A DNA stretch of 64,000 nucleotides from Fragilariopsis cylindrus CCMP1102 (taxonomy: Eukaryota > Bacillariophyta > Bacillariophyceae > Bacillariales > Bacillariaceae): positions 222,691 to 286,690 of the forward strand of contig FMBT01000340.1 in NCBI GenBank assembly GCA_900095095.1, written 5' to 3'. The notes under the pieces were generated by a model that saw only the letters and a program-made list of their open reading frames with translations, ran no database searches and was not told the DNA's origin. The position numbers and the translations under genes were made by a program. How positions within the stretch are numbered: the stretch's first letter is position 1; each line of letters opens with the position of its first letter. Shown piece by piece: positions 1 to 64,000 of this stretch.

Positions 1-1311
1 GACTCATACTACAGAGTCGCTGATCAATGGGCATGGCATTACTGTTATTGGATTCGGATATGCTGACTCCTACATTTATCCCGGAGGCTCTGAATTCGAG
101 ACCATCAATCCTGCTGGAGATCCATTCCCACCCTTGTGCTCAATCCTTACCAGCGGAACCGAGTTCAGCACCAAGTTTAATCCCAAGTGATGTGCCTAGT
201 TTTGTGCCAAGTTCTGCACCAAGTGCTGGTCCAAGCTCTATTCCAAGTCTTACACCAAATGGTGCACCCAGCTCTTCTCCTAGTTTGGATCCAAGTGGCG
301 CACCAAGTTCAGCACCAAGTTCAGTCCCGAGTGATGTGCCTAGTTTTGTGCCAAGTTCTACACCAAGTGCTGGTCCAAGTTCCACTCCAAGTCTTACACC
401 AAGTGGTGCACCCAGCTCTTCTCCTAGTTTGGATCCAAGTGGCGCACCAAGTTCAGCACCAAGTTCAGTCCCGAGTGATGTGCCTAGTTTTGTGCCAAGT
501 TCTGCACCAAGTGCTGGTCCAAGTTCAATTCCAAGCCTTCACCAAGTTCTGCACCAAGCTCTGCACCAAGTTCTGTTCCAAGCACTTCGCCTAGTACTAG
601 TCCCAGCACCTGGCCCAGTACATCTCCAAGTAATTCGCCCAGTACTAGTCCAAGTACTTCCCCAAGTACCAGCCCATCTTCTGCGCCCACTATCACTTTT
701 GATGGTGTTACAAGCACGGTCCACAATGGGGATGTGAGCGTCTATCCCAGCACTTCTATTACTGGGGTCGTTGAGTTCAATAATGCTGGGAATGCTACTG
801 GGGCTTTTCAGTTTGAGATTGGGGAAGTTGTGGTGGAATCTCAAGATTTCGCTGATCACGTTGTATATGCCCACGCTGTTGCAATGGAATACCATGATGA
901 CGAAGAGACCATGGAGATTGAGATTGGAGGCATGACTTTCACCCCAGGAATCTACCGTTCAGACAGTGCTATCAACTTCGCTCATGGTACTGTGGTCACT
1001 CTCGATGGTAACAATGAAGCTAATCCCGAGTTTTTCTTCATTGCTGGCAGCACTCTGGTTACTGCTGCGGACACTTATTTTGACCTGAAGAACGGTGCCA
1101 AAGCGGAGAACGTCATCTGGGTTCTCGGTACTGCTGCCACCCTTGGGGCCCGCAGTCATGTCGCTGGCTCCATTATGGCTGGAACCGCCATCACCTTCGG
1201 TACCAATTCTAATTGTATGGCTGCGCACTTGCTCAATCTGCCGTGACCTTTGAGAGCGGAGGATCTGTTGCGATCAATCATTACGAAGATGATGCCCTAA
1301 TTACCGTCTAG
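1..1311 (+). pseudogene. PSS-repeat / DUF3494 ice-binding-like protein, frameshifted, 5' partial
   Basis: A tract of Pro-Ser-Ser repeats (about 155-680) leads into a DUF3494 (type I ice-binding-like) domain (about 695-1311), recognisable by GDVSVYPSTSITG, INFAHGTVVTLDGNN and AGSIMAGTAITFGTNS. The reading frame breaks repeatedly. The PSS repeats are in frame 3 to about 538, where one A is missing (cttcacc instead of cttacacc elsewhere in the array) and the frame changes. A second 1-nt loss at about 1206 (ctaattg versus cgaaattg in the intact paralog at 33490) replaces the normal C-terminus. Upstream of about 150 the protein-like frame is frame 2, suggesting a third break. Relative to the paralog at 32518 about 50 nt covering the first strand of the domain are also missing. 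Known members are secreted ice-binding or surface proteins. Read as a decayed copy, though indel errors in the assembly cannot be excluded. The stop matching the intact paralog is at 1309-1311. Confidence 0.75.
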
Positions 1312-1947
1312 AAGAAGTAGTGCAACTGTTGACGTTTAAAAAAAAGATAAAAGATTTACAAGTACTTAACCCACACGACACACAAATACACTCACACACG
1401 CACACAAAACAAATCCCGGTATAAGACACCCTTTTATAATAGCAGTATAAGTTTATAAATAAATATATTATTAATATTATTTGACTTATTTTTCTATAAT
1501 ATTTGTACAGAGTATATCAGAAAAAGAATATTCTTATTTCTTCACATCCTTTTTTTCTTCACATTCCACGATTTGTTGTAGTCGAATCGTATCGAATCAA
1601 GTCCGTCATGGAAAAAGAAGTCTATATAACGTACACTCTCTTTATGATAAGAGACGAAGTGTAAGACGACGAATGATATATATATATTATCATACCGTAG
1701 TAACTATACCATGTATTTCTTCCAAACAAAACAAAACAAAACAAAATAAAATGTCTTTCACAAACATAACATACCGATTCCTTTACGTTCACGATCATAT
1801 TCACGTTCATGTTCACGTTCCCATTCACCGACATTCGCCACTCTCCACAAATCTTCTTCTTTTTCTTGCATTTATTTTTAATTCTGTTACTGTAGTTTCA
1901 TTTTCTGTTTCAGTTTATTCTTTATTATCATCTTTATTCATTATTCT
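1312..1947. other. 3' flank duplicated at 33592-34110, then low-complexity DNA
   Basis: The first 300 bases (ACACACA-rich stretch, then TATAAGACACCC, then TTTGTACAGAGTATATCAG) match the 3' flank of the intact DUF3494 gene at 33592-34110, so this is part of a segmental duplication. The remainder is AT-rich and low complexity. The open frame over 1481-2122 has no protein-like composition and runs over the 3' end of the opposite-strand GTPase gene, so it is not called. Confidence 0.6.
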
Positions 1948-3646
1948 TTATTCTTCATTATCATTATTATCATCATCTTTATATAAACAATCCATTAAAC
2001 TTTTTGTTAATTCACTTTTATTTAAATTTTTACCAATGAACACAAATTTATTCAAACGTTCTTCATTGTCTTGCCATGGCACGGAAGCAGGACCAAAATT
2101 AATTTGTTCATGCACACCTTGAAAAACAAATTTAATATTTCCTTGTCCATGAAATGATAATAAACCTTTCGATCGATATATATCGGCAGCACGTTCTCGT
2201 AACAAGTCCATCATAAACATATTAAACCACTGGGCATGTAATTGTCCCTTGAAAGTCACACCGACACTTTGTACTACTTCTAAATTATGATGTGATTCCT
2301 CACCTTCTTGAGTATCAAAAAAATCTGGATCGACTGTTAATATAGATTCCATATTAAATGAATTTAATCCTAATATTTGATCCAATGGTACTTTCGATTT
2401 GGTACATTCTAATATTGCAGCTGTTTTATTAATATTTTTTAATCTTGTTTCCAGTACTCGTTTTTCCTCTGGCGTCACTAAATCAATTTTATTTAATAAA
2501 ATTTTATCCGCAAAAGCAACTTGTTGATACGCTTCATTGACATCCGTAGGATTGGGTTTGATTTCATTTAAATGAATTGGTAAATGTTTCGCATCGGCTA
2601 AACATACAATCGAATCAATGAAATAATTTTCCGACATTTTCGAATTTGTTTGAATCGTATACACAATCGGTGCAGGATCGGCGAGTCCAGTCGTTTCTAA
2701 TAATATGGCATCAAAGTCCTGTCGACGTTTCACTAATTGTCCTAATGTACGTACTAAATCACCACGGACCGAACAACACACACATCCATTATCCATAGTA
2801 ATTAAATCTTCCGGTGCATCCATCGATTCCGCAACTGTACATGGTACATATATAAAGGAAGGAAGAAAAGGAAAGGAATGGGTTTTAGTTAGTAAAGAAG
2901 AAGAAGACACGAAATAATCTTCGTTTGGGTATGTCATGTTATGGAATTCAATTCGATTCGATTTTTGTTGTTCGCGATATTACATACACAGACAAAAATA
3001 ACCGGACCAGGGAAGGGTGTGGATATCGGTGTGGAACGGATGGGGGGAGGGGGGGGGATGACATGACATGACACAAGGCAAGCAACAAAAAGACAGACAG
3101 GACGGACGACAACGACGACGATATAGTATATGGAGAATAAATAGCGGCAGCGGCGACGACGGAACGGAACGACAAGAGCCGAGCGATGTGTAGATAGACC
3201 TTCTCGTCTCTTCGTTTCGTCTCTTTTTGCTTGTTCGTCTCTCTCTCTTCTCTTCTCTCTCAAATCAAGTCAAATCAAATTCATTCATTCATCTGGGTTA
3301 TAGAATCGGGATCGGAGAAGGGAGGGAGGGGGGTTACGACGACGACAGGACGACACGAATAACGAGACAGGACAACGAACACGGACATAAAAAACTGTAT
3401 AAATAACTTACCTAATCCATCATCAATCGATACTTCACCAAATTCATTTTCCAATACACAAATTTTCCAATCATTTTGTTCTTTTAAAATATAATTGACA
3501 AAGGTGGTTTTACCAGCACCTAAAAATCCAGTAATGACAGTAATGGGTGTTAATTTATTTGTACTTGGATCATCAACTTTAGTAGTAGTTGTCGCCTTTA
3601 CAGCATCGTCGGCTGTTGTTGTTGTTGTTTTTGTTTGTTCCGACAT
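1948..3646 (-). CDS. COG0523 / CobW-family GTPase (metallochaperone-like)
   Basis: Two exons: 3646-3412 and 2834-1948, joined across a 577-bp intron with donor GTAAGT (3411-3406) and acceptor CAG. The product is about 373 aa. It has a P-loop [10 protein letters not shown], the family metal-binding CxCC motif in [12 protein letters not shown], the Walker B-like [10 protein letters not shown] and the guanine-specificity NKID, followed by a CobW C-terminal domain ([31 protein letters not shown]). COG0523 proteins are GTPases that deliver or insert metal ions, often zinc, into client proteins. The N-terminus is Thr/Lys-rich with no visible leader, so it is probably cytosolic, and I do not see the CPELVP motif of the METAP1 activator ZNG1. 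The start at 3646 is the first true ATG; upstream in-frame codons include only TTG. The metal specificity cannot be told from sequence. Confidence 0.9.
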
Positions 3647-4623
3647 CTTGTTCTTGTTTTTGTTTTGATTTGATTGCAATGTTAATGTATAACGTCGAAG
3701 AGGATTAGGTTAGGATAGAGGTAAGGTTCGAGTTTGGTTTCGTTTGCTTTGCTTTACTTTGCTTTTCTAAGAGTTAAAAAAAAGAGGCTAATTGTTGTAA
3801 TTGAAATGAGAATATGTGCGTAATGCAAGTTGCGTAATGCAAAGTTGCGGTCTTTTTGAGATAAAATCTTGCTTGTTGGTGTGTGCGTTGTCGTATGACG
3901 AACAAAGAGTACAGTATGCCACGATTGATGAGGCTCTATTACGCACGCATACCGCCCGTGTAAAATAAAAGCATACAGTATCTCTCTCTTTCGGTTTCCT
4001 TGTGCTTCTTTTTTTTTTTTCTACGAGGTCTTTTAGGACGAGAAAAATAAATATGGACTCAACGTAACGTGCTGTAGACGAAATACGACGAGGTCTTAAT
4101 AAAACGAGAGGCAGCCATAGTCTGCTATTCAACCGTGATAAAAATGAAAATTGATTGGCTGGTAGTACTAGTAGGTGATTCCGCGACGAAGTAGGGGAGC
4201 GATGGATGTTCTTGAATGCAATAATTTTTAATTTTGTATATTAAAATAAAAAAATCAGAACTATCCAGAACAAGCCATGCCACCTGCTGTAGTACAACAA
4301 CTTTTCTCATGAAGGTTATATTATATTATAATAAACACCCGTAGGAAGTCAGCAGCACGATGATGTATCATGTGAAATATCTCTATGCTATTATTCTAGA
4401 CTAGCAGCTGGCTGGCTAGAGCTGAGCAAGTCTTGAAAGTGAAGTCAAATCTGATACCCAAACTATACAACAATATAGGTTGTGATTGCAGTACTAATAC
4501 TACTACATACACTCACCCTACCTAGTTAGTTGGGTAAAACACAGAAACAGGGGCAGAGGTAGACATACTGAGAACAAGCAAGAAACAAAAATGAGATGAT
4601 GTGATGTGATATGGGATTAGATC

Positions 4624-4673
<50 letters not shown>

Positions 4674-6153
4674 TACTGCTAGATAGGATAGGTAGGTCTA
4701 AGGTAGATACAATAAAAATATCTATCTATAAACTGAATGATCCACATTTGTTCACGTCATTGGCTAGGTCCATACAGATCTCTACGCGAAGTGTGTAGTG
4801 ACAGATAAAAATAATATTCATTGCAAGAAAGCACTTGTAGTACCCTCTTTTGGTTGAAGCTTTTGTGGTCCACCAATAAGCAAATCCCTTCTAATAGTGC
4901 TAATCAAGGACTTCTACAAGATGTGGATGGTGTAACAAGCTATCCGTTGGGCTATTAGCTCCATCGTATCAAAAGGAAAAAGAAATGATGTTCAATCTCA
5001 CTCTCTCTCTCTCTCTCTCTCTCTCTCGTGCTACTAGGTAGGTAGAGTAGGTAGGTCAGGTCAGGTCAGGTCAGGTAGATACTATTAAAAAAAACTGAAT
5101 AATCCATGTTATGCTCCACACCAGCATTATTTTATTATGATTCAACTGGTGTTCAGTATTTACTACAGGGTTTCACAATATTTATTGTAACTTACTAGCT
5201 AGCTGTGCCCACGGAAGAGCAGAATAAAATTGATGGATTTGACTTGAACTACAACACACAATTCTTCTACTTACTTAAAAAAGAAAAAAAGAAGAGAAGA
5301 TTATAGTACTATTAGATAAAATAGAACCTGCTCTCCTGTGCACAATGGAACCTTTTTTTATTGCTGTTGTTGTTGTTGTTGTTGTTGTTGCTGTTGCTCG
5401 TGCTATCATGTGAGACAGACTATGAGATCAGCATCAACAGTCAGCATGATGCTTCATCATCCTGTTGTAAGTTGAGTATCTACTGTTGGCATTGATTTGT
5501 TGTGATGCTGTACTGTACTGTACTGTACTGTAGTTGAATACAGTACCACATACATACATACATATCCTAACTACAGTAGACTTATCATACAGAAAACAAC
5601 AAGGATTAGATTCATTCTACCTCTCTATCACTCTCTCTTGCTTTATCTTTCTACTAGCAGTGTGTGCTGCTACAGTAGTCTATAGGCAGGTAGGTAGGTG
5701 GGTAGGTAGGGGGTACACACAGCAGATATTAGTATATGCCAGATCTACAATAATATCCAAGATTAGAAGCTGCCTACCTACGGCCTCTCTTTTATCAACA
5801 TGGGCAGGCTGTTGATGGCTCTGATCTGATATTCATCTTTCTCGGCGTGCTATCCTTAGCTTGTCTTCTTAATTTCATACCTAGCTAGCAGCAGGTACAC
5901 GTACGTAGTCATACTCTAGTCATTTTTTTCTAATTGCTGCTGTACTGTAGGTAAAAATGGGTATTATAATAGTGTACGTGATTATTTATTTCTTAAAATG
6001 TTATGGTGTATTTATATTATGTCGTTACGTATACATACGTGCATGGTTATCAATAATATCTTGAACTGAGGGGACAAGAAGAGATGGCATGTAATGGGAC
6101 GACACGACTTGTTGATGTGCTGTGCTGTTTATTTAATTTAATTAATTATATTT
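3647..6153. other. 2.5 kb without a recognisable gene; microsatellites
   Basis: No open frame here looks like a protein. Simple repeats are common: (TC)n then (CA)n at 4627-4674, (CT)n at 4999-5027, AGGTC repeats near 5055-5075, and (GTT)n at 5361-5397. Short TACTGTA / ACTGTACTGTA clusters recur (for example near 5510-5535), as elsewhere in the window. The 3647-3780 segment should hold the promoter and 5' UTR of the GTPase gene; no clear core element is visible. Confidence 0.5.
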
Positions 6154-7529
6154 CTAATGCAATGCTGTCATTCGTTTTTTAATTTGTGCAATCGCTTTAC
6201 CAGGATTTAAATGTTTGGGACAAACTTTCGTACAATTCATGATGGTATGACAACGATATAATTTAAACGCATCATTTAAATTTTCTAATCGTGCAGTTGT
6301 TGCAGTATCACGTGAATCTTCAATCCATCGATACGCTTGCATTAATACAGCCGGTCCTAAATATTTGTCCGCATTCCACCAATAACTAGGACAACTCGTC
6401 GAACAACAGGCACACAGTATACATTCATACATCCCATCTAACTTTGCACGATCTTGTTTAGTTTGTAAAAATTCACCTTGTAATTTCGTATTCCCATCTG
6501 CGCCTGGTTCGGCACGTTCCGATCCCTCCGCTTGTAACCATGGTTCAATACTCCGATATTGTTCATAAAAATTCCCCATATCAGGAACTAAATCTTTTAA
6601 TACATACATATGTGGTAAGGGATATATTTTCGTTGCTTTCGAGGTATCATCATCAATATAGGCTAAGCAGGCGAGAGTATTCGAACCTTGGATATTCATA
6701 GCACAACTTCCACAAATACCTTCACGACAACTACGTCGGAAGGTTAAACCTGGATCTTGTTCATTCTTTATTTTAATTAACGCATCTAAGACCATCGGAC
6801 CACAATCATTTAAATCAACGGGATACGTACTTAAATATGGTTTTTGATTTTCAATTTCTGGATCCCATCGATAAACTTTAAAATATTTAATTCGTTCGGC
6901 CAGTAATGTAGCAGTATCTACACCATTCTTTAAATCAGCTTCGGTGGATGTTGATGAAAAGAATAAATTGGATGACGAGGATGACGATGTGAATGTGCCG
7001 GCAGCAGCAGCAGCACGCTATTAGGATTAATAATAAGAAGGGGGAATGGATGTTGGAGAGAGATAGAAAAGAATAGAACAAGAGGGTTAATGAGTGGGAT
7101 GGTGAATTGTTGCCGGTGTGTGTGTGTGTGTGTGTGTTCTAGTGTCGTTGCGTCACTCTATCAACAATGATTCGATTTGATTCGATTCCTTTCTTTCCAA
7201 ACATTCCTTTTTGAGTTCAACGGACGGTAGTTTTAGTGTGCTGCATAGTGACTCCTGAATCTGAATGGAATCTGAACAAAGACTGTCTGTCTGCCTATCG
7301 ATAAGCGGCGGCGAGTGATGAAGGGGGACTAATCTCCGTCGTCCTTTCCTTTTACGCGATGTGGACGACGGCGATCGATCAATAGATGCCGGGCAAATTA
7401 ATTTAATGCCGGTTGCTCTTGCTTTTGCTTCTGCGCTTATAATAAAATTGAACTTACGTTACTACTAGTACTACCGATAATACGCTTTGACGCTATTCGA
7501 CTAAAGGATGATGCTGTCGTTGAAATCAT
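6154..7529 (-). CDS. SDHB: Succinate dehydrogenase iron-sulfur subunit, mitochondrial
   Basis: Two exons: 7529-7458 (24 codons) and 7017-6154, separated by a 440-bp phase-0 intron (GTAAGT...TAG), giving 311 aa. The first exon and the start of the second (Ser/Ala/Arg-rich, no acidic residues) form a mitochondrial targeting peptide. The 2Fe-2S ligands are in [12 protein letters not shown] with a later Cys in NTLAC. The 4Fe-4S and 3Fe-4S ligands are in [16 protein letters not shown] and [20 protein letters not shown]. These match the family almost residue for residue. The protein carries electrons from the flavoprotein SdhA to ubiquinone in respiratory complex II of the inner mitochondrial membrane. 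A Glu/Gly-rich loop ([12 protein letters not shown]) lengthens the linker between the two Fe-S domains. The start was chosen by the targeting peptide and the clean splice junction; the longest single open frame begins inside the protein. Confidence 0.97.
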
Positions 7530-8143
7530 GGTTGGGGTTGTTGTTGCTTTGTTTTTTCTTTTGTTGTTATTGTTATTGTTGTTATTGTTGTTGTTGCTTT
7601 CTTACTTTTACTACTATCTTCTTTGTTACTTGTTATATATACTACTTATGACTAATTACCTCTTACAGTTTATTACTGATTTACAGCTGATTAGGGTCGT
7701 TTTGGAAGTCTTATCACGTTGTATTAACCGATGATTGATCTGTCTGTCTGTGCTGATGCGCCTTGTCTTGGCGTGGTCGTGTGTGTGAATTGCTCATAAT
7801 TCACAGAAAACGCACGACATCATTCTTCCTTACTGGTTACAAATTGAAGATAGTAGAATCGATCGCCATTTCTTTTTCAAAGACATGCAGAATTTACCAT
7901 CTGGGGAAATCAGAGAACCCCATAATTTTGGATTGACCAATTAAACAACTTTCATGACGCACCGATATAATTTTATATAATTTGGTGATGAGCCAATCAA
8001 AAACATCTGCTGCGTCAATCACTGGTTACAGTAATACTGTACTGTAGGCACCAATATTCTTCGCCATGCATTCGTGATACAGTATGCATAAAATGAATGA
8101 ATCACGCGAAAAGAATCAATCATTCGAAATCGAATGAATGAAC

Positions 8144-8179
<36 letters not shown>

Positions 8180-8693
8180 AGTCGAAGTGAGTCAGTCAGT
8201 CAGTCAGTCACTTGTTCGTGATTTAAAGTGAGAAATAAATGAAGACTATTCGGATTAGGGTTAGAGTCTAATGTCTATAATAATATGATAACATAGCTGA
8301 AAAGTCGAGTCAGTCGAGTCAGTCATTCGACACGATCATTGATTCGATTCTAGATTCAATTGTTTCGCTCTTCATTCCTTCGATTCTTTCGACTAAGTAA
8401 AGTTTCTTAATTGGTCGTTCGAGTCTGTTTCTTCCGTTTTCTCGTTCGTGATTTAATTGTTCTTCTATCTACTAGCTACTGTAGTACTAGTATTCTTTGC
8501 TAGCTAGCTAGTACAGTAGCGAGCTACAGTAAGTAGTACAATGTATCGTAAATGTAGATGTAGACGTATATGTATATATACATATAGTGTTTGTTGATTT
8601 AATATTTTCCCTTTTATTTTATTTCATTCTATTGTTATTGCTATTTTTGCTATTTTTGCTATTTTTGTACTATTGTTATATTGTTATTCTGTT
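7530..8693. other. Intergenic, simple repeats, no gene seen
   Basis: Contains a T/G-rich tract (7530-7600) just upstream of SDHB, (AATC)n at 8144-8178, (AGTC)n at about 8190-8210, and TACTGTA/CTAGCTAG clusters near 8470-8530. The segment 7860-8040 has the near-repeat ...CAATTAAACAAC... / ...CCAATCAAAAAC... around ATAATTTTATATAATTTGGTGATG but no protein-like frame. Confidence 0.4.
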
Positions 8694-9329
8694 TTACAGC
8701 ACTTCCATGATATAATTTTCAATATCATTCCGATCTTGAATAGCTATCAATCTGGCAGATATTAGACATTTCAATGTACATGTTTTATATAGGGATGCAA
8801 TTTTTTCATCGTCATTATTATTCATACTTTTGTGGTACGATTGTCCAGTATAATATTGTAAATCTTGTCGATCTTGTTCATCAAAAACTTCGTCTTTTGC
8901 ACTTTGTCTATTCCATCGTCTTTCTTTAATGTTTTCTAATCCTCTCATACACTCATTATCATCATCATCATTTACACTAACAATTTTGTTGTTGTTGTCG
9001 TTGTTCTCACTGTTGACAAAACCATTCTTCCTAATAAGGTTATGAACACGTCGTCTAATAGCCTTTTCTTCATCTTGTTGTAACCATGTTGCTTGAATTT
9101 CTTTATCTGTCATTTCATGATATGATATCGTTGTCTTAACAGTACATGTTGGAAAGAATTGTACACGTTTCTTGTTGTTGTTGTTGTTGTTCTTGTTCTT
9201 GTTCTTGTTGGCGTTGTCCTTTTTGTCGTCTCTTGTTGACTTCGTGCTTGCATCTTGTGGTTCTTCAAGTAAATTCATCATCGGAGAAGGCGTCGTGGTC
9301 CTTTTGGGTGGAGGTGTAGTTGTGACCAT
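8694..9329 (-). CDS. Diatom-type small protein with GLE and VF-EQ motifs, paralog 1
   Basis: Single exon, 211 aa from the ATG at 9329, chosen because all three paralogs here begin MV-x-T. After a disordered Thr/Lys/Asn-rich N-terminus comes the conserved core: RVQFFPTCTVKTTISYHEMT, DKEIQATWLQQ, RGLENIKERRWNR, DEVFDEQDRQDL and a C-terminal DDEKIASLYKTCTLKC segment ending in DRNDIENYI. I recognise this layout (V-x-F-x-P ... T-x-EI-x-x-x-W ... RGLE ... VF-x-EQ ... IA-x-x-Y ... IE-x-Y) as a multicopy protein family of diatoms whose function is unknown to me. There is no signal peptide or membrane segment, so it is probably soluble. The 5' flank resembles that of the next paralog (9340-9430 versus 11765-11850), so the copies arose with their promoters. 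Confidence 0.8.
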   Translation of the reverse strand: MVTTTPPPKRTTTPSPMMNLLEEPQDASTKSTRDDKKDNANKNKNKNNNNNNKKRVQFFPTCTVKTTISYHEMTDKEIQATWLQQDEEKAIRRRVHNLIRKNGFVNSENNDNNNKIVSVNDDDDNECMRGLENIKERRWNRQSAKDEVFDEQDRQDLQYYTGQSYHKSMNNNDDEKIASLYKTCTLKCLISARLIAIQDRNDIENYIMEVL

Positions 9330-9339
9330 TTTACACATA

Positions 9340-10330
9340 TTGTGAAAGTAGAAGCAAGATAATTGATTTTTTGTGGAAACGCTTTTGATTCTTTTGTTTT
9401 GTTTTCTTAGATTGTGAGCACAGACGATGAATATGAATATGAATATGAGAGGGATTTTGCAAATGTTATCGCCCACAATTGTACCGTACTTATTTCCTTT
9501 GTGACATATTGTGTGATGTGTCTCCCCAAACCACGCGTACAATTGTACGGTGGCAATTCAGCCATGTCATTTATTCTCATTACAGCACATCAAAGAAGGA
9601 AAAGAAAGGAATTCTTTTGTTCTTCACGTTCCTCCGAATATGGATGTCGCTGACTACTACATATGATTGTTGGCAATGTTTCTCCGCGAACCGCGAATCC
9701 ATTGCAATAAACATCAGCAATTTATGATGATTGAAGTACTAGTATGTCATTAATTTTATAACAGCACATCAAAAGAAGAAAAGAAATGAGTTCTATAGTT
9801 CTTCATGCGCTGTGAAAACACAACGGCATCATGGACCAAGTAGTTTTGATAATGTTTTTCCGCGAACCACGAACCAATTTTATAACATATATGGTAGCAC
9901 TTCATGATGAGTGAGTGAAAAGAACGGGATATACTGTTCGCCATGCGCTGTGAAAATACCGGCGTCATTGACTATGTAGTTAAGTAAGTGATGGGTCTAC
10001 GAGAAGCACGCGTGCAGTGATGTGTGATGTAGTTTTGTGATGTATCTGCAGGAATCACGCGTGCAGTGATGTACTAGTGTGTCATTAATTTTATTACAGC
10101 ACATCAAAATTAAGGAAAAGAAACGAGTTATATTGTTCTTCATGCGCTGTGAACATAACGATTTCATTTACCACATGTAGCTTTGTGATCTATCTACACA
10201 AGTCACGCGTACAATATTGTACGGCAGCAGTTTATGATGTCATATTAAATTTCATTTTATCAGAAGAAGATAGTAGAGGAATGTGTGTTATTCTTCTTCA
10301 TTAGCGAAGACAACGTGCAACGGCGTGAAT
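9340..10330. repeat. Degenerate repeats with a CAGCACATCAAA-GAAG core
   Basis: A motif close to GTCATTAATTTTATTACAGC followed by ACATCAAA(A)GAAGRAAAGAAA and then a stretch like GTTCTTCATGCGCTGTGAA recurs at about 9571, 9747, 10081 and, weaker, 10229. Related pieces occur near 11992, 12130 and 12925. Between them lies a second motif, CACGCGT(A/G)CA(A/G)T, at about 9532, 10007, 10053 and 10204. Units are 150-330 bp apart and diverged, and no coding frame persists across them. All copies lie around the three paralogs of the GLE family. Confidence 0.6.
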
Positions 10331-11151
10331 ATAGAGCTCAAGGGCAGTGATTTTTTAATCCCACCATGCTCTAAATTCTTGTCCTGCCAAATTTTTAAAC
10401 TTAGTGCGTGCTGTAAGTGCAACTAAATTGCTGTAAGTGCAACTAAATTCGTTCTGCCTTTATCGAAAGGCACTAAATTCGTTCGGTGTAGTGTTTCTCG
10501 AAAGGAATGATCATTGCCAAGTTTTTAAAAGCAGCGAGTGAGGTTTGATATTTATCCTGCCAAGTTTTAAAACGCTGCGCGTGAGGTTTGTTATGATGTC
10601 TTGTTAAAAAAATGATATAAAAATCACTTAACACTTTCGATCAGAACTTGAAGTGGGACTGACTACGATTAGTAGTTCTTGTTCAATAAGTGAAAAACTG
10701 ATTACAGCGTTCGGCTTTGTACTTGTCTCGCTTTGCTCTCCGTCGTGTTCAACATGGGGCATATATTGGGCGTGACGAGTGCCCGTAGAGTTCCACTAAT
10801 GATTACAACGACTTTTTTGTGCTCAGCCATCTGGCTTATGTATTTATCTCGGTTTGACAGTAGTTCAACATGGGGCTTTTATTGGGGACGCGACGATCTA
10901 CAGGGAACGCGACGAATGCGTTACGACAGTATTTTAGCGAAAATTCACATCCCCCCAGCTCGCGCGACTGATAGCTAACACTACTGTATTGCAAAATCGC
11001 TCTACTATTTATTTTAGCTAACACCGTAGCTAGAATATATGTTGATATAGCTATGTGTGAAGAAAAAGGAGATCGTGTGTAGTTGTTCTGATATTATGCT
11101 ATTACATGTTATTTCCCCATATATTATTATATGTAATTTAGTCTTTAATTG
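10331..11151. other. Intergenic, short internal duplications, no gene seen
   Basis: Small local duplications are visible: GCTGTAAGTGCAACTAAATT twice at 10410-10450; TCCTGCCAAGTTTTAAAA-like pieces at about 10380 and 10555; and GTTCAACATGGGGC followed by TATTGGG near 10748 and 10863. The small open frames over 10733-11024 have no protein-like composition. Confidence 0.4.
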
Positions 11152-11757
11152 TTACAATAACAAATAGTTTTCAATTTCGATCCGATCTTTAATAGCCATT
11201 ATTCTTGCAGAAATTGTACATTTCATTGTATGCATTCTGTATACCGATGCGATTTTTTCATCATCATTCAAGAAGTATCCTCCATTTCCATTACCAAAAC
11301 AATATGGTAAATCTTGTCGATGCTGTTCCTCAAAAACTTCTTCTTGTGCAATATATCTATTCGATCGTCTTTGTTTGGAATATTCTAATCCTCTCATATC
11401 AATACTGATGTCACCGTGTTCATTATCAGCGCTCTCTCTATCACTATCATTGTCACAACCATTTTGATACGCGGTAGCTATAAGATTTCGACAACCTCGT
11501 CTAATAGCGTCTTCTTCTTCTTGTGAATTCCATGCACTTTTAATTTCTTCTTCTGTCATGTCGTAAAGAGAAATTGTAGTTTCAACAGACACTGTAGGAG
11601 AGAATTGTACACGACGTTCCTTCGTTTTATTCTTCTTGTTGACGCTGTCGTCCTTGTTGTCGTCTTTCCATATCGTTCTCTTGCTTGGTTGTTTACACTT
11701 CATCATCGGAGATTCCGTCTTGTTATTCATGATACGAGCAGCAGTAGTTACAACCAT
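11152..11757 (-). CDS. Diatom-type small protein with GLE and VF-EQ motifs, paralog 2
   Basis: Single exon, 201 aa, ATG at 11757 (MVVTTAARIMNN). The core matches paralog 1: RVQFSPTVSVETTISLYDMT, EEEIKSAWNSQEEEDAIRRG, MRGLEYSKQRRSNRYIAQEE, VFEEQHRQDL, DDEKIASVYRMHTMKC and DRIEIENYLLL. Acidic Ser/Asp-rich linkers sit between the conserved blocks. Function is unknown; no targeting or membrane signal is seen. It lies 1.8 kb upstream of paralog 1 on the same strand, with a related 5' flank, consistent with tandem duplication. Confidence 0.8.
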   Translation of the reverse strand: MVVTTAARIMNNKTESPMMKCKQPSKRTIWKDDNKDDSVNKKNKTKERRVQFSPTVSVETTISLYDMTEEEIKSAWNSQEEEDAIRRGCRNLIATAYQNGCDNDSDRESADNEHGDISIDMRGLEYSKQRRSNRYIAQEEVFEEQHRQDLPYCFGNGNGGYFLNDDEKIASVYRMHTMKCTISARIMAIKDRIEIENYLLL

Positions 11758-11849
11758 TATTACAATTTGAATTCTTGAATAGAATTGATTTGATTTGCGG
11801 AAACACTTTTGAGTTTTGGTTTGATTTTAGATTGTGAGAAGACGATGAT

Positions 11850-14826
11850 CGGATGTGGGAAAAGTTTTTTTTTTCGTTCTGATTAACTCAGCGCAATTAT
11901 TCGCATGTACAATTGTAGGCAATTTTGTGATGTGTCTAATCGATGTGTGTGGCATCAGAACCACGCGTTTTGTCTGCGGTAAGCAATTCTTGACAGCACA
12001 TCAAAGAAGATAAAAGAGTATGTTCTTTTGTTCTATATCGTTACCGCACGAAAAAACGAAGCTTAAATGACTAGTTTGTTGAAGTTTCTACAGGAAGTAT
12101 ATGTACAATTTTACTTGAAGCAACGCGTAATGATGTCATTAATTTTATTGTTGCGACACACTTGTTCCTTATCGTTGCGCGAGTACAAAAGCCGTTATTG
12201 AGTAGATTTGTTGATTTTGTCTACAGCACGACCTCGTACATAAACCATGCGACTATTATTTGCACGGTCGCAATTCTGTTTTAATTTCAAGTCTGATTGA
12301 ATGCCACGTGGAGGTGACAGGTTGAGGTACGTGCTCCGTTCCAATCTACTTTTGGATACGACAGGCGCACGCACCATAGAAATCCGCTCACTGAAAGAAG
12401 ATATTTACAATTCAATCACACAGTAACTTACTGTAAAATTAAAATTGAATTTTACTATTATACACATCAAGAGTCAAAGAAAAATGAAATAGAAACGACG
12501 ATATTATTGACGTTGCTACCTAGTTTCCTTTGATGTTATGTCGACACGTTACGGTATCAAGAATTTTATTACTACAGGCAATAGAAATTGCTGCCGCGGA
12601 TACAACCAACTTGGTGAAGCTAGTTTCTGCTATGGTTTGTCTAGATGAAATATGTGTGAAATTTGTACGGAAGCAATATAATTCAAGCCAACGCCAATAA
12701 TTCAATATAATTCAAGCCAACGCCAATAATTTTTTAAGCCAAACGAAAGTTATGAAGAGAGTTCTCTTGTTCTTCGTCAGCGATGAACATCAGCGACGAA
12801 CATCAGCGACGAACATCAGCGACGAACATCAGCGATGATCACAATTCAAGATGTTTTAGGTTATGTCTATCCGAAATACACATACAATGGTACAGTTGCA
12901 ATTAATAATGCACATCATAATATTGTGATGTGATTAATTTTACTGTTGTGGCACACTAAAGAAGAAAGAGACGGGAGTTCTCTGGTTTTCACTACCCCCC
13001 ACTCTCTCTCTCTCTCTCTCTCTCTACTGTATTAATATGATGAACTTGAGTAGTACTAAAATCATTAGTGATCCTGCCAGCATATTCTTGCCAAGATTGG
13101 TTTTGTACCACCATAATAGTTATCTCACAGATGAATTTCGTATATCAATAACCAAATAATTTCTCTTGGTACAAATTAATTTGCAATAACTGTAAAAATC
13201 ATGCCTATTAAGTTTGATTATCTTGTTTGTGTTTTTACTATGACATACTTTGCCTGTGACAAGCTCATCTATTGAAATCTCATTGCTGTCTAGTATCCTA
13301 GGAATTAAACAATTGAGTGTTAGTATAGATATCTAATGGGTCAATATCTACTAGGTTAGTGTTATTGTATAATAGTGTAGTCTGGCTGTATAAAATTAAC
13401 AGGAGTTTTACTGTACATGGTGGCTTTACGTTTTCACCCTCCAGGGGTATGGAGCGTACTAGTATGATCCCTGCAATGCAAGAAGTTAAATCAGCAGCAA
13501 CAACAGCGTGAATACGGTATAACTAATGTAGCAGGTCGTTTATAGTGACAGGTTTTCGTCAAGGAACATATTCTGCAACAGATGCGAGTACACCTACACC
13601 CGCTGCTTGAATAGAAAACGGAGCTTTGATTATCGACGTTTAATTGTATCAGAAACTATTTTCGTTTTCGGTAACAGCCCTCGAGAAGGAATCATCCGTT
13701 TCTCCATTATTTTATAGGCGTCAAGAAAAGTAGAAAACTAAATATCGTTAGAGGACTGTAAAATCGATTGAAAAATCATTCAAAGGCTGTCGATACGAAC
13801 TTGAAGAAGAAACTACGCACATCTATTAAGTGAGTCTAGTGTCGTCAAGACTTGTAACTTCAACACGCCTTTAAACAAATATTATCTAAGGAGTGTTCAT
13901 TAAGTGAGGAGTCAAGAGTTGTTGCGACTTGTTTCTTCAAAAAGTAATTTCGACACTCTCCTTCGGGGTTCGCTCATTTTCTGTTCATTTTATTTCATTA
14001 CTTTCAATAATAGTTATTCTATCGACGATCACACACTCCTTCGACAATTATATTGCCCTTACTTTTTCTTCAATGAATCATTGTTCTTCCTATTAATTGT
14101 TGTGACTCGACTCGAATCACGACGATCAAAAAAAATCAACAATTATGTTAATGCCTCTTCGTTTCGATTTAATAAAAGCATATTCTTCATTTTTTTTCTA
14201 TTAAAGTTCGTGACAAACGAATGAATGAAAAGTCCGTAATTTTTCTATTGCCCTTAATTTCGGTTCAATAAAATCATATTCTTCCATAGTTTATTAATTA
14301 TCTCTTGACACGCGATGATTTATAAGTCCGTAATTTTTCCATTGCCCTTAATTTCGGTTCAATAAACTTAATTTATCAATTAACAATGTCGACTCACAGT
14401 TTAAACAAATAAGCTAAAATTCTAGTCGTGATAAAGAGTAACGAAACGCTATTTACTCGCCACTTCAAATATACTCTGTTCTTCAATACATTCAACCGCT
14501 CAATAAGATCAACAGAAGAACAAAAAGAACAAAAAAAGAACAAAGGATTCAACACTCCCTTCTAACTTTCATTGATTGATGTCTGATTTGTGAATAACAT
14601 TTTCAATGGAGTTGGGTTCGCAACCTCTTTCGCTAAGAACAATAACTCCATTCTTTTATTTCTGTACAAACAAGGACGGATTTTTTTATCGCGTTTACAT
14701 CACATCACAAGATAATCTCTTTTTCTCACAATTCAAAAGAGAAAGCAAACTAAAATCAACTTCAATTCAACTTCAATTTTAAGTTTTAATACATTCACAT
14801 TCAAAACTTCAAGATCAAATTCCAGA
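11850..14826. other. 3 kb without a recognised gene; dispersed repeat pieces
   Basis: Copies of the CAGCACATCAAAGAAG-type repeat occur at about 11992 and 12925. A CAGCGA(C/T)GAACAT 12-mer is repeated four times at 12778-12836. ATTCAAGCCAACGCCAATAA is duplicated at about 12680-12730. (CT)n lies at 12998-13026. AAGTCCGTAATTTTT(C/T)YATT plus GCCCTTAATTTCGGTTCAAT is duplicated at about 14230 and 14322, with a weaker unit near 14045. Open frames at 12195-12377, 12520-12705 and 13904-14224 are short, lack composition typical of the real genes here and are not called. The last 300 bases are the probable promoter of the next gene. Confidence 0.45.
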
Positions 14827-15445
14827 ATGGTTCCAACTCCGGCTCGTATCCGTAATCTCATTCAACTCGAACAGGCATCACAATTACAAGCACAAGCACG
14901 ACAAGAAGACGTCGAAGAAAGTAGTACGAAATGTACTTGTTGCAGTACAAAAGGACAGTATAAACGTTCATCAAGTAAGGTTGGTGACGGTTTACTTGTC
15001 AACGACAACCAGCAGAAAAAGACAAAAAAACAACAACTTATTGTTGAAAAGAAGACGTGTGCAATTCTTTCCAAAATGTACTGTTAAGACAACAATATCA
15101 CATCATGATATGACAGATAATGAAATTCAAGCAACATGGATACAACAAAAAGAAGGAGATGCTATTAAAAGACGTTGTCAGAAGCTTATTGCTGCTGAAT
15201 ACAAGAATAAGAATCATACTGGCAGACATGAAATGAGAGGACTAGAAAATATTAAACAAAGACGATCAAATCGTTACATTGCAAAAGAAGAAGTATTTGA
15301 TGAACAAGATTTACAAGGATTTGATTATGATGATGAAAAATTAGCATTTGTATATAAAACATTTACAATGGAAAGTTCAGTGGATGCAATACAAATGGCA
15401 ATTAAAGATCGTAACGATATTGAACAATATTTGTTAAAACAATAA
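14827..15445 (+). CDS. GLE / VF-EQ family protein, paralog 3, with a 1-nt frameshift
   Basis: The N-terminus (MVPTPARIRN, matching MVVTTAARIMN of paralog 2) is in the frame starting at 14827. The conserved core (RRRVQFFPKCTVKTTISHHD, RGLENIKQRRSNRYIAKEE, VFDEQDLQGF, DDEKLAFVYKTFTMESS, DRNDIEQYLLKQ) is in the next frame, open to 15445. The frames meet in a 7-A run at 15024-15030: dropping one A would give the Asn/Lys-rich linker seen in paralog 1. No GT-AG pair in the right phase explains the shift. It is therefore either a real disabling mutation, a homopolymer error, or a gene that now starts at the ATG at 14981 and still makes a complete core. It is on the opposite strand to the other two copies. 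Confidence 0.7.
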
Positions 15446-16117
15446 CAAAATAAGAGTAGGATAGAATAGCTATAATGTATACTATAATAGAGCATATTTA
15501 GAACAACATACTACACGCACACACACATTTTTTCGTTTTTCACACAGTATACCTAGCTGCATCAACATTATAACATAGTAGATACTATGTAGATTTATTC
15601 TACCAATCTATCACTAGAGAGAAAGAGTTAAGATTCTGAGCAGCAGGTATGTTCTTTGCAGCTGTTCATCATATCAATAAACACCACATCAGCCAGCCCA
15701 CACCTGCCTGTCTGTCTCGTTAGAATCGGCAACAGTGTGAAGTGCCTGTATGCCTAAGCAAGGGGTGGTACGAGACTATTACTGTACTGTGAGCGTGAAA
15801 AGTATACTAAAAGTATACCACCGCGCACAACAGTCATATTCTTAATACAGTGCAAAATACAGTGATAATATCAGACATGCACCAAGTGAAAAACCACTGT
15901 AAAATAACTAAGAGAATTTAACACGCAGAAACACTAGTAAAACAACTGTGAATCAAAATAATTTTTACTAGTAATTACAGTGCAAAAAGTAAAAGTTACT
16001 ACTAATTATTGACCTAATTTAAGAAGCAGAAACACTAGTAAAACAACTGTGAATCGAAATTAATTTTTACTAGTAATTACAGTGCAAAAAGTAAAAGTTA
16101 CTACTAATTATTGACCT
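15446..16117. repeat. Recombinase 3' flank with a 91-bp direct repeat and GTATACTTTT motifs
   Basis: A unit starting GCAGAAACACTAGTAAAACA and ending in TTATTGACCT is present twice, at 15925-16015 and 16026-16117, nearly identical; the second copy abuts the stop codon of the recombinase gene. Further out, AAAAGTATAC occurs twice side by side at 15798-15807 and 15809-15818. The same decamer clusters on the other side of the recombinase (19421-19595), so these sequences may belong to the element. Confidence 0.7.
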
Positions 16118-19105
16118 TTACGATCCTTTTTGATGTGGGTTTATCTTGAACAGTTCTCTGCATTTTTCACTGCAAAATACGTACTGTTCATTGTCTGGAT
16201 CAAATAAGCTGTTGGTCATACCGCAAGGTAGATGATGTACATACTTCTTGCAGTTGTTGTTATTGTTGCGGCATTTGTAAAGTCGGTTACTACAATCGCA
16301 GCCTGGTATATCACATCTTGCATTTTCTCCTCTACGATCAGTAGAATTGCCAGCATCTGCATTAGCTAAAGATTCTAAAGCTGCAGTAGCAACATCAGTA
16401 GGAGGCACGCCATTACCATTATTATTTGCAGTAGTAGTAGTAGTAGCAGTAGTAGTATGACCTCTTAGTAGAAGTTGTTGCTGGTGGGAAGCTTCTGCTT
16501 GTGCTTGGAGTTGTCGTCTCATGTTATCATTATTAATACGACCAAATTCAGCTTGTTGAGAACGACGCTGTGTGCCACGATTATTATTATTTGTATTACG
16601 GCTGCTGGTGGTGGTGGTAGTGGTGGTAGTGTTGTTGTTATTACTATTAGTAGTAGTAGCAGCAGCAGCAGCAGTAGCAGTAGCAGCAGTAGCAGTAGCA
16701 GTAGCAGTAGTAGTAGTGGTAGTAGTAGTGGTATTTCTGCGTTGTTGGCGGATTCGATGACGCACAGTAGTGGATGGGGTTCTTTTTCTTTTCTTCTGTT
16801 GTTGACTAGGATTGTTACAATTAGTAAGGGAAGGTAACAACAATTCTTTATCACAATCATTGCCATTTTTTCTTACGAATGAGGGAAGAATATGTTTTGA
16901 CCATGTTGATACTACCCAATTCAGTGCTTTATTCTTTCCATTTTTAAAACAAAAAGAAACCCGCTCTCTAAGTACTTTAATACATTCATCATGATATATT
17001 TTAAGATCATTATTTGTTATTAAATCAAAATCTTCTGGTAATGATAATGATACATGCTTTTCTAAGTATCTAAATATTGGACACCAATGCAGTTTGAACG
17101 TTGTTCTTAATGTAGTTGTTGGTAGTGATTTCGGCTTCAAATTTCTAAAGGGGCGAATGCGTTTCCCAGTTGTTGATGCATCCATACCACAGAACCAAAA
17201 AACAATACCAGCTTTTAGAGTAGCTGCTGTAGGAAAAGAGAAATGTTCGGGGACAAAATAAAAATGTCCACCATATGTAAATAGCATATCTGCTGCTACA
17301 CCTGCAGTTTGTACCTGAGATGTTGCTGCTGCTGATGTAGATACATTATTGGCACTACCACTACCACCTAGGCGTTCAACAAGGTTTTCGATTCGCTCAT
17401 CAAGATTTTCATTGTATCTTCGTTCAACCTCAGTAAACATCATTTGAATACGTTCATTTGTAGGATGGCCTGATTCTAAAGCGCGGTCCTCAAACTCATC
17501 ATGAATAGCTGCTCTAAGTTCAGCTGTTTGTGATTGTTGATTATCCCTAAATTCTTTAACAATACCAAGAACTTCCTGGATTGATCGTGCGTGATTAATG
17601 TGCGGGGGAATACCAGTTGTAACTGTCATTACACCATCGGTTGGATCAAGAGTAACAAGAGTTTTTAATCTGTCTAATAATTGACGGTTTAGATAATGAA
17701 GAATACTAATATTATTGAAATCATGACCAGGTATCTTCGTCATTTGTTCTCGTAATGAGTTTGAATGATAGACAAAACAAGCAAAAGATCGTACCAAGAT
17801 AGGGACAAAACATTGATGTTCTTCAAGAATATCCCCAAACATAATGTCCATACCACTTTTAATGTCATCATTTTTCATTGGATTAGTCATATTCCAATGT
17901 GGGGGCAACGTATCAAATTGATCTGAGTTGGCATCTAATCCGCTCAAAACTCGACCAAGATATTGATCTCCCACACTACCAAAGTGCCAATAACAGTCTA
18001 ATACCTTTCCTATACTCCATTCACCTCTTCTAGCAATTGAATTGAGTGACGGTGGGACTGTTGTACCAGCAACAGCATAAGTAGATGATCCTTTGCGAAA
18101 GCTATAAGCATTGAGTCGTTTTTCTTCCATGTGATTTTCAACTTCTTCTTTATGAGGTGCTACAACTGAAATAAGTTGTTCACAATAACTAGCAGAAGCT
18201 GTACCATCCTTAACACCTTTGTTTAGAAATAATTTGCTGTTTCCCTTCAACTTTTCTTCTCCCCGTAATGAAATCCAAATGCATAACCCTGTCCAAAAGC
18301 ATAAACGCCAATCATAAGGATTAGCAAATATATTCTTTTCTGATAAGCGTTCAGCATTTTTATCTGCTTTTGAGTCATCATATTTCACAACAATAGAATC
18401 AACACCAAGGCTAAAATTGCCAAAATGAAGTGGATCTATTGACGCTGATCTTGCCATACAGTTCCACTGTGACAACGTCCAGAACCAAACCATGATATTG
18501 TTTGTATCTAATGCCCATTGTAAAACCAGAACATATAATGTCATTGGAATTGGATCACTAGTGTTATCTTCTGTATTTCCTTTCTTCTTTGCATTTGTAA
18601 ACTCTTTTTTATATCCTTTAAGGAATTTTTCAATCTTTCTATAAAAGGATATAGGAAGTGGTTTATCCGCAGTCTTAGATCCCCACATAATAGCATCCTT
18701 GTACTTTCTAAGATCATCCCAACTCTTCAATTTTTTATCGGGTTTTGTCTTGGTCTTCGTCAAGAAGTACAGAAAATATTCAGCATTCAGTCCATCATAG
18801 ACAAGATCTTTCTTGTATTTACCTTTAAAGAAATACTTTGTTTTGTCATGCTGATCAGCTGTGCTTACATCAATTACACCAATTGCATAATATTCAGGGA
18901 GATGTTCTTCCCAATACTTCATGATTGCATTAAGTCTGTTACGATAATTGGTCCTACACTTGTCATCCATATCATACTTTGCTGTTTCGTTACACATCTC
19001 CTTATGGTCGTCAGGTAGAGCTAAACTTGCTCCAATAATAGGAACACTATCATTAGTGTTTCTATCATGAGCATAGTAGCGACCAGTTTGTGTTCCATTT
19101 GGCAT
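16118..19105 (-). CDS. Crypton-like tyrosine recombinase with C-terminal zinc finger
   Basis: Single-exon, intact ORF of 995 aa. Residues ~195-395 look like the tyrosine recombinase domain of eukaryotic Crypton-type elements: Arg219 in WNCMARSASIDPL (box I Arg), Lys241 in SIVVKYDDSK, Arg337 in AYSFRKGSSTYA (the HxxR box, with His replaced by Tyr334), Trp363 in RRGEW, and the candidate nucleophile Tyr372 in LDCYWHFG, followed by DQYLGRVLSGL. Residues ~610-720 (VFWFCGMDASTTGKRIRPFR, then LKPKSL) resemble the DNA-binding region downstream in such proteins. A long Thr/Asn/Ala low-complexity linker, encoded by trinucleotide repeats, leads to a Cys/His-rich finger (CDIPGCDC, CKKYVHHLPC, FCSEKC) at the C-terminus. 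It probably cuts and rejoins DNA to mobilise its element. The intact frame suggests recent activity or a retained role; whether the His-to-Tyr change allows catalysis is uncertain. Confidence 0.8.
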   Translation of the reverse strand: MPNGTQTGRYYAHDRNTNDSVPIIGASLALPDDHKEMCNETAKYDMDDKCRTNYRNRLNAIMKYWEEHLPEYYAIGVIDVSTADQHDKTKYFFKGKYKKDLVYDGLNAEYFLYFLTKTKTKPDKKLKSWDDLRKYKDAIMWGSKTADKPLPISFYRKIEKFLKGYKKEFTNAKKKGNTEDNTSDPIPMTLYVLVLQWALDTNNIMVWFWTLSQWNCMARSASIDPLHFGNFSLGVDSIVVKYDDSKADKNAERLSEKNIFANPYDWRLCFWTGLCIWISLRGEEKLKGNSKLFLNKGVKDGTASASYCEQLISVVAPHKEEVENHMEEKRLNAYSFRKGSSTYAVAGTTVPPSLNSIARRGEWSIGKVLDCYWHFGSVGDQYLGRVLSGLDANSDQFDTLPPHWNMTNPMKNDDIKSGMDIMFGDILEEHQCFVPILVRSFACFVYHSNSLREQMTKIPGHDFNNISILHYLNRQLLDRLKTLVTLDPTDGVMTVTTGIPPHINHARSIQEVLGIVKEFRDNQQSQTAELRAAIHDEFEDRALESGHPTNERIQMMFTEVERRYNENLDERIENLVERLGGSGSANNVSTSAAATSQVQTAGVAADMLFTYGGHFYFVPEHFSFPTAATLKAGIVFWFCGMDASTTGKRIRPFRNLKPKSLPTTTLRTTFKLHWCPIFRYLEKHVSLSLPEDFDLITNNDLKIYHDECIKVLRERVSFCFKNGKNKALNWVVSTWSKHILPSFVRKNGNDCDKELLLPSLTNCNNPSQQQKKRKRTPSTTVRHRIRQQRRNTTTTTTTTTATATATAATATAAAAATTTNSNNNNTTTTTTTTSSRNTNNNNRGTQRRSQQAEFGRINNDNMRRQLQAQAEASHQQQLLLRGHTTTATTTTTANNNGNGVPPTDVATAALESLANADAGNSTDRRGENARCDIPGCDCSNRLYKCRNNNNNCKKYVHHLPCGMTNSLFDPDNEQYVFCSEKCRELFKINPHQKGS

Positions 19106-19199
19106 GTTGAGATGATGATTGATATTCTATGAATGGATGACAGTAAATAGTATTTTATGAATGGATGAACCTACAGTAGTTACAGCAGCTAGCTCGTGC

Positions 19200-19600
19200 A
19201 AAGCAAATTAAAGCGGTGAAAATTTTGAATTTTGTGCGCTGATGGACATTTTTTCTCTAATTTTGGTAAGTAATAACTGTCCCTCTAAGTAATTAATAGT
19301 ACGCAGTAAATTAACACTGTGAAAATTCCAAATTTTGTGCGCTGATGGACATTTTTCTTTAGTTTTGGTTGGTACCCTCTAAGTAATTAATAGTACTATA
19401 GATTAAGCAGTACGTGTCTGAAAAGTATACGAGGGGCTGTTCAATTTTGTATACTTTTCACTGAGTACAACCGAGTACTAATAAATCACAGTAGAACTAG
19501 TATAAGGAAGTACACATCAGTACACACTGGTACTTTTGAAAAGTATTCGTATTTGGTATACTTTCTCTAAAAACAAGTGAATCCCGTATACTTTTACGTA
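19200..19600. repeat. Recombinase 5' flank: tandem 100-bp repeat and GTATACTTTT iterons
   Basis: A unit containing TTTTGTGCGCTGATGGACAT and TCTAAGTAATTAATAGTA occurs twice (about 19217-19305 and 19319-19395). It is followed by the decamer AAAAGTATAC or its reverse complement at 19421-19430, 19449-19458, 19556-19564 (one base short) and 19586-19595, with a variant at 19539-19546. The same decamer occurs as a pair at 15798-15818, beyond the other end of the recombinase gene. Confidence 0.7.
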
Positions 19601-19765
19601 AGACTGTACTGTACGATGTGAAGAATACTTACTTTTTGTTATTATTTCATGTCGTACATCGCAGCGATAATATTATGTACCGTACTGTAGCGACAATATA
19701 TGCAATCGTGTCAAAAACAAGAAAACACGCGCGAAAATGCCGCGCTTTTTCATTAAGCCTAAGTA

Positions 19766-19981
19766 CAGTATGCGCTCGATAAGAAATACACATTTAAGAA
19801 ATACACGCTCTGTAAGAAATACACCAGATCAGTTTTACCGGGACTCGTGACTAAATAGCCTGTAGTGGATCCCTTGTAGTGATTGATGGGTCACTCACGA
19901 CAATCATAAGAAACACACTCTCCAGTAAGAAACACACCAAGTCCGAAAATTGAGAGTGTATTTCTTATCGAGCGCTTACTG
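19766..19981. mobile_element. 216-bp MITE-like element with terminal inverted repeats
   Basis: The left end reads CAGTAT then GCTCGATAAGAAATACAC, and the right end is its reverse complement with one mismatch (CAGTAA then the same), giving inverted repeats of about 26 bp; the shared core is GCGCTCGATAAGAAATACAC. Inside, TAAGAAAYACAC recurs as five direct copies (two inside or next to the left repeat, others near 19817, 19908 and 19926). The CAGT start and a preceding TA resemble Tc1/mariner/pogo-type ends, but a matching TA is not seen directly at the right end. It has no coding capacity, so it would be a non-autonomous element. Confidence 0.75.
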
Positions 19982-20120
19982 CTGTAATGATTTTTCATAA
20001 AGGATTTTTTCTAAACAATTTTTTTAACTTGCCGAGCGGAAGATGGTCCAGTATTATCCTTTGTTCCCAAAAAATAATCAGTACTTTGTTCCGTCAAATC
20101 TAGCGTGTAAAGATGATGAA

Positions 20121-20489
20121 TGACGTACAGTAAGAAGTAATGTACAGTACTAGTACAGTACTGTCGTATAGTAAAATCCTTACTTGACCGCATTTTCCTC
20201 TCATCGCGGATCAAGTTCAAGTTGGTCGCGAGTGACGTATTCGTGACGTATCACATAAAGCGCGGCGAGTTCCCGTTTGTTTGCTGGATGTTGCTGATGT
20301 TCTGATGAATGTACGGTATGAAGAAATTTATGCAGAATGAAGTGAACCGAAACGATCCATTCTCATGTATTATTACATCGTTTCTATCTTGTTCGTGTGT
20401 TCGTTGCATAATCTTATAATTATCAAAGCAAAGGTAAGATGAGAGATGAGAGATGAGATGAGATTTTAAGTGATGAGATCTATTGACGT
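20121..20489 (+). promoter_or_regulatory. TGACGT cluster upstream of theta-CA gene 1
   Basis: TGACGT occurs at 20121-20126, 20233-20238, 20244-20249 and 20484-20489. This hexamer is the core of the CO2/cAMP-responsive elements described in the promoter of the Phaeodactylum beta-carbonic anhydrase PtCA1. Two copies sit 11 bp apart in a block (20199-20278) that is conserved upstream of the second carbonic anhydrase gene. Regulation by CO2 is inferred, not shown. Confidence 0.5.
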
Positions 20490-20653
20490 AATAAATGATA
20501 CGGATATATACTAATGGCTAGCTAGCTAGCTAGGTAGCTAGAGAGGAGATCGATCATTGCTTGCAAACACGGTGTACGATCGATCTTTTTCTTCTGTCGT
20601 ATTTATGAATTTTGCATCGCGTTTTATTGCAGTCATACAGTACACTCACATTA

Positions 20654-20685
<32 letters not shown>

Positions 20686-20736
20686 CACGTAAGATACATT
20701 TCCAGCATACTCGCATCGATCGATCGATCTACAATC

Positions 20737-21944
20737 ATGAAATTCTCTTCCGCTACTAGTAGTAGTAATGTTACTATTCTCTTATTGTTGGCGTCTTCCG
20801 TGAGTGCTTTCGTACCATCGAGATCATCATCATCGATGTTTCGTAGTAGTAGTACCCTTAACATTGTTGTTGGTGATACAGCAGAAGAATTTGCAGCACG
20901 GGTTCATTTTGCAGCAATGGATGAATCGACAACTAAATCACAAGAATTTGATGATATTGTACAGTCAACTTTTCCTGGTGCAATCACAAATCAAGTATTA
21001 GTACAAAATGCTGTTAGTCTTTTAAGTAAGAAGGGTTATGATGGTGAAAATACATTATTAGCAACAAGTTTATGTTGTGATGAATTAGCAAGAAAATTAG
21101 AAGATGATTTCAATGGTATATATGGAAAGAATTTTAATTTAGGTGGACTAGGTACGTTACGTAGTAGTAATAATTAATGAAACGTAAACTCTAAACTGTC
21201 GTTCGTTCGTGATCAATGACTGCTGCTCTACTCACGAAAGAGGTATCGTTGCAAAGATTTGTTCTCTTTTGTGTTCTACGGTTACAATCATTCCTATATA
21301 TATTATATTATGTCGGTGATCGGATCTCACTATCTGCATCTCGATCTCTCGTTCTTTCTCCTTTATATATTATTCGTCTCAATTCACTACATGTAGCTGG
21401 TTTTCCATTTGCTGGTAATACAGGATTTGGTGCAATGGCAGCACATATACCAGATGATGGATATTGTTTAGTTGTATATGGACCACATGTTGGTATTGCA
21501 GCAGATGGTACAGTTGGTAAAGTAGAAAGAGCTGGTATTGATTTAATTGATACATGTTGTGGGAGTGCAGTTGCTGCATCCAATTATGTAGATTCAATCA
21601 CAAATGGTGGTAGTAGTGCAACAATGCAAATTCAAACATTTACAGACTTTCAACAAAATGCTGTACAAGAATTAATTTTACCACATGGTAAAAGATTAGC
21701 GGATGCAAAAGAGAATCGAATGATTGAATTGCCCTATGCATTGTATGATTCACAAGATATGTTAATGGATGAAATTGTAAAAGGTGGATCGACTGGTATT
21801 AAACGTGGATTAGCTTTGTTGGGTGGTATACAAATTAATACTGGACCAGATACACCAGATTATTTTCATCCATTACGTTTTGACTACATGAATTATCGTG
21901 GTGAGACGATTGATGATTTGTTACCTGCATTATTAACATCCTAA
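20737..21944 (+). CDS. LCIB-type (theta) carbonic anhydrase, plastid-targeted, copy 1
   Basis: Two exons, 20737-21151 and 21397-21944, with a 245-bp intron (GTACGT...TAG), giving 320 aa. The N-terminus is a signal peptide ending in VSAF|VPS, an ASAF-like motif that in diatoms directs import into the complex plastid. The mature protein matches the LCIB/LCIC family: TSLCCDELARKLEDDF (Cys113/114, Asp-Glu), FPFAGNTGFGAMAAHIPDDG, VYGPHVGIAADGTVGKVER (His169) and DTCCGSAVAA (Cys192/193). The Cys, His and Cys are the probable zinc ligands known from structures of this family. Diatom members are theta-class carbonic anhydrases that interconvert CO2 and bicarbonate in the plastid/pyrenoid as part of the CO2-concentrating mechanism. 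The ATG at 20737 was chosen because it starts the signal peptide; the open frame extends further upstream without meaning. A close paralog follows in tandem. Confidence 0.93.
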
Positions 21945-22336
21945 TGTAATGAATAGGACCTGGAATGAAGTTGTGTGGAAGGCGATTGGTTTTATAATTA
22001 TCCATATAATAAAAATGATATTGATTATTTCTTGTATGTATTGTACTGTACTGTAATAGCAGGATATCGATATGTGTTTTTGTGTTAATGTTTGATTTTG
22101 TAGGTTATCGTAAAAGAAATTTTAAGATTGCGTTTTTTAGATTTCGTGATTTTTTCTTTTGTGAGATAAAACACCAACTTACGTACTGTTCTACGACGAC
22201 GACGATAGTGATGATGAAGGTGGTATAATTGTACTGGTTGGCTAAAGTACAGTAGATTGGCAGCCTCCCTACGCGGCGGGAACATTAAGTTGCGCGATAA
22301 TATAGTGGTTGTTGTATTACTGCCTCTTCCTCGCTC

Positions 22337-22370
<34 letters not shown>

Positions 22371-22718
22371 ACGATTGATCATCATTCGTGTGTTCGTGTA
22401 GCCGCCTCCCCTGGCATTCAGCCTGAATACACTGTACATATAAGGTGATCCATTCATTATTTTAATACACTACTTACCGGTACCCCTAAGATGGTTAGAA
22501 ACGCTACTACTACTGTTCATCTTGGTTGTATTTTAGGCACGATTCATTCATTCATTCATTCGCGCAACTCCTGCTTAGTACTGTAGTCTTCCCGCCGGCT
22601 GATAGAGGTTAACAATTTTATTTTTCAGTCATAAAAATAGCTGCTTTGGCTCGATTCGACTCGACTCACTCGACTTACAAAGGATGATACAGTCACGTAT
22701 GTAGTTCATTCACGATGA
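21945..22718. other. Intergenic between the two carbonic anhydrase genes
   Basis: AT-rich 3' flank of copy 1, then (CT)n at 22338-22369 and ATTC repeats near 22545-22562. No protein-like frame. The promoter of copy 2 begins in the following segment. Confidence 0.4.
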
Positions 22719-23123
22719 TGACGTACTACCGATAATTGTTCAAAAATAAAATCTTTTCACAAGACTGCAATCACAGAACTCTCATCGCGGATCAAGTTGA
22801 AGTCGTAGTTATGGTCGCGAGTGACGTATTTGTGTGAAGTTTTACATGCTTTTTTTGGAGGTCGACGCACAGCACAAAGCGCGGCGAGTTCCCGTTGTAA
22901 TTGTAATTGTTTGATGAATAAAAAAGGAATCTTCGATTTTACGACTGTAGAATTCAGTTCATTCATTTATTCCGAACTCTCTCCCACCTCAGATCTCATT
23001 ATAACAACGGAAGTTATTTTTCTCAAAAAATTCAAAGCAAAAGGTAAGGTGAAGATGAAGATAGCGTGATGAGATGAAGATGGAGATGGAGATGACGATG
23101 AAGATGACGAGTCGAGTTGAGTA

Positions 23124-23162
<39 letters not shown>

Positions 23163-23173
23163 TAATATGACGT
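22719..23173 (+). promoter_or_regulatory. TGACGT cluster and conserved block upstream of theta-CA gene 2
   Basis: TGACGT occurs at 22719-22724, 22822-22827 and 23168-23173. The block 22779-22896 shares CTCATCGCGGATCAAGTT, GGTCGCGAGTGACGTATT and AAAGCGCGGCGAGTTCCCGT with 20199-20278 upstream of copy 1. Further down, CAAAGCAAA(A)GGTAAG is conserved at 23033-23048 and 20424-20438; it looks like a 5'-UTR intron donor, which would place the transcription start between the block and this point. Confidence 0.5.
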
Positions 23174-23551
23174 AAATGATATAGGATATGGAGTGTACCG
23201 ATACCGGTAATTAACACGTTGTAAAATTGAGAGTATTAAGGGTATATAGAATCTGTCGCTAAGTCGCTACATATATAAACGATCGATCTGTTATTCCTCT
23301 GCTTCGCATTTTGCATCATACTTTCTTATTACACGCCACAATCAAACAATCACAATCACAATCACATACTCAAAGTCTCTCTCTCTCTTGATCTCTCCCT
23401 CTCTCCACGGACACTCCTTTCTTTCTCCACATTGATGTAAAACATGCCACGCCTTAATTTCCAGCAAATAATAGTTGTTACCGTACATACGACGGTCGCA
23501 AACATCACATCAATCGATTGACTTGACATCGATCTATTCTATAGTACAATC

Positions 23552-24899
23552 ATGATGAAATTCTTTTCCGCTACTAGTATCAGCCTTCTACTCTTGGTGT
23601 CTACCGTCAGTGCTTTCGCACCATCATCATCATCATCGATGATAATTCGATCATCATCATCGTCACCGTCGTCATCTGCACTTAATATTGTGGTTGGTGA
23701 TACAAAAGAAGCATTTGCAGATCGTGTAAAGTCTATATTTAAAACAAAAAAGAAATCGACCACCAAATCAGACAAATTTGATGATATTGTTCAATTAAAT
23801 TTTCCTGGTGCAATCACAAATCAAGAATTAGTACAAAAGTCTGTGAGTCTTTTAAGTAAGAAGGGTTATAATGGTGAAAATACTCTTCTTGCTACATCTT
23901 TATGTTGTGATGAATTAGCAAGAAAATTAGAAGATGATTTCAATGGTATATATGGAAAGAATTTTAATTTAGGTGGATTAGGTACGTTAACGTTACGTTT
24001 CGTTACTGTGTATATGTAGTAGTAGTAGTACTACTACTACTATCAGTAGTAGTATAAAAGCTGTAATATAAAACTGTATACTGAGTGTTACGCTGATATC
24101 ATTCTCGTCGTCGTGATGACTGCTGCTTCTCACAAGTGAAGGAATGAATGAACTATTGTACTGTTACTAAAATCATTCCTACATATTATGTTACATCATT
24201 ATGTCGGTCGTCGTACTGATCTCACTATCTGCTTGTCATTCCTTTCTATTATTCGTCGTCAAATCAAAATACAATACAAAAACAAATACGATACAAAATA
24301 AACTAGCTGGTTTTCCATTTGCTGGCAATACAGGATTTGGTGCAATGGCAGCACATATACCAGATGATGGATTTTGTTTGACAGTTTATGGACCACATGT
24401 TGGAATTGCAGCAGATGGTACAGTTGGTAAAGTAGAAAGATCTGGTATTGATTTAATTGATACATGTTGTGGTAGTGCAGTTGCTGCATCCAATTATGTG
24501 GATTCAATCACCAATGGTAAACGTGATATATCAATGCAAATTCAAACATTTACAGACTTTCAACAAAATGCTGTACAAGAATTAATTTTACCACATGGTA
24601 AACGGTTAGCAGATGCTGATATAGATGGTAAAAGAATGATTGAATTACCATATGCATTATATGATTCACAAAATATGTTATTATCTGAAATTGTGAAAGG
24701 TGGATCCACTGGTGTTAAACGTGGTATAGCATTATTAGGGGGTATACAAATTAATACTGGACCAGATACACCAGATTATTTTCATCCATTACGGTTTGAC
24801 TATATAAATTATCATGGTGATACTATTGATGATTTATTACCAGCATTAACTGGTGTTACAGATGATGATGATGATCCATTAGACCTATTTGAAAGATAA
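23552..24899 (+). CDS. LCIB-type (theta) carbonic anhydrase, plastid-targeted, copy 2
   Basis: Two exons, 23552-23981 and 24307-24899, with a 325-bp intron at the same codon as in copy 1 (GGL|AGFPF), giving 340 aa. It has a signal peptide ending VSAF|APS, the ASAF-like plastid signal, then a Ser-rich stretch. The zinc-site blocks are conserved: TSLCCDELARKLEDDF, FPFAGNTGFGAMAAHIPDDG, VYGPHVGIAADGTVGKVER and DTCCGSAVAA. It differs from copy 1 in a basic insert near residue 70 (KSIFKTKKKSTTKSDKFDD) and a longer acidic C-terminus. The role is as for copy 1: CO2/bicarbonate interconversion in the plastid. Head-to-tail arrangement, identical intron phase and shared upstream block show a tandem duplication that included the promoter. 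Confidence 0.93.
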
Positions 24900-26201
24900 G
24901 ATAGATAGATAAATGAAACAAAGTGAAACTAAACACCCGGAACGAACGGACGAGCTATTACGGTATACAGTATTTTGATAATATTATAAAAGAAGATATG
25001 AAACGAACGAGTGGAATGGAGGGGAGCCGATCCACTATTTAAAAAACTAATTAGCTAGCTAAGATATAGTACAATATTTTATAGTCATGATGAATATGTT
25101 TACGTTTTTACTACTGAAAAATATGTGAATTATATCGTTATACACTAGCACTGACATGGTACACTGTAATGTAGTTGCTGTATTATTGCAGCATTCTTTT
25201 TCAAGTACACTGTACTAAGTAGATGGACGTCAAGCAGTACCGTACCGAACGCGTTGAAAGTAAAGAACGTTCTTATGTCGCGTCTACAGTACAAAAGTAG
25301 TACTGTAAGTACAAAGAATGGCATTGTTTGTTGTACATGTTTCGCCTTTTCTCCTTTCTAAATCTTGCCTACAAAGCAAACTTTGCATTTGATTGAAGTA
25401 GCTTTAGTGAATGACAGACGTCAATCGTCAATTAATATGGGACTCACTCACTCAGGACTAAATAGTCAGCACGTGATTTGTTTTGATACTTGAAGTACTT
25501 ACAACGAATGTGACTAAAAAAGTTTATTAGTTAAGTATCGCGCGTCGCCTTCTTCAATAAAAGAATAAATGTTATCGCTCAGGCAGAATTTAAAACATTG
25601 AAGTCTGTAAGTATCATCGTGTACAACGATATAATCTTGTACGATACACAACATAATATTATGTTGTTTACTTCCCAACGCACGACCAAAATTTCATTCA
25701 TCGCGGAGAGAGAACAAGAGAACACTTCTTAGTTGTTCGAGGATGCTCCAGGAGTTGTGTGTTGTCAACGAACGACCCGATACGAATGTTTGTTGTTGAA
25801 CTAATTTTTATTATTAACTCAACGAACAAAGAAATCTGGTGTCAGGTCAAGCTGACCAAGCTGGCTGCAACAAAGAAATATGGTGTCAGCCAGCAAGCCA
25901 AGCCAAGCCAAGCAAGCTGCAACAAAGAAATATGGTGTCAGCCAAGCCAAGCAAACTGCTGCTGCTGCGAACAGAATCAGAATCGGAATCAACAACAAAA
26001 AAGAATTTTGAAGGAGAAGAAGAAGAAAAGAAAAATTGATGTGCATCACATGATATGAGACACTGTGTCAATCATGATCATGATGAGCACACAACATTTG
26101 AATATCTTCACAAAGCAAACAGAAACAAAAATACAAATAGTAATCTTTCAATTACGACGAAGACAAAGCAATAAACAAAACAATCAAGGTTCATCATTAT
26201 A
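24900..26201. other. Intergenic, upstream region of the symporter gene
   Basis: Contains two ACGTCA sites (25227-25232 and 25418-25423), the reverse complement of TGACGT. Segments at about 25461-25556 and 25686-25775 reappear in inverted orientation at 31400-31685. AACAAAGAAATMTGGTGTCAG followed by GCCAAGC-type repeats is iterated three times at 25825-25955. No gene was recognised. Confidence 0.5.
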
Positions 26202-28089
26202 ATGATGAATGACGATACTACTACTACCGGTACTGTAAAGAAAAATGGATTTTGTGCATTGACACAAAACCATCAAATTTTAACAATCTTAATTTTTGCA
26301 ATCATTGGTGTTGGAGTTGGTGTTGGATTATCATTTTGGGAATTAGACGATCCCAATGATGATACCAAAAAGATTACCTTGCAATGGATTGGTTTACTTG
26401 GTGATTTATTCTTACGTTCCTTGAAATGTTTTGTCTTACCACTAGTATTTGTCAATGTAATTATCTCGGTAGTCGATATGATGACTATTGGTAAAGCATC
26501 GTCCATTGGTTGGACTGTGATTGGATTATATTTATTAACAACTGTTGCTGCTGCTGTAAGTAATAGAAAATTTGTTTTTCACATTCGTGTCCGTTATTAA
26601 TTTGTATTTCTAATTCGTTTGTTCTCCTCCCCCCACCTCTTTCTTTCTCTCTTTTATTTCATCTTAAAAATCAAAACAAAACAACAAATCCCAGTTCTTT
26701 GGAAGTATGTCTACTCTAATGTTTATGGGATTATACAATACTGAAGAGAACGACGCTGATAATGTTGTTGTCGATACAAGTCCATATGTACAATTAGAAT
26801 GTGGTGATGAGGGTTCCTTATCCTTTCTTGGTGAAGATGACAGTGGAACTATTTCATGTTCTACAAACAATGCTGGTTCCCAATTTATGATTTTTGATGT
26901 CAATAATGTCTTTGCCACTACGAATACTGTTGTGAAATCGTCAGTGGCACAAGTCTCATTGTCCGATACCATATATAATGGAATTTTTACAAAAATCGTT
27001 CCGAATAATATTATTGGTGCCTTTGCTGGTAATAATTTTGCTGCAGTTATTTTTTTTGCAATTATTTTTGGTGCAGCACTGAGTCCATTAGTTTCAAAGA
27101 AAGAAAACTCTGAAGGAAAAACATTAATGGCAATTTTTCAGGAATCCGATAATGTCTTTCAACGTATTATTCGATGGATTATTATGTTAACACCGTATGC
27201 CGTCTGTTCCTTAATTGCTGAAGCAATTGGTGATCAAGATGATTTACCAGCATTATTTGCCAATATTGGTTTATTAATGGCCTCTGCCATGATTGCTTGG
27301 ATCTTGCAAATTGTGTTTGTTTATATGGGTGTGTTTGCAGTATTGACCAAATCCAATCCCATTACCTATTTACAACATATTGTCCCTGCACAAATTTTTG
27401 CCTTCGCCTGTGCCTCCTCTGCTGCCACAATTCCTATTTCATTGGCTGCTGTGAAAGCAACTGGACGTGTACCAGATACTATTGGACGATTCGTGATTCC
27501 GTAAGTTATTTTTCTTTCCTTTCCTCTTTTTTCCCATTCCGTGTCAATATTAAAGCAATATCTAATTCCATTTTTTGTTTTTCTTTCTTTGCCTTCTTTT
27601 TCTACATCTATATTTTCTTCTACTACTACTGCCACTACCACTACTATTTCATATAGTCTTGGTGCTACTGTGAATATGGATGGTGGTGCTGTATACTTCG
27701 TGTGTGCATGTATCTGGTTAGCAGTCTTAAATGGTGAAGAAATTACAGTGGCATCCTTTCTATTACTGATTATTATTGCCACAGTTGGTTCGATTGGTAC
27801 TGCACCGGTACCATCGGCATCATTAGTATTAATTATTACTGCCTACAATACTGTCTTTAATACAGTCGGTACACCCAATGGATTCGGATATATTTTAGCA
27901 ATTGATTGGTTCATGGATCGATGTCGAACAGCAACAAATATTACTGGTGATTGTGTCGTGGCAGGTATTGTGGCACATCGATGTCCAATTACTGATGATG
28001 AAGATGGTGACATGGAAGACATTAATAAAGAGATGGCAATTGATAACAAAATGGAGAACGACAACGATTCAGAAGAAGAAAATGCCTAA
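26202..28089 (+). CDS. Na+/dicarboxylate (glutamate-transporter-like, DAACS) symporter
   Basis: Three exons: 26202-26555, 26695-27500 and 27657-28089 (introns of 139 and 156 bp, GTAAGT donors), giving 530 aa. Hydrophobic segments follow the DAACS fold: TM1 near residue 30 (LTILIFAIIGVGVGVGLSF), FLRSLKCFVLPLVFVNVIIS, then a large loop with Cys residues, NNFAAVIFFAIIFGAALSPL, HP1-like SSAATIPISL, the TM7 motif PLGATVNMDGGAVYF, and HP2-like IGTAPVPSASLVL. The NMDG motif and the HP1/HP2 serine-rich loops bind sodium and the acidic substrate in this family. The protein would import acidic amino acids or dicarboxylates using the sodium gradient. Localisation is most likely the plasma membrane. The C-terminus is acidic and cytosolic. 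Junctions are firm because FVIP|LGATVNMDG is restored exactly. Confidence 0.93.
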
Positions 28090-28498
28090 TAAATCTAATA
28101 CACGTATATACTGTGATGGCTGGCAATGGTAGGTAGGTATGCAATAAGAGAAACACATCGTGCCGATTGTGTTGGTTGGATTTATTTTATTTTATTTGTA
28201 TATCAATTCAACACACGATCATGATGAGGCTGTGGTGGTGGTTTAGGTCACAACTACGTTATATGTAAAACAAAAATCTAAATGATGATAAAGAATAGTA
28301 TTAATAAGTTTTTTATCACGTCTTACATTTTTTAAAGGTTGTTTGTTGTTGTTACGTATGATACTCGTATGATACTACAGTACAGTACTGCAGTTTTTTG
28401 CTCATGTTTTCAACTAGACAATGCTACAGCAGTACTGCAAACTAGTCCTATAATCTAACATTTTCTACTATCATAAACTCCGATGAAAGATCAAAGAA
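28090..28498. other. Intergenic, no gene seen
   Basis: AT-rich sequence with ACTACAGTACAGTACTGCAG-type palindromic clusters near 28375-28395. It ends where the long terminal inverted repeat of the next element begins. Confidence 0.4.
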
Positions 28499-31395
28499 CA
28501 CTAGTACCACTTTGGTGCGTTACACCCCTCAAACAGTCACGCTTAAATAAATCTCCGCGTGGAACTCGTAATTAAAATAAAAACTAAATCATGCCCAAAT
28601 TTTACTAGTATTTGTTAGTCTAGTATATAATAACAACTTTAGCATCAAATATATACATCTAAAAAGTCATTTTTTTGGAAATATTGACCATTAAATTTAC
28701 AATTGACCTATTGGATGGAGAAATATTATATTCCTTAGTCTTGTAAGCCTACTGGTATCTCACAATGTAGGCACACACACAGCACGCATCATCTTTTTAA
28801 GAGATATCTTGTTCAGGACACAAACCAGGGTAAAACTTCTAGGAAATGCTTTTTTATTGGTCAGGGAGAGTCCCTTTATCTTACCATATGTATAGGGTGA
28901 ATACCTGGACCGGACTTTGGGGCGCTAGGTATGTGCTCTTCACACTGGAAGGTGGTAAAGGGTGTGATACAGCCTAGGACATGGGAAAATGACCCATTTG
29001 GGGGGGTATGTGACCTAGTACACACTCAAAAAGATGAATTGTCCCAAAGTAAGCACATAAGGATGACCATATACACCAAAGAGAATATAAACTTGGCAAG
29101 CTATGGGCAGGACCATGCTGATGTGGGCGCCAAAGGGGGAAACCCTGTTTTGGGGCCTAAATGACCGTTTTTGGCGCTTAGCACACCCTGACACCTTCCT
29201 AACCTCCCTAGAGCCTTAAGCAATAGTTGGACCTTATACCCATAGGTATAAAGTTGAGCTCCATATAATCTTCCAAGGTTATTAGGTCTGTATTGATGGT
29301 GCATCATGGCCTTGATTACACACGCACTTGGCACTTAGAGAAATTGTGTGTTTTAATAGCGGTGGGTTTTGACCCATGACACCCCAAATATATGTATGGT
29401 TACCTAAAAGAATGATATAATCCAAAACTTTTATGAATTAGGTTGATGCCTAGCTGTTTTATTTGGGACTCAGCATACCTGGCATGGGCGTGGTAGCATC
29501 TCAAATAGTTTTGCAACGTGTGCATTTAGGGCAATTTTATGTCTGTTCTATTGTTCCCTGCCCCACCATACCACCAATATGGCAACTGTTCCAAGCATTG
29601 TTGGTGTATTTTGACCATATGCATATATGGAAGGTATCTGGGTGTTGGAACCATGGTTCAATTCCTTTCATTGATGTTGTGGTAGCCTATTTCTGAATGG
29701 TACTTTTGGGCATGGAAGTATGACATGTTGGCCGAAATGCAATGGTGGTGTTCTGGAGGCAAGAATAAGGTATGTATGAGGGATCATGACCCTTGGTTCA
29801 TCCCCTATGGGTATAGGATGGATGACTGGGTGGTATCTTGGTGCACCATGCTGGTTCTAGAACCTAAGGAGAAGTTATTCATCTTATTATTAAAAGTTGT
29901 CTAGTATTCCAATAACCAAACTCCACTGGAGAATTTGTGGGATAAACGTGATACCAAACAGAATTACTTTAGTGAAGTGATGATGAACCACCAGGGATGG
30001 TAGGAGGCAAACACAGTACCTTGTGGATGTTTGCGCACCTGACCCATCTGATGTTGTCCTCTGCAACTCGTTAAAATAAGACATACTGTTGTTCATTTGG
30101 ATCATAAATCATTTTGTTTGTGTACCTTCCACAACAACGGATTGTAATTTATTCAACAACCACAGAAACAAAAAAGTGGTAGGAGGCAACTACAATGTTC
30201 TAGTATACTATAAGAATGCTAGGGCACCCAACCCAGAAGGTGTTGTCCTCTGCAACACTTTCAAATAAGATATATTGTTGTTCATTTTGGTCCATAATCT
30301 TGTTGTTTGTGTGCCTTCCACAACAATGGATTGTAATTTATTCAACAACCACAGAAACAAAAAAGTGGTAGGAGGCAACTACAATGTTCTAGTATACTAT
30401 AAGAATACTAGGGCACCCAACCCAGAAGGTGTTGTCCTCTGCAACACTTTCAAATAAGATATATTGTTGTTCATTTTGGTCCATAATCTTGTTGTTTGTG
30501 TGCCTACCACAACAATGGATTGTAATTTATTCAACAACCACAGGAACAAAAAAGTGGTAGGAGGCAACTACAATGTTCTAGTATACTATAAGAATGCTAG
30601 GGCACCTAACCCAGAAGGTGTTGTCCTCTGCAACTCGTTAAAATAAGATATATTGTTGTTCATTTTGGTCCATAATCTTGTTGTTTGTGTACCTTCCACA
30701 ACAATGGATTGTAATTTATTCAACAACCACAGAAACAAAAAAGTGGTAGGAGGCAACTACAATGTTCTAGTATACTATAAGAATGCTAGGGCACCCAACC
30801 CAGAAGGTGTTGTCCTCTGCAACACTTTCAAATAAGATATATTGTTGTTCATTTTGGTCCATAATCTTGTTGTTTGTGTGCCTACCACAACAATGGATTG
30901 TAATTTATTCAACAACCAAAGAAACAAAAAAGTGGTAGGAGGCAACTACAATGTTCTAGTATACTATAAGAATGCTAGGGCACCCAACCCAGAAGGTGAT
31001 GTCCTCTTCAACACTTTCAAATAAGATATTTTGTTGTGTGTACACATACATTTTAAATCCCTAAAATGTGTGCTGTGTATGAGCCTACGTTATGAGATAC
31101 CAGTAAGCTTAAAAGACTAAGGTATACAACAATTCTCATACCAATAGGTCAATTGTAAACTTTAAAGTTTTTTTTTCTAAAAAATGACCTTTTAGGTGTA
31201 TATATTTGATGCTAAAGTTGTTATAACATACTAGACTAACAAAATACTAGTAAAATTTTGGGCATGATTTAGTTTTTATATTAATGACTAATTCCACGTG
31301 GAGAATTATTTAAGCGTTTCGCTAGATTACCCGGCGCGAAAATTCAAAAAAATGATGACGTTTGAGGGGTGTAACGCACCAAAGTGGTACTAGTG
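28499..31395. mobile_element. 2.9-kb element with ~300-bp terminal inverted repeats and internal satellite
   Basis: The left end starts CACTAGTACCACTTTGGTGC at 28499 and the right end is its exact inverse ending at 31395. The similarity continues inward for about 290-350 bp through TTACACCCCTCAAAC, CTAAATCATGCCCAAA, TAACAACTTTAGCATCAAAT, ACAATTGACCTATTGG and ACTGGTATCTCA. Inside are about 1.2 kb of non-coding sequence and a tandem array (30086-31028). No transposase-like frame is present, so if mobile it needs enzymes in trans. A target-site duplication is not obvious. Internal segments recur at 44040-44460, 56140-57030, 57330-57980 and 62455-62620. Confidence 0.85.
30086..31028. repeat. 189-bp tandem satellite, five units
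   Basis: Five head-to-tail units with a period of 188-189 bp (starts near 30086, 30275, 30464, 30653 and 30842), nearly identical, preceded by a diverged partial unit at about 29995-30085. Each holds the core AACAAAAAAGTGGTAGGAGG and CAACTACAATGTTCTAGTAT. Each unit keeps a 60-codon open frame ending in TAA, but the related array at 54620 has a 190-bp period and runs in the opposite direction, so coding is unlikely. Confidence 0.9.
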
Positions 31396-32517
31396 AATAC
31401 GTCGACGCGTGATACCTAACTAATAAACTTTTTTACAATACACGACATCACAAAAAGAAAATACCCTAAGTGTTAAAAATAAATTTTAGTCACATTCGTT
31501 GTAAGTACTGTACTTCAAGTATCAAAACAAATCACGTGCTGACTATTTTCCTTCGTTCGTGACAAACACACAACTCCTGGAACATCCTCGATCAACAACG
31601 AACTGTTCTCTTGTTCTCTCTCCGCGATGAATGAATGAAATTTTGGTAGAAGAAGGCGACGCTTTATACCTAACTAATAAAAAAAAAATGGATACACGAT
31701 ATCACAAAAAGAAAATAACCTAATTGTTAAAAATCAAGGGCTCTAATAAATCAATGGTACATTAGTCGCATTTTATTCGTGGTCAAATCAAGGGCTCGAA
31801 TGAATTATTGCCTTAAAAAATAAATTAAAAAATAATGATTCGTGGTCGAATCAAGGGCTCTAATGAAATATTGCCTTAAATATTACATCATATTATTGTT
31901 AAGCATTGTTCGTTGTCAAATCAAGGGCTCTAATGAAATATTGCCTTAAATATTACATCATAATATTGAAGCGCTGCAACAAGCGCGACGAACGAGGCGC
32001 CGTAACAAGCGCGACGCGATTGAGGCGCCGTAACAAGCGCGACGAGATTCAACACAGACGTTGCAGTGGATCCAAATCTTTTGCTTGAATACGCTGCTTG
32101 GAACCAGTTGCTACGATTCATAAATTAATGATCTCACGTAGGATCTGGTACTTTGTCTACGATGATGGTTGATGAAAAACATTTGGAAATGAGGTGAAAT
32201 ATGAAAAATCATCAATTCATTGTTTTCCACATCTTCATTTTAAACTCTCACAAAACTCAATTATCAAAACATAGATAACATCTACTAAATAACAAAGTAA
32301 GTTCAATTCTAATTGAATACGATGTTTATGTGTATATGAAATCACGATTACATACCATTTGCATTCGATTGATTTGTTTGCCTTTCCATCGACGATGAAA
32401 TGATAATGATAATGATAATGAAAACATGTTCAACTCACACTTCTAATTTTCTTGCTTCCTTATCTTTTCCAACACATATTCCACCACCTGCTATACTATA
32501 CAAATCGAGATCAGATC
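31396..32517. repeat. Repeat-rich intergenic segment upstream of the DUF3494 gene
   Basis: 31400-31685 is an inverted copy of pieces of 25461-25775. TCACAAAAAGAAAATAMCCTAA is repeated at about 31449 and 31703. From 31734 to about 31970, AATCAAGGGCTCTAATGAAA and TATTGCCTTAAATATTACAT recur in four units of 50-70 bp. At 31975-32045, GGCGCCGTAACAAGCGCGAC is repeated two to three times and is unusually GC-rich for the region. No gene was recognised. Confidence 0.65.
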
Positions 32518-33591
32518 ATGCATTTTCTTCTCTGCCTTCTTTATCTTGTTTGTGCATCTATGCCGTCTATGGCAAGCTACGTTGTTGGGGGGAAAAATGC
32601 TAAATGTGCTGATGGCACTGAAGTGTCTGAGGATAAATGCTATGCTGCTGCTTGGGAGGTCTGGGGGCCGAGGAGACTTGGAATTTTAGAAGTAGGGATT
32701 TGGAACCATACACCATGTGGCTGCTTCATTTGGAAAAAACATGAAGGGTGGTTTGCTGCTCATTACAAGAATCCAGCTGCGGGAAGCTGTACCGCAGGCT
32801 GGAGGGGAACTAATATCTGTACTACTGCTCTTAGTGTTGATCCGAGTAGCAAACCGAGCACTGTCCCAAGTTTCGAACCAAGTACAATGCCCTCAAGTGT
32901 GCCAAGTACTTCTCCCAGTACCAGCCCCTCTTCTTCACCCACTTTCGAGTCAGTCTCCCACGAGATGTGTGAAAACTTTGCTGTCCATGCTCGAACCACT
33001 GTCACTTTCGGTGGTGTTACAAGCACAATCCAAGATGGGGATGTGGGCGTCTATCCTGGCACTTCCATTACTGGGTCTCATCAGTTTGTGAACGGGGGGG
33101 ACATTGTGTTGAATTCCCCTGCTTTTGCCGATCACGTTGTAGATACTCACGCTTCTGCAATGGAAGGCAACTATGGCACTAGCGAAACGGCCATGGAGAT
33201 CGAGATCGGAGGCATAACTTTCCTTCCAGGAACCTACCGTTCAGGCAGTGCCATCAACTTTGCTCATGGCACTGTTGTCACTCTCGATGGTAACAACGAA
33301 GCTAATCCCGAGTTTATCTTCATTGCTGGCAGCACTCTGGTTACTGCTGCAGACACCTTTTTTGACCTGAAGAACGGTGCCAAAGCGGAGAACGTCGTCT
33401 GGGTTCTTGGTACTGCCGCCACCCTTGGGGCCCGCAGTCATGTTGCCGGCTCCATTATGGCTGGAACCGCCATCACCTTCGGTACCAATTCGAAATTGTA
33501 TGGCTGCGCACTTGCTCAATCTGCCGTGACCTTTGAGAGCGGAGGATCTGTTGTGCTCAATCATTATGAGGGAAACAACCTAATCCTCTAG
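32518..33591 (+). CDS. Secreted Cys-rich / PSS / DUF3494 ice-binding-like protein
   Basis: Single exon, 357 aa from the ATG at 32518, chosen because it starts a signal peptide (MHFLLCLLYLVCASMPSMA). Residues ~24-103 form a Cys-rich module (KCADGTEVSEDKC, HTPCGCFIW, NPAAGSC, NICT) also found twice in the protein at 35607. Residues ~108-145 are PSS repeats. Residues ~150-357 are a DUF3494 domain: FAVHARTTVTFGGVTSTIQD, GDVGVYPGTSITG, SAINFAHGTVVTLDGNNEAN, GARSHVAGSIMAGTAITFGT and YGCALAQSAVTFESGG. DUF3494 proteins fold as a beta-solenoid and many bind ice, but family members also occur in temperate diatoms, so ice binding here is not proven. It is probably secreted or cell-wall attached. The broken copy at 1-1311 shares its domain and 3' flank. 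Confidence 0.9.
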   Translation: MHFLLCLLYLVCASMPSMASYVVGGKNAKCADGTEVSEDKCYAAAWEVWGPRRLGILEVGIWNHTPCGCFIWKKHEGWFAAHYKNPAAGSCTAGWRGTNICTTALSVDPSSKPSTVPSFEPSTMPSSVPSTSPSTSPSSSPTFESVSHEMCENFAVHARTTVTFGGVTSTIQDGDVGVYPGTSITGSHQFVNGGDIVLNSPAFADHVVDTHASAMEGNYGTSETAMEIEIGGITFLPGTYRSGSAINFAHGTVVTLDGNNEANPEFIFIAGSTLVTAADTFFDLKNGAKAENVVWVLGTAATLGARSHVAGSIMAGTAITFGTNSKLYGCALAQSAVTFESGGSVVLNHYEGNNLIL

Positions 33592-34110
33592 AAGTAGTAG
33601 TGCAACTGTTGACGTTTAAAAAAAAGACAAAAGATTTGCATGCACGTACTACTAAACTCACACACCTCAAACGCACACGACACACAAATACACACACACG
33701 CACACAAAACAAACCCTGTATAAGACACCCTTTTATAATAGCAGTATAATTTTATAAATAAATATATTATTTGACTTATTTGACTTATTTCTCTATTTGT
33801 ACAGAGTATATCAGAAAAGAAAAGATAAAAGATTTACAGGTACAAAACCCACACACATCAAACGCACACGACACACAAATACACATGCACACAAAACAAA
33901 CCCGGTATAGACACCCTTTTTAATAGCAGCATAATTTTATAGATAAATATATTGAAATATTATCTGATTTATTTTTCTATTTGTACAGAGTATATCAGAA
34001 GAAGAATATTCTTATCTCTGCGCATCCTTTTTCTTCACGTTCAGCGATTTGTTGTAGTCGAATCGAATCAAGTCCGTCATGGAAAAAATCTATATAACGT
34101 ACACTCTCTA
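33592..34110. repeat. 3' flank of the DUF3494 gene, internally duplicated
   Basis: A unit of roughly 190-200 bp, from AAAAGATTT through the ACACACAAATACAC stretch, ACACCCTTTT, TAATAGCAG and TTTGTACAGAGTATATCAG, occurs twice here (about 33612-33815 and 33825-34000). It occurs once in the 3' flank of the broken gene (1338-1525). The similarity to the first locus continues to about 34110 (TCCGTCATGGAAAAA, TATATAACGTACACTCTC). Confidence 0.7.
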
Positions 34111-35606
34111 TGATAACAGTATAAAAGTACCAGTACCAGTAACAGTACAGTATATAGGATGCAATATAATAAACAACAAACAACGAACTACAGTGGTATA
34201 GTAGCGCATCGGTGCCCTTCTCGGCGACCGATAATGACACATTTTTTGTTTCTGTTTTCTGACTTGACGAAATAATTCGAGAGAGAGAAATAGAAAGACT
34301 TCAGAAACTTCAGAAGAAGAAGAGGAAAAAAAACGGACATATCACACTAAAATTAATTGCTTATTAATATAACGACGTATAAGATAGAGTAAAAATAGGT
34401 AAAAATAGTATAATATTCTATAGTATGAACCCACAAAATAAGTAAATAAATAAATAAATGCCAATACCAATGCCAATGCCAATACCAATACTAACAAAAA
34501 TACCAACAATGATGATAGTAACAACAGCATATCTGAAAATATCTATTGTTTAACTATCACGTAAACATCCTTATGCAGTTGTATTATTTCCGCCTATATA
34601 ACTTTTAATATGTTGGTGATACTGTGCTGATGCATGAGCTGCGATATTTCGTTTCGTTTTATGAGACGTCGTATTATTGTAGTGGATTCATCGGCAACAT
34701 CGTACCGTATAACTATAAATAATGGATTTGCTGTACATGATGATACGATACGATACGATACGATACGATACATCTGCTTATGTACTACTAGTGGAGGAAT
34801 CAAAAAATCATTGGATACATTATATTATGGCACGTCGTGACGTCCGTCCAGAAAAACTAAGAGAAACTGAGGCATAATATGGAACTGTAATTCAAATTAA
34901 GTCATTACTTGGCATGGCATGCATCACAGTACTAATTATAGTAGAAATTAAATTCAGGTGGTATAGTGCGAAGACGAGATAGCAACTTACCATAAGAAAT
35001 ACATCCCCTTACTGTCCTATTTGCAGCAGCAGCAGCAGCAGCAGCAGCAACGACCTGTTGCGAGTGATATATCTGTCATACATACTGTGCTTATATACAC
35101 GACACGATGATGTGGAACATACACGAAGCAGCAGAAGCAGGCAATCACCACACAGGTATGGCTTGAATACCATTCCTTAACATGCGTCAGTATCATCATA
35201 CCTTAACTTGACAGCACGAGTATGCGTAATCGACAAGACATGTGCCGACAACGTAATGATCCTAATAAAAATAAAAGTACAACTACTATTACAGAAGTGC
35301 AATATGATAAGATATAATATAACATCAACAACAACAAACAAAAATGATAGCAATAATAACAGCAACACGTTTATGTTAGAATATCTTTTCTTTAATAACT
35401 ACAAAGTACATATCATTTTTTTCATCATCATCATTATTGTTCTATTATTTGTTTTCTTCTTCCAATCTCACGTTACTATTGTTTTCCTCTTTCCTCTTTA
35501 TTCTTCAATAAAATTTCCAATAAATGCCGAAACAAATTGAATCAATCAAACCAAACGGAACTAAATCAAACGATACAAATCAATCAGCTACCTTTCTTCT
35601 GCTACA
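34111..35606. other. Intergenic, microsatellites, no gene seen
   Basis: Contains CCAATACCAATGCCAATG-type repeats at 34460-34495, (GATAC)n at 34742-34771 and (CAG)n at 35023-35048. The last 200 bases before 35607 are CAAATCAA-rich, as is common upstream of genes here. Short open frames on both strands are not protein-like. Confidence 0.4.
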
Positions 35607-38600
35607 ATGAACTTCTCCATCGCCATCATGTTCCTCATGGGAGGACTCTTACAAGTCGATTCCAAACAATGTTCTGACACGGCAGCTCCTACTATCAAGA
35701 TTGATGGGAATGAGTGTCAAGATTATACTGTCAAGGCAAGCACATCCTTGGGCTCGCCGGTAGCAGTAAAATGGAAACCTGCAATTCAAGATGACTGTGA
35801 TTCTAAAGCTAAGTTTGTTAGGTCAAGCAAAAGTAGTGGTGATATGTTTGATGTTGGTACCACACCTGTTATGTGGACATACAAATACTTAAAAAACACG
35901 AATGAAGTAGAATTTGCCACCTGCACCTTCAATGTTATTGTGAGTGATGTTATTGTAAGTGATTGTTCTGACACGGCAGTTCCTACTATCAAGATTGATG
36001 GGAATGAGTGTCAAGATTATACTGTCAAGACAAGCACATCCTTGGGCTCGCCGGTAGCAGTAAAATGGAAACCTGCAATTCAAGATGACTGTGATTCTAA
36101 AGCTAAGTTTGTTAAGTCAAGCAAAAGTAGTGGTGATACGTTTGATGTTGGTACCACACCTGTTATGTGGACATACAAATACTTAGAAAACACGAATGAA
36201 GTAGAATTTGCCACCTGCACCTTCAATGTTATTGTAAGTGATGTTTCAGACACTTATTTTAACGGGGGAGATAATATTGCTAAATGTGATGACGGCACTG
36301 AAGTTTCTGAGGATGAATGCTTTATTGCTGCTAGTGAGGTTAATGGGAACCCACTCAGTGAATTTATTGTTTTTGAACCGGATAGTGAGGGTTTGCCATG
36401 CGGCTGCTGGTTTTATGAAGAGAGTGCTTTTTTCAGGAATCCAACATCTGTTGGAAACTGTGATTTTAATGCAGAATTTCGTGAAAATCTTGTCTGTAAG
36501 ACACCACCAGCTGACCCACTGAACTGTTCTGAATCGACAGCTCCTACTATCAAGATTGACGGAAATGAGTGTCAAGATTATACTGTCAAGGCAAGCACAT
36601 CCTTGGGCTTGCCGGTAGCAGTAAAATGGAAACCTGCAATTCAAGATGACTGTGATTCTAAAGCTAAGTTTGTTTCATTTAGCAAGAAAAGTGGTGATAC
36701 GTTTGATGTTGGTACCACACCTGTTATGTGGACATACAAATACTTAGAAAACACGAATGAAGTAGAATTTGCCACCTGCACCTTCAATGTTATTGTAAGT
36801 GATGTTTCAGACACTTATTTTAATGGGGGGGATAATATTGCTAAATGTGATGACGGCACTGAAGTTTCTGAGGATGAATGCTTTATTGCTGCTAGTGAGG
36901 TTAATGGGAACCCACTCAGTGAATTTATTGTTGTTGAACCGAATTTTAAGGGTTTGCTGCCATGCGGCTGCTGGTTTTATGAAGACAGTGCTTATTTCAG
37001 GAATCCAACATCTGTTGAAAACTGTGATTTTATTGCAGAATTTCGTGAAAATCTTGTCTGTAAGACACCACCAGCTGAACAGCCAAGCTCAGCACCAAGT
37101 TCCGTCCCAAGCACATTGCCACCAAGTTCAAACCCCAGTGATGTGCCTAGTTTTGCGCCAAGTTCTGCACCAAGTGCTGGTCCAAGTTCCATTCCAAGTC
37201 TTACACCAAGTGGTGCACCCAGCTCTTCTCCTAGTTTGGATCCAAGTGGCGCACCAAGTTCAGCACCAAGTTCAATCCCAAGTGATGTGCCTAGTTTTGT
37301 GCCAAGTTCTGCACCAAGTGCTGGTCCAAGTTCTATTCCAAGTCTTACACCAAGTGGTGCACCCAGCTTTTCTCCTAGTTTGGATCCAAGTGGCGCACCA
37401 TTTTCAGCACCAAGTTCAATCCCAAGTGATGTGCCTAGTTTTGTGCCAAGTTCTGCACCAAGTGCTGGTCCAAGTTCTATTCCAAGTCTTACACCAAGTT
37501 CTGCACCCAGCTTTTCTCCTAGTTTGGATCCAAGTGGCGCACCAAGTTCAGCACCAAGTTCAATCCCGAGTGATGTGCCTAGTTTTGTGCCAAGTTCTGC
37601 ACCAAGTGCTGATCCAAGTTCTATTCCAAGTCTTACACCAAGTGGTGCACCCAGCTTTTCTCCTAGTTTGGATCCAAGTAGCGCACCAAGTCCAGCACCA
37701 AGTTCAAACCCCAGTGATGTGCCTAGTTTTGTGCCAAGTTCTGCACCAAGTGCTGGTCCAAGTTCCATTCCAAGTCTCACACCAAGTGGTGCACCCAGCT
37801 TTTCTCCTAGTTTGGATCCGAGTGGCGCACCAAGTTCAGCACCAAGTTCATCATCTAGTGCTTTACCAAGTTTATTGCCAAGTTCCATTCCAGGTCAAAA
37901 GCCTAGTCAAGCACCAAGTGATGAATCTAGTTCTTCTCCTAGTTTGGATCCAAGTAGCAAACCAAGTACTGTCCCAAGTTTCGAACCAAGTTCTTTGCCC
38001 AATGGTTCTCCTAGCGCTGGTCCAAGTTCTGGTCCGAGCTTTAAGCCTAGTCAATCACCAAGTGTTGTACCTAGTTCCGGTCCCAGTCAGGATCCAAGCA
38101 GCAAACCAAGTGCTGTCCCAAGTTTTACACCAAGTTCTTTGCCTAGTGGAAATCCTAGTGCTGGTCTAAGTTCTGGTCGGAGCCTTAAGCCTAGTCAATC
38201 ACCAAGTGATGTACCTAGTTCCGCTCTTAATCTAGATCCAAGTAGCAAGCCGAGTGCTGTTCCAAGTCTTGTTCCTAGCTCTGCTCTTAGCTTTGATCCA
38301 AGTGTAGGACCAAGTGCAATAACAAGTGAGGTTCCTAGTGCTGCTCTTAGTTTTATCCCCAGTATTTCACCAAGTTTTCCACCAAGTTCCGCTCCAAGTC
38401 TTGACCCAAGTACAATGCCCTCAAGTGTGCCAACTATGACGCCTTCTTCCACTTTTGCTGCCATTGCACTGATCTCTCAAGATATATCTCTAAAAGATGC
38501 ACAATCTGGTAAGCTACACCCTTAAATTTCCCTAAATACATTGTATATATCATTTGCTGATAGCTGATTTTCCATCCATGTATCTTTCTTACTACTTCTA

Positions 38601-39859
38601 TCATATTTATAGGTTATGAAGAGACAGCAGCAAAAACTGCTGGGACGAAACAACGCCGCCGTGCTCTACAGAGTACAAATGATCTAGAAGAAGTTGAGAC
38701 ACTAGTAGAAACAACTGCAACTGCAACATCCTGTGATAAGATTACAGAAGAAACTGGAGTAGGTACAGTTGGTAAGCAATGTTTCACTTTTGTAACAACC
38801 ATCACTGCTAAAGTAAGCACAGGCGTCAATGTTCAAAAAGCTGTAGGAGATATCGAAGGTGCAATCTCCTCAGGAAAGTTTGCAAGTGACTTAGAGACAG
38901 ACCAGGGAATAGAAGCAATTGTAATTTTGCCCCCTAGCGAGGAGCCAAGTTCTTTCCCCAGTTCAAGTCCAAGTACATCAATTGAGCCAAGTTTAACCCC
39001 AAGCATTGAGCCTAGTGCTGTACCCAGCTTAAGTAATGCACCCAGCACAAGTGCTGTACCCAGTACTGTGCCCAGTGCAACTGCGGAACCAAGTTTCAGC
39101 TTTGCACCTAGTTCCCTTCCAAGTCTTTTACCGAGTGCTGTGCCTAGTTTCATTCCAAGCTTTGTGCCAAGTGATGCTCCTAGCTCTGTTCCTAGTCTTG
39201 ATCCGAGCGGTGCACCAAGTTTTGTCCAGAGCTCGAAACCAAGTTCATTGCCTAGTCCTGCACCCACCATTGACTGTTCAAATGATCTTAACTTTAGATT
39301 CAAAGGCGAGTCGTCAAGAACGTGTGATTCATACGTTGCTTTCAAACCTGGCAAGAGATGTAAAAAGGAGCAGCCTGGCACAGGAAAGAAAGTTAGAAAA
39401 TTTTGTCCTGGTACATGCAAGAAGAAATGCAAGACTCCAAGTTTCGTCCCGAGCTTAAAACCAAGTTCATTGTCTAGTCCTGCACCCACCAATGACTGCT
39501 CAAATGATCTTGACTTTAGATTTGAAGGTGATTCATCAAGAACCTGTGATTCATACGTTGCTTTCAAACCCGTCAAGAGATGTAAAAAAGAGCAGCCTGG
39601 CACAGGAAAGAAAGTTAGAAAATCTTGTCCTGGTACTTGCAAGAAGAAATGCAAGACTCCACGTGGTGAGTGCGAAAATTTAAAGACATTCCAATTTCAA
39701 GGCAATCGGAAATTTACATGTGATTTATACGTTGCTGTAAAACCCAACAAGAGATGTAGAAAGGAAGTCCAAGGTAAAAGGGATAACGTCACTGGTAAAT
39801 TAAAGAGGGTAAGATTCTTCTGTCCTGCTACATGCAAGAGGAAATGCAAGTCTCTCTAA
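35607..39859 (+). CDS. Secreted HYR / Cys-rich / PSS-repeat / ShK-like surface protein
   Basis: Two exons, 35607-38508 and 38613-39859, with a 104-bp intron, giving 1382 aa. Order: signal peptide (MNFSIAIMFLMGGLLQVDSK); HYR-like domain 1 (~22-115), 2 (~118-210) and 3 (~305-398), each with C-x-D-x-x-x-PTIKIDGNEC, VAVKWKPAIQDDC, FDVGTTPVMWTY and CTFNVIV; two Cys-rich modules (~215-300, ~400-488) with KCDDGTEVSEDEC and PCGCWFYE; a long PSS repeat tract (~490-948); a linker with QRRRALQ and a Cys pair; a second PSS tract (~1075-1186); and three six-Cys ShK-like units (~1187-1382; TCDSYVAF, KRCKKE, CPGTCKKKC). HYR and ShK-type modules mediate adhesion or protein binding, and PSS tracts are typical of extended, O-glycosylated diatom wall proteins. 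I infer a cell-surface adhesin or extracellular matrix protein. The repeats make all frames open on both strands; only this frame has the domains. Confidence 0.88.
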
Positions 39860-40270
39860 CTACAGTAGTACAGTATGACGAAAAAAAGGAGATCCAAAAA
39901 GTGTGGCTGAGATCTTCTCTTCTCTACTCTACTCTACTCTACTCTACTCCACACTATAATTTTCAAATACAATGACCAGAGAACATGACTATGAATTAGG
40001 AAATAAACAAACAAGAAAGAATAAAATATTTTCTAACTTTTTATTCGTCATTCATTGAATTTGATATATTGGAGTTAAGCAGATATTACGTGTTCATCTG
40101 AATTGTACTATTGAATGATTTGTAATGATATGATTGTTGTGTAACTTCTTGGTTTTTGTCTAAAATTGTTGTATTGTATTGGTATAGTACCGTACGTAAC
40201 TATAACCTGTTCGTTGTTATTGTTTCTTTCTTTCTTTCATCGTTGACTTCCATCATTAGTCGCATTTTCA
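39860..40270. other. Short intergenic region between convergent genes
   Basis: Holds (CTCTA)n near 39918-39946 and AT-rich sequence expected of the 3' ends of the two converging genes. No gene is seen. Confidence 0.4.
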
Positions 40271-43200
40271 TCACCCTGCATGCTTACCTTTATTATTATT
40301 ATTACTCATACTATTTTTATTTGCGTCCCATAAAAAACTAATTGAATTTAATTTTTCGATCCTATTTTTTGGTAATTTACCACATTGAAATAATGCACGT
40401 TGACGGAATATCCATAACCTCAATGGTGACATCAGAATTACATTTCGTGCTTGTGCTTGTGCTTGTGATTGGTGCGTTCGAATTTGCGTTTGTGTTTGCA
40501 ATTGTGGTTGTGATTGTGATTGTTCATTATAATTACTATAATCACCATTCTTGCTACTTCTACTTCTACCGTCATCAATCATCATATCAGAATGATACTG
40601 TTGTTCTTGTTCTTGATCTTGATCTTGTTGTTGCTTTTCTTGATCTTGATGATTGTTATGATTGTTATGATTATTATGATATAACGATGGCAATGACGAT
40701 GATGAGGATGAAAATAAAAACAATTCTTCTTCTTTATTTTTAGTAACACGTGTTGTACCATATTTTGATTTATATTGAATTAATTTCTGATACATATCAT
40801 TCCATGGGATTTGTTTATTCCAACAAAAGTTTATATCATTTAACAATTGTATTCGTTCATGTGCTAATTTACCTAATTTGTAATTAGATCGTTGTCGTTT
40901 CACCCATGAACCTAATTGTTTATTACCATTACAATGTCGTGGTACGTTTGTATTACCATTATTATCAATTTGGTATTTAGTTAATAGTTTATAGAATTTG
41001 ATCCATTTTTCATCTGTTGATGGTAATGTTGATGTTATTGATTTCGATGATGATGATGACAAAGACGATGAAGATGAAGATGACGATGACGACGATGCCG
41101 GCACTAATGTATTAGATCTCAGGAATAAAGACGACGATGATAGCGATGGAGACGGTGGCGGCAAGAACGATGTAAGAGTTGAATCATTATCGCCATTCAC
41201 TCGTTCCCGGTCGGTGATAGAATATTTGGCAATAGTACCAGCAATATCATTATCATCCGCTTTTGTTACAACCATACCAGCATTACCATATGATAACTCT
41301 CCTTCTGCTGCTGCTGCTGCAACCATACCAGCATCTATTGCTGCTACTGTCGTTGATGTTGGCAGTAGTTTCGTGTCATACATGAAATGATTCCTTACAT
41401 TAACAGTCTCATCACAATTTGTAGGTAATAACAACAATGGCGTTGGCGTTTGTTGTTGTTGCTGCAGTTGACGAGTCGTACTATCTTCATTTTCTGCTGT
41501 TGTTGGCTGTAGTTGCGATGTACCTATACCCATACCCATACCTACAATAGGATCTCTTGTTGTTGTTGTTGTTGTTGTTGCTGTACGCATATATGCTGCT
41601 GCTGGTGGTGGTGGTGGTGGTAGTGGTGGTGGATTAGCCGTAGTAGTAGTAGTAGTAGTAGTAGATGTAGTTCCAGGATAAATTAAAGTAGTTGATGAGA
41701 ATATTCTTGCTGATACTGGTGTAGAAATATGTCTACTTGCCAGCAATGATCCTGTTACTGGAGCAGCAATGTGTCTACTTGTAATATTAGTTGCTGCCTC
41801 TACCCCTGCCCCTGCCACCGCTCTAGCTTTGATGCTAACGTTATTATCTGTAATTCTATTTGATATTCGTCTTTGTGAAATCATTCGTGATGGTGGTATT
41901 CCTGGAACTATTCTTATATTGTCATCATTACCATTGTCATTGTCGTTATCATCATAAACAGCGTTGCCATTGTAATTCTCATCGATCGTTGAATTGTCTG
42001 TTACTGTCTTCTTAATGAATAAGGACTGTGTCGATAACAACTTTTGTTGACCCACTTCTTCCTCTTCTTTATCAGCTTCAACTTCACTTTCAAAGTGGAC
42101 TAATACTCTTTCGTGATCTTGATTCTGATATTGATCTTGATCTTGATGACACGGGTTACCAGTACTACTAGTGCTAAGTTCAACAATTTCTTTTTCTAAA
42201 GAATTAATTCTCGTTAATGCTTTCTGTATAGCCAAATCTTTTTGCTTGAAACTATCTTCCCAAAATGTAGCACTGGTAATCGTCGTAGTATTGGTACTAT
42301 ACGTCGCAGTCGTTGCTTGTTGTCTTTGTTGGAGTTGTTCTATATTAGCATTCACATTCACATTCACATTCATATTCATATTCGTATTCGTATTCGTATT
42401 CGTATCCATGTTATGGTTGCTGCTGCTGCTGTCAACAACGGCATTATTGTTGTTGTTGGTGCATTTATTCGTAATCAATTTATTGTTGTTACGCTTTGGC
42501 TTCGGCTTCTGTTTTTTCTCTTTTTCTTGTTCAAGTTGTTGTAATTGCATCATTTCCTTTTCGAAGAACGCTCTTTGTTGATCACGAAGCTGTTGTTGAC
42601 ATTCACCATATCGTTGATCTGTCATATCATTAGAATTGATAATGCTGTTCTTGTTCTTGTTCTTATTTGGAAGTGGTTGTGGTTGTTGCTGTTGCTGTTG
42701 CTGTATTGAATTTGCCACAATTTGTTGAGATTGTTGTAAACGTGCTTGTGTTGGCGGTTGTTGCTGCGGCGGACGTTGCTGTTCTCTGCGACAATAGTTG
42801 GATTGTACTTGTTGTTGAAATGGCGAACCCTTATTCTCCTCCTCACGACGATCTACCTGCTTCGTCTTCGTCATCGTCAACGACGTCATCAACTGTATAT
42901 CATCTGTCGTTGGACATATTATTTCTTGAGGTTGCTGCTGCTGCTGCTGCTGCTGTGCCTGCTGCTTTTGATGTTGTAATTCTTGTGCCAGCCGCATAAG
43001 TTCATCATCGGTAGGACGGTGAACTAGTTGTTGTTGTTTTTGTTGTGGTGGTGATGATGAGACTGATGGCGGAGTAGTCACTTCTTCTTCTTCGTACTGC
43101 TTTTGACATCGCTGTTGTAGCTGTTGTTCCGATTTCGATTGAGGAGCTACTGCGTGTAGTACTACTTGTACCGGTTCTAAAAAAGAACTATAATTATCTT

Positions 43201-43312
43201 CATGAATAACAAAACTGCTATCTTCATCACCACAGAGATTATTGACGGCAGCATAGATTGCATCATTATCACCTCCACCGTTACATTCAGCAATGCTGTA
43301 CGGGTCAATCAT
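40271..43312 (-). CDS. Gln-rich protein with two helicase-associated (HA) domains
   Basis: Single exon, 1013 aa from the first in-frame ATG at 43312 (the open frame begins a little earlier at a TTG). Most of the protein is low complexity: poly-Gln, poly-Asn, Thr- and Ser-rich tracts encoded by trinucleotide repeats. The C-terminal quarter holds two helicase-associated domains (PF03457 type): one with KWIKFYKLLTKYQ, NVPRHCNGNKQLGSWVKRQR, GKLAHERIQLLNDINFCW, and one split by a Gln/Asp-rich insert, with DMYQKLIQYKSKYGTTRV and LWIFRQRALFQCGKLPKNRI, then SISFLW. HA domains are small three-helix units resembling Myb/SANT folds and are expanded in diatoms as proteins with no helicase part. A nuclear, DNA-binding role is a reasonable guess but unproven. 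The repeat-encoded tracts should vary in length between strains. Confidence 0.8.
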   Translation of the reverse strand: MIDPYSIAECNGGGDNDAIYAAVNNLCGDEDSSFVIHEDNYSSFLEPVQVVLHAVAPQSKSEQQLQQRCQKQYEEEEVTTPPSVSSSPPQQKQQQLVHRPTDDELMRLAQELQHQKQQAQQQQQQQQPQEIICPTTDDIQLMTSLTMTKTKQVDRREEENKGSPFQQQVQSNYCRREQQRPPQQQPPTQARLQQSQQIVANSIQQQQQQQPQPLPNKNKNKNSIINSNDMTDQRYGECQQQLRDQQRAFFEKEMMQLQQLEQEKEKKQKPKPKRNNNKLITNKCTNNNNNAVVDSSSSNHNMDTNTNTNTNMNMNVNVNVNANIEQLQQRQQATTATYSTNTTTITSATFWEDSFKQKDLAIQKALTRINSLEKEIVELSTSSTGNPCHQDQDQYQNQDHERVLVHFESEVEADKEEEEVGQQKLLSTQSLFIKKTVTDNSTIDENYNGNAVYDDNDNDNGNDDNIRIVPGIPPSRMISQRRISNRITDNNVSIKARAVAGAGVEAATNITSRHIAAPVTGSLLASRHISTPVSARIFSSTTLIYPGTTSTTTTTTTTANPPPLPPPPPPAAAYMRTATTTTTTTRDPIVGMGMGIGTSQLQPTTAENEDSTTRQLQQQQQTPTPLLLLPTNCDETVNVRNHFMYDTKLLPTSTTVAAIDAGMVAAAAAEGELSYGNAGMVVTKADDNDIAGTIAKYSITDRERVNGDNDSTLTSFLPPPSPSLSSSSLFLRSNTLVPASSSSSSSSSSSLSSSSSKSITSTLPSTDEKWIKFYKLLTKYQIDNNGNTNVPRHCNGNKQLGSWVKRQRSNYKLGKLAHERIQLLNDINFCWNKQIPWNDMYQKLIQYKSKYGTTRVTKNKEEELFLFSSSSSSLPSLYHNNHNNHNNHQDQEKQQQDQDQEQEQQYHSDMMIDDGRSRSSKNGDYSNYNEQSQSQPQLQTQTQIRTHQSQAQAQARNVILMSPLRLWIFRQRALFQCGKLPKNRIEKLNSISFLWDANKNSMSNNNNKGKHAG

Positions 43313-45322
43313 AATAGTTGCCACTTTCTTTCCATACAACTTAAATCAAAACGTGAGCACGTGAATGATAAAGTCGAGAATGGAAAACTGGTCGATATTG
43401 TGAAGTATGTTTTGCGTTTGTCTTTAATCCAAGTTTGAGTTTTTTGTGTTTCGACAGCAATTATTTATTACTGTACTAGTTATAATTGGAAGTACATGTC
43501 ATGTGTAGTTATCAGCTAGCTAGCTAGTACTCTAACAACTAACAACAGTAGTGTATGACGCCGTATGCACGAAAGCAAACGCAAAACAAAACAAAAAGGC
43601 ACATTGTTGATTGATGAAATTCTTGTGCGGCGCCTTTGGGCCTTTTTAATAGATTTAAATTTTAACACCGTCATCTGTAGAATGAAAAAAAAAATCTTTT
43701 TAATTGTAGATTGAATTATAATTTGTTTTAGTCGCGTTGTGTAACTTTTCTTACGTTTGTTTACTACAAGTAACTGTTTTGTAGCAGATATAATGATGCG
43801 TCGTTACCACGCGTCGGTTCAATACAACGTTTTTGATACTAGCGACAGCGCTGGCCCTACAAACGGTTATCTAGTACTTCTTGTATTACACGTGTAGTTA
43901 ATCGTCGTGACTTAATATAATCAGTCACGTATCATAACCATTGTATAATAGTGCAGTATAAATAATATGAGCTTTAACTTTGCAGAAAGACACCTAAACA
44001 GTCATTCATGCTAAAGAATAGATTTAATATTGAACTGCTAGATTGAATAATCTACTATTCCTTAGTTTTTCAAGCTACCTGAAAGCTAAAACACAGCACA
44101 CACCAAAAAACAGCCTAAAAAAATGGCCAACTACACACTCAATATGATAGATGGTCACAAAATTAGGCCATGCCCTTCACCATATATATCAAAGGGAACT
44201 TACTGTTGGTGCTTTGTGTTGATGATCCAGCTCATGTGCACACTAAAGTGGAAACACCTGTTTTGAGGCATACATGGCCCTTTTTGTGGTTAAATGCAAC
44301 CCTACACCTTCATAACCTTAATAGAAACCTAAGCATTATGTGAACCTTGTAGGTAAATGTATAGTGTTGAGCTCTATACAAATTTTCAGTGTACTAAATC
44401 CATATTGATGGTGCATCAAAGCCTTGATTGCATTTACCTGGTGGTATGTGTAAATAAAGATTGTTATTGATTTGATTATTCAAATTAATACTTTGATTAT
44501 TTATTATAGAATGCTGAAATGCAATAGTCACACCTACACTTTCCTAGGTAACTATATTAGTACTATTTCTACATAGTTAACCTCGCAAAAACCTCACGTG
44601 GGACTAATCTTAATTGAATCCCCAACAGATACCTAATTCTTTTAGTATCCATTCCAAATATAAGGCTTGGTGAATTCTGCTTCCGTTTAACTTTGTACTA
44701 TTGTAGGTTGCAGTCTTGTATGATAGTATACTGCTGCACCCTCTAACATCATTATTATACCTCCCATGATTGTTGATGCTTTCGATCTGATGCCCAAGTA
44801 GAGTAGCGTAGCATGATCCGATGACTTCTAGTGTGTTCCGGTGTTGGTTTTATCTACGTAACATGAGATTGTAACTGGATCTAGCCTAGTTGCTAGGTCC
44901 AAATGTAATTCAGTTCTCCAATATGTTAGTCCATCATGTTGGTACTGTTAAGGTATACAAATAGGTGTTTGACCACGTCATAGAGTATCTCGGCTGGATC
45001 GAGAGAGTGCCCAGTTTGTGATACAGTAGTAGCTAATAAGGCAGAATGATATGTATTGGCACAAGTAAAGGTCTGAACGATAATTGAAATATTTTATAAC
45101 GCAATAGGCTAAAATAGGAATAACATGAAAGACATGTATAGTTCAAGTATTAAAACACAATAAATAAATAACAACTATAAATGTTAATAATTGAATTCCA
45201 AATTATTCTCGTACGGAGAAACGTTATTCTTTGAATTATTTATTGGTATTATCGTCATCGTCATGAATGTTGTGGCTTCAGCGTCTTCACGTATTATTCA
45301 CTCCTTCACTGCTTCGTGGTTA
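43313..45322. repeat. 2 kb without a gene; diverged copy of the satellite-element interior
   Basis: At about 44040-44460 there is a diverged relative of 28735-29340: CTATTCCTTAG near its start, AAACACCTGTTTTGAGGC, ACCTAAGCATTATGTGAACC, GTTGAGCTCTATACA, and ATTGATGGTGCATCAAAGCC followed by TTGATTGCA. It has no satellite array and no intact ends. The rest is unique AT-rich DNA with no protein-like frame. Confidence 0.65.
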
Positions 45323-46991
45323 TTACTTCATTTGTTCAATAGCTGCTTGTATATCCTCCGGGTTTCCTCCGATCGATGATTCACGACGTTTCGAGGCAAA
45401 CACTCCCTCTAAGCGATGTGGGATACTTTCTGGAGCAGGACTATCCACCCATGCGGCATGTATATGACGCAACTTATCTTCTGTGGTTTCATTTTTTGCC
45501 TCATCGATGATCTCCTTAAATTTCACCCATCTATTCTCTTCAGCCGATTTGTCTGCCGCAAGAGCCATGACAAGACTACACAGTCCATCTTTCCCTGATA
45601 CTGGTGGTGTTGTATTATTGGTTAACGACTTGCAGAACTCAATAGTTTCATCGATGTAGGCCTGATTGTATCTTTTTAGAAAAAAATCGTAGGGTAAATC
45701 TGCGTGACCCGTATAACTCTTTTTGAAAATATTAGCTGTGTTCGGGTAGACATTATCGGTAGCGATCATTCCTTCTGTTCCTAAAACCTCGGCACGTTGG
45801 TCGTACTATTTATTATTCAATATCAAACGACAAAAATAAGAGACGTATGTATTAGTATTATAGATGGCATAGAAAGATCAAATAACAATAATACATCAAT
45901 CAATAAGTACTTACCCCGTACGACGATTGTCTACAAACGTCAATAGTTGCCATCATACCATTTTTAAACCGGACAATGCAAGCAGCTGTATCGAATCGTT
46001 CGCTTCCCGGAAGATCCCTAATTGTTGGATCGACGTGCGTGGAACCCGTTGCCATGACATCGACCGGACAGCATCCAGCTAGGTATCGAGCCATATCCAA
46101 GTCATGTACCGCCATGTCTTTGAATAATCCACCCCCACCTTCGACGTACTCTTTGGGGGGCGGGGCTGGATCACGGGATGTTAGTTTGATCTGTGTAAAT
46201 ATCGAATGGAGCATACAGTATTATATAATATATAATGCATAATGCATACCGTAAAATAGTAACGAACAGAAAAATTTGAGAGGAACAAGATATAAGTATG
46301 GATATACGGCAACGGATAAATTGTTGTCGATGAACCAACCAACGATTTCCAAAAACACCGGCACCATGCAGTAACGTACCAAGAATGGTGCTCCGACCTC
46401 CTTTTCATCCATGGCTTTTTTGACGCGCCCAAAATTCTTGTCAAAACGACGCTGGAGACCAATCATCAGTTTAACGCCAGCAGCATCACACGCATCGATG
46501 GCGAGAATGGTTTGTTGTAAATCCGTCGCAATTGGTTTTTCACAAAACACATGTTTGCCGGCTTTGGCGCATGCAATGATTTGATCGGAATGGAATTGGC
46601 TGGGGGAACAAATCCACACGGCTTGTACGTCCGGATGTGTGATGACATCGTCGGCGTCGGCACAATAGGCTGGGATTAAAAATTTCTCGGCGGCATTGCG
46701 GGCACGATCAATCTATAAAATAAAACCAAATGAAAGGGGAGAACAGAGAAACAGAATCAGAATCAGAATTGATATTAAAAGGACAACACGAGTACAATAC
46801 AAGTAAATAATAAGTTATGAATGACAATGACGTACATGCGGATTGGAACAAATAATGGGCAAGACGCCAGGAGCTTTCGTTAATGCCTCAAGATGTAGCA
46901 TACCAATACGACCGCATCCGACAACGCCGACTTTCACCATTGATGATTCGTCATCGGGAAAGTTGGTTCGACAAACATTGCTTGAAGTCAT
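45323..46991 (-). CDS. Gfo/Idh/MocA-family oxidoreductase (inositol 2-dehydrogenase-like)
   Basis: Four exons: 46991-46836, 46712-46380, 46190-45915 and 45805-45323, all joined in phase 0 with GTACGT or GTAAGT donors, giving 415 aa. The Rossmann NAD(P)-binding start is VKVGVVGCGRIGMLHLEAL; then AVWICSPSQFHSDQI, KHVFCEKPIA (the catalytic Lys region), RRFDKNFGRVKKAMD, and the C-terminal domain with LTSRDPAPPPKEYVEGGGGL, FKDMAVHDLDMARYL and YGYDQRAEVLGTEGM. Splicing restores the family's alignment at each junction (GAPFL|IKLTSRDPAPP; SSYG|YDQRAEV). Closest in memory to myo-inositol 2-dehydrogenase, which oxidises inositol with NAD+, but substrate cannot be assigned from sequence in this family. 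The C-terminus (~50 residues beyond the usual end) is longer than typical bacterial members. No leader is seen, so it is likely cytosolic. Confidence 0.92.
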
Positions 46992-47777
46992 AGTACAGTA
47001 TGTATAACACTGTCTAAAAAGTAAATTAGTACTGAGTCTTTTCTTTCTTTTATTAATCTTCACTCCACTCAGTTGAATGGTTGGTGTTGTAAAATTCCCA
47101 AGTTACCAAAAACGACGATCGATAGATGGCTATCTTTTGTTTTTGAACAATGTACAAAGTATTCTCTCTCTCTCTCTCGTCTACCTTATTGCTGATATGA
47201 GTGATTGACGATAGATGATTGATTGATTTTACTGATAACGTTAGCGCTAAACTGGTAAGTTAGCGCGAAATATAGGAAAGAAAAGATTTGAAAAAGAAGA
47301 TATATGCAAAATGAAAAGATTCCGCGAATGAAAGCAGAACCAAAAGAAAAAAAGGCTCACACACTTCTTGTTTTATTCGTGAAACAACGTGTATCAAAAC
47401 GGCGAAGGTTGGAATGAACCCAATCGTGCGCGAAGCATGCCATACTGTATGCCTGGGGTGCTACTACTGTATACTTCTTTTTTTTGATCGCGCGAACCCC
47501 CACACACGGCATAGTACCGTTGTCTACTGTACACATTTTTATTGTACACACTCTGTACTGTACAGTAGAATAGAACTTAATACAAACTAGTGATGAGATA
47601 CAGTAGTAACATGTATCAGGCAGAATAAAAAAGTGCAGATATGTAGATATAGATGTATATTATTTATTTGTATTATTGATGTATGTGAATATTACCAATG
47701 TAGTGGTGGTGGTACTGAGAAAGAGAGTGAGTGAGAGAGCGATACAAGTCAACATGCAGCTTGTTTGTTATTATTTG
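46992..47777. other. Intergenic upstream of the oxidoreductase, no gene seen
   Basis: Contains (TC)n at about 47163-47179 and TACTGTACAGTAG-type clusters near 47555-47570. The span is the 5' flank of the oxidoreductase gene on one side and the 3' flank of the LRR-like gene on the other. Confidence 0.4.
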
Positions 47778-49167
47778 TTACCGATTTGATAAAATAATAT
47801 GACTCATTTCTTGTAACATTATATAAATTGGTGTATTATTTCTATCACACACCATGGTAGTATTAGTATTAGTATTAGCATCATGAGTCCGAGGAGTACT
47901 ACCGTCAACATTATTCTCGTTCTCATTAACCTTAATATTGTCCGATAATAATGTAGTTGATGACGACGACAACGACGACGATGATGATGATGATGATACC
48001 AGCGGCATCCGTAGTAGTATCGGCTGTATCGATGAGGAACAGAAATCGACAGGTGGTTTCTTCCATGCACGTTCTAAAACTAATGGCCAAAGTGAAAGAT
48101 GACATGATGTACGTTGCTGCTTTTGCTGTTTTTGTTGTTGTGGCTTTTGCTGTTGTGGCTTTTGTTGTTGTTGTTGTTTTGAAGTACATCCCTTATTGTC
48201 GTCCTCGTCCTTGTCGTCGTCCTCCTCATCATCACCGGTAATAGTACTCATTTCTTCTTCTTCTGCCAAACCTTCTAGGAGACAACGTCCACTATTATTC
48301 ATTTGCAACAGATATTCAATTTTGGTATCTAATTCATTATCATCATAATCGTTACTATTCCTATTCCTATTACCAGTTTTATTGCTGTTGTTGTTGTTGT
48401 TGTTGCTGTCGTTCTTATTATTGGTATTACAGCACGGACAAGGAGTATAGTATAGATTTGTTTTCTTCTTACTAGTACAAGTAGTAATAGTAGTACTACA
48501 ACTATTACCATATACCCGTTGTTGTTGTTGCTGCTGCTGCTGTTGTTGTTGTTGATATGTCGACGTGACACAACATAATTGTGGAAAATAATTTAATAAT
48601 GACACTAAAATCTCTTTTTCTTCACGATTATTGATATTAGTATCATTACTACTACTGGTGGTGTTGATGCTGTTATTGCTGTTATTGTTGCTGTTCGTGC
48701 TCTTTTCTTTTGACTTGTATAGTAACGTTGGACGTAGATACAAGTTTCGAAGATGTGACAACGATGATATGAAATATGGAATAGTTGGTGTATCGTTAGT
48801 TGATGATGACGTTATTGCTTTTTTAGTAGGTACCTTGTTATTATTATTATTATCACTCCTACTAGTACTCGTCATCCAAGACAAGCAATGTGATCGTCTC
48901 AATTGTGGCAAAATAGTAATGACCGATGACGATGACGATGATGATGATGATGCAGTATTATTATTATTATTATTATTATTTTGGATATTATAATGAATAA
49001 TGCGATCGGAGGCTAATTGTAGATTTGATATTTGATGATATGGTAAATGGATCGTATGTAAGTTTGTCAATAAGGGTACAACATCCACAAATAAAGTGGC
49101 AATGTCTTCATTGCGAAAGGAAGAATCATCATCAAAAAAGGACAATTTCAATTCTTCCAAACAAGAA

Positions 49168-49208
<41 letters not shown>

Positions 49209-49635
49209 AGTCGCTGCTGTCGTTGTAAGTAATCGAAGACCATCCAGTAGTAATCGACCCATGTCTTGATTCTGTATTTGTTGCTGTTGTTGACGACGTT
49301 GACATTGCTGCTTTTCCTTTTGTTGTCGACAACGTCGTTGCTGTTGTTGTTCTTCTTCTGTTGTTGGTGTTGGTGATGGTGATAACGATGATGATGGTAG
49401 TCCAATATTACTAGGATTAGGATTATGATCATAATTATAATTGTTGTTAGTACTACTAGTACCAGTAGTAACATTGTTGTACTTTGATCCATTATAGGGT
49501 GTATAAGCAAGATGGAGAGATAGTAATGACGAAGATAAATGAGGTAAGACATCCACCATCAAGGTAGACATGAAATCGTATGTCCAAAGACTACCTCCTC
49601 GAATATCCAAATGTTGAATTGACGATGACGATGTG

Positions 49636-49685
<50 letters not shown>

Positions 49686-50588
49686 AGATGATGATGATGG
49701 AGTTGTGTCTGTACCTGTACCTGTTGTATATTCGTCGTCATCTGTGGTTGTTGATATCAAATCATTGCAATTAATCAATGAGAGATTTGTTAAATGGGGT
49801 AGGCAATTACCTAAAAATAGTTCAATGGGTACCGAATCACATCCATCTAATTTAAGATGAATCAAATGATCTAATTGTATAATGTCCGAGAGTGAAATAT
49901 CCCAGGATGGTAAAAAGATGGATTCAATCCCGGAAACATGTAAATGTGTAATCCGTCCATTTCTTGTGCATGCCTTATTTCGTTCTTTTCTGGTAATATC
50001 ATTGTTGTTATTGTTGTTGTTGATATTCTTGTTGTTGCTCATATCATCGTCATCAGCATCAGCATCAGCATCAGTAACAGTATTAGCATCAGCATCAGCA
50101 ACAGAAACAGCATCGTCATCAAAGACTTTATTATCGTAGTCGTCCCGTCGTATTATTCGTTTTCTAGACAAAGAAGAAATAGAAACAGAAGCAGAAACTG
50201 CTCCTTCCTTATTGACATCAGTTTCAATTTCGGTTTCATCATTATCCTCCAATTTACTATTATAGATTGTTGTTGTTTGTGACGTTGGTTCATAATTTGT
50301 TAAATCATGAAGCACGGAACGATAGGTTTGATCGGCTTCCCATAAAATTTTAATAGCAATCCTGGCATCAATAGGATCCATTCCAATTGGGATATCTACT
50401 TTATCGTAATTATTCATATTCATATTAGTAGTGCTACTACTACTACTAGCATTATTATTTCTGTAGTAATAATCTCCTTGTTCTTGATCATATTCTTGAT
50501 CATATTCTTGATCATATTCTTGTTCTTGTTCTTGTTCTTGTTTTTCTTTGCACAAGATCATCCTCATCGTTGTTGTTGTCATTGTCAT
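47778..50588 (-). CDS. LRR-like protein with heavy low-complexity insertions
   Basis: Single exon, 936 aa. Leucine-rich segments resembling LRR units lie between repeats: ITHLHVSGIESIFLPSWDIS, LDHLIHLKLDGCDSVPIELF, LPHLTNLSLINCNDLIS, SIQHLDIRGGSLWTYDF, LSSSLLSLHLAYTPYN, CLEELKLSFFDDDSSFRNED, LTNLHTIHLPYHQISNLQLA and LSHLRNLYLRPTLLYKSK. Poly-Ser, poly-Asn, poly-Gln and Asp tracts separate them. Two poly-Ser tracts are encoded by GATGAC hexanucleotide repeats at 49167-49208 and 49621-49690. LRR proteins bind other proteins, and diatoms carry many soluble ones of unknown role. There is no signal peptide or membrane segment. The first in-frame ATG is at 50588; an alternative is 50582. Confidence 0.7.
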
Positions 50589-51179
50589 TGTTATTCATTT
50601 CCCTTCCTCGATTAGAAGAAAACAAAAAAAGAAGCAACGTTGTGAAGAATGTTATTCGATGAATGTACAGTAGCGATGAGGTGAGGTGACACAACACATC
50701 GGCTGTGTGAGAGAAAACGAATTGCTTGTCGAGTTGCTTCTGGATTTTTTGAAGTTGTTGTGTGTAAAAAATGAGTGCTCGCCTCACTTTCTGCATGAAA
50801 CGCGTGCGGAACATGCAAAAAAGAAGTGCTCTTCTCACTTTTCTGCACGTGAAACGCATGTTTTTCTTGCTTTCTCCACATGCCTTTATTTTTAACATCC
50901 ATCAATTCTCGACCATAATATATACTGTCCAGTAATTGTTTCGCATCAAACAAAGATACACTGTAAGGGCGTGACGTGACAATAATACACAGTAAGGAGT
51001 TCTTACCTCTACTGTATCGACACCACAACTCTAACTAACAGTCTCTTGCGGACAACGAACGACGGAAGACAACAACGACAACGACAACAACGACAACAAC
51101 AACAACAACAACAACGACAAGAAAAGGAAATCCATCCATCCATAACATAACATACATAACATCCATATATTATCATATC
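50589..51179. other. Divergent promoter region between the LRR-like and ABCE1-like genes
   Basis: Includes two related pieces, AAAAATGAGTGCTCGCCTCA and AAAGAAGTGCTCTTCTCACT (about 50767 and 50819), each followed by TTTCTGCA and GAAACGC, so a ~52-bp local duplication. An ACAACGAC-rich tract is at 51055-51118. No gene is seen. Confidence 0.45.
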
Positions 51180-53984
51180 ATGGCAGGAGCAGCAAAAATT
51201 CATAACCGGAAAAAGGGTGCAGGTGATGATGCAAATGCAAAACGGTAAGTTTTTTCCACTACAGAAAAAGGAAACAATCACGTTGTTGTGTGTGTTTGTT
51301 TGTTTGTTTGTTTGATGTCGTGGTCGGTCGTATGAATGTGTTTTTTGTTTATCATTATCGGATTGGAACATTCTATTTTACATTATCTTCCTTTATATAT
51401 CCTATCCTATCCTTCTTCTCAATATTCTTCTTCCTTTTTTGTTGTTGTATACTGTAATTAATTGAATAACACACACACACACACACAAACAAATAATGTA
51501 TACGATATACGATATAACAAAACACAAACAACAACAAATAATTCAAATAATATAAATACAAAATAATACAATTAATATCAAAGAATTGTGGTCATTGATC
51601 ATGATAAAATAAAACCAAATTCTGATACCTTTAAATATTTTAAAAGACATGCAGGTGGATGTGGTAAAACTGGATGTATACGTATTCAAGGCAAGAAGGT
51701 GATTGTGAGTGAATATGCTTGTCCAGTATGTGTCAATCGTTGCAAACAGGCCCCCGGGGATGCAGTATCGGTAGTGAAACTTCCTACTAATTTAACGACC
51801 AATACTACACACCGGTATGGACCCAATACTTTCAAATTACATGGACTGCCGGTACCACGTCCTGGACATGTGTTGGGATTGTTAGGAACGAATGGTACCG
51901 GAAAATCCACGGGTATTAAAATATTAGCAGGCCGTCTGAAACCGAATTTAGGGATTTATTCGGGTTCGACCGAAGGGAGTGGTCAACCACCAGATTGGTC
52001 GGATATTGTGACTTATTACCGAGGGAGTGATTTACAAAATTATTTCAAAGGTGTGGTCAATGATCAATTAAAAATTGCAATGAAACCACAATTAGAAGCA
52101 CGCTTTACACGTGCACTCCGGGGCAAAACCGTCCGTCATCATATCACCATTCGTGATGAACGTTCAATGATGGATCGGTATGTACGTGATTTAGATTTAA
52201 TTCATTTACTGGATCGGAACGTGGAAGATTTATCGGGTGGTGAACTACAACGATTTGCTATTGCCTGTACCTTATGTCGAAAAGCGGATGTGTACATGTT
52301 TGATGAAATATCATCGTTCTTAGATGTCAAACAACGATTGCGTTGTACGGAATTAATTCGTAGTTTAGTGCATGAACAAGAAACATCAGTCGACGAATGG
52401 CCAACAATTAAAAATGGTGGTACCAATGAACCACATGCATCCTCCAAGAAATATGTGATTGTCGTCGAACATGATTTAGCAATATTAGATTATATGTCCG
52501 ACTTTATTCAATGCATGTATGGAACACCCGGTGCGTATGGTGTCGTCACGGCACGATCGCAAGTCCGGAATGGTATTAATCAATTTTTGGCAGGATATAT
52601 TCCGGTCGACAATATGAGATTTCGTGATCATGAATTAACCTTCAAGGTCACGTCCATGGATTTTGTTCCTGACGATGAAGCAGTAGATTTAGCAGCAGCA
52701 GATCCCGATGATGACGATAAAAAGAAACCAGGAGATCCCACCGGCAATGGCAATGTATTACGATATCCAAATATGACACATACCTTGGTTCGACGGAATG
52801 AGGAAGGTGAAATTAAATCATCATTTACGTTACATGTCAAGGCAGGTACATTCCGTGATGGTGAATGTATTGTATTATTGGGTGGTACGTAATATATTCA
52901 TTTTGTTTTGTTTCGTGTTCATTATTTATTTATTTATTGTTCCTACCGTATTATTTTTCTGATTTCATCTTCCTTCCTTCCTTTTTGCCTAACTTACCGG
53001 TTATCGATATCTTGTCTCACATTATATTATGAACTATTACAACAATGCAAAATATTAATACTGTACCACACACAAAAAAAAGAAAATGGTACCGGTAAAA
53101 CAACTTTTATGGAACTTCTTGCGGGTCGTACCAAAGAACAACGTGGAAAGGAATCTGCTATTGGGTCCTATGATGCTGATAATTATGACAGCAATAGCAA
53201 GAGCAGTACCAGTACTGGTAACAAAAAAGGTGGTGAAGTCGTCGGTGGTGGTAAGGGAAAAGGGAAAGGCAATAAGAAGAATCCTGGTGGCGCCCTCGAT
53301 GTACCAACCGATACGAAAGAATCACCGAAACCTAGTTTAGCAGCATTAGGTGTATCGTATAAAATCCAAGCAGGTATGAATCCAAAATGGAGGAAATTTC
53401 AAGGTACAGTCCAAGATTTACTTGAACGAGAAATTAATCAATCATTGACCGATCGTTTATTTCGTTTATTGGTCATCAAGGCATTGAATGTCGAAGAAAT
53501 TATGGATTTACCGGTCAAATCATTATCGGGTGGTGAAATGCAACGTTTATCCATTACCATTTGTTTAGGAACACCGGCACTGGTGTATTTGATTGATGAA
53601 CCCAGTGCTGCATTGGATTGTGAACAACGTATTATTGCCGCAAAAGTAATGAAACGATGGGTCGTCAATCATTTAGGACGTTCCATTTTCTTAGTGGAAC
53701 ACGACTTTGTGATGGCCGCCGCCATGGCCGATCGTGTGATTGTGTACGAAGGTACACCAGGTGTGGAGGCTACCGCGTGTGCACCCTCCAGTCTAGCGGA
53801 TGGATTTAATCGATTCCTCAAACATTTGGATGTTACATTCCGTAAAGATCCTATTAATTTTCGTCCACGTATTAATAAAAAGAATGGTCGTATCGATCAA
53901 CTTCAAAAGAAAAGTGGTGAATATTATATGTTTGATACGTTGGAAGCCGAGGCTGACAATGATGATGACTTTGATGATATTTAA
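51180..53984 (+). CDS. ABCE1/Rli1-like ATPase with degraded Fe-S domain
   Basis: Three exons: 51180-51244, 51584-52884 and 53083-53984, giving 755 aa. Both ABC domains are clearly of the ABCE1 ribosome-recycling type. NBD1 has GTNGTGKST, LSGGELQRFAIA, DEISSFLDVKQRL and VVEHDLAILDYMSD. NBD2 has GENGTGKTT, LSGGEMQRLSI, YLIDEPSAALDCEQR, VEHDFVMA, and FRKDPINFRPRINK near the end. ABCE1 splits ribosomes after termination, powered by ATP, and normally carries eight Cys binding two 4Fe-4S clusters at the N-terminus. Here the first motif (usually C-x4-C-x3-C) reads KIKPNSDTFKYFKRH, and only five Cys remain (48, 53, 68, 71, 75; CPVCVNRC). The D-loop Pro of NBD1 is Ile. A Gly/Lys/Ser-rich insert of ~70 residues sits in NBD2. 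It could be a paralog with altered function or the species' only ABCE1. Confidence 0.9.
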
Positions 53985-54399
53985 AAGATACAATACAATA
54001 CAATACAATACTACTAACTACTTATGAAAGAAATGATAAAAATGACATTCACAATAATTAATTACATACAAAATAAAATAAAATAAGATAATATATAAGG
54101 TTTTACTTCCTCCATAATCTATTAAAATATCGTTAACACACACAAGAATTTAATATTTATCTATGTACAGGCAACACGCATGAACTTTTCAACAAACATG
54201 TATTTGGGGACAACATAGCCCCAGGCAACACACTTTAACTTTTCAATTTGGGGGTTTTCGTTAAAACTAGTGTTTTTAATTAACTGTTTTTTAAATCAAA
54301 AAAAGTGTAACTGGTTATAATTAACTACAGTATCCCAAAATTAGCATAGAGGGGCCCCCCAAATTAAAAAATATAATTTGGGGTTAAAAAAATCGTAAC
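53985..54399. other. Intergenic, G/C homopolymer-rich, no gene seen
   Basis: (AATAC)n follows the ABCE1-like stop at 53990-54010. CAGGCAACACGCATGAACTTTTCAA-like sequence is repeated at about 54169 and 54222. Poly-C and poly-G runs (54350-54412) directly precede the start of the next repeat block. Confidence 0.4.
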
Positions 54400-57030
54400 C
54401 CCCCCCCCAAACTTTACTAGTATTTGTTAGTGTAGTATATAATAACAACTTTAGCATCAAGTATATACACCTAAAAAGCCATTTTTTTTGCAAATCAAAC
54501 TATGAAGTTTACAATTGACCTATTGGATGGAATACTGTTATATTCCTTAGTCTTTTTAGCCTACTGGTATCTCACAATGTTGACTCACACACAGCACACA
54601 TTTTAGGGACTTAAAATGTATGTGTACACACAACAAAATATCTCAATTGAAAGAGTTGCAGAGGAGAACTCTCTTTTGGTCGGGTGCAGCAGCCTCCATG
54701 TAGTATATGAGAACATTGTGTTTGCCTCCTACCACTTTTTTGTTCCTGCGGTTGAAGAGTAAACTTGATTTTAGTGCTGCGGTATGCACAAAAATAACCA
54801 TATTTTCCAGCAAGATGCACCAAAGAAATCTCTCATTCAAAATGGTTCCAAGGGAGAACTCTCTTTTGGTCGGGTGCAGCAGCCTCCATGTAGTGTATGA
54901 GAACATTGTGTTTGCCTCCTACCACTTTTTTGTTCCTGCGGTTGAAGAGTAAACTTGATTTTAGTGCTGCGGTATGCACAAAAATAACCATATTTTCCAG
55001 CAAGATGCACCAAAGAAATCTCTCATTCAAAATGGTTCCAAGGGAGAACTCTCTTTTGGTCGGGTTCAGCAGCCTCCATGTAGTGTATGAGAACATTGTG
55101 TTTGCCTCCTACCACTTTTTTGTTCCTGCGGTTGAAGAGTAAACTTGATTTTAGTGCTGCGGTATGCACAAAAATAACCATATTTTCCAGCAAGATGCAC
55201 CAAAGAAATCTCTCATTCAAAATGGTTCCAAGGGAGAACTCTCTTTTGGTCGGGTTCAGCAGCCTCCATGTAGTGTATGAGAACATTGTGTTTGCCTCCT
55301 ACCACTTTTTTGTTCCTGCGGTTGAAGAGTAAACTTGATTTTGGTGCTGCGGTATGCACAAAAATAACCATATTTTCCAGCAAAATGCACCAAGAAATCT
55401 CTCATTCAAAATGGTTCCAAGGGAGAACTCTCTTTTGGTTGGGTGCAGCAGCCTCCACATAGTGTATGAGAACATTGTGTTTGCCTCCTACCACTTTTTT
55501 GCTTCTGCGGTTAAAGAGTAAACTTGATTTTGGTGTGTGAGGCAGGCACACAAATAGTCATAAATAACTAGATTTTTGATCAAAATGAACCACAAAATAT
55601 CTCATATAAAAGGGTTGCAACAGACAACACCTTCTGAGTCCGGTGCACTAGCATCCGCATAGTGTACTAGAACATTGAATTAGCCTCCTATAAGTTTTTT
55701 GTTCCTGTAGTTATGGAATAAAATTTGTTTTGCTAATGTGGAAGGCACACAAATAACTAGATTTTTGATCAAAATGAACCACACAATATCTCATATAAAA
55801 TGGTTGCAACAGACAACACCTTCTGGGTCAGGTGCACAAACATTCACATAGTGTACTAGAACATTGTGTTTGCCTCCTACACGTTTCTTGTTCCTATGGT
55901 TATGGAATAAAATTCATTTTGCTAATGTGGCAGGCACACAAATAATAACTAGATTTTTGACCAAAATGAACCACAAAATATCTCATATAAAAGGGTTGCT
56001 GATGAGAACATCAGATAGGTTGGGTGCACAAACTTCCACATAGTGTACTAGAACATTGTGTTTGCCTCCTACAACTTTCCTATTCATGCGGTTGAGGAAT
56101 AAAATTTGTTTTGCTGTTGTGGTAGGCACATAAACATAAACAACTAGGTGAACAAGAGATCCAGGAGTAGGTTGGTATGAAACACTAGACAGATTGAATG
56201 TGTTTCCCTCCTACAATCCCTGGTGGTTCACCATCACTTGACTAAAGTAATTCTGATTGGTATCATTTTTATCCCACAAATTCTTTAGTGGAGTTTGGTC
56301 ATTGGAATATATTAAACAACTTTGAATAAGAAGATGAATAACTTCTCCTTAGGTAAATAATAAGATGAATAACTTCTCCTTAGGTTCCAAAACCAGCAAG
56401 GTGCACCAAAATACCACCCAGTCATCCATCTCATACCCATAGGGGATGAACGAAAGGTCATGATCTCTCATATTTACCTTATGTCATATTTCCATGCCCA
56501 AAAGTACCATTCAGAAATAGGCTGCCACAACATCAAAAAAAGGAATTGGACCATGGTTTGAACACCCAGATACCTTCCATATATGCATATGGTCAAAATA
56601 CACCAAGATTGCCATATTGGTGGTGTAGTGGGACGAGGAACAATAGAATAGACATAAAATGGCACAAAATGCGCACGCTGCAAAAATATCTGAGAGGCTA
56701 CCACGCCCATACCAGGTATGCTGAGTCCCAAATAAAATAATTAGACATCAACCTAATTCATAAAGGTTTTTGATTATATCATTGTTTGAAGTTACTATGC
56801 ATATATTTGGAGTGTCACAGGTCAAAATCCACCGCTAATAAAACACACAATTTCTCTGAGTGCCAAGTGCGCATGTAATCAAGGCCGTGATGCACCATCA
56901 ATACAGACCTAACAACCTTGAAAGATTGTAGTATAGAGCTCAACATTATACCTACCTATGGGTACAAGCTCCAACTATTGCTTAGGGCTATAGGGAGGTT
57001 AGGAAGGTATCAGGGTGTGCTAAGCCCTGT
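54400..57030. mobile_element. Second, truncated copy of the satellite-bearing element, reverse order
   Basis: 54412-54640 matches the inner part of the terminal inverted repeat of the 28499-31395 element (TTTACTAGTATTTGTTAGTG, TAACAACTTTAGCATCAAGT, ACAATTGACCTATTGGATGG, CTACTGGTATCTCACAATGT, CACAGCACACATTTTAGGGA). The outermost ~110 bp are missing. Then come the satellite (54641-56130) and the interior of the element in reverse orientation (56140-57030: CCACAAATTCTTTAGTGGAG, TACCATTCAGAAATAGGCTG, ATGCACCATCAATACAGACC). The far inverted repeat was not found, so this copy is incomplete. Confidence 0.8.
54641..56130. repeat. 190-bp tandem satellite, about eight units, opposite orientation
   Basis: Four to five units with a 190-bp period (starts near 54645, 54835, 55025, 55215, 55404) are nearly identical. 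Three or four more (to about 56130) are diverged, with a period of about 180 bp. The core on the minus strand, AACAAAAAAGTGGTAGGAGG followed by CAAACACAATGTTCT, is the same as that of the 189-bp array at 30086-31028, while the rest of the unit differs considerably. Confidence 0.88.
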
Positions 57031-57329
57031 GCCTAGAATGTATCAAACTGTTTGTCTAGTAGGATATATGCATGGTGTCGAGTATTGAGGTTCTAAATAA
57101 TTTAGTAATACTATTTGTCTGTAGTATGCATGTTTACTAGAATGCCTCTGTACATAGCTACTGGAATATGAATAGTGCAATTTCAATTGTATAAAGATGC
57201 TATGGTATATGATTATGTTGTTTTGCACGGCACTACTGCAGCTGTAGGCTCTGGAACCTATCAACTGATACCATGATATGGCATGCTTTGAGAAGTGATA
57301 TCAAGCGCCAGTAATTAGGGAAATGATCT

Positions 57330-57980
57330 AAACTACCTGAATATGGGAGACACTGTCCAAAAAACTTGTGTGGACCTTCCCAGCATCCATGTGGATCATC
57401 CCAGGGTGGCTGATCAGATCATCACTTTACTAGAGAAATCTTAATTGGTATCATATTGTTACACCAATTTCTCTGGTGAAATTTGGTTATTGTTGAAATA
57501 GTAATAATGATTCAAACTACAACTTTAAATTATAAAAGATACATACTATTATCTTCTCCTTTGGTTGTAGGACCAGTATGGTGCACCCCAATACCAACTA
57601 GTCTTCCATCCTGCACTCATAGGGGATGGATCCCTCATAAATACCATATGCCTGCCTCCAGAACACAAACATTGCATTTCTGCCAACATGTCAGATTTCC
57701 ATTCTAAAAAGTAGCATCCAAAAATAGGCTACCACAGCATCAAAAAAGGAACTGGGCCATGGTTTGAACACCCGGATACCTTCCATATATATGTTTGATC
57801 AGAAAAAACCAACAATTCCTTGAACATTTGCTATATGGGTGGTTTGGTGGGACGTGTAGTGGGAACAATATAATATAAATAAAATGGCAAAAATATACAC
57901 ATTGCTACTGCAACCATATCAGGTATGCTGGACCCAAACTAAATTGCTTGGCAGCCACCTTTCTCATAGAATAAATTGAT
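57330..57980. repeat. Further partial copy of the element interior
   Basis: Pieces match 56230-56760 and, in reverse, 29470-29960: TAATTGGTATCAT...TTTCTCTGGTGAAATTTGG, ATAGGGGATGGATCCCTCAT, AATAGGCTACCACAGCATCA, CACCCGGATACCTTCCATAT and AGGTATGCTGGACCCAAACT. The order is the same as in 56140-57030, so this is a tandem, more diverged copy without a satellite. Confidence 0.75.
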
Positions 57981-59271
57981 ACTACCATTGTTTCAGGTAG
58001 CCATACAAATTTTTGGGGTGATTGTTTTTGTTAAAAGGTATTTGTTAACGCAAGTAGATCATCCATGTTTGACAAATTTGAGTCTAGTCGATTGAGTCGA
58101 ATAAATTATTATTTAAGCGTCAACGAATGTTCTTGGCTGTGGGAACACGCGACGAAGAATATGGAAATCGTTTACCAGGTAGACAGCGTATGTAATTATA
58201 TTTCCGATACAATTCTAGTCGTAAAAGTTAGTAGCGTATTTTCGAAAGTTGGTAGCGTAAAAGTTAGTACAAGTAGGCGTACATGCTTCTGACATGATTT
58301 GAGCACACATGATATACTCACTTCACGTATCTTTCATTTCTATTGGTTTAATAATGAGAGAGATACATATAGCACTTAGGAACTATATCTTTGACACACT
58401 TCGAGACCAATTTACGCATGTGCTTCCACTCACGATAAAATAAATCATGCACGACTACGTCGAACGTTTACTTTCACCGCGCACGGGATAATTCTTCTTG
58501 TTAAGTGTTAATTGCTATATTTCAATCGCCAATTGTTTAAGACACAAGATGAGCATGAATCCATTAATTAATCTTTATGTCTAGGCACGCGAATAACCAT
58601 GCATCGACAAAATGCAAGAATATCACATTCACACATCAAACAATTTATTCGTTCTTCACATTATGATACTACTGTATAAAAATAATAGCATTATGTTTTT
58701 CATTTTTCAGTCTTCTTTTTCAAATATTTTCTTTCAAATCTTCTCTTTCGCTAAGTAATCGTTGAATAAAATCAAATTCAACGGAGTGAACATTAACATT
58801 TACATTAAATCGATACAAAATTCAACAAAAATGAGTTAGTATCAATTCTTTCAACAAAAAGATGATACTAAAGAATCAAATAACGAATAGAATGAGGTAA
58901 AAAGCGAGAGTTTACAGTAAAATGATGTCAGGTAGTACTAAAATATCATACGAATTTTTCTAGCCTACTTCATGCGTTACGTTTTGCTTGGTGTCATCAT
59001 CTTTCTCTCGATTAAAAATAGAGATTGAGTGAGTCAGTCAGCGACCTGCCTGAAGAATATGAATTTAAAAAATCAACGGTTGGCCAAAAATTGAGCAACC
59101 ACCGTACACCGTGCGCTATCGTTAGTCGCATTGCTCAACAGATATTCCTCGTATCCGACAATTTAGATCATTTCATATTCTTCCCATAACTTCCCATAAC
59201 ATCTAATAATAAAGTACATAAAGTATCACATAAAGTGTACCTCTACTGATCCCGCATATATCTAAATCATT
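57981..59271. other. Intergenic, no gene seen
   Basis: Unique AT-rich sequence. The open frame at 58065-58292 is short and lacks recognisable features. TTCCCATAACTTCCCATAAC (59181-59200) and ATAAAGTACATAAAGTATCACATAAAGTG (to about 59238) are small repeats just upstream of the next gene. Confidence 0.4.
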
Positions 59272-60932
59272 ATGAAGTTTTGTTCCATTTCTCTCCTCTC
59301 CTTCGTTGTTGCCATTACGGCAGAACCCCTGTCTCCAAATACGCAACAACTACCGGAGAACGAATTTCCATGTTTGGCGGAATGTATATTCGATGATGAA
59401 GGGAATGAAATATGTACCTTCCAAGTCAGTCGGGCTGAATTGGCAAGTGAACTGGGATATTATCAATTCGCGGGTGTCGATGGAGTAGATTGTGCTGGAA
59501 CCAATCCTGTTCTTGGTATGTCATACATATATACGTCGTTTGTCATCATCCTGTAGCTTCATACTATTGTATTCTCACACGTTTCTTTCTTCCTCTTCTT
59601 TCTTTACTTTCTTCCTCTTCTTTTTCTTGTTCTTCCTCTTGTTTCTGTTGTGCAGGTGTTAAGAAGGGTGCTACATACCTATTCACTCAACGAAGAACAT
59701 CGAATTATTTTCATCCTCTCGGATTTGCCCATGGTCCGGATGGTGCCTTAGATGATCAACCGGAGTTGGAACCTAGTGTTTGTTTCGGACAAACACGTGA
59801 TGGACCTGACTTGGATTGTGACTGCAAGTTAGGGTTAGAGGAAGATGAAGTCGGATCTTGTCCATCACCAATGTACTTTCGCGGGGATACATATTTAGGA
59901 AAGTACTCGAATAATGCAGTAGTTGCACCTCTCAGTAAAAATGAAGATTTTGGTTTGGATGTATACGAACCAGAATTTGTTATCCCTTTACTTCAATGGA
60001 AAACAGCTGCCTCAGGATTATTGTTTGGACAAGATCGTGAAAATTATTTTGTTGCATTAAATATCCCAACTGATATCGAGTCCACTGGTACGTTCTACTC
60101 CGTAGTATGAGTATGAAAATATGTTATCGTGTACCGCACCGTCCATCAAACTCGTTCACATCACATCACATCACATCACATACACATTTTCACTAACCCA
60201 TATATTCTATTCTATTCTATTATCATATAATACACATCTATATTATATATTTCTACAGATGATTTCTTTTACTTTTGTCACGTCCACCAATTCATGACAG
60301 GACGTGTTAAGTTTGTCGGTGACGATGGAAAAGCTCTTTTTCCCAAGAATACCAAACTTATTCCGTACGATTATCAACAACCCGACGAATATGATACTTC
60401 TTGTGGAACAACTGGTATTTCTTCTTCAAGACTCCCCAATGATGAATGTCCTGAAACATTCGTCTGTAATCGTCCCGATGCAATTGACTTTCCTAAAGAA
60501 AATAAATTTGCTGACTGTGTTGACTCAATGAATTGTGCAATGATTAAGGGTATGACCACGAAGGTCAATATGCAAAGTAGTATAGCATTATTTAATCATC
60601 AAATGATTCCTCACCATCAACAGGCCGTGAATATGTGTAAGGCATTGGATGTTGCAGGTGGAACCGATTGTGAAGATATTGTTGAGTTTGAAGATGACGC
60701 AAAATGTATCCTCAAGGTATTGTGCCAAGAAATTATTAATGTACAAAATGCTCAAATTCAAACAATGCGTGGTGTATTGGCACAATTGGACTTAGACGAA
60801 ACAGCTGATTGTATTGTTGAAATCACGAATGATGATTCTGATGATTCATCTAGTTCCAGTTCTGATTCTTCTTCGAAGAAGAAGTCCAAGGCTCGCAAGG
60901 CTCCTAAGAGAAAGAAAGATAAACGAAACTAA
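59272..60932 (+). CDS. Secreted cupredoxin-like + DUF305 protein
   Basis: Three exons: 59272-59515, 59656-60087 and 60259-60932 (introns 140 and 171 bp), giving 449 aa. It starts with a signal peptide (MKFCSISLLSFVVAITA). Residues ~75-245 look cupredoxin-like: TYLFTQRRTSNYFHPLGFAH with a His ligand, and FFYFCHVHQFMTGRV supplying Cys232, His235 and Met238 in the plastocyanin-like C-x2-H-x2-M spacing, plus an extra His233. Residues ~320-410 match DUF305: IALFNHQMIPHHQQAVNMCK and LCQEIINVQNAQIQTMRGVL, a helical domain with conserved His and Met seen in secreted, often copper-linked, proteins. The C-terminus is a Ser/Asp tract followed by a Lys/Arg-rich tail. I infer an extracytoplasmic copper-binding or redox protein; the exact function is unknown. 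The start is the ATG of the signal peptide, and splicing restores LG|VKKG and STD|DFFYF. Confidence 0.82.
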
Positions 60933-62454
60933 AGAAATATTTGTCGTGATGGGTTTTGTCGCCGATACATTCCTTTTCTTTTGTTACCATGATCCATCTG
61001 TCCACAAGATTTCAAATTTATATATCAAATCAAATGCATGTTTCTTCAGTACCCACATCTATACACTAATAATTATCCAGAGATCAGAATTATATTATGT
61101 GCCCTATCTCAAAAATTCAAGTAAGATCGATTGTAAACAAAAAAAATTAAAAATATTCGTTAACTGTAAAATTTTTAATCTATTTATTTACGCATCACAT
61201 AGACTACATTTAGGAGATCATGAATTCCCATTTGCAATATCATTGATTCTCCTACAACTAGCAATATTGCCCTTGTTTTCTACTTTCTCTCCTAGTATTC
61301 ATGCATGTGCATCATATAATTATTGTATAATTATAATAATATAAATATCTAATTTAAATCCTTTCGAAACGCTCAGCCCATGGCTCGAGTACCATCTCAC
61401 AAAGGCGCAGCTATACCGCAAAATTAGAGTATAATTATAGTATATTGACTCATGCCATAATCTCAGGACACCCAACAGTAAGTAAACCACTCAGAAACAA
61501 GTGCCAGATCATTATTACCCTATAAAGCTACCCCGGCGATCTCCTCCAACGAAAGTAAAGTCCCTTTGGAAATACCACATTCCATATTAAAAATCAATGT
61601 ATAAACCTGAGAAAGGCTGGTAGTTCTTGATTAAAAGTAGGTGTATTTTCCTTTGGTTCTGGGCAATCAAAAAAAGCTAATGCTGCAAGGAATAAAACAC
61701 ATCCACAAGTATTAAAAGACAAATACCATACATATTGACTTTCACTTTTCAAAACAAAGTATTATTAGCACCCATAATGACCAAATTAAAAAGAATTGTA
61801 GGTTATAACTAATGTGCCTTAGCCCTCATATTTTCCACCAGCATTACCAGCAATAGTTAAGAAAGGATATATATGTATTCAGCAAATTACATTCCCAAAA
61901 ACAGTTGTAAAGATAACAACAAGTTAACATAAAATAATAATGAATGGAAATGAAGACACAAAAATTAATCTCCATATTGGTTTGCTGTTTTCTTCTGCTA
62001 GTTTCTTCACTCTATACATGCTATGTGTAGGCGTAAGGCGAGTGTCACTATAGAATGACCGACCAGGACAGACCATATGAGTGATATGACCGACCAGGGT
62101 CAGACCACACACAGACCACGAGTAGATAAGCCGATCATAGAGAGCAACTAAGCTCACTCTTCTAATAAACACTATTTACACACGTTAATAGCATAGAAGG
62201 TCTTCAGTCTAGTGAACTTAGGTAGCTAGATACATTTACAGGTTATGAGAACATATATCTTTCGTTATCGATCATAGATCAACAATGACGTACATCGAAA
62301 GTTTAAAGGCTGTTGGTGATAGATTCTTACGAAACAAGATTCGTGCACATAAAACTGTACCAAAAGCATACAAAACAGCGCGTGCGTTGAATTAAAATTG
62401 CAAAAGTTGCTTAAATAATTAATAAAAGCACAACAAATTTCTACAATTTGGCAA
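60933..62454. other. 1.5 kb intergenic, no gene recognised
   Basis: AT-rich. The open frames 60814-61344 (overlapping the previous gene's 3' end) and 61924-62172 are not protein-like. A GACCGACCAGG(A/G)/CAGACCA motif is repeated at about 62057 and 62089. Confidence 0.4.
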
Positions 62455-62620
62455 ACATGTCATATTTCCATGCCCAAAAGTACCATTCAGAAATAGGCTG
62501 CCACAACTTCAAAAAAAGGAATTGAACCATGGTTTCAACACCCAGATACCTTCCATATATGCATATGGTCAAAATACACCAACAATGCTTGGAACAGTTG
62601 CCATATTGGTGGTGTGGTGG
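62455..62620. repeat. Short fragment of the element interior
   Basis: Matches the interior of the satellite-bearing elements almost exactly: CATGCCCAAAAGTACCATTC, AAATAGGCTGCCACAACTTC, CACCCAGATACCTTCCATAT and ATGGTCAAAATACACCAACA, ending in GGTGGTGTGGTGG. The same stretch is at 56492-56640 and, in reverse, at 29555-29725. It abuts and enters the 3' end of the following gene fragment. Confidence 0.85.
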
Positions 62621-63012
62621 ATACCATTTGGTATATCTTCATTGCTCACAGTATTATAGGATTGTTCTAGTTCATTCAATGAACGTTTTGCTATAAGTTC
62701 ACGTATTGACAATGGATTAATATTACCATTAACACCATTAATAGGATCAAGATCAAGAGCTAATAGATATTGTGCATCCAATGCGGATCGTGCAAATAAT
62801 GCAGAAGCATATGCTGTTTGATCATAAAAATATAAATCTTGTACATTTTTTCCACATGAATACGATGGATCAATGGGTGATTTCAATTTTGGTAAACGTT
62901 TTGTTACAGCTTCTAATACATCATTATAATGATTACCCTTTTTACTTTTGCTTTTGCTTTTCGTATTAGTAGTGCTGCTTTTGCTTTTCGTACTAGTAGT
63001 AGGTTTTATCAT
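62621..63012 (-). pseudogene. Gene fragment truncated by a repeat
   Basis: An open frame from the ATG at 63012 gives a Lys/Ser/Thr-rich start (MIKPTTSTKSKS...) and then protein-like sequence: DVLEAVTKRLPKLKSPIDPS, GKNVQDLYFYDQTAYASALF, ARSALDAQYLLALDLDP and LSIRELIAKRSLNELEQSYN. At about 62621 the frame runs into the repeat fragment, which supplies the last 16 or so residues and the stop (62569). I do not recognise the protein. It is either a gene whose 3' part was lost or moved by repeat insertion, or a first exon whose downstream exons lie elsewhere; no good donor was identified. Confidence 0.55.
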
Positions 63013-64000
63013 GATACTGTATCAGTATCAGTACTCTAGTGGTTACTGTACAGAAATTGAGTGCTATGGAGAAAGAATGGAACTGATGCACCACCGATCA
63101 GAACTACAGTATCATCATGAGGCAGGAGATAACGAAAATGTGAGATTCATGAGAATACCGTTTTGTAGAAGATACCCTAATTTTTGTGAACAATGTGCAG
63201 TACTGTAGTCCGTGTATGCGTTAGAGAATCACTATCGCGCACGCGATCAGTTACGTCTTATCTTAATATATATAGAAATGACAGTAACAAATACAAGCTG
63301 TAGTTTTTTTAACAAAGATATGGGTACGTTTTGAAATTCATTATGCTGTTGTGGAAGTAAAAAAACAACAAGATTTTGGTCAGAAATGAACAACAACATA
63401 ACTTGTATGAAATAGTTGCAGAGGACAGCGCCATATAGGTTTGGTGAACTATCAACCACATATATATAGTGTGCTAGAATATTGTGTAATAATATGTGTG
63501 TGCCTCCTACTGTTGCCATTATTCTGCCTGCTTTGAGCAGATATCTTGTTGTGCGTGACTGATATGATGATGTATCATTTCAATTTGCAATGTACTTCCA
63601 TCTACCAGGTAATCTAGATAAAGTTACAGCAGCAGCAAAAGTCTTATTTGCTGGTTCTTATAAATGGTAGCAGCTTTAGGTACCAACAAGCATGGTAGCA
63701 CTGAAGTAAGAGGAGGACTTAATATTATTGAACAGTGAGAGTGTGTGTAATGTTGGTATAATAATGTATTTTGAAATTCTCCTTCCACCTGCCAGGGATG
63801 TACAAAACAACAACACCTCACATTATCTGCAGTTTGAGTTGATGCAAAGTCATCTCATTGTTGTATTGTTACCAGTTTGAGATGATGTATTTTAATTTAC
63901 CTTCCTCTGTGCACTATCTTACACCAGATAAAGTAAAGCTGTAGCATAATTATTCTATTGTTTATTTTACCAGCAGTAGCCAGTGAGGTAAATTTATTGC
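63013..64000. other. Window end: one diverged satellite unit, no gene seen
   Basis: At 63335-63530 there is a single diverged relative of the satellite unit (TGCTGTTGTGGAAGTAAAAAAA, GTTGCAGAGGACAGC, TAGTGTGCTAGAATATTGTG, GTGTGCCTCCTACTGTTGCC). The open frame on the minus strand at 63247-63519 follows this unit and is not called. TTTTGAAATTCTCCTTCCAC-like text recurs near 63770 and 63890. No protein-like frame is present. Confidence 0.45.

Follow-up and report, generated by a model that had tools for sequence, protein, structure and literature searches.

A conserved composite block containing TGACGT upstream of theta-carbonic anhydrase genes in Fragilariopsis cylindrus

Copies of the hexamer TGACGT upstream of two neighbouring carbonic anhydrase (CA) genes in the diatom Fragilariopsis cylindrus raise the question of whether they belong to a control sequence preserved by selection and, if so, whether that sequence is the CO2/cAMP-responsive element of the Phaeodactylum PtCA1 promoter. 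A preliminary description of the locus proposed a shared upstream block built on this core and suggested that one CO2-sensing circuit drives unrelated classes of CA. We analyzed a 64,000-nucleotide stretch of DNA carrying the two genes (the window) and searched the genome (67.9 Mb in 818 contigs) for related genes and motifs.

Tandem theta-CA genes with clustered TGACGT sites

The two genes lie in tandem on the forward strand, each with two exons:

20737 to 21151, forward strand: gene 1 exon 1 (ATG at 20737), encoding a hydrophobic leader with a SAF motif and the N-terminal part of the LCIB domain
21397 to 21944, forward strand: gene 1 exon 2, LCIB_C_CA domain (PF18599, E 2.5e-51)
23552 to 23981, forward strand: gene 2 exon 1 (ATG at 23552)
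24307 to 24899, forward strand: gene 2 exon 2, LCIB_C_CA domain (E 1.1e-49)

All four exon frames pass the curated cut-off for PF18599, which bears out the initial identification of both genes as theta-CAs, and their structural relatives include 9vzj, 6kfs and PtLCIB4 5b5y (top E 4e-70). Genes 1 and 2 are classed as LCIB/theta-CAs by domain, with predicted enzymatic activity. The hydrophobic leader with its SAF motif stands at the start of both. This combination fits the rule for plastid targeting in diatoms, and the clade represented by genes 1 and 2 is probably one of plastid-targeted LCIB/theta-CAs.

TGACGT occurs four times upstream of gene 1 (20121, 20233, 20244 and 20484) and three times upstream of gene 2 (22719, 22822 and 23168), throughout on the coding strand and in agreement with the positions first reported. 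Five of these sites are placed here relative to the block and the probable splice donors discussed in the next section:

20121 to 20126, forward strand: TGACGT outside the block, within a stretch copied on contig C91
20244 to 20249, forward strand: TGACGT, second of a pair, 11 bp past the first (20233)
20484 to 20489, forward strand: TGACGT 3′ of the probable donor of gene 1
22719 to 22724, forward strand: TGACGT 5′ of the gene 2 block
23168 to 23173, forward strand: TGACGT 3′ of the probable donor of gene 2

The enrichment upstream of these genes is local and strong. Across the window, TGACGT shows no enrichment, with 25 sites where 30.5 would be expected and at least 25 in 92 of 100 shuffles. 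Background DNA that excludes window positions 19100 to 25400, and in which some loci overlap, are twins or were picked for near-matches, holds 52 sites on both strands in 160.9 kb (0.32 per kb); a stricter background holds 29 in 119.8 kb (0.24 per kb). Chance therefore predicts well below one same-strand site per kb, as the preliminary description had assumed. At 0.32 per kb, 0.10 same-strand sites are expected in the 620 bp upstream of gene 1 (Poisson P of about 4e-6) and 0.14 in the 840 bp upstream of gene 2 (P of about 4e-4), the gene 1 sites being partly non-independent, with 20121 in the stretch copied on C91 and 20233/20244 forming a local pair. Among 39 proxy promoters of 1 kb defined from ORFs, several of them at loci that overlap, are twins or were chosen for motif-like matches, 29 have no TGACGT, eight have one and two have two. 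With one core per 3-4 kb of the sampled genome, TGACGT alone would hardly select genes.

Conservation and position of the upstream block

Upstream of each gene, TGACGT is part of a longer block, followed by a GC-rich element and a putative donor site:

20200 to 20240, forward strand: composite block of gene 1, CTCATCGCGGATCAAGTTCAAGT plus TGGTCGCGAGTGACGTAT (C417 match 43 bp, 91%; C4 match 46 bp, 91%)
22781 to 22829, forward strand: composite block of gene 2 (C417 match 51 bp, 78%; C4 match 51 bp, 80%)
20257 to 20277, forward strand: GC-rich AAAGCGCGGCGAGTTCCCGTT of gene 1, common to genes 1 and 2 only
22876 to 22896, forward strand: GC-rich AAAGCGCGGCGAGTTCCCGTT of gene 2, common to genes 1 and 2 only
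20428 to 20438, forward strand: GCAAAGGTAAG, probable 5′-UTR intron donor of gene 1
23037 to 23048, forward strand: GCAAAAGGTAAG, probable 5′-UTR intron donor of gene 2

Two further theta-CA copies, on contigs C417 and C4, were recovered by protein search and again by motif. They may be alleles or recent duplicates, at one locus or two, and were counted as one lineage because they are 89.7% alike over 3.8 kb. The C417 copy has one frame change; the C4 copy has several and runs to the contig edge. The block unit common to all four copies is YCRCGGATCAAGTTSAAGT plus GGTCGCGARTGACGTA, aligning as YCRCGGATCAAGTTSAAGT followed by TGGTCGCGARTGACGTAY, with 8 additional bases separating the two halves in gene 2. 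In the right half, GGTCGCGARTGACGTA, a CGCG-type site adjoins TGACGT, which is thereby joined to a conserved GGTCGCGAR and, beyond it, to the CRCGGATCAAGTTSAAGT arm; the parts other than TGACGT are GGTCGCGA and the CGCGGATCAAGTT arm. The right half is present twice in both C417 and C4, the extra copy lying 72-75 bp further upstream. The conserved block first noticed between genes 1 and 2 is thus real, and bigger than first described.

Conservation between genes 1 and 2 alone is not decisive, because these genes are close (dS 0.34, with differences at 31 of 114 four-fold sites) and can be aligned in their introns as well (score 61). The comparison with C417 is decisive: the block is kept at a dS of 0.96, with 56 of 94 four-fold sites differing for each gene, while the introns of genes 1 and 2 score 22 and 26 against C417, at the level of shuffled upstream DNA. 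For gene 2 against C4 the intron score is 34, somewhat higher than those with C417, the shuffling having been applied to upstream DNA only. When the upstream DNA of genes 1 and 2 was aligned with that of C417 and C4, scores were 52-72, whereas 50 shuffles of each pair peaked at 26-30; at E 1e-3 the block is the sole upstream match of either gene to C417 or C4. These comparisons indicate that the block is a stretch preserved by selection upstream of theta-CA genes.

The similarity might instead be left over passively from duplication or from mobile DNA and have no function. Copying did take place here: a 79% copy of 20046-20221 on C91 stops inside the block, next to an unrelated gene, and a MITE-like element lies directly upstream. 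Retention of the block across a dS of about 1, where C417 introns and other upstream DNA find no match, speaks against such a remnant, as does its near-constant distance to the probable splice donor, and we consider this explanation very improbable.

That distance is measured from TCGCGA to GGTAAG, which is present in all four upstream regions: 207 bp in gene 1, 228 bp in gene 2, 265 bp in C417 and 264 bp in C4. From TCGCGA to the ATG, the same copies span 397 to 737 bp, a far more variable interval. The conserved GCAAA(A)GGTAAG previously proposed as a 5′-UTR donor was found downstream of the block in genes 1 and 2, the corresponding site reads GCAAGGTAAG in C417 and C4, and the pattern of distances fits the proposal. 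The layout is that of a probable 5′-UTR exon ending in GCAA(A)(A)GGTAAG, followed by an intron of variable length, with splicing and the transcription start predicted.

A structured-RNA reading of the region was rejected: five weak Rfam matches in 18500-26000 all fall below the gathering score, and the block is free of them. No inverted repeats were found in the gene 1 block, and a single 13-nt pair (77%) surrounds that of gene 2.

A block so preserved before theta-CA genes is probably a control switch. From its observed conservation, position and co-occurrence with these genes, we infer protein binding, the bZIP identity of a binding factor, splicing and the transcription start. Our preferred reading, to which we assign a probability of roughly 0.6, is a composite cis-regulatory module, made of a bZIP site and a CGCG-type partner site, in the promoters of one probably plastid-targeted theta-CA clade. 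A CREB/ATF-like bZIP protein would most likely bind TGACGT, with a partner protein beside it on the TCGCGA/CGCGGATCAA part; the left half CRCGGATCAAGTTSAAGT would be a further protein-binding site, one kept without TGACGT before another gene. Situated a short way 5′ of the predicted start of the 5′-UTR exon, the block would set theta-CA transcription by carbon state, light state or both.

Block parts and paired TGACGT sites elsewhere in the genome

Exact copies of the left arm, CGCGGATCAAGTTSAAGT, occur at six of the 90 places listed in the 67.9 Mb: the four LCIB copies and a single SDR promoter represented twice, on contigs C84 and C144, which match each other at 95.6%. In this promoter CCGCGGATCAAGTTGAAGTTGGTCGCGAATA is found 449-460 bp upstream of the ATG with no accompanying TGACGT, which may thus not be the essential component. 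The only single-mismatch match to CGCGGATCAAGTTSAAGT is the segmental copy of gene 1 upstream DNA on C91, which precedes a Duc1-domain gene. AAGTTGGTCGCGARTGACGT is exact at four of the ten places listed (C4, C417, gene 1 and C532), and GGTCGCGARTGACGT in seven of 23 listed rows, six before LCIB copies (C417 and C4 twice each) and one on C532. On C532, an opposite-strand gene for a Cys-rich protein with a plastid-type leader and no Pfam match has its ATG 272 bp from GGTCGCGAGTGACGT; on the other side of the motif, 453 bp away, a short open exon is the probable start of a PRA1-like gene. On C253, a fucoxanthin-chlorophyll protein (FCP) gene has TTTGTCGCGAGTGACGTAAA, with two mismatches to the AAGTTGGTCGCGARTGACGT-type pattern, 307 bp upstream of its ATG. 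The closest Protein Data Bank entries to this light-harvesting protein are fucoxanthin-chlorophyll proteins, the best being 6ly5, which we take to be a diatom protein structure.

At up to three mismatches, motifs read backward were nearly as frequent as the motifs themselves for the left arm (87 versus 90 rows) and AAGTTGGTCGCGARTGACGT (6 versus 10), and less frequent for GGTCGCGARTGACGT (9 versus 23). Degenerate matches therefore define no genome-wide regulon, and weak matches such as that on C253 prove nothing alone. A candidate on C90 and C597 (AAGTTGGTCGCGAGTGAAGC, two mismatches) was dropped, since the C90 stretch has no TGACGT and no clear target; the two contigs are probably one locus, because the 901 bp compared are identical. 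From the exact matches we conclude that the composite module extends to a few further genes and that TGACGT is not its sole selected part. The proposal that TGACGT is the conserved core holds within the block of theta-CA promoters; for TGACGT alone it fails, as the SDR gene keeps CCGCGGATCAAGTTGAAGTTGGTCGCGAATA without it.

These further genes also bear on the possibility that the block serves light control, the plastid or photosynthesis instead of sensing CO2, with TGACGT a general ACGT-core bZIP site. The copies before the FCP gene and near the gene with the plastid-type leader fit this idea, as does the strong light dependence of PtCA2 (PMC7378808, as excerpted). The FCP match, however, has two mismatches and is close to chance level, the C532 target may be the PRA1-like gene, and targets are few overall. 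We regard a purely light- or plastid-related role as doubtful, although it can be reconciled with the composite module.

TGACGT itself reaches beyond the clade of genes 1 and 2, occurring upstream of all six distinct LCIB genes found. Counted per 1 kb on both strands, there are four sites for gene 1, three for gene 2, three for C417, four for C4, six for C324 (three palindromes counted twice), one for C354 and two for C524 (one palindrome counted twice). With C417/C4 counted once and C671, a probable C524 twin, left out, the set totals 19 strand-sites in 6 kb (four palindromes double-counted), about 10 times background. The level at C354 is attainable by chance.

Two of these promoters carry the site in the form TGACGTCA. 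In the C324 gene (49% identical), a tandem repeat 357-480 bp before the ATG contains TGACGTCACGCTGACGTCA together with a third TGACGTCA, and the C524 gene (32% identical) has TGACGTCACGTTGCGTCA at -499. Half-site spacing is 11 bp in C324, matching the 20233/20244 pair of gene 1, and 10 bp in C524. Both promoters use both strands, C524 with one additional GCGTCA; the composite block is absent before either gene. TGACGTN5TGACGT occurs at nine places in the 67.9 Mb (11 rows, two places being matched on both strands), two of them before LCIB genes. The pair is not enriched genome-wide, since the backward control gives 22 rows against 11, and neither is TGACGTCA (1017 occurrences, about 0.015 per kb, versus 1055 backward). 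At the paired TGACGT on C635, no recognisable gene was seen by eye among the open frames in 1.8 kb.

Other carbon genes and known CO2-responsive elements

The suggestion of one circuit for unrelated CA classes was not sustained for the classes covered, which were beta, alpha and theta. An exon-by-exon search detected no beta-CA (PF00484), although a split gene might escape it. The genome has alpha-CA, SLC4 and weakly scoring bestrophin-like genes, of which we compared nine upstream stretches totalling 7.2 kb: two alpha-CA (one just 251 bp; the ATG of C612 was guessed), two bestrophin-like and five SLC4, the last running from the first matched exon rather than the ATG. C522 (a C121 twin) was dropped, and C164 (frame open to the stretch end), the C459 alpha-CA, the C411 SLC4 and a bestrophin-like twin on C81 lay outside this comparison. 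The GATCAAGTT arm precedes none of the nine. They contain five TGACGT sites against 2.3 expected (P of about 0.09), at most a mild rise, with none in the 616 and 998 bp upstream of the bestrophin-like genes. TCGCGA is found in two of the nine stretches, both SLC4. In one, on C184, ATGGTCGCGATTG lies 629 bp upstream of the first matched exon, and TGACGT occurs twice close by on the opposite strand; the TCGCGA context there is GGTCGCGA, with no adjoining TGACGT, and 132 kb of background contain no GGTCGCGA. We take this match to a block part as a hint, no more.

These results weigh on the reading in which TGACGT represents PtCA1-type CO2/cAMP-responsive elements and one bZIP11-like circuit serves theta-CAs together with other CA classes. 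In its favor are the six LCIB genes with TGACGT, the two-strand layout at C324 (TGACGTCACGCTGACGTCA and the third TGACGTCA) and C524 (TGACGTCACGTTGCGTCA), the two of nine paired places that precede LCIB genes, and the accounts available in print of PtbZIP11 and TGACGT at PtCA1, the same set at PtBST1 and an element in Thalassiosira pseudonana. Against it, genes 1 and 2 lack the two-strand set, beta-CA went undetected, the nine non-theta genes show neither the arm nor more than five TGACGT against 2.3 expected, and neither the pair (11 versus 22 rows) nor TGACGTCA (1017 versus 1055) exceeds its backward control. As a whole we think this reading unlikely; its first half can coexist with the composite module, and a CO2 circuit for the theta-CA genes is plausible. 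In published work, theta-CA shows a negative correlation with pCO2 in the small size fractions of Tara (PMC8119650), and the P. tricornutum theta-CA is luminal and matters at high CO2 too (PMC7215798).

Returning to the composite module, a more speculative version is that the block is a two-factor carbon-status switch, pairing a bZIP with a CGCG/GATCAAGTT site, for a small regulon of the theta-CA clade, the SDR gene, the Cys-rich plastid-type protein and possibly the FCP and SLC4 genes, other theta-CA genes using plain paired CREs 10-11 bp apart. Were this true, the CGCG arm rather than TGACGT would give gene specificity beyond a 6-bp CRE. Diatom CO2 control has so far been described, in the accounts we drew on, through a 6-bp core in few promoters. 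An extended block under selection, with an additional half that can be searched for, would make the specificity question testable in related diatoms from sequence alone. Our search, with most subscription literature outside it, turned up no description of TCGCGA and TGACGT combined in a composite diatom element; GTCGCGAGTGACG does appear in print, in papers whose titles concern E. coli or bacterial diarrhoea, and these occurrences were taken as primer strings.

The closest known elements, as excerpted in open sources, are CCRE1-3 of Phaeodactylum PtCA1 and PtCA2, a target of PtbZIP11 (Ohno et al. 2012; Tanaka et al. 2016; via PMC7378808, PMC7215798, PMC11142338), which binds the ptca1 element (PMC7215798). 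They comprise TGACGT, ACGTCA and TGACGC on both strands at -86 to -42 from the transcription start (PMC7378808, PMC11142338). The promoters of genes 1 and 2 resemble them in having several TGACGT cores per promoter before diatom CA genes. They differ in that TGACGT of genes 1 and 2 is joined to GGTCGCGAR and CRCGGATCAAGTTSAAGT and lies on the coding strand only, with no ACGTCA, TGACGC or GCGTCA in 1 kb upstream, and in that the PtCA1 and PtCA2 enzymes are beta-CAs whereas genes 1 and 2 encode theta-CA/LCIB proteins. Identity with the PtCA1 set, as first supposed, thus gives way to a shared core. PMC11142338 raises the possibility of a different mode of regulation where a promoter has the motif on a single strand. 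The same source describes a tandem inverted repeat of TGACGT/C on two strands in the PtBST1 promoter; this is likewise a carbon-concentrating mechanism (CCM) gene with such repeats, and its layout resembles the LCIB promoters of C324 and C524 more than those of genes 1 and 2, whereas the two bestrophin-like genes here have no TGACGT in their 616 and 998 bp upstream. In T. pseudonana, one upstream element is common to a CO2-responsive cluster of CCM and photorespiration genes that includes delta-CA (Hennon et al. 2015, via PMC7378808). As summarised there, the idea of one element across different CCM genes is already published, and the theta-CA promoters share with that cluster the notion of a single TGACGT-type element across carbon genes of several families.

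A MITE-like element upstream of carbon genes

A MITE-like element, delimited by a perfect 20-bp terminal inverted repeat (GCGCTCGATAAGAAATACAC), lies at the following positions (L numbers denote stretches read from contigs of the same genome):

window 19762-19981, MITE-like element
L036 5180-5429, MITE-like element
L053 2817-2999, MITE-like element

Among the DNA stretches examined, a set biased to carbon genes, these are its only three genomic places, and each lies upstream of a carbon gene, namely gene 1, the LCIB gene on contig C324, or an SLC4 gene on contig C184. The element precedes the ATG or first matched exon by 615-975 bp.

Surroundings and copies of the LCIB genes

Window 20046-20221, upstream of gene 1, has a segmental copy of 79% identity in L060 (contig C91), where it precedes a Duc1-domain gene; the copy ends within the conserved TGACGT-bearing block. 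The LCIB copy on C417 carries one frame change and that on C4 several (L034, L035), which may represent assembly error, an allele, or a decaying duplicate. Downstream of gene 2 lies:

window 26668-27504, sodium:dicarboxylate symporter gene (PF00375)

Bestrophin-like loci and beta-carbonic anhydrase

We analyzed two bestrophin-like loci, identified by Pfam matches on C340 and C137 (C81 carries a twin):

L077 58-1320 (C340), bestrophin-like match and adjoining frame
L078 545-1701 (C137), bestrophin-like match and adjoining frame

Both bestrophin-like scores are barely above the Pfam cut-off. At each locus, the upstream adjoining open frame contains a PF00027 cyclic-nucleotide-binding domain (E 2e-16 and 1e-12); the cut exon frame on C137 has no Pfam match by itself. 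The PF00027 and bestrophin-like frames are putatively spliced into one transcript, a combination that suggests a possible cAMP-gated anion channel. A literature search found no paper on this combination in diatoms.

Beta-carbonic anhydrase (PF00484) was not detected in the whole F. cylindrus genome, whereas Phaeodactylum possesses this enzyme.
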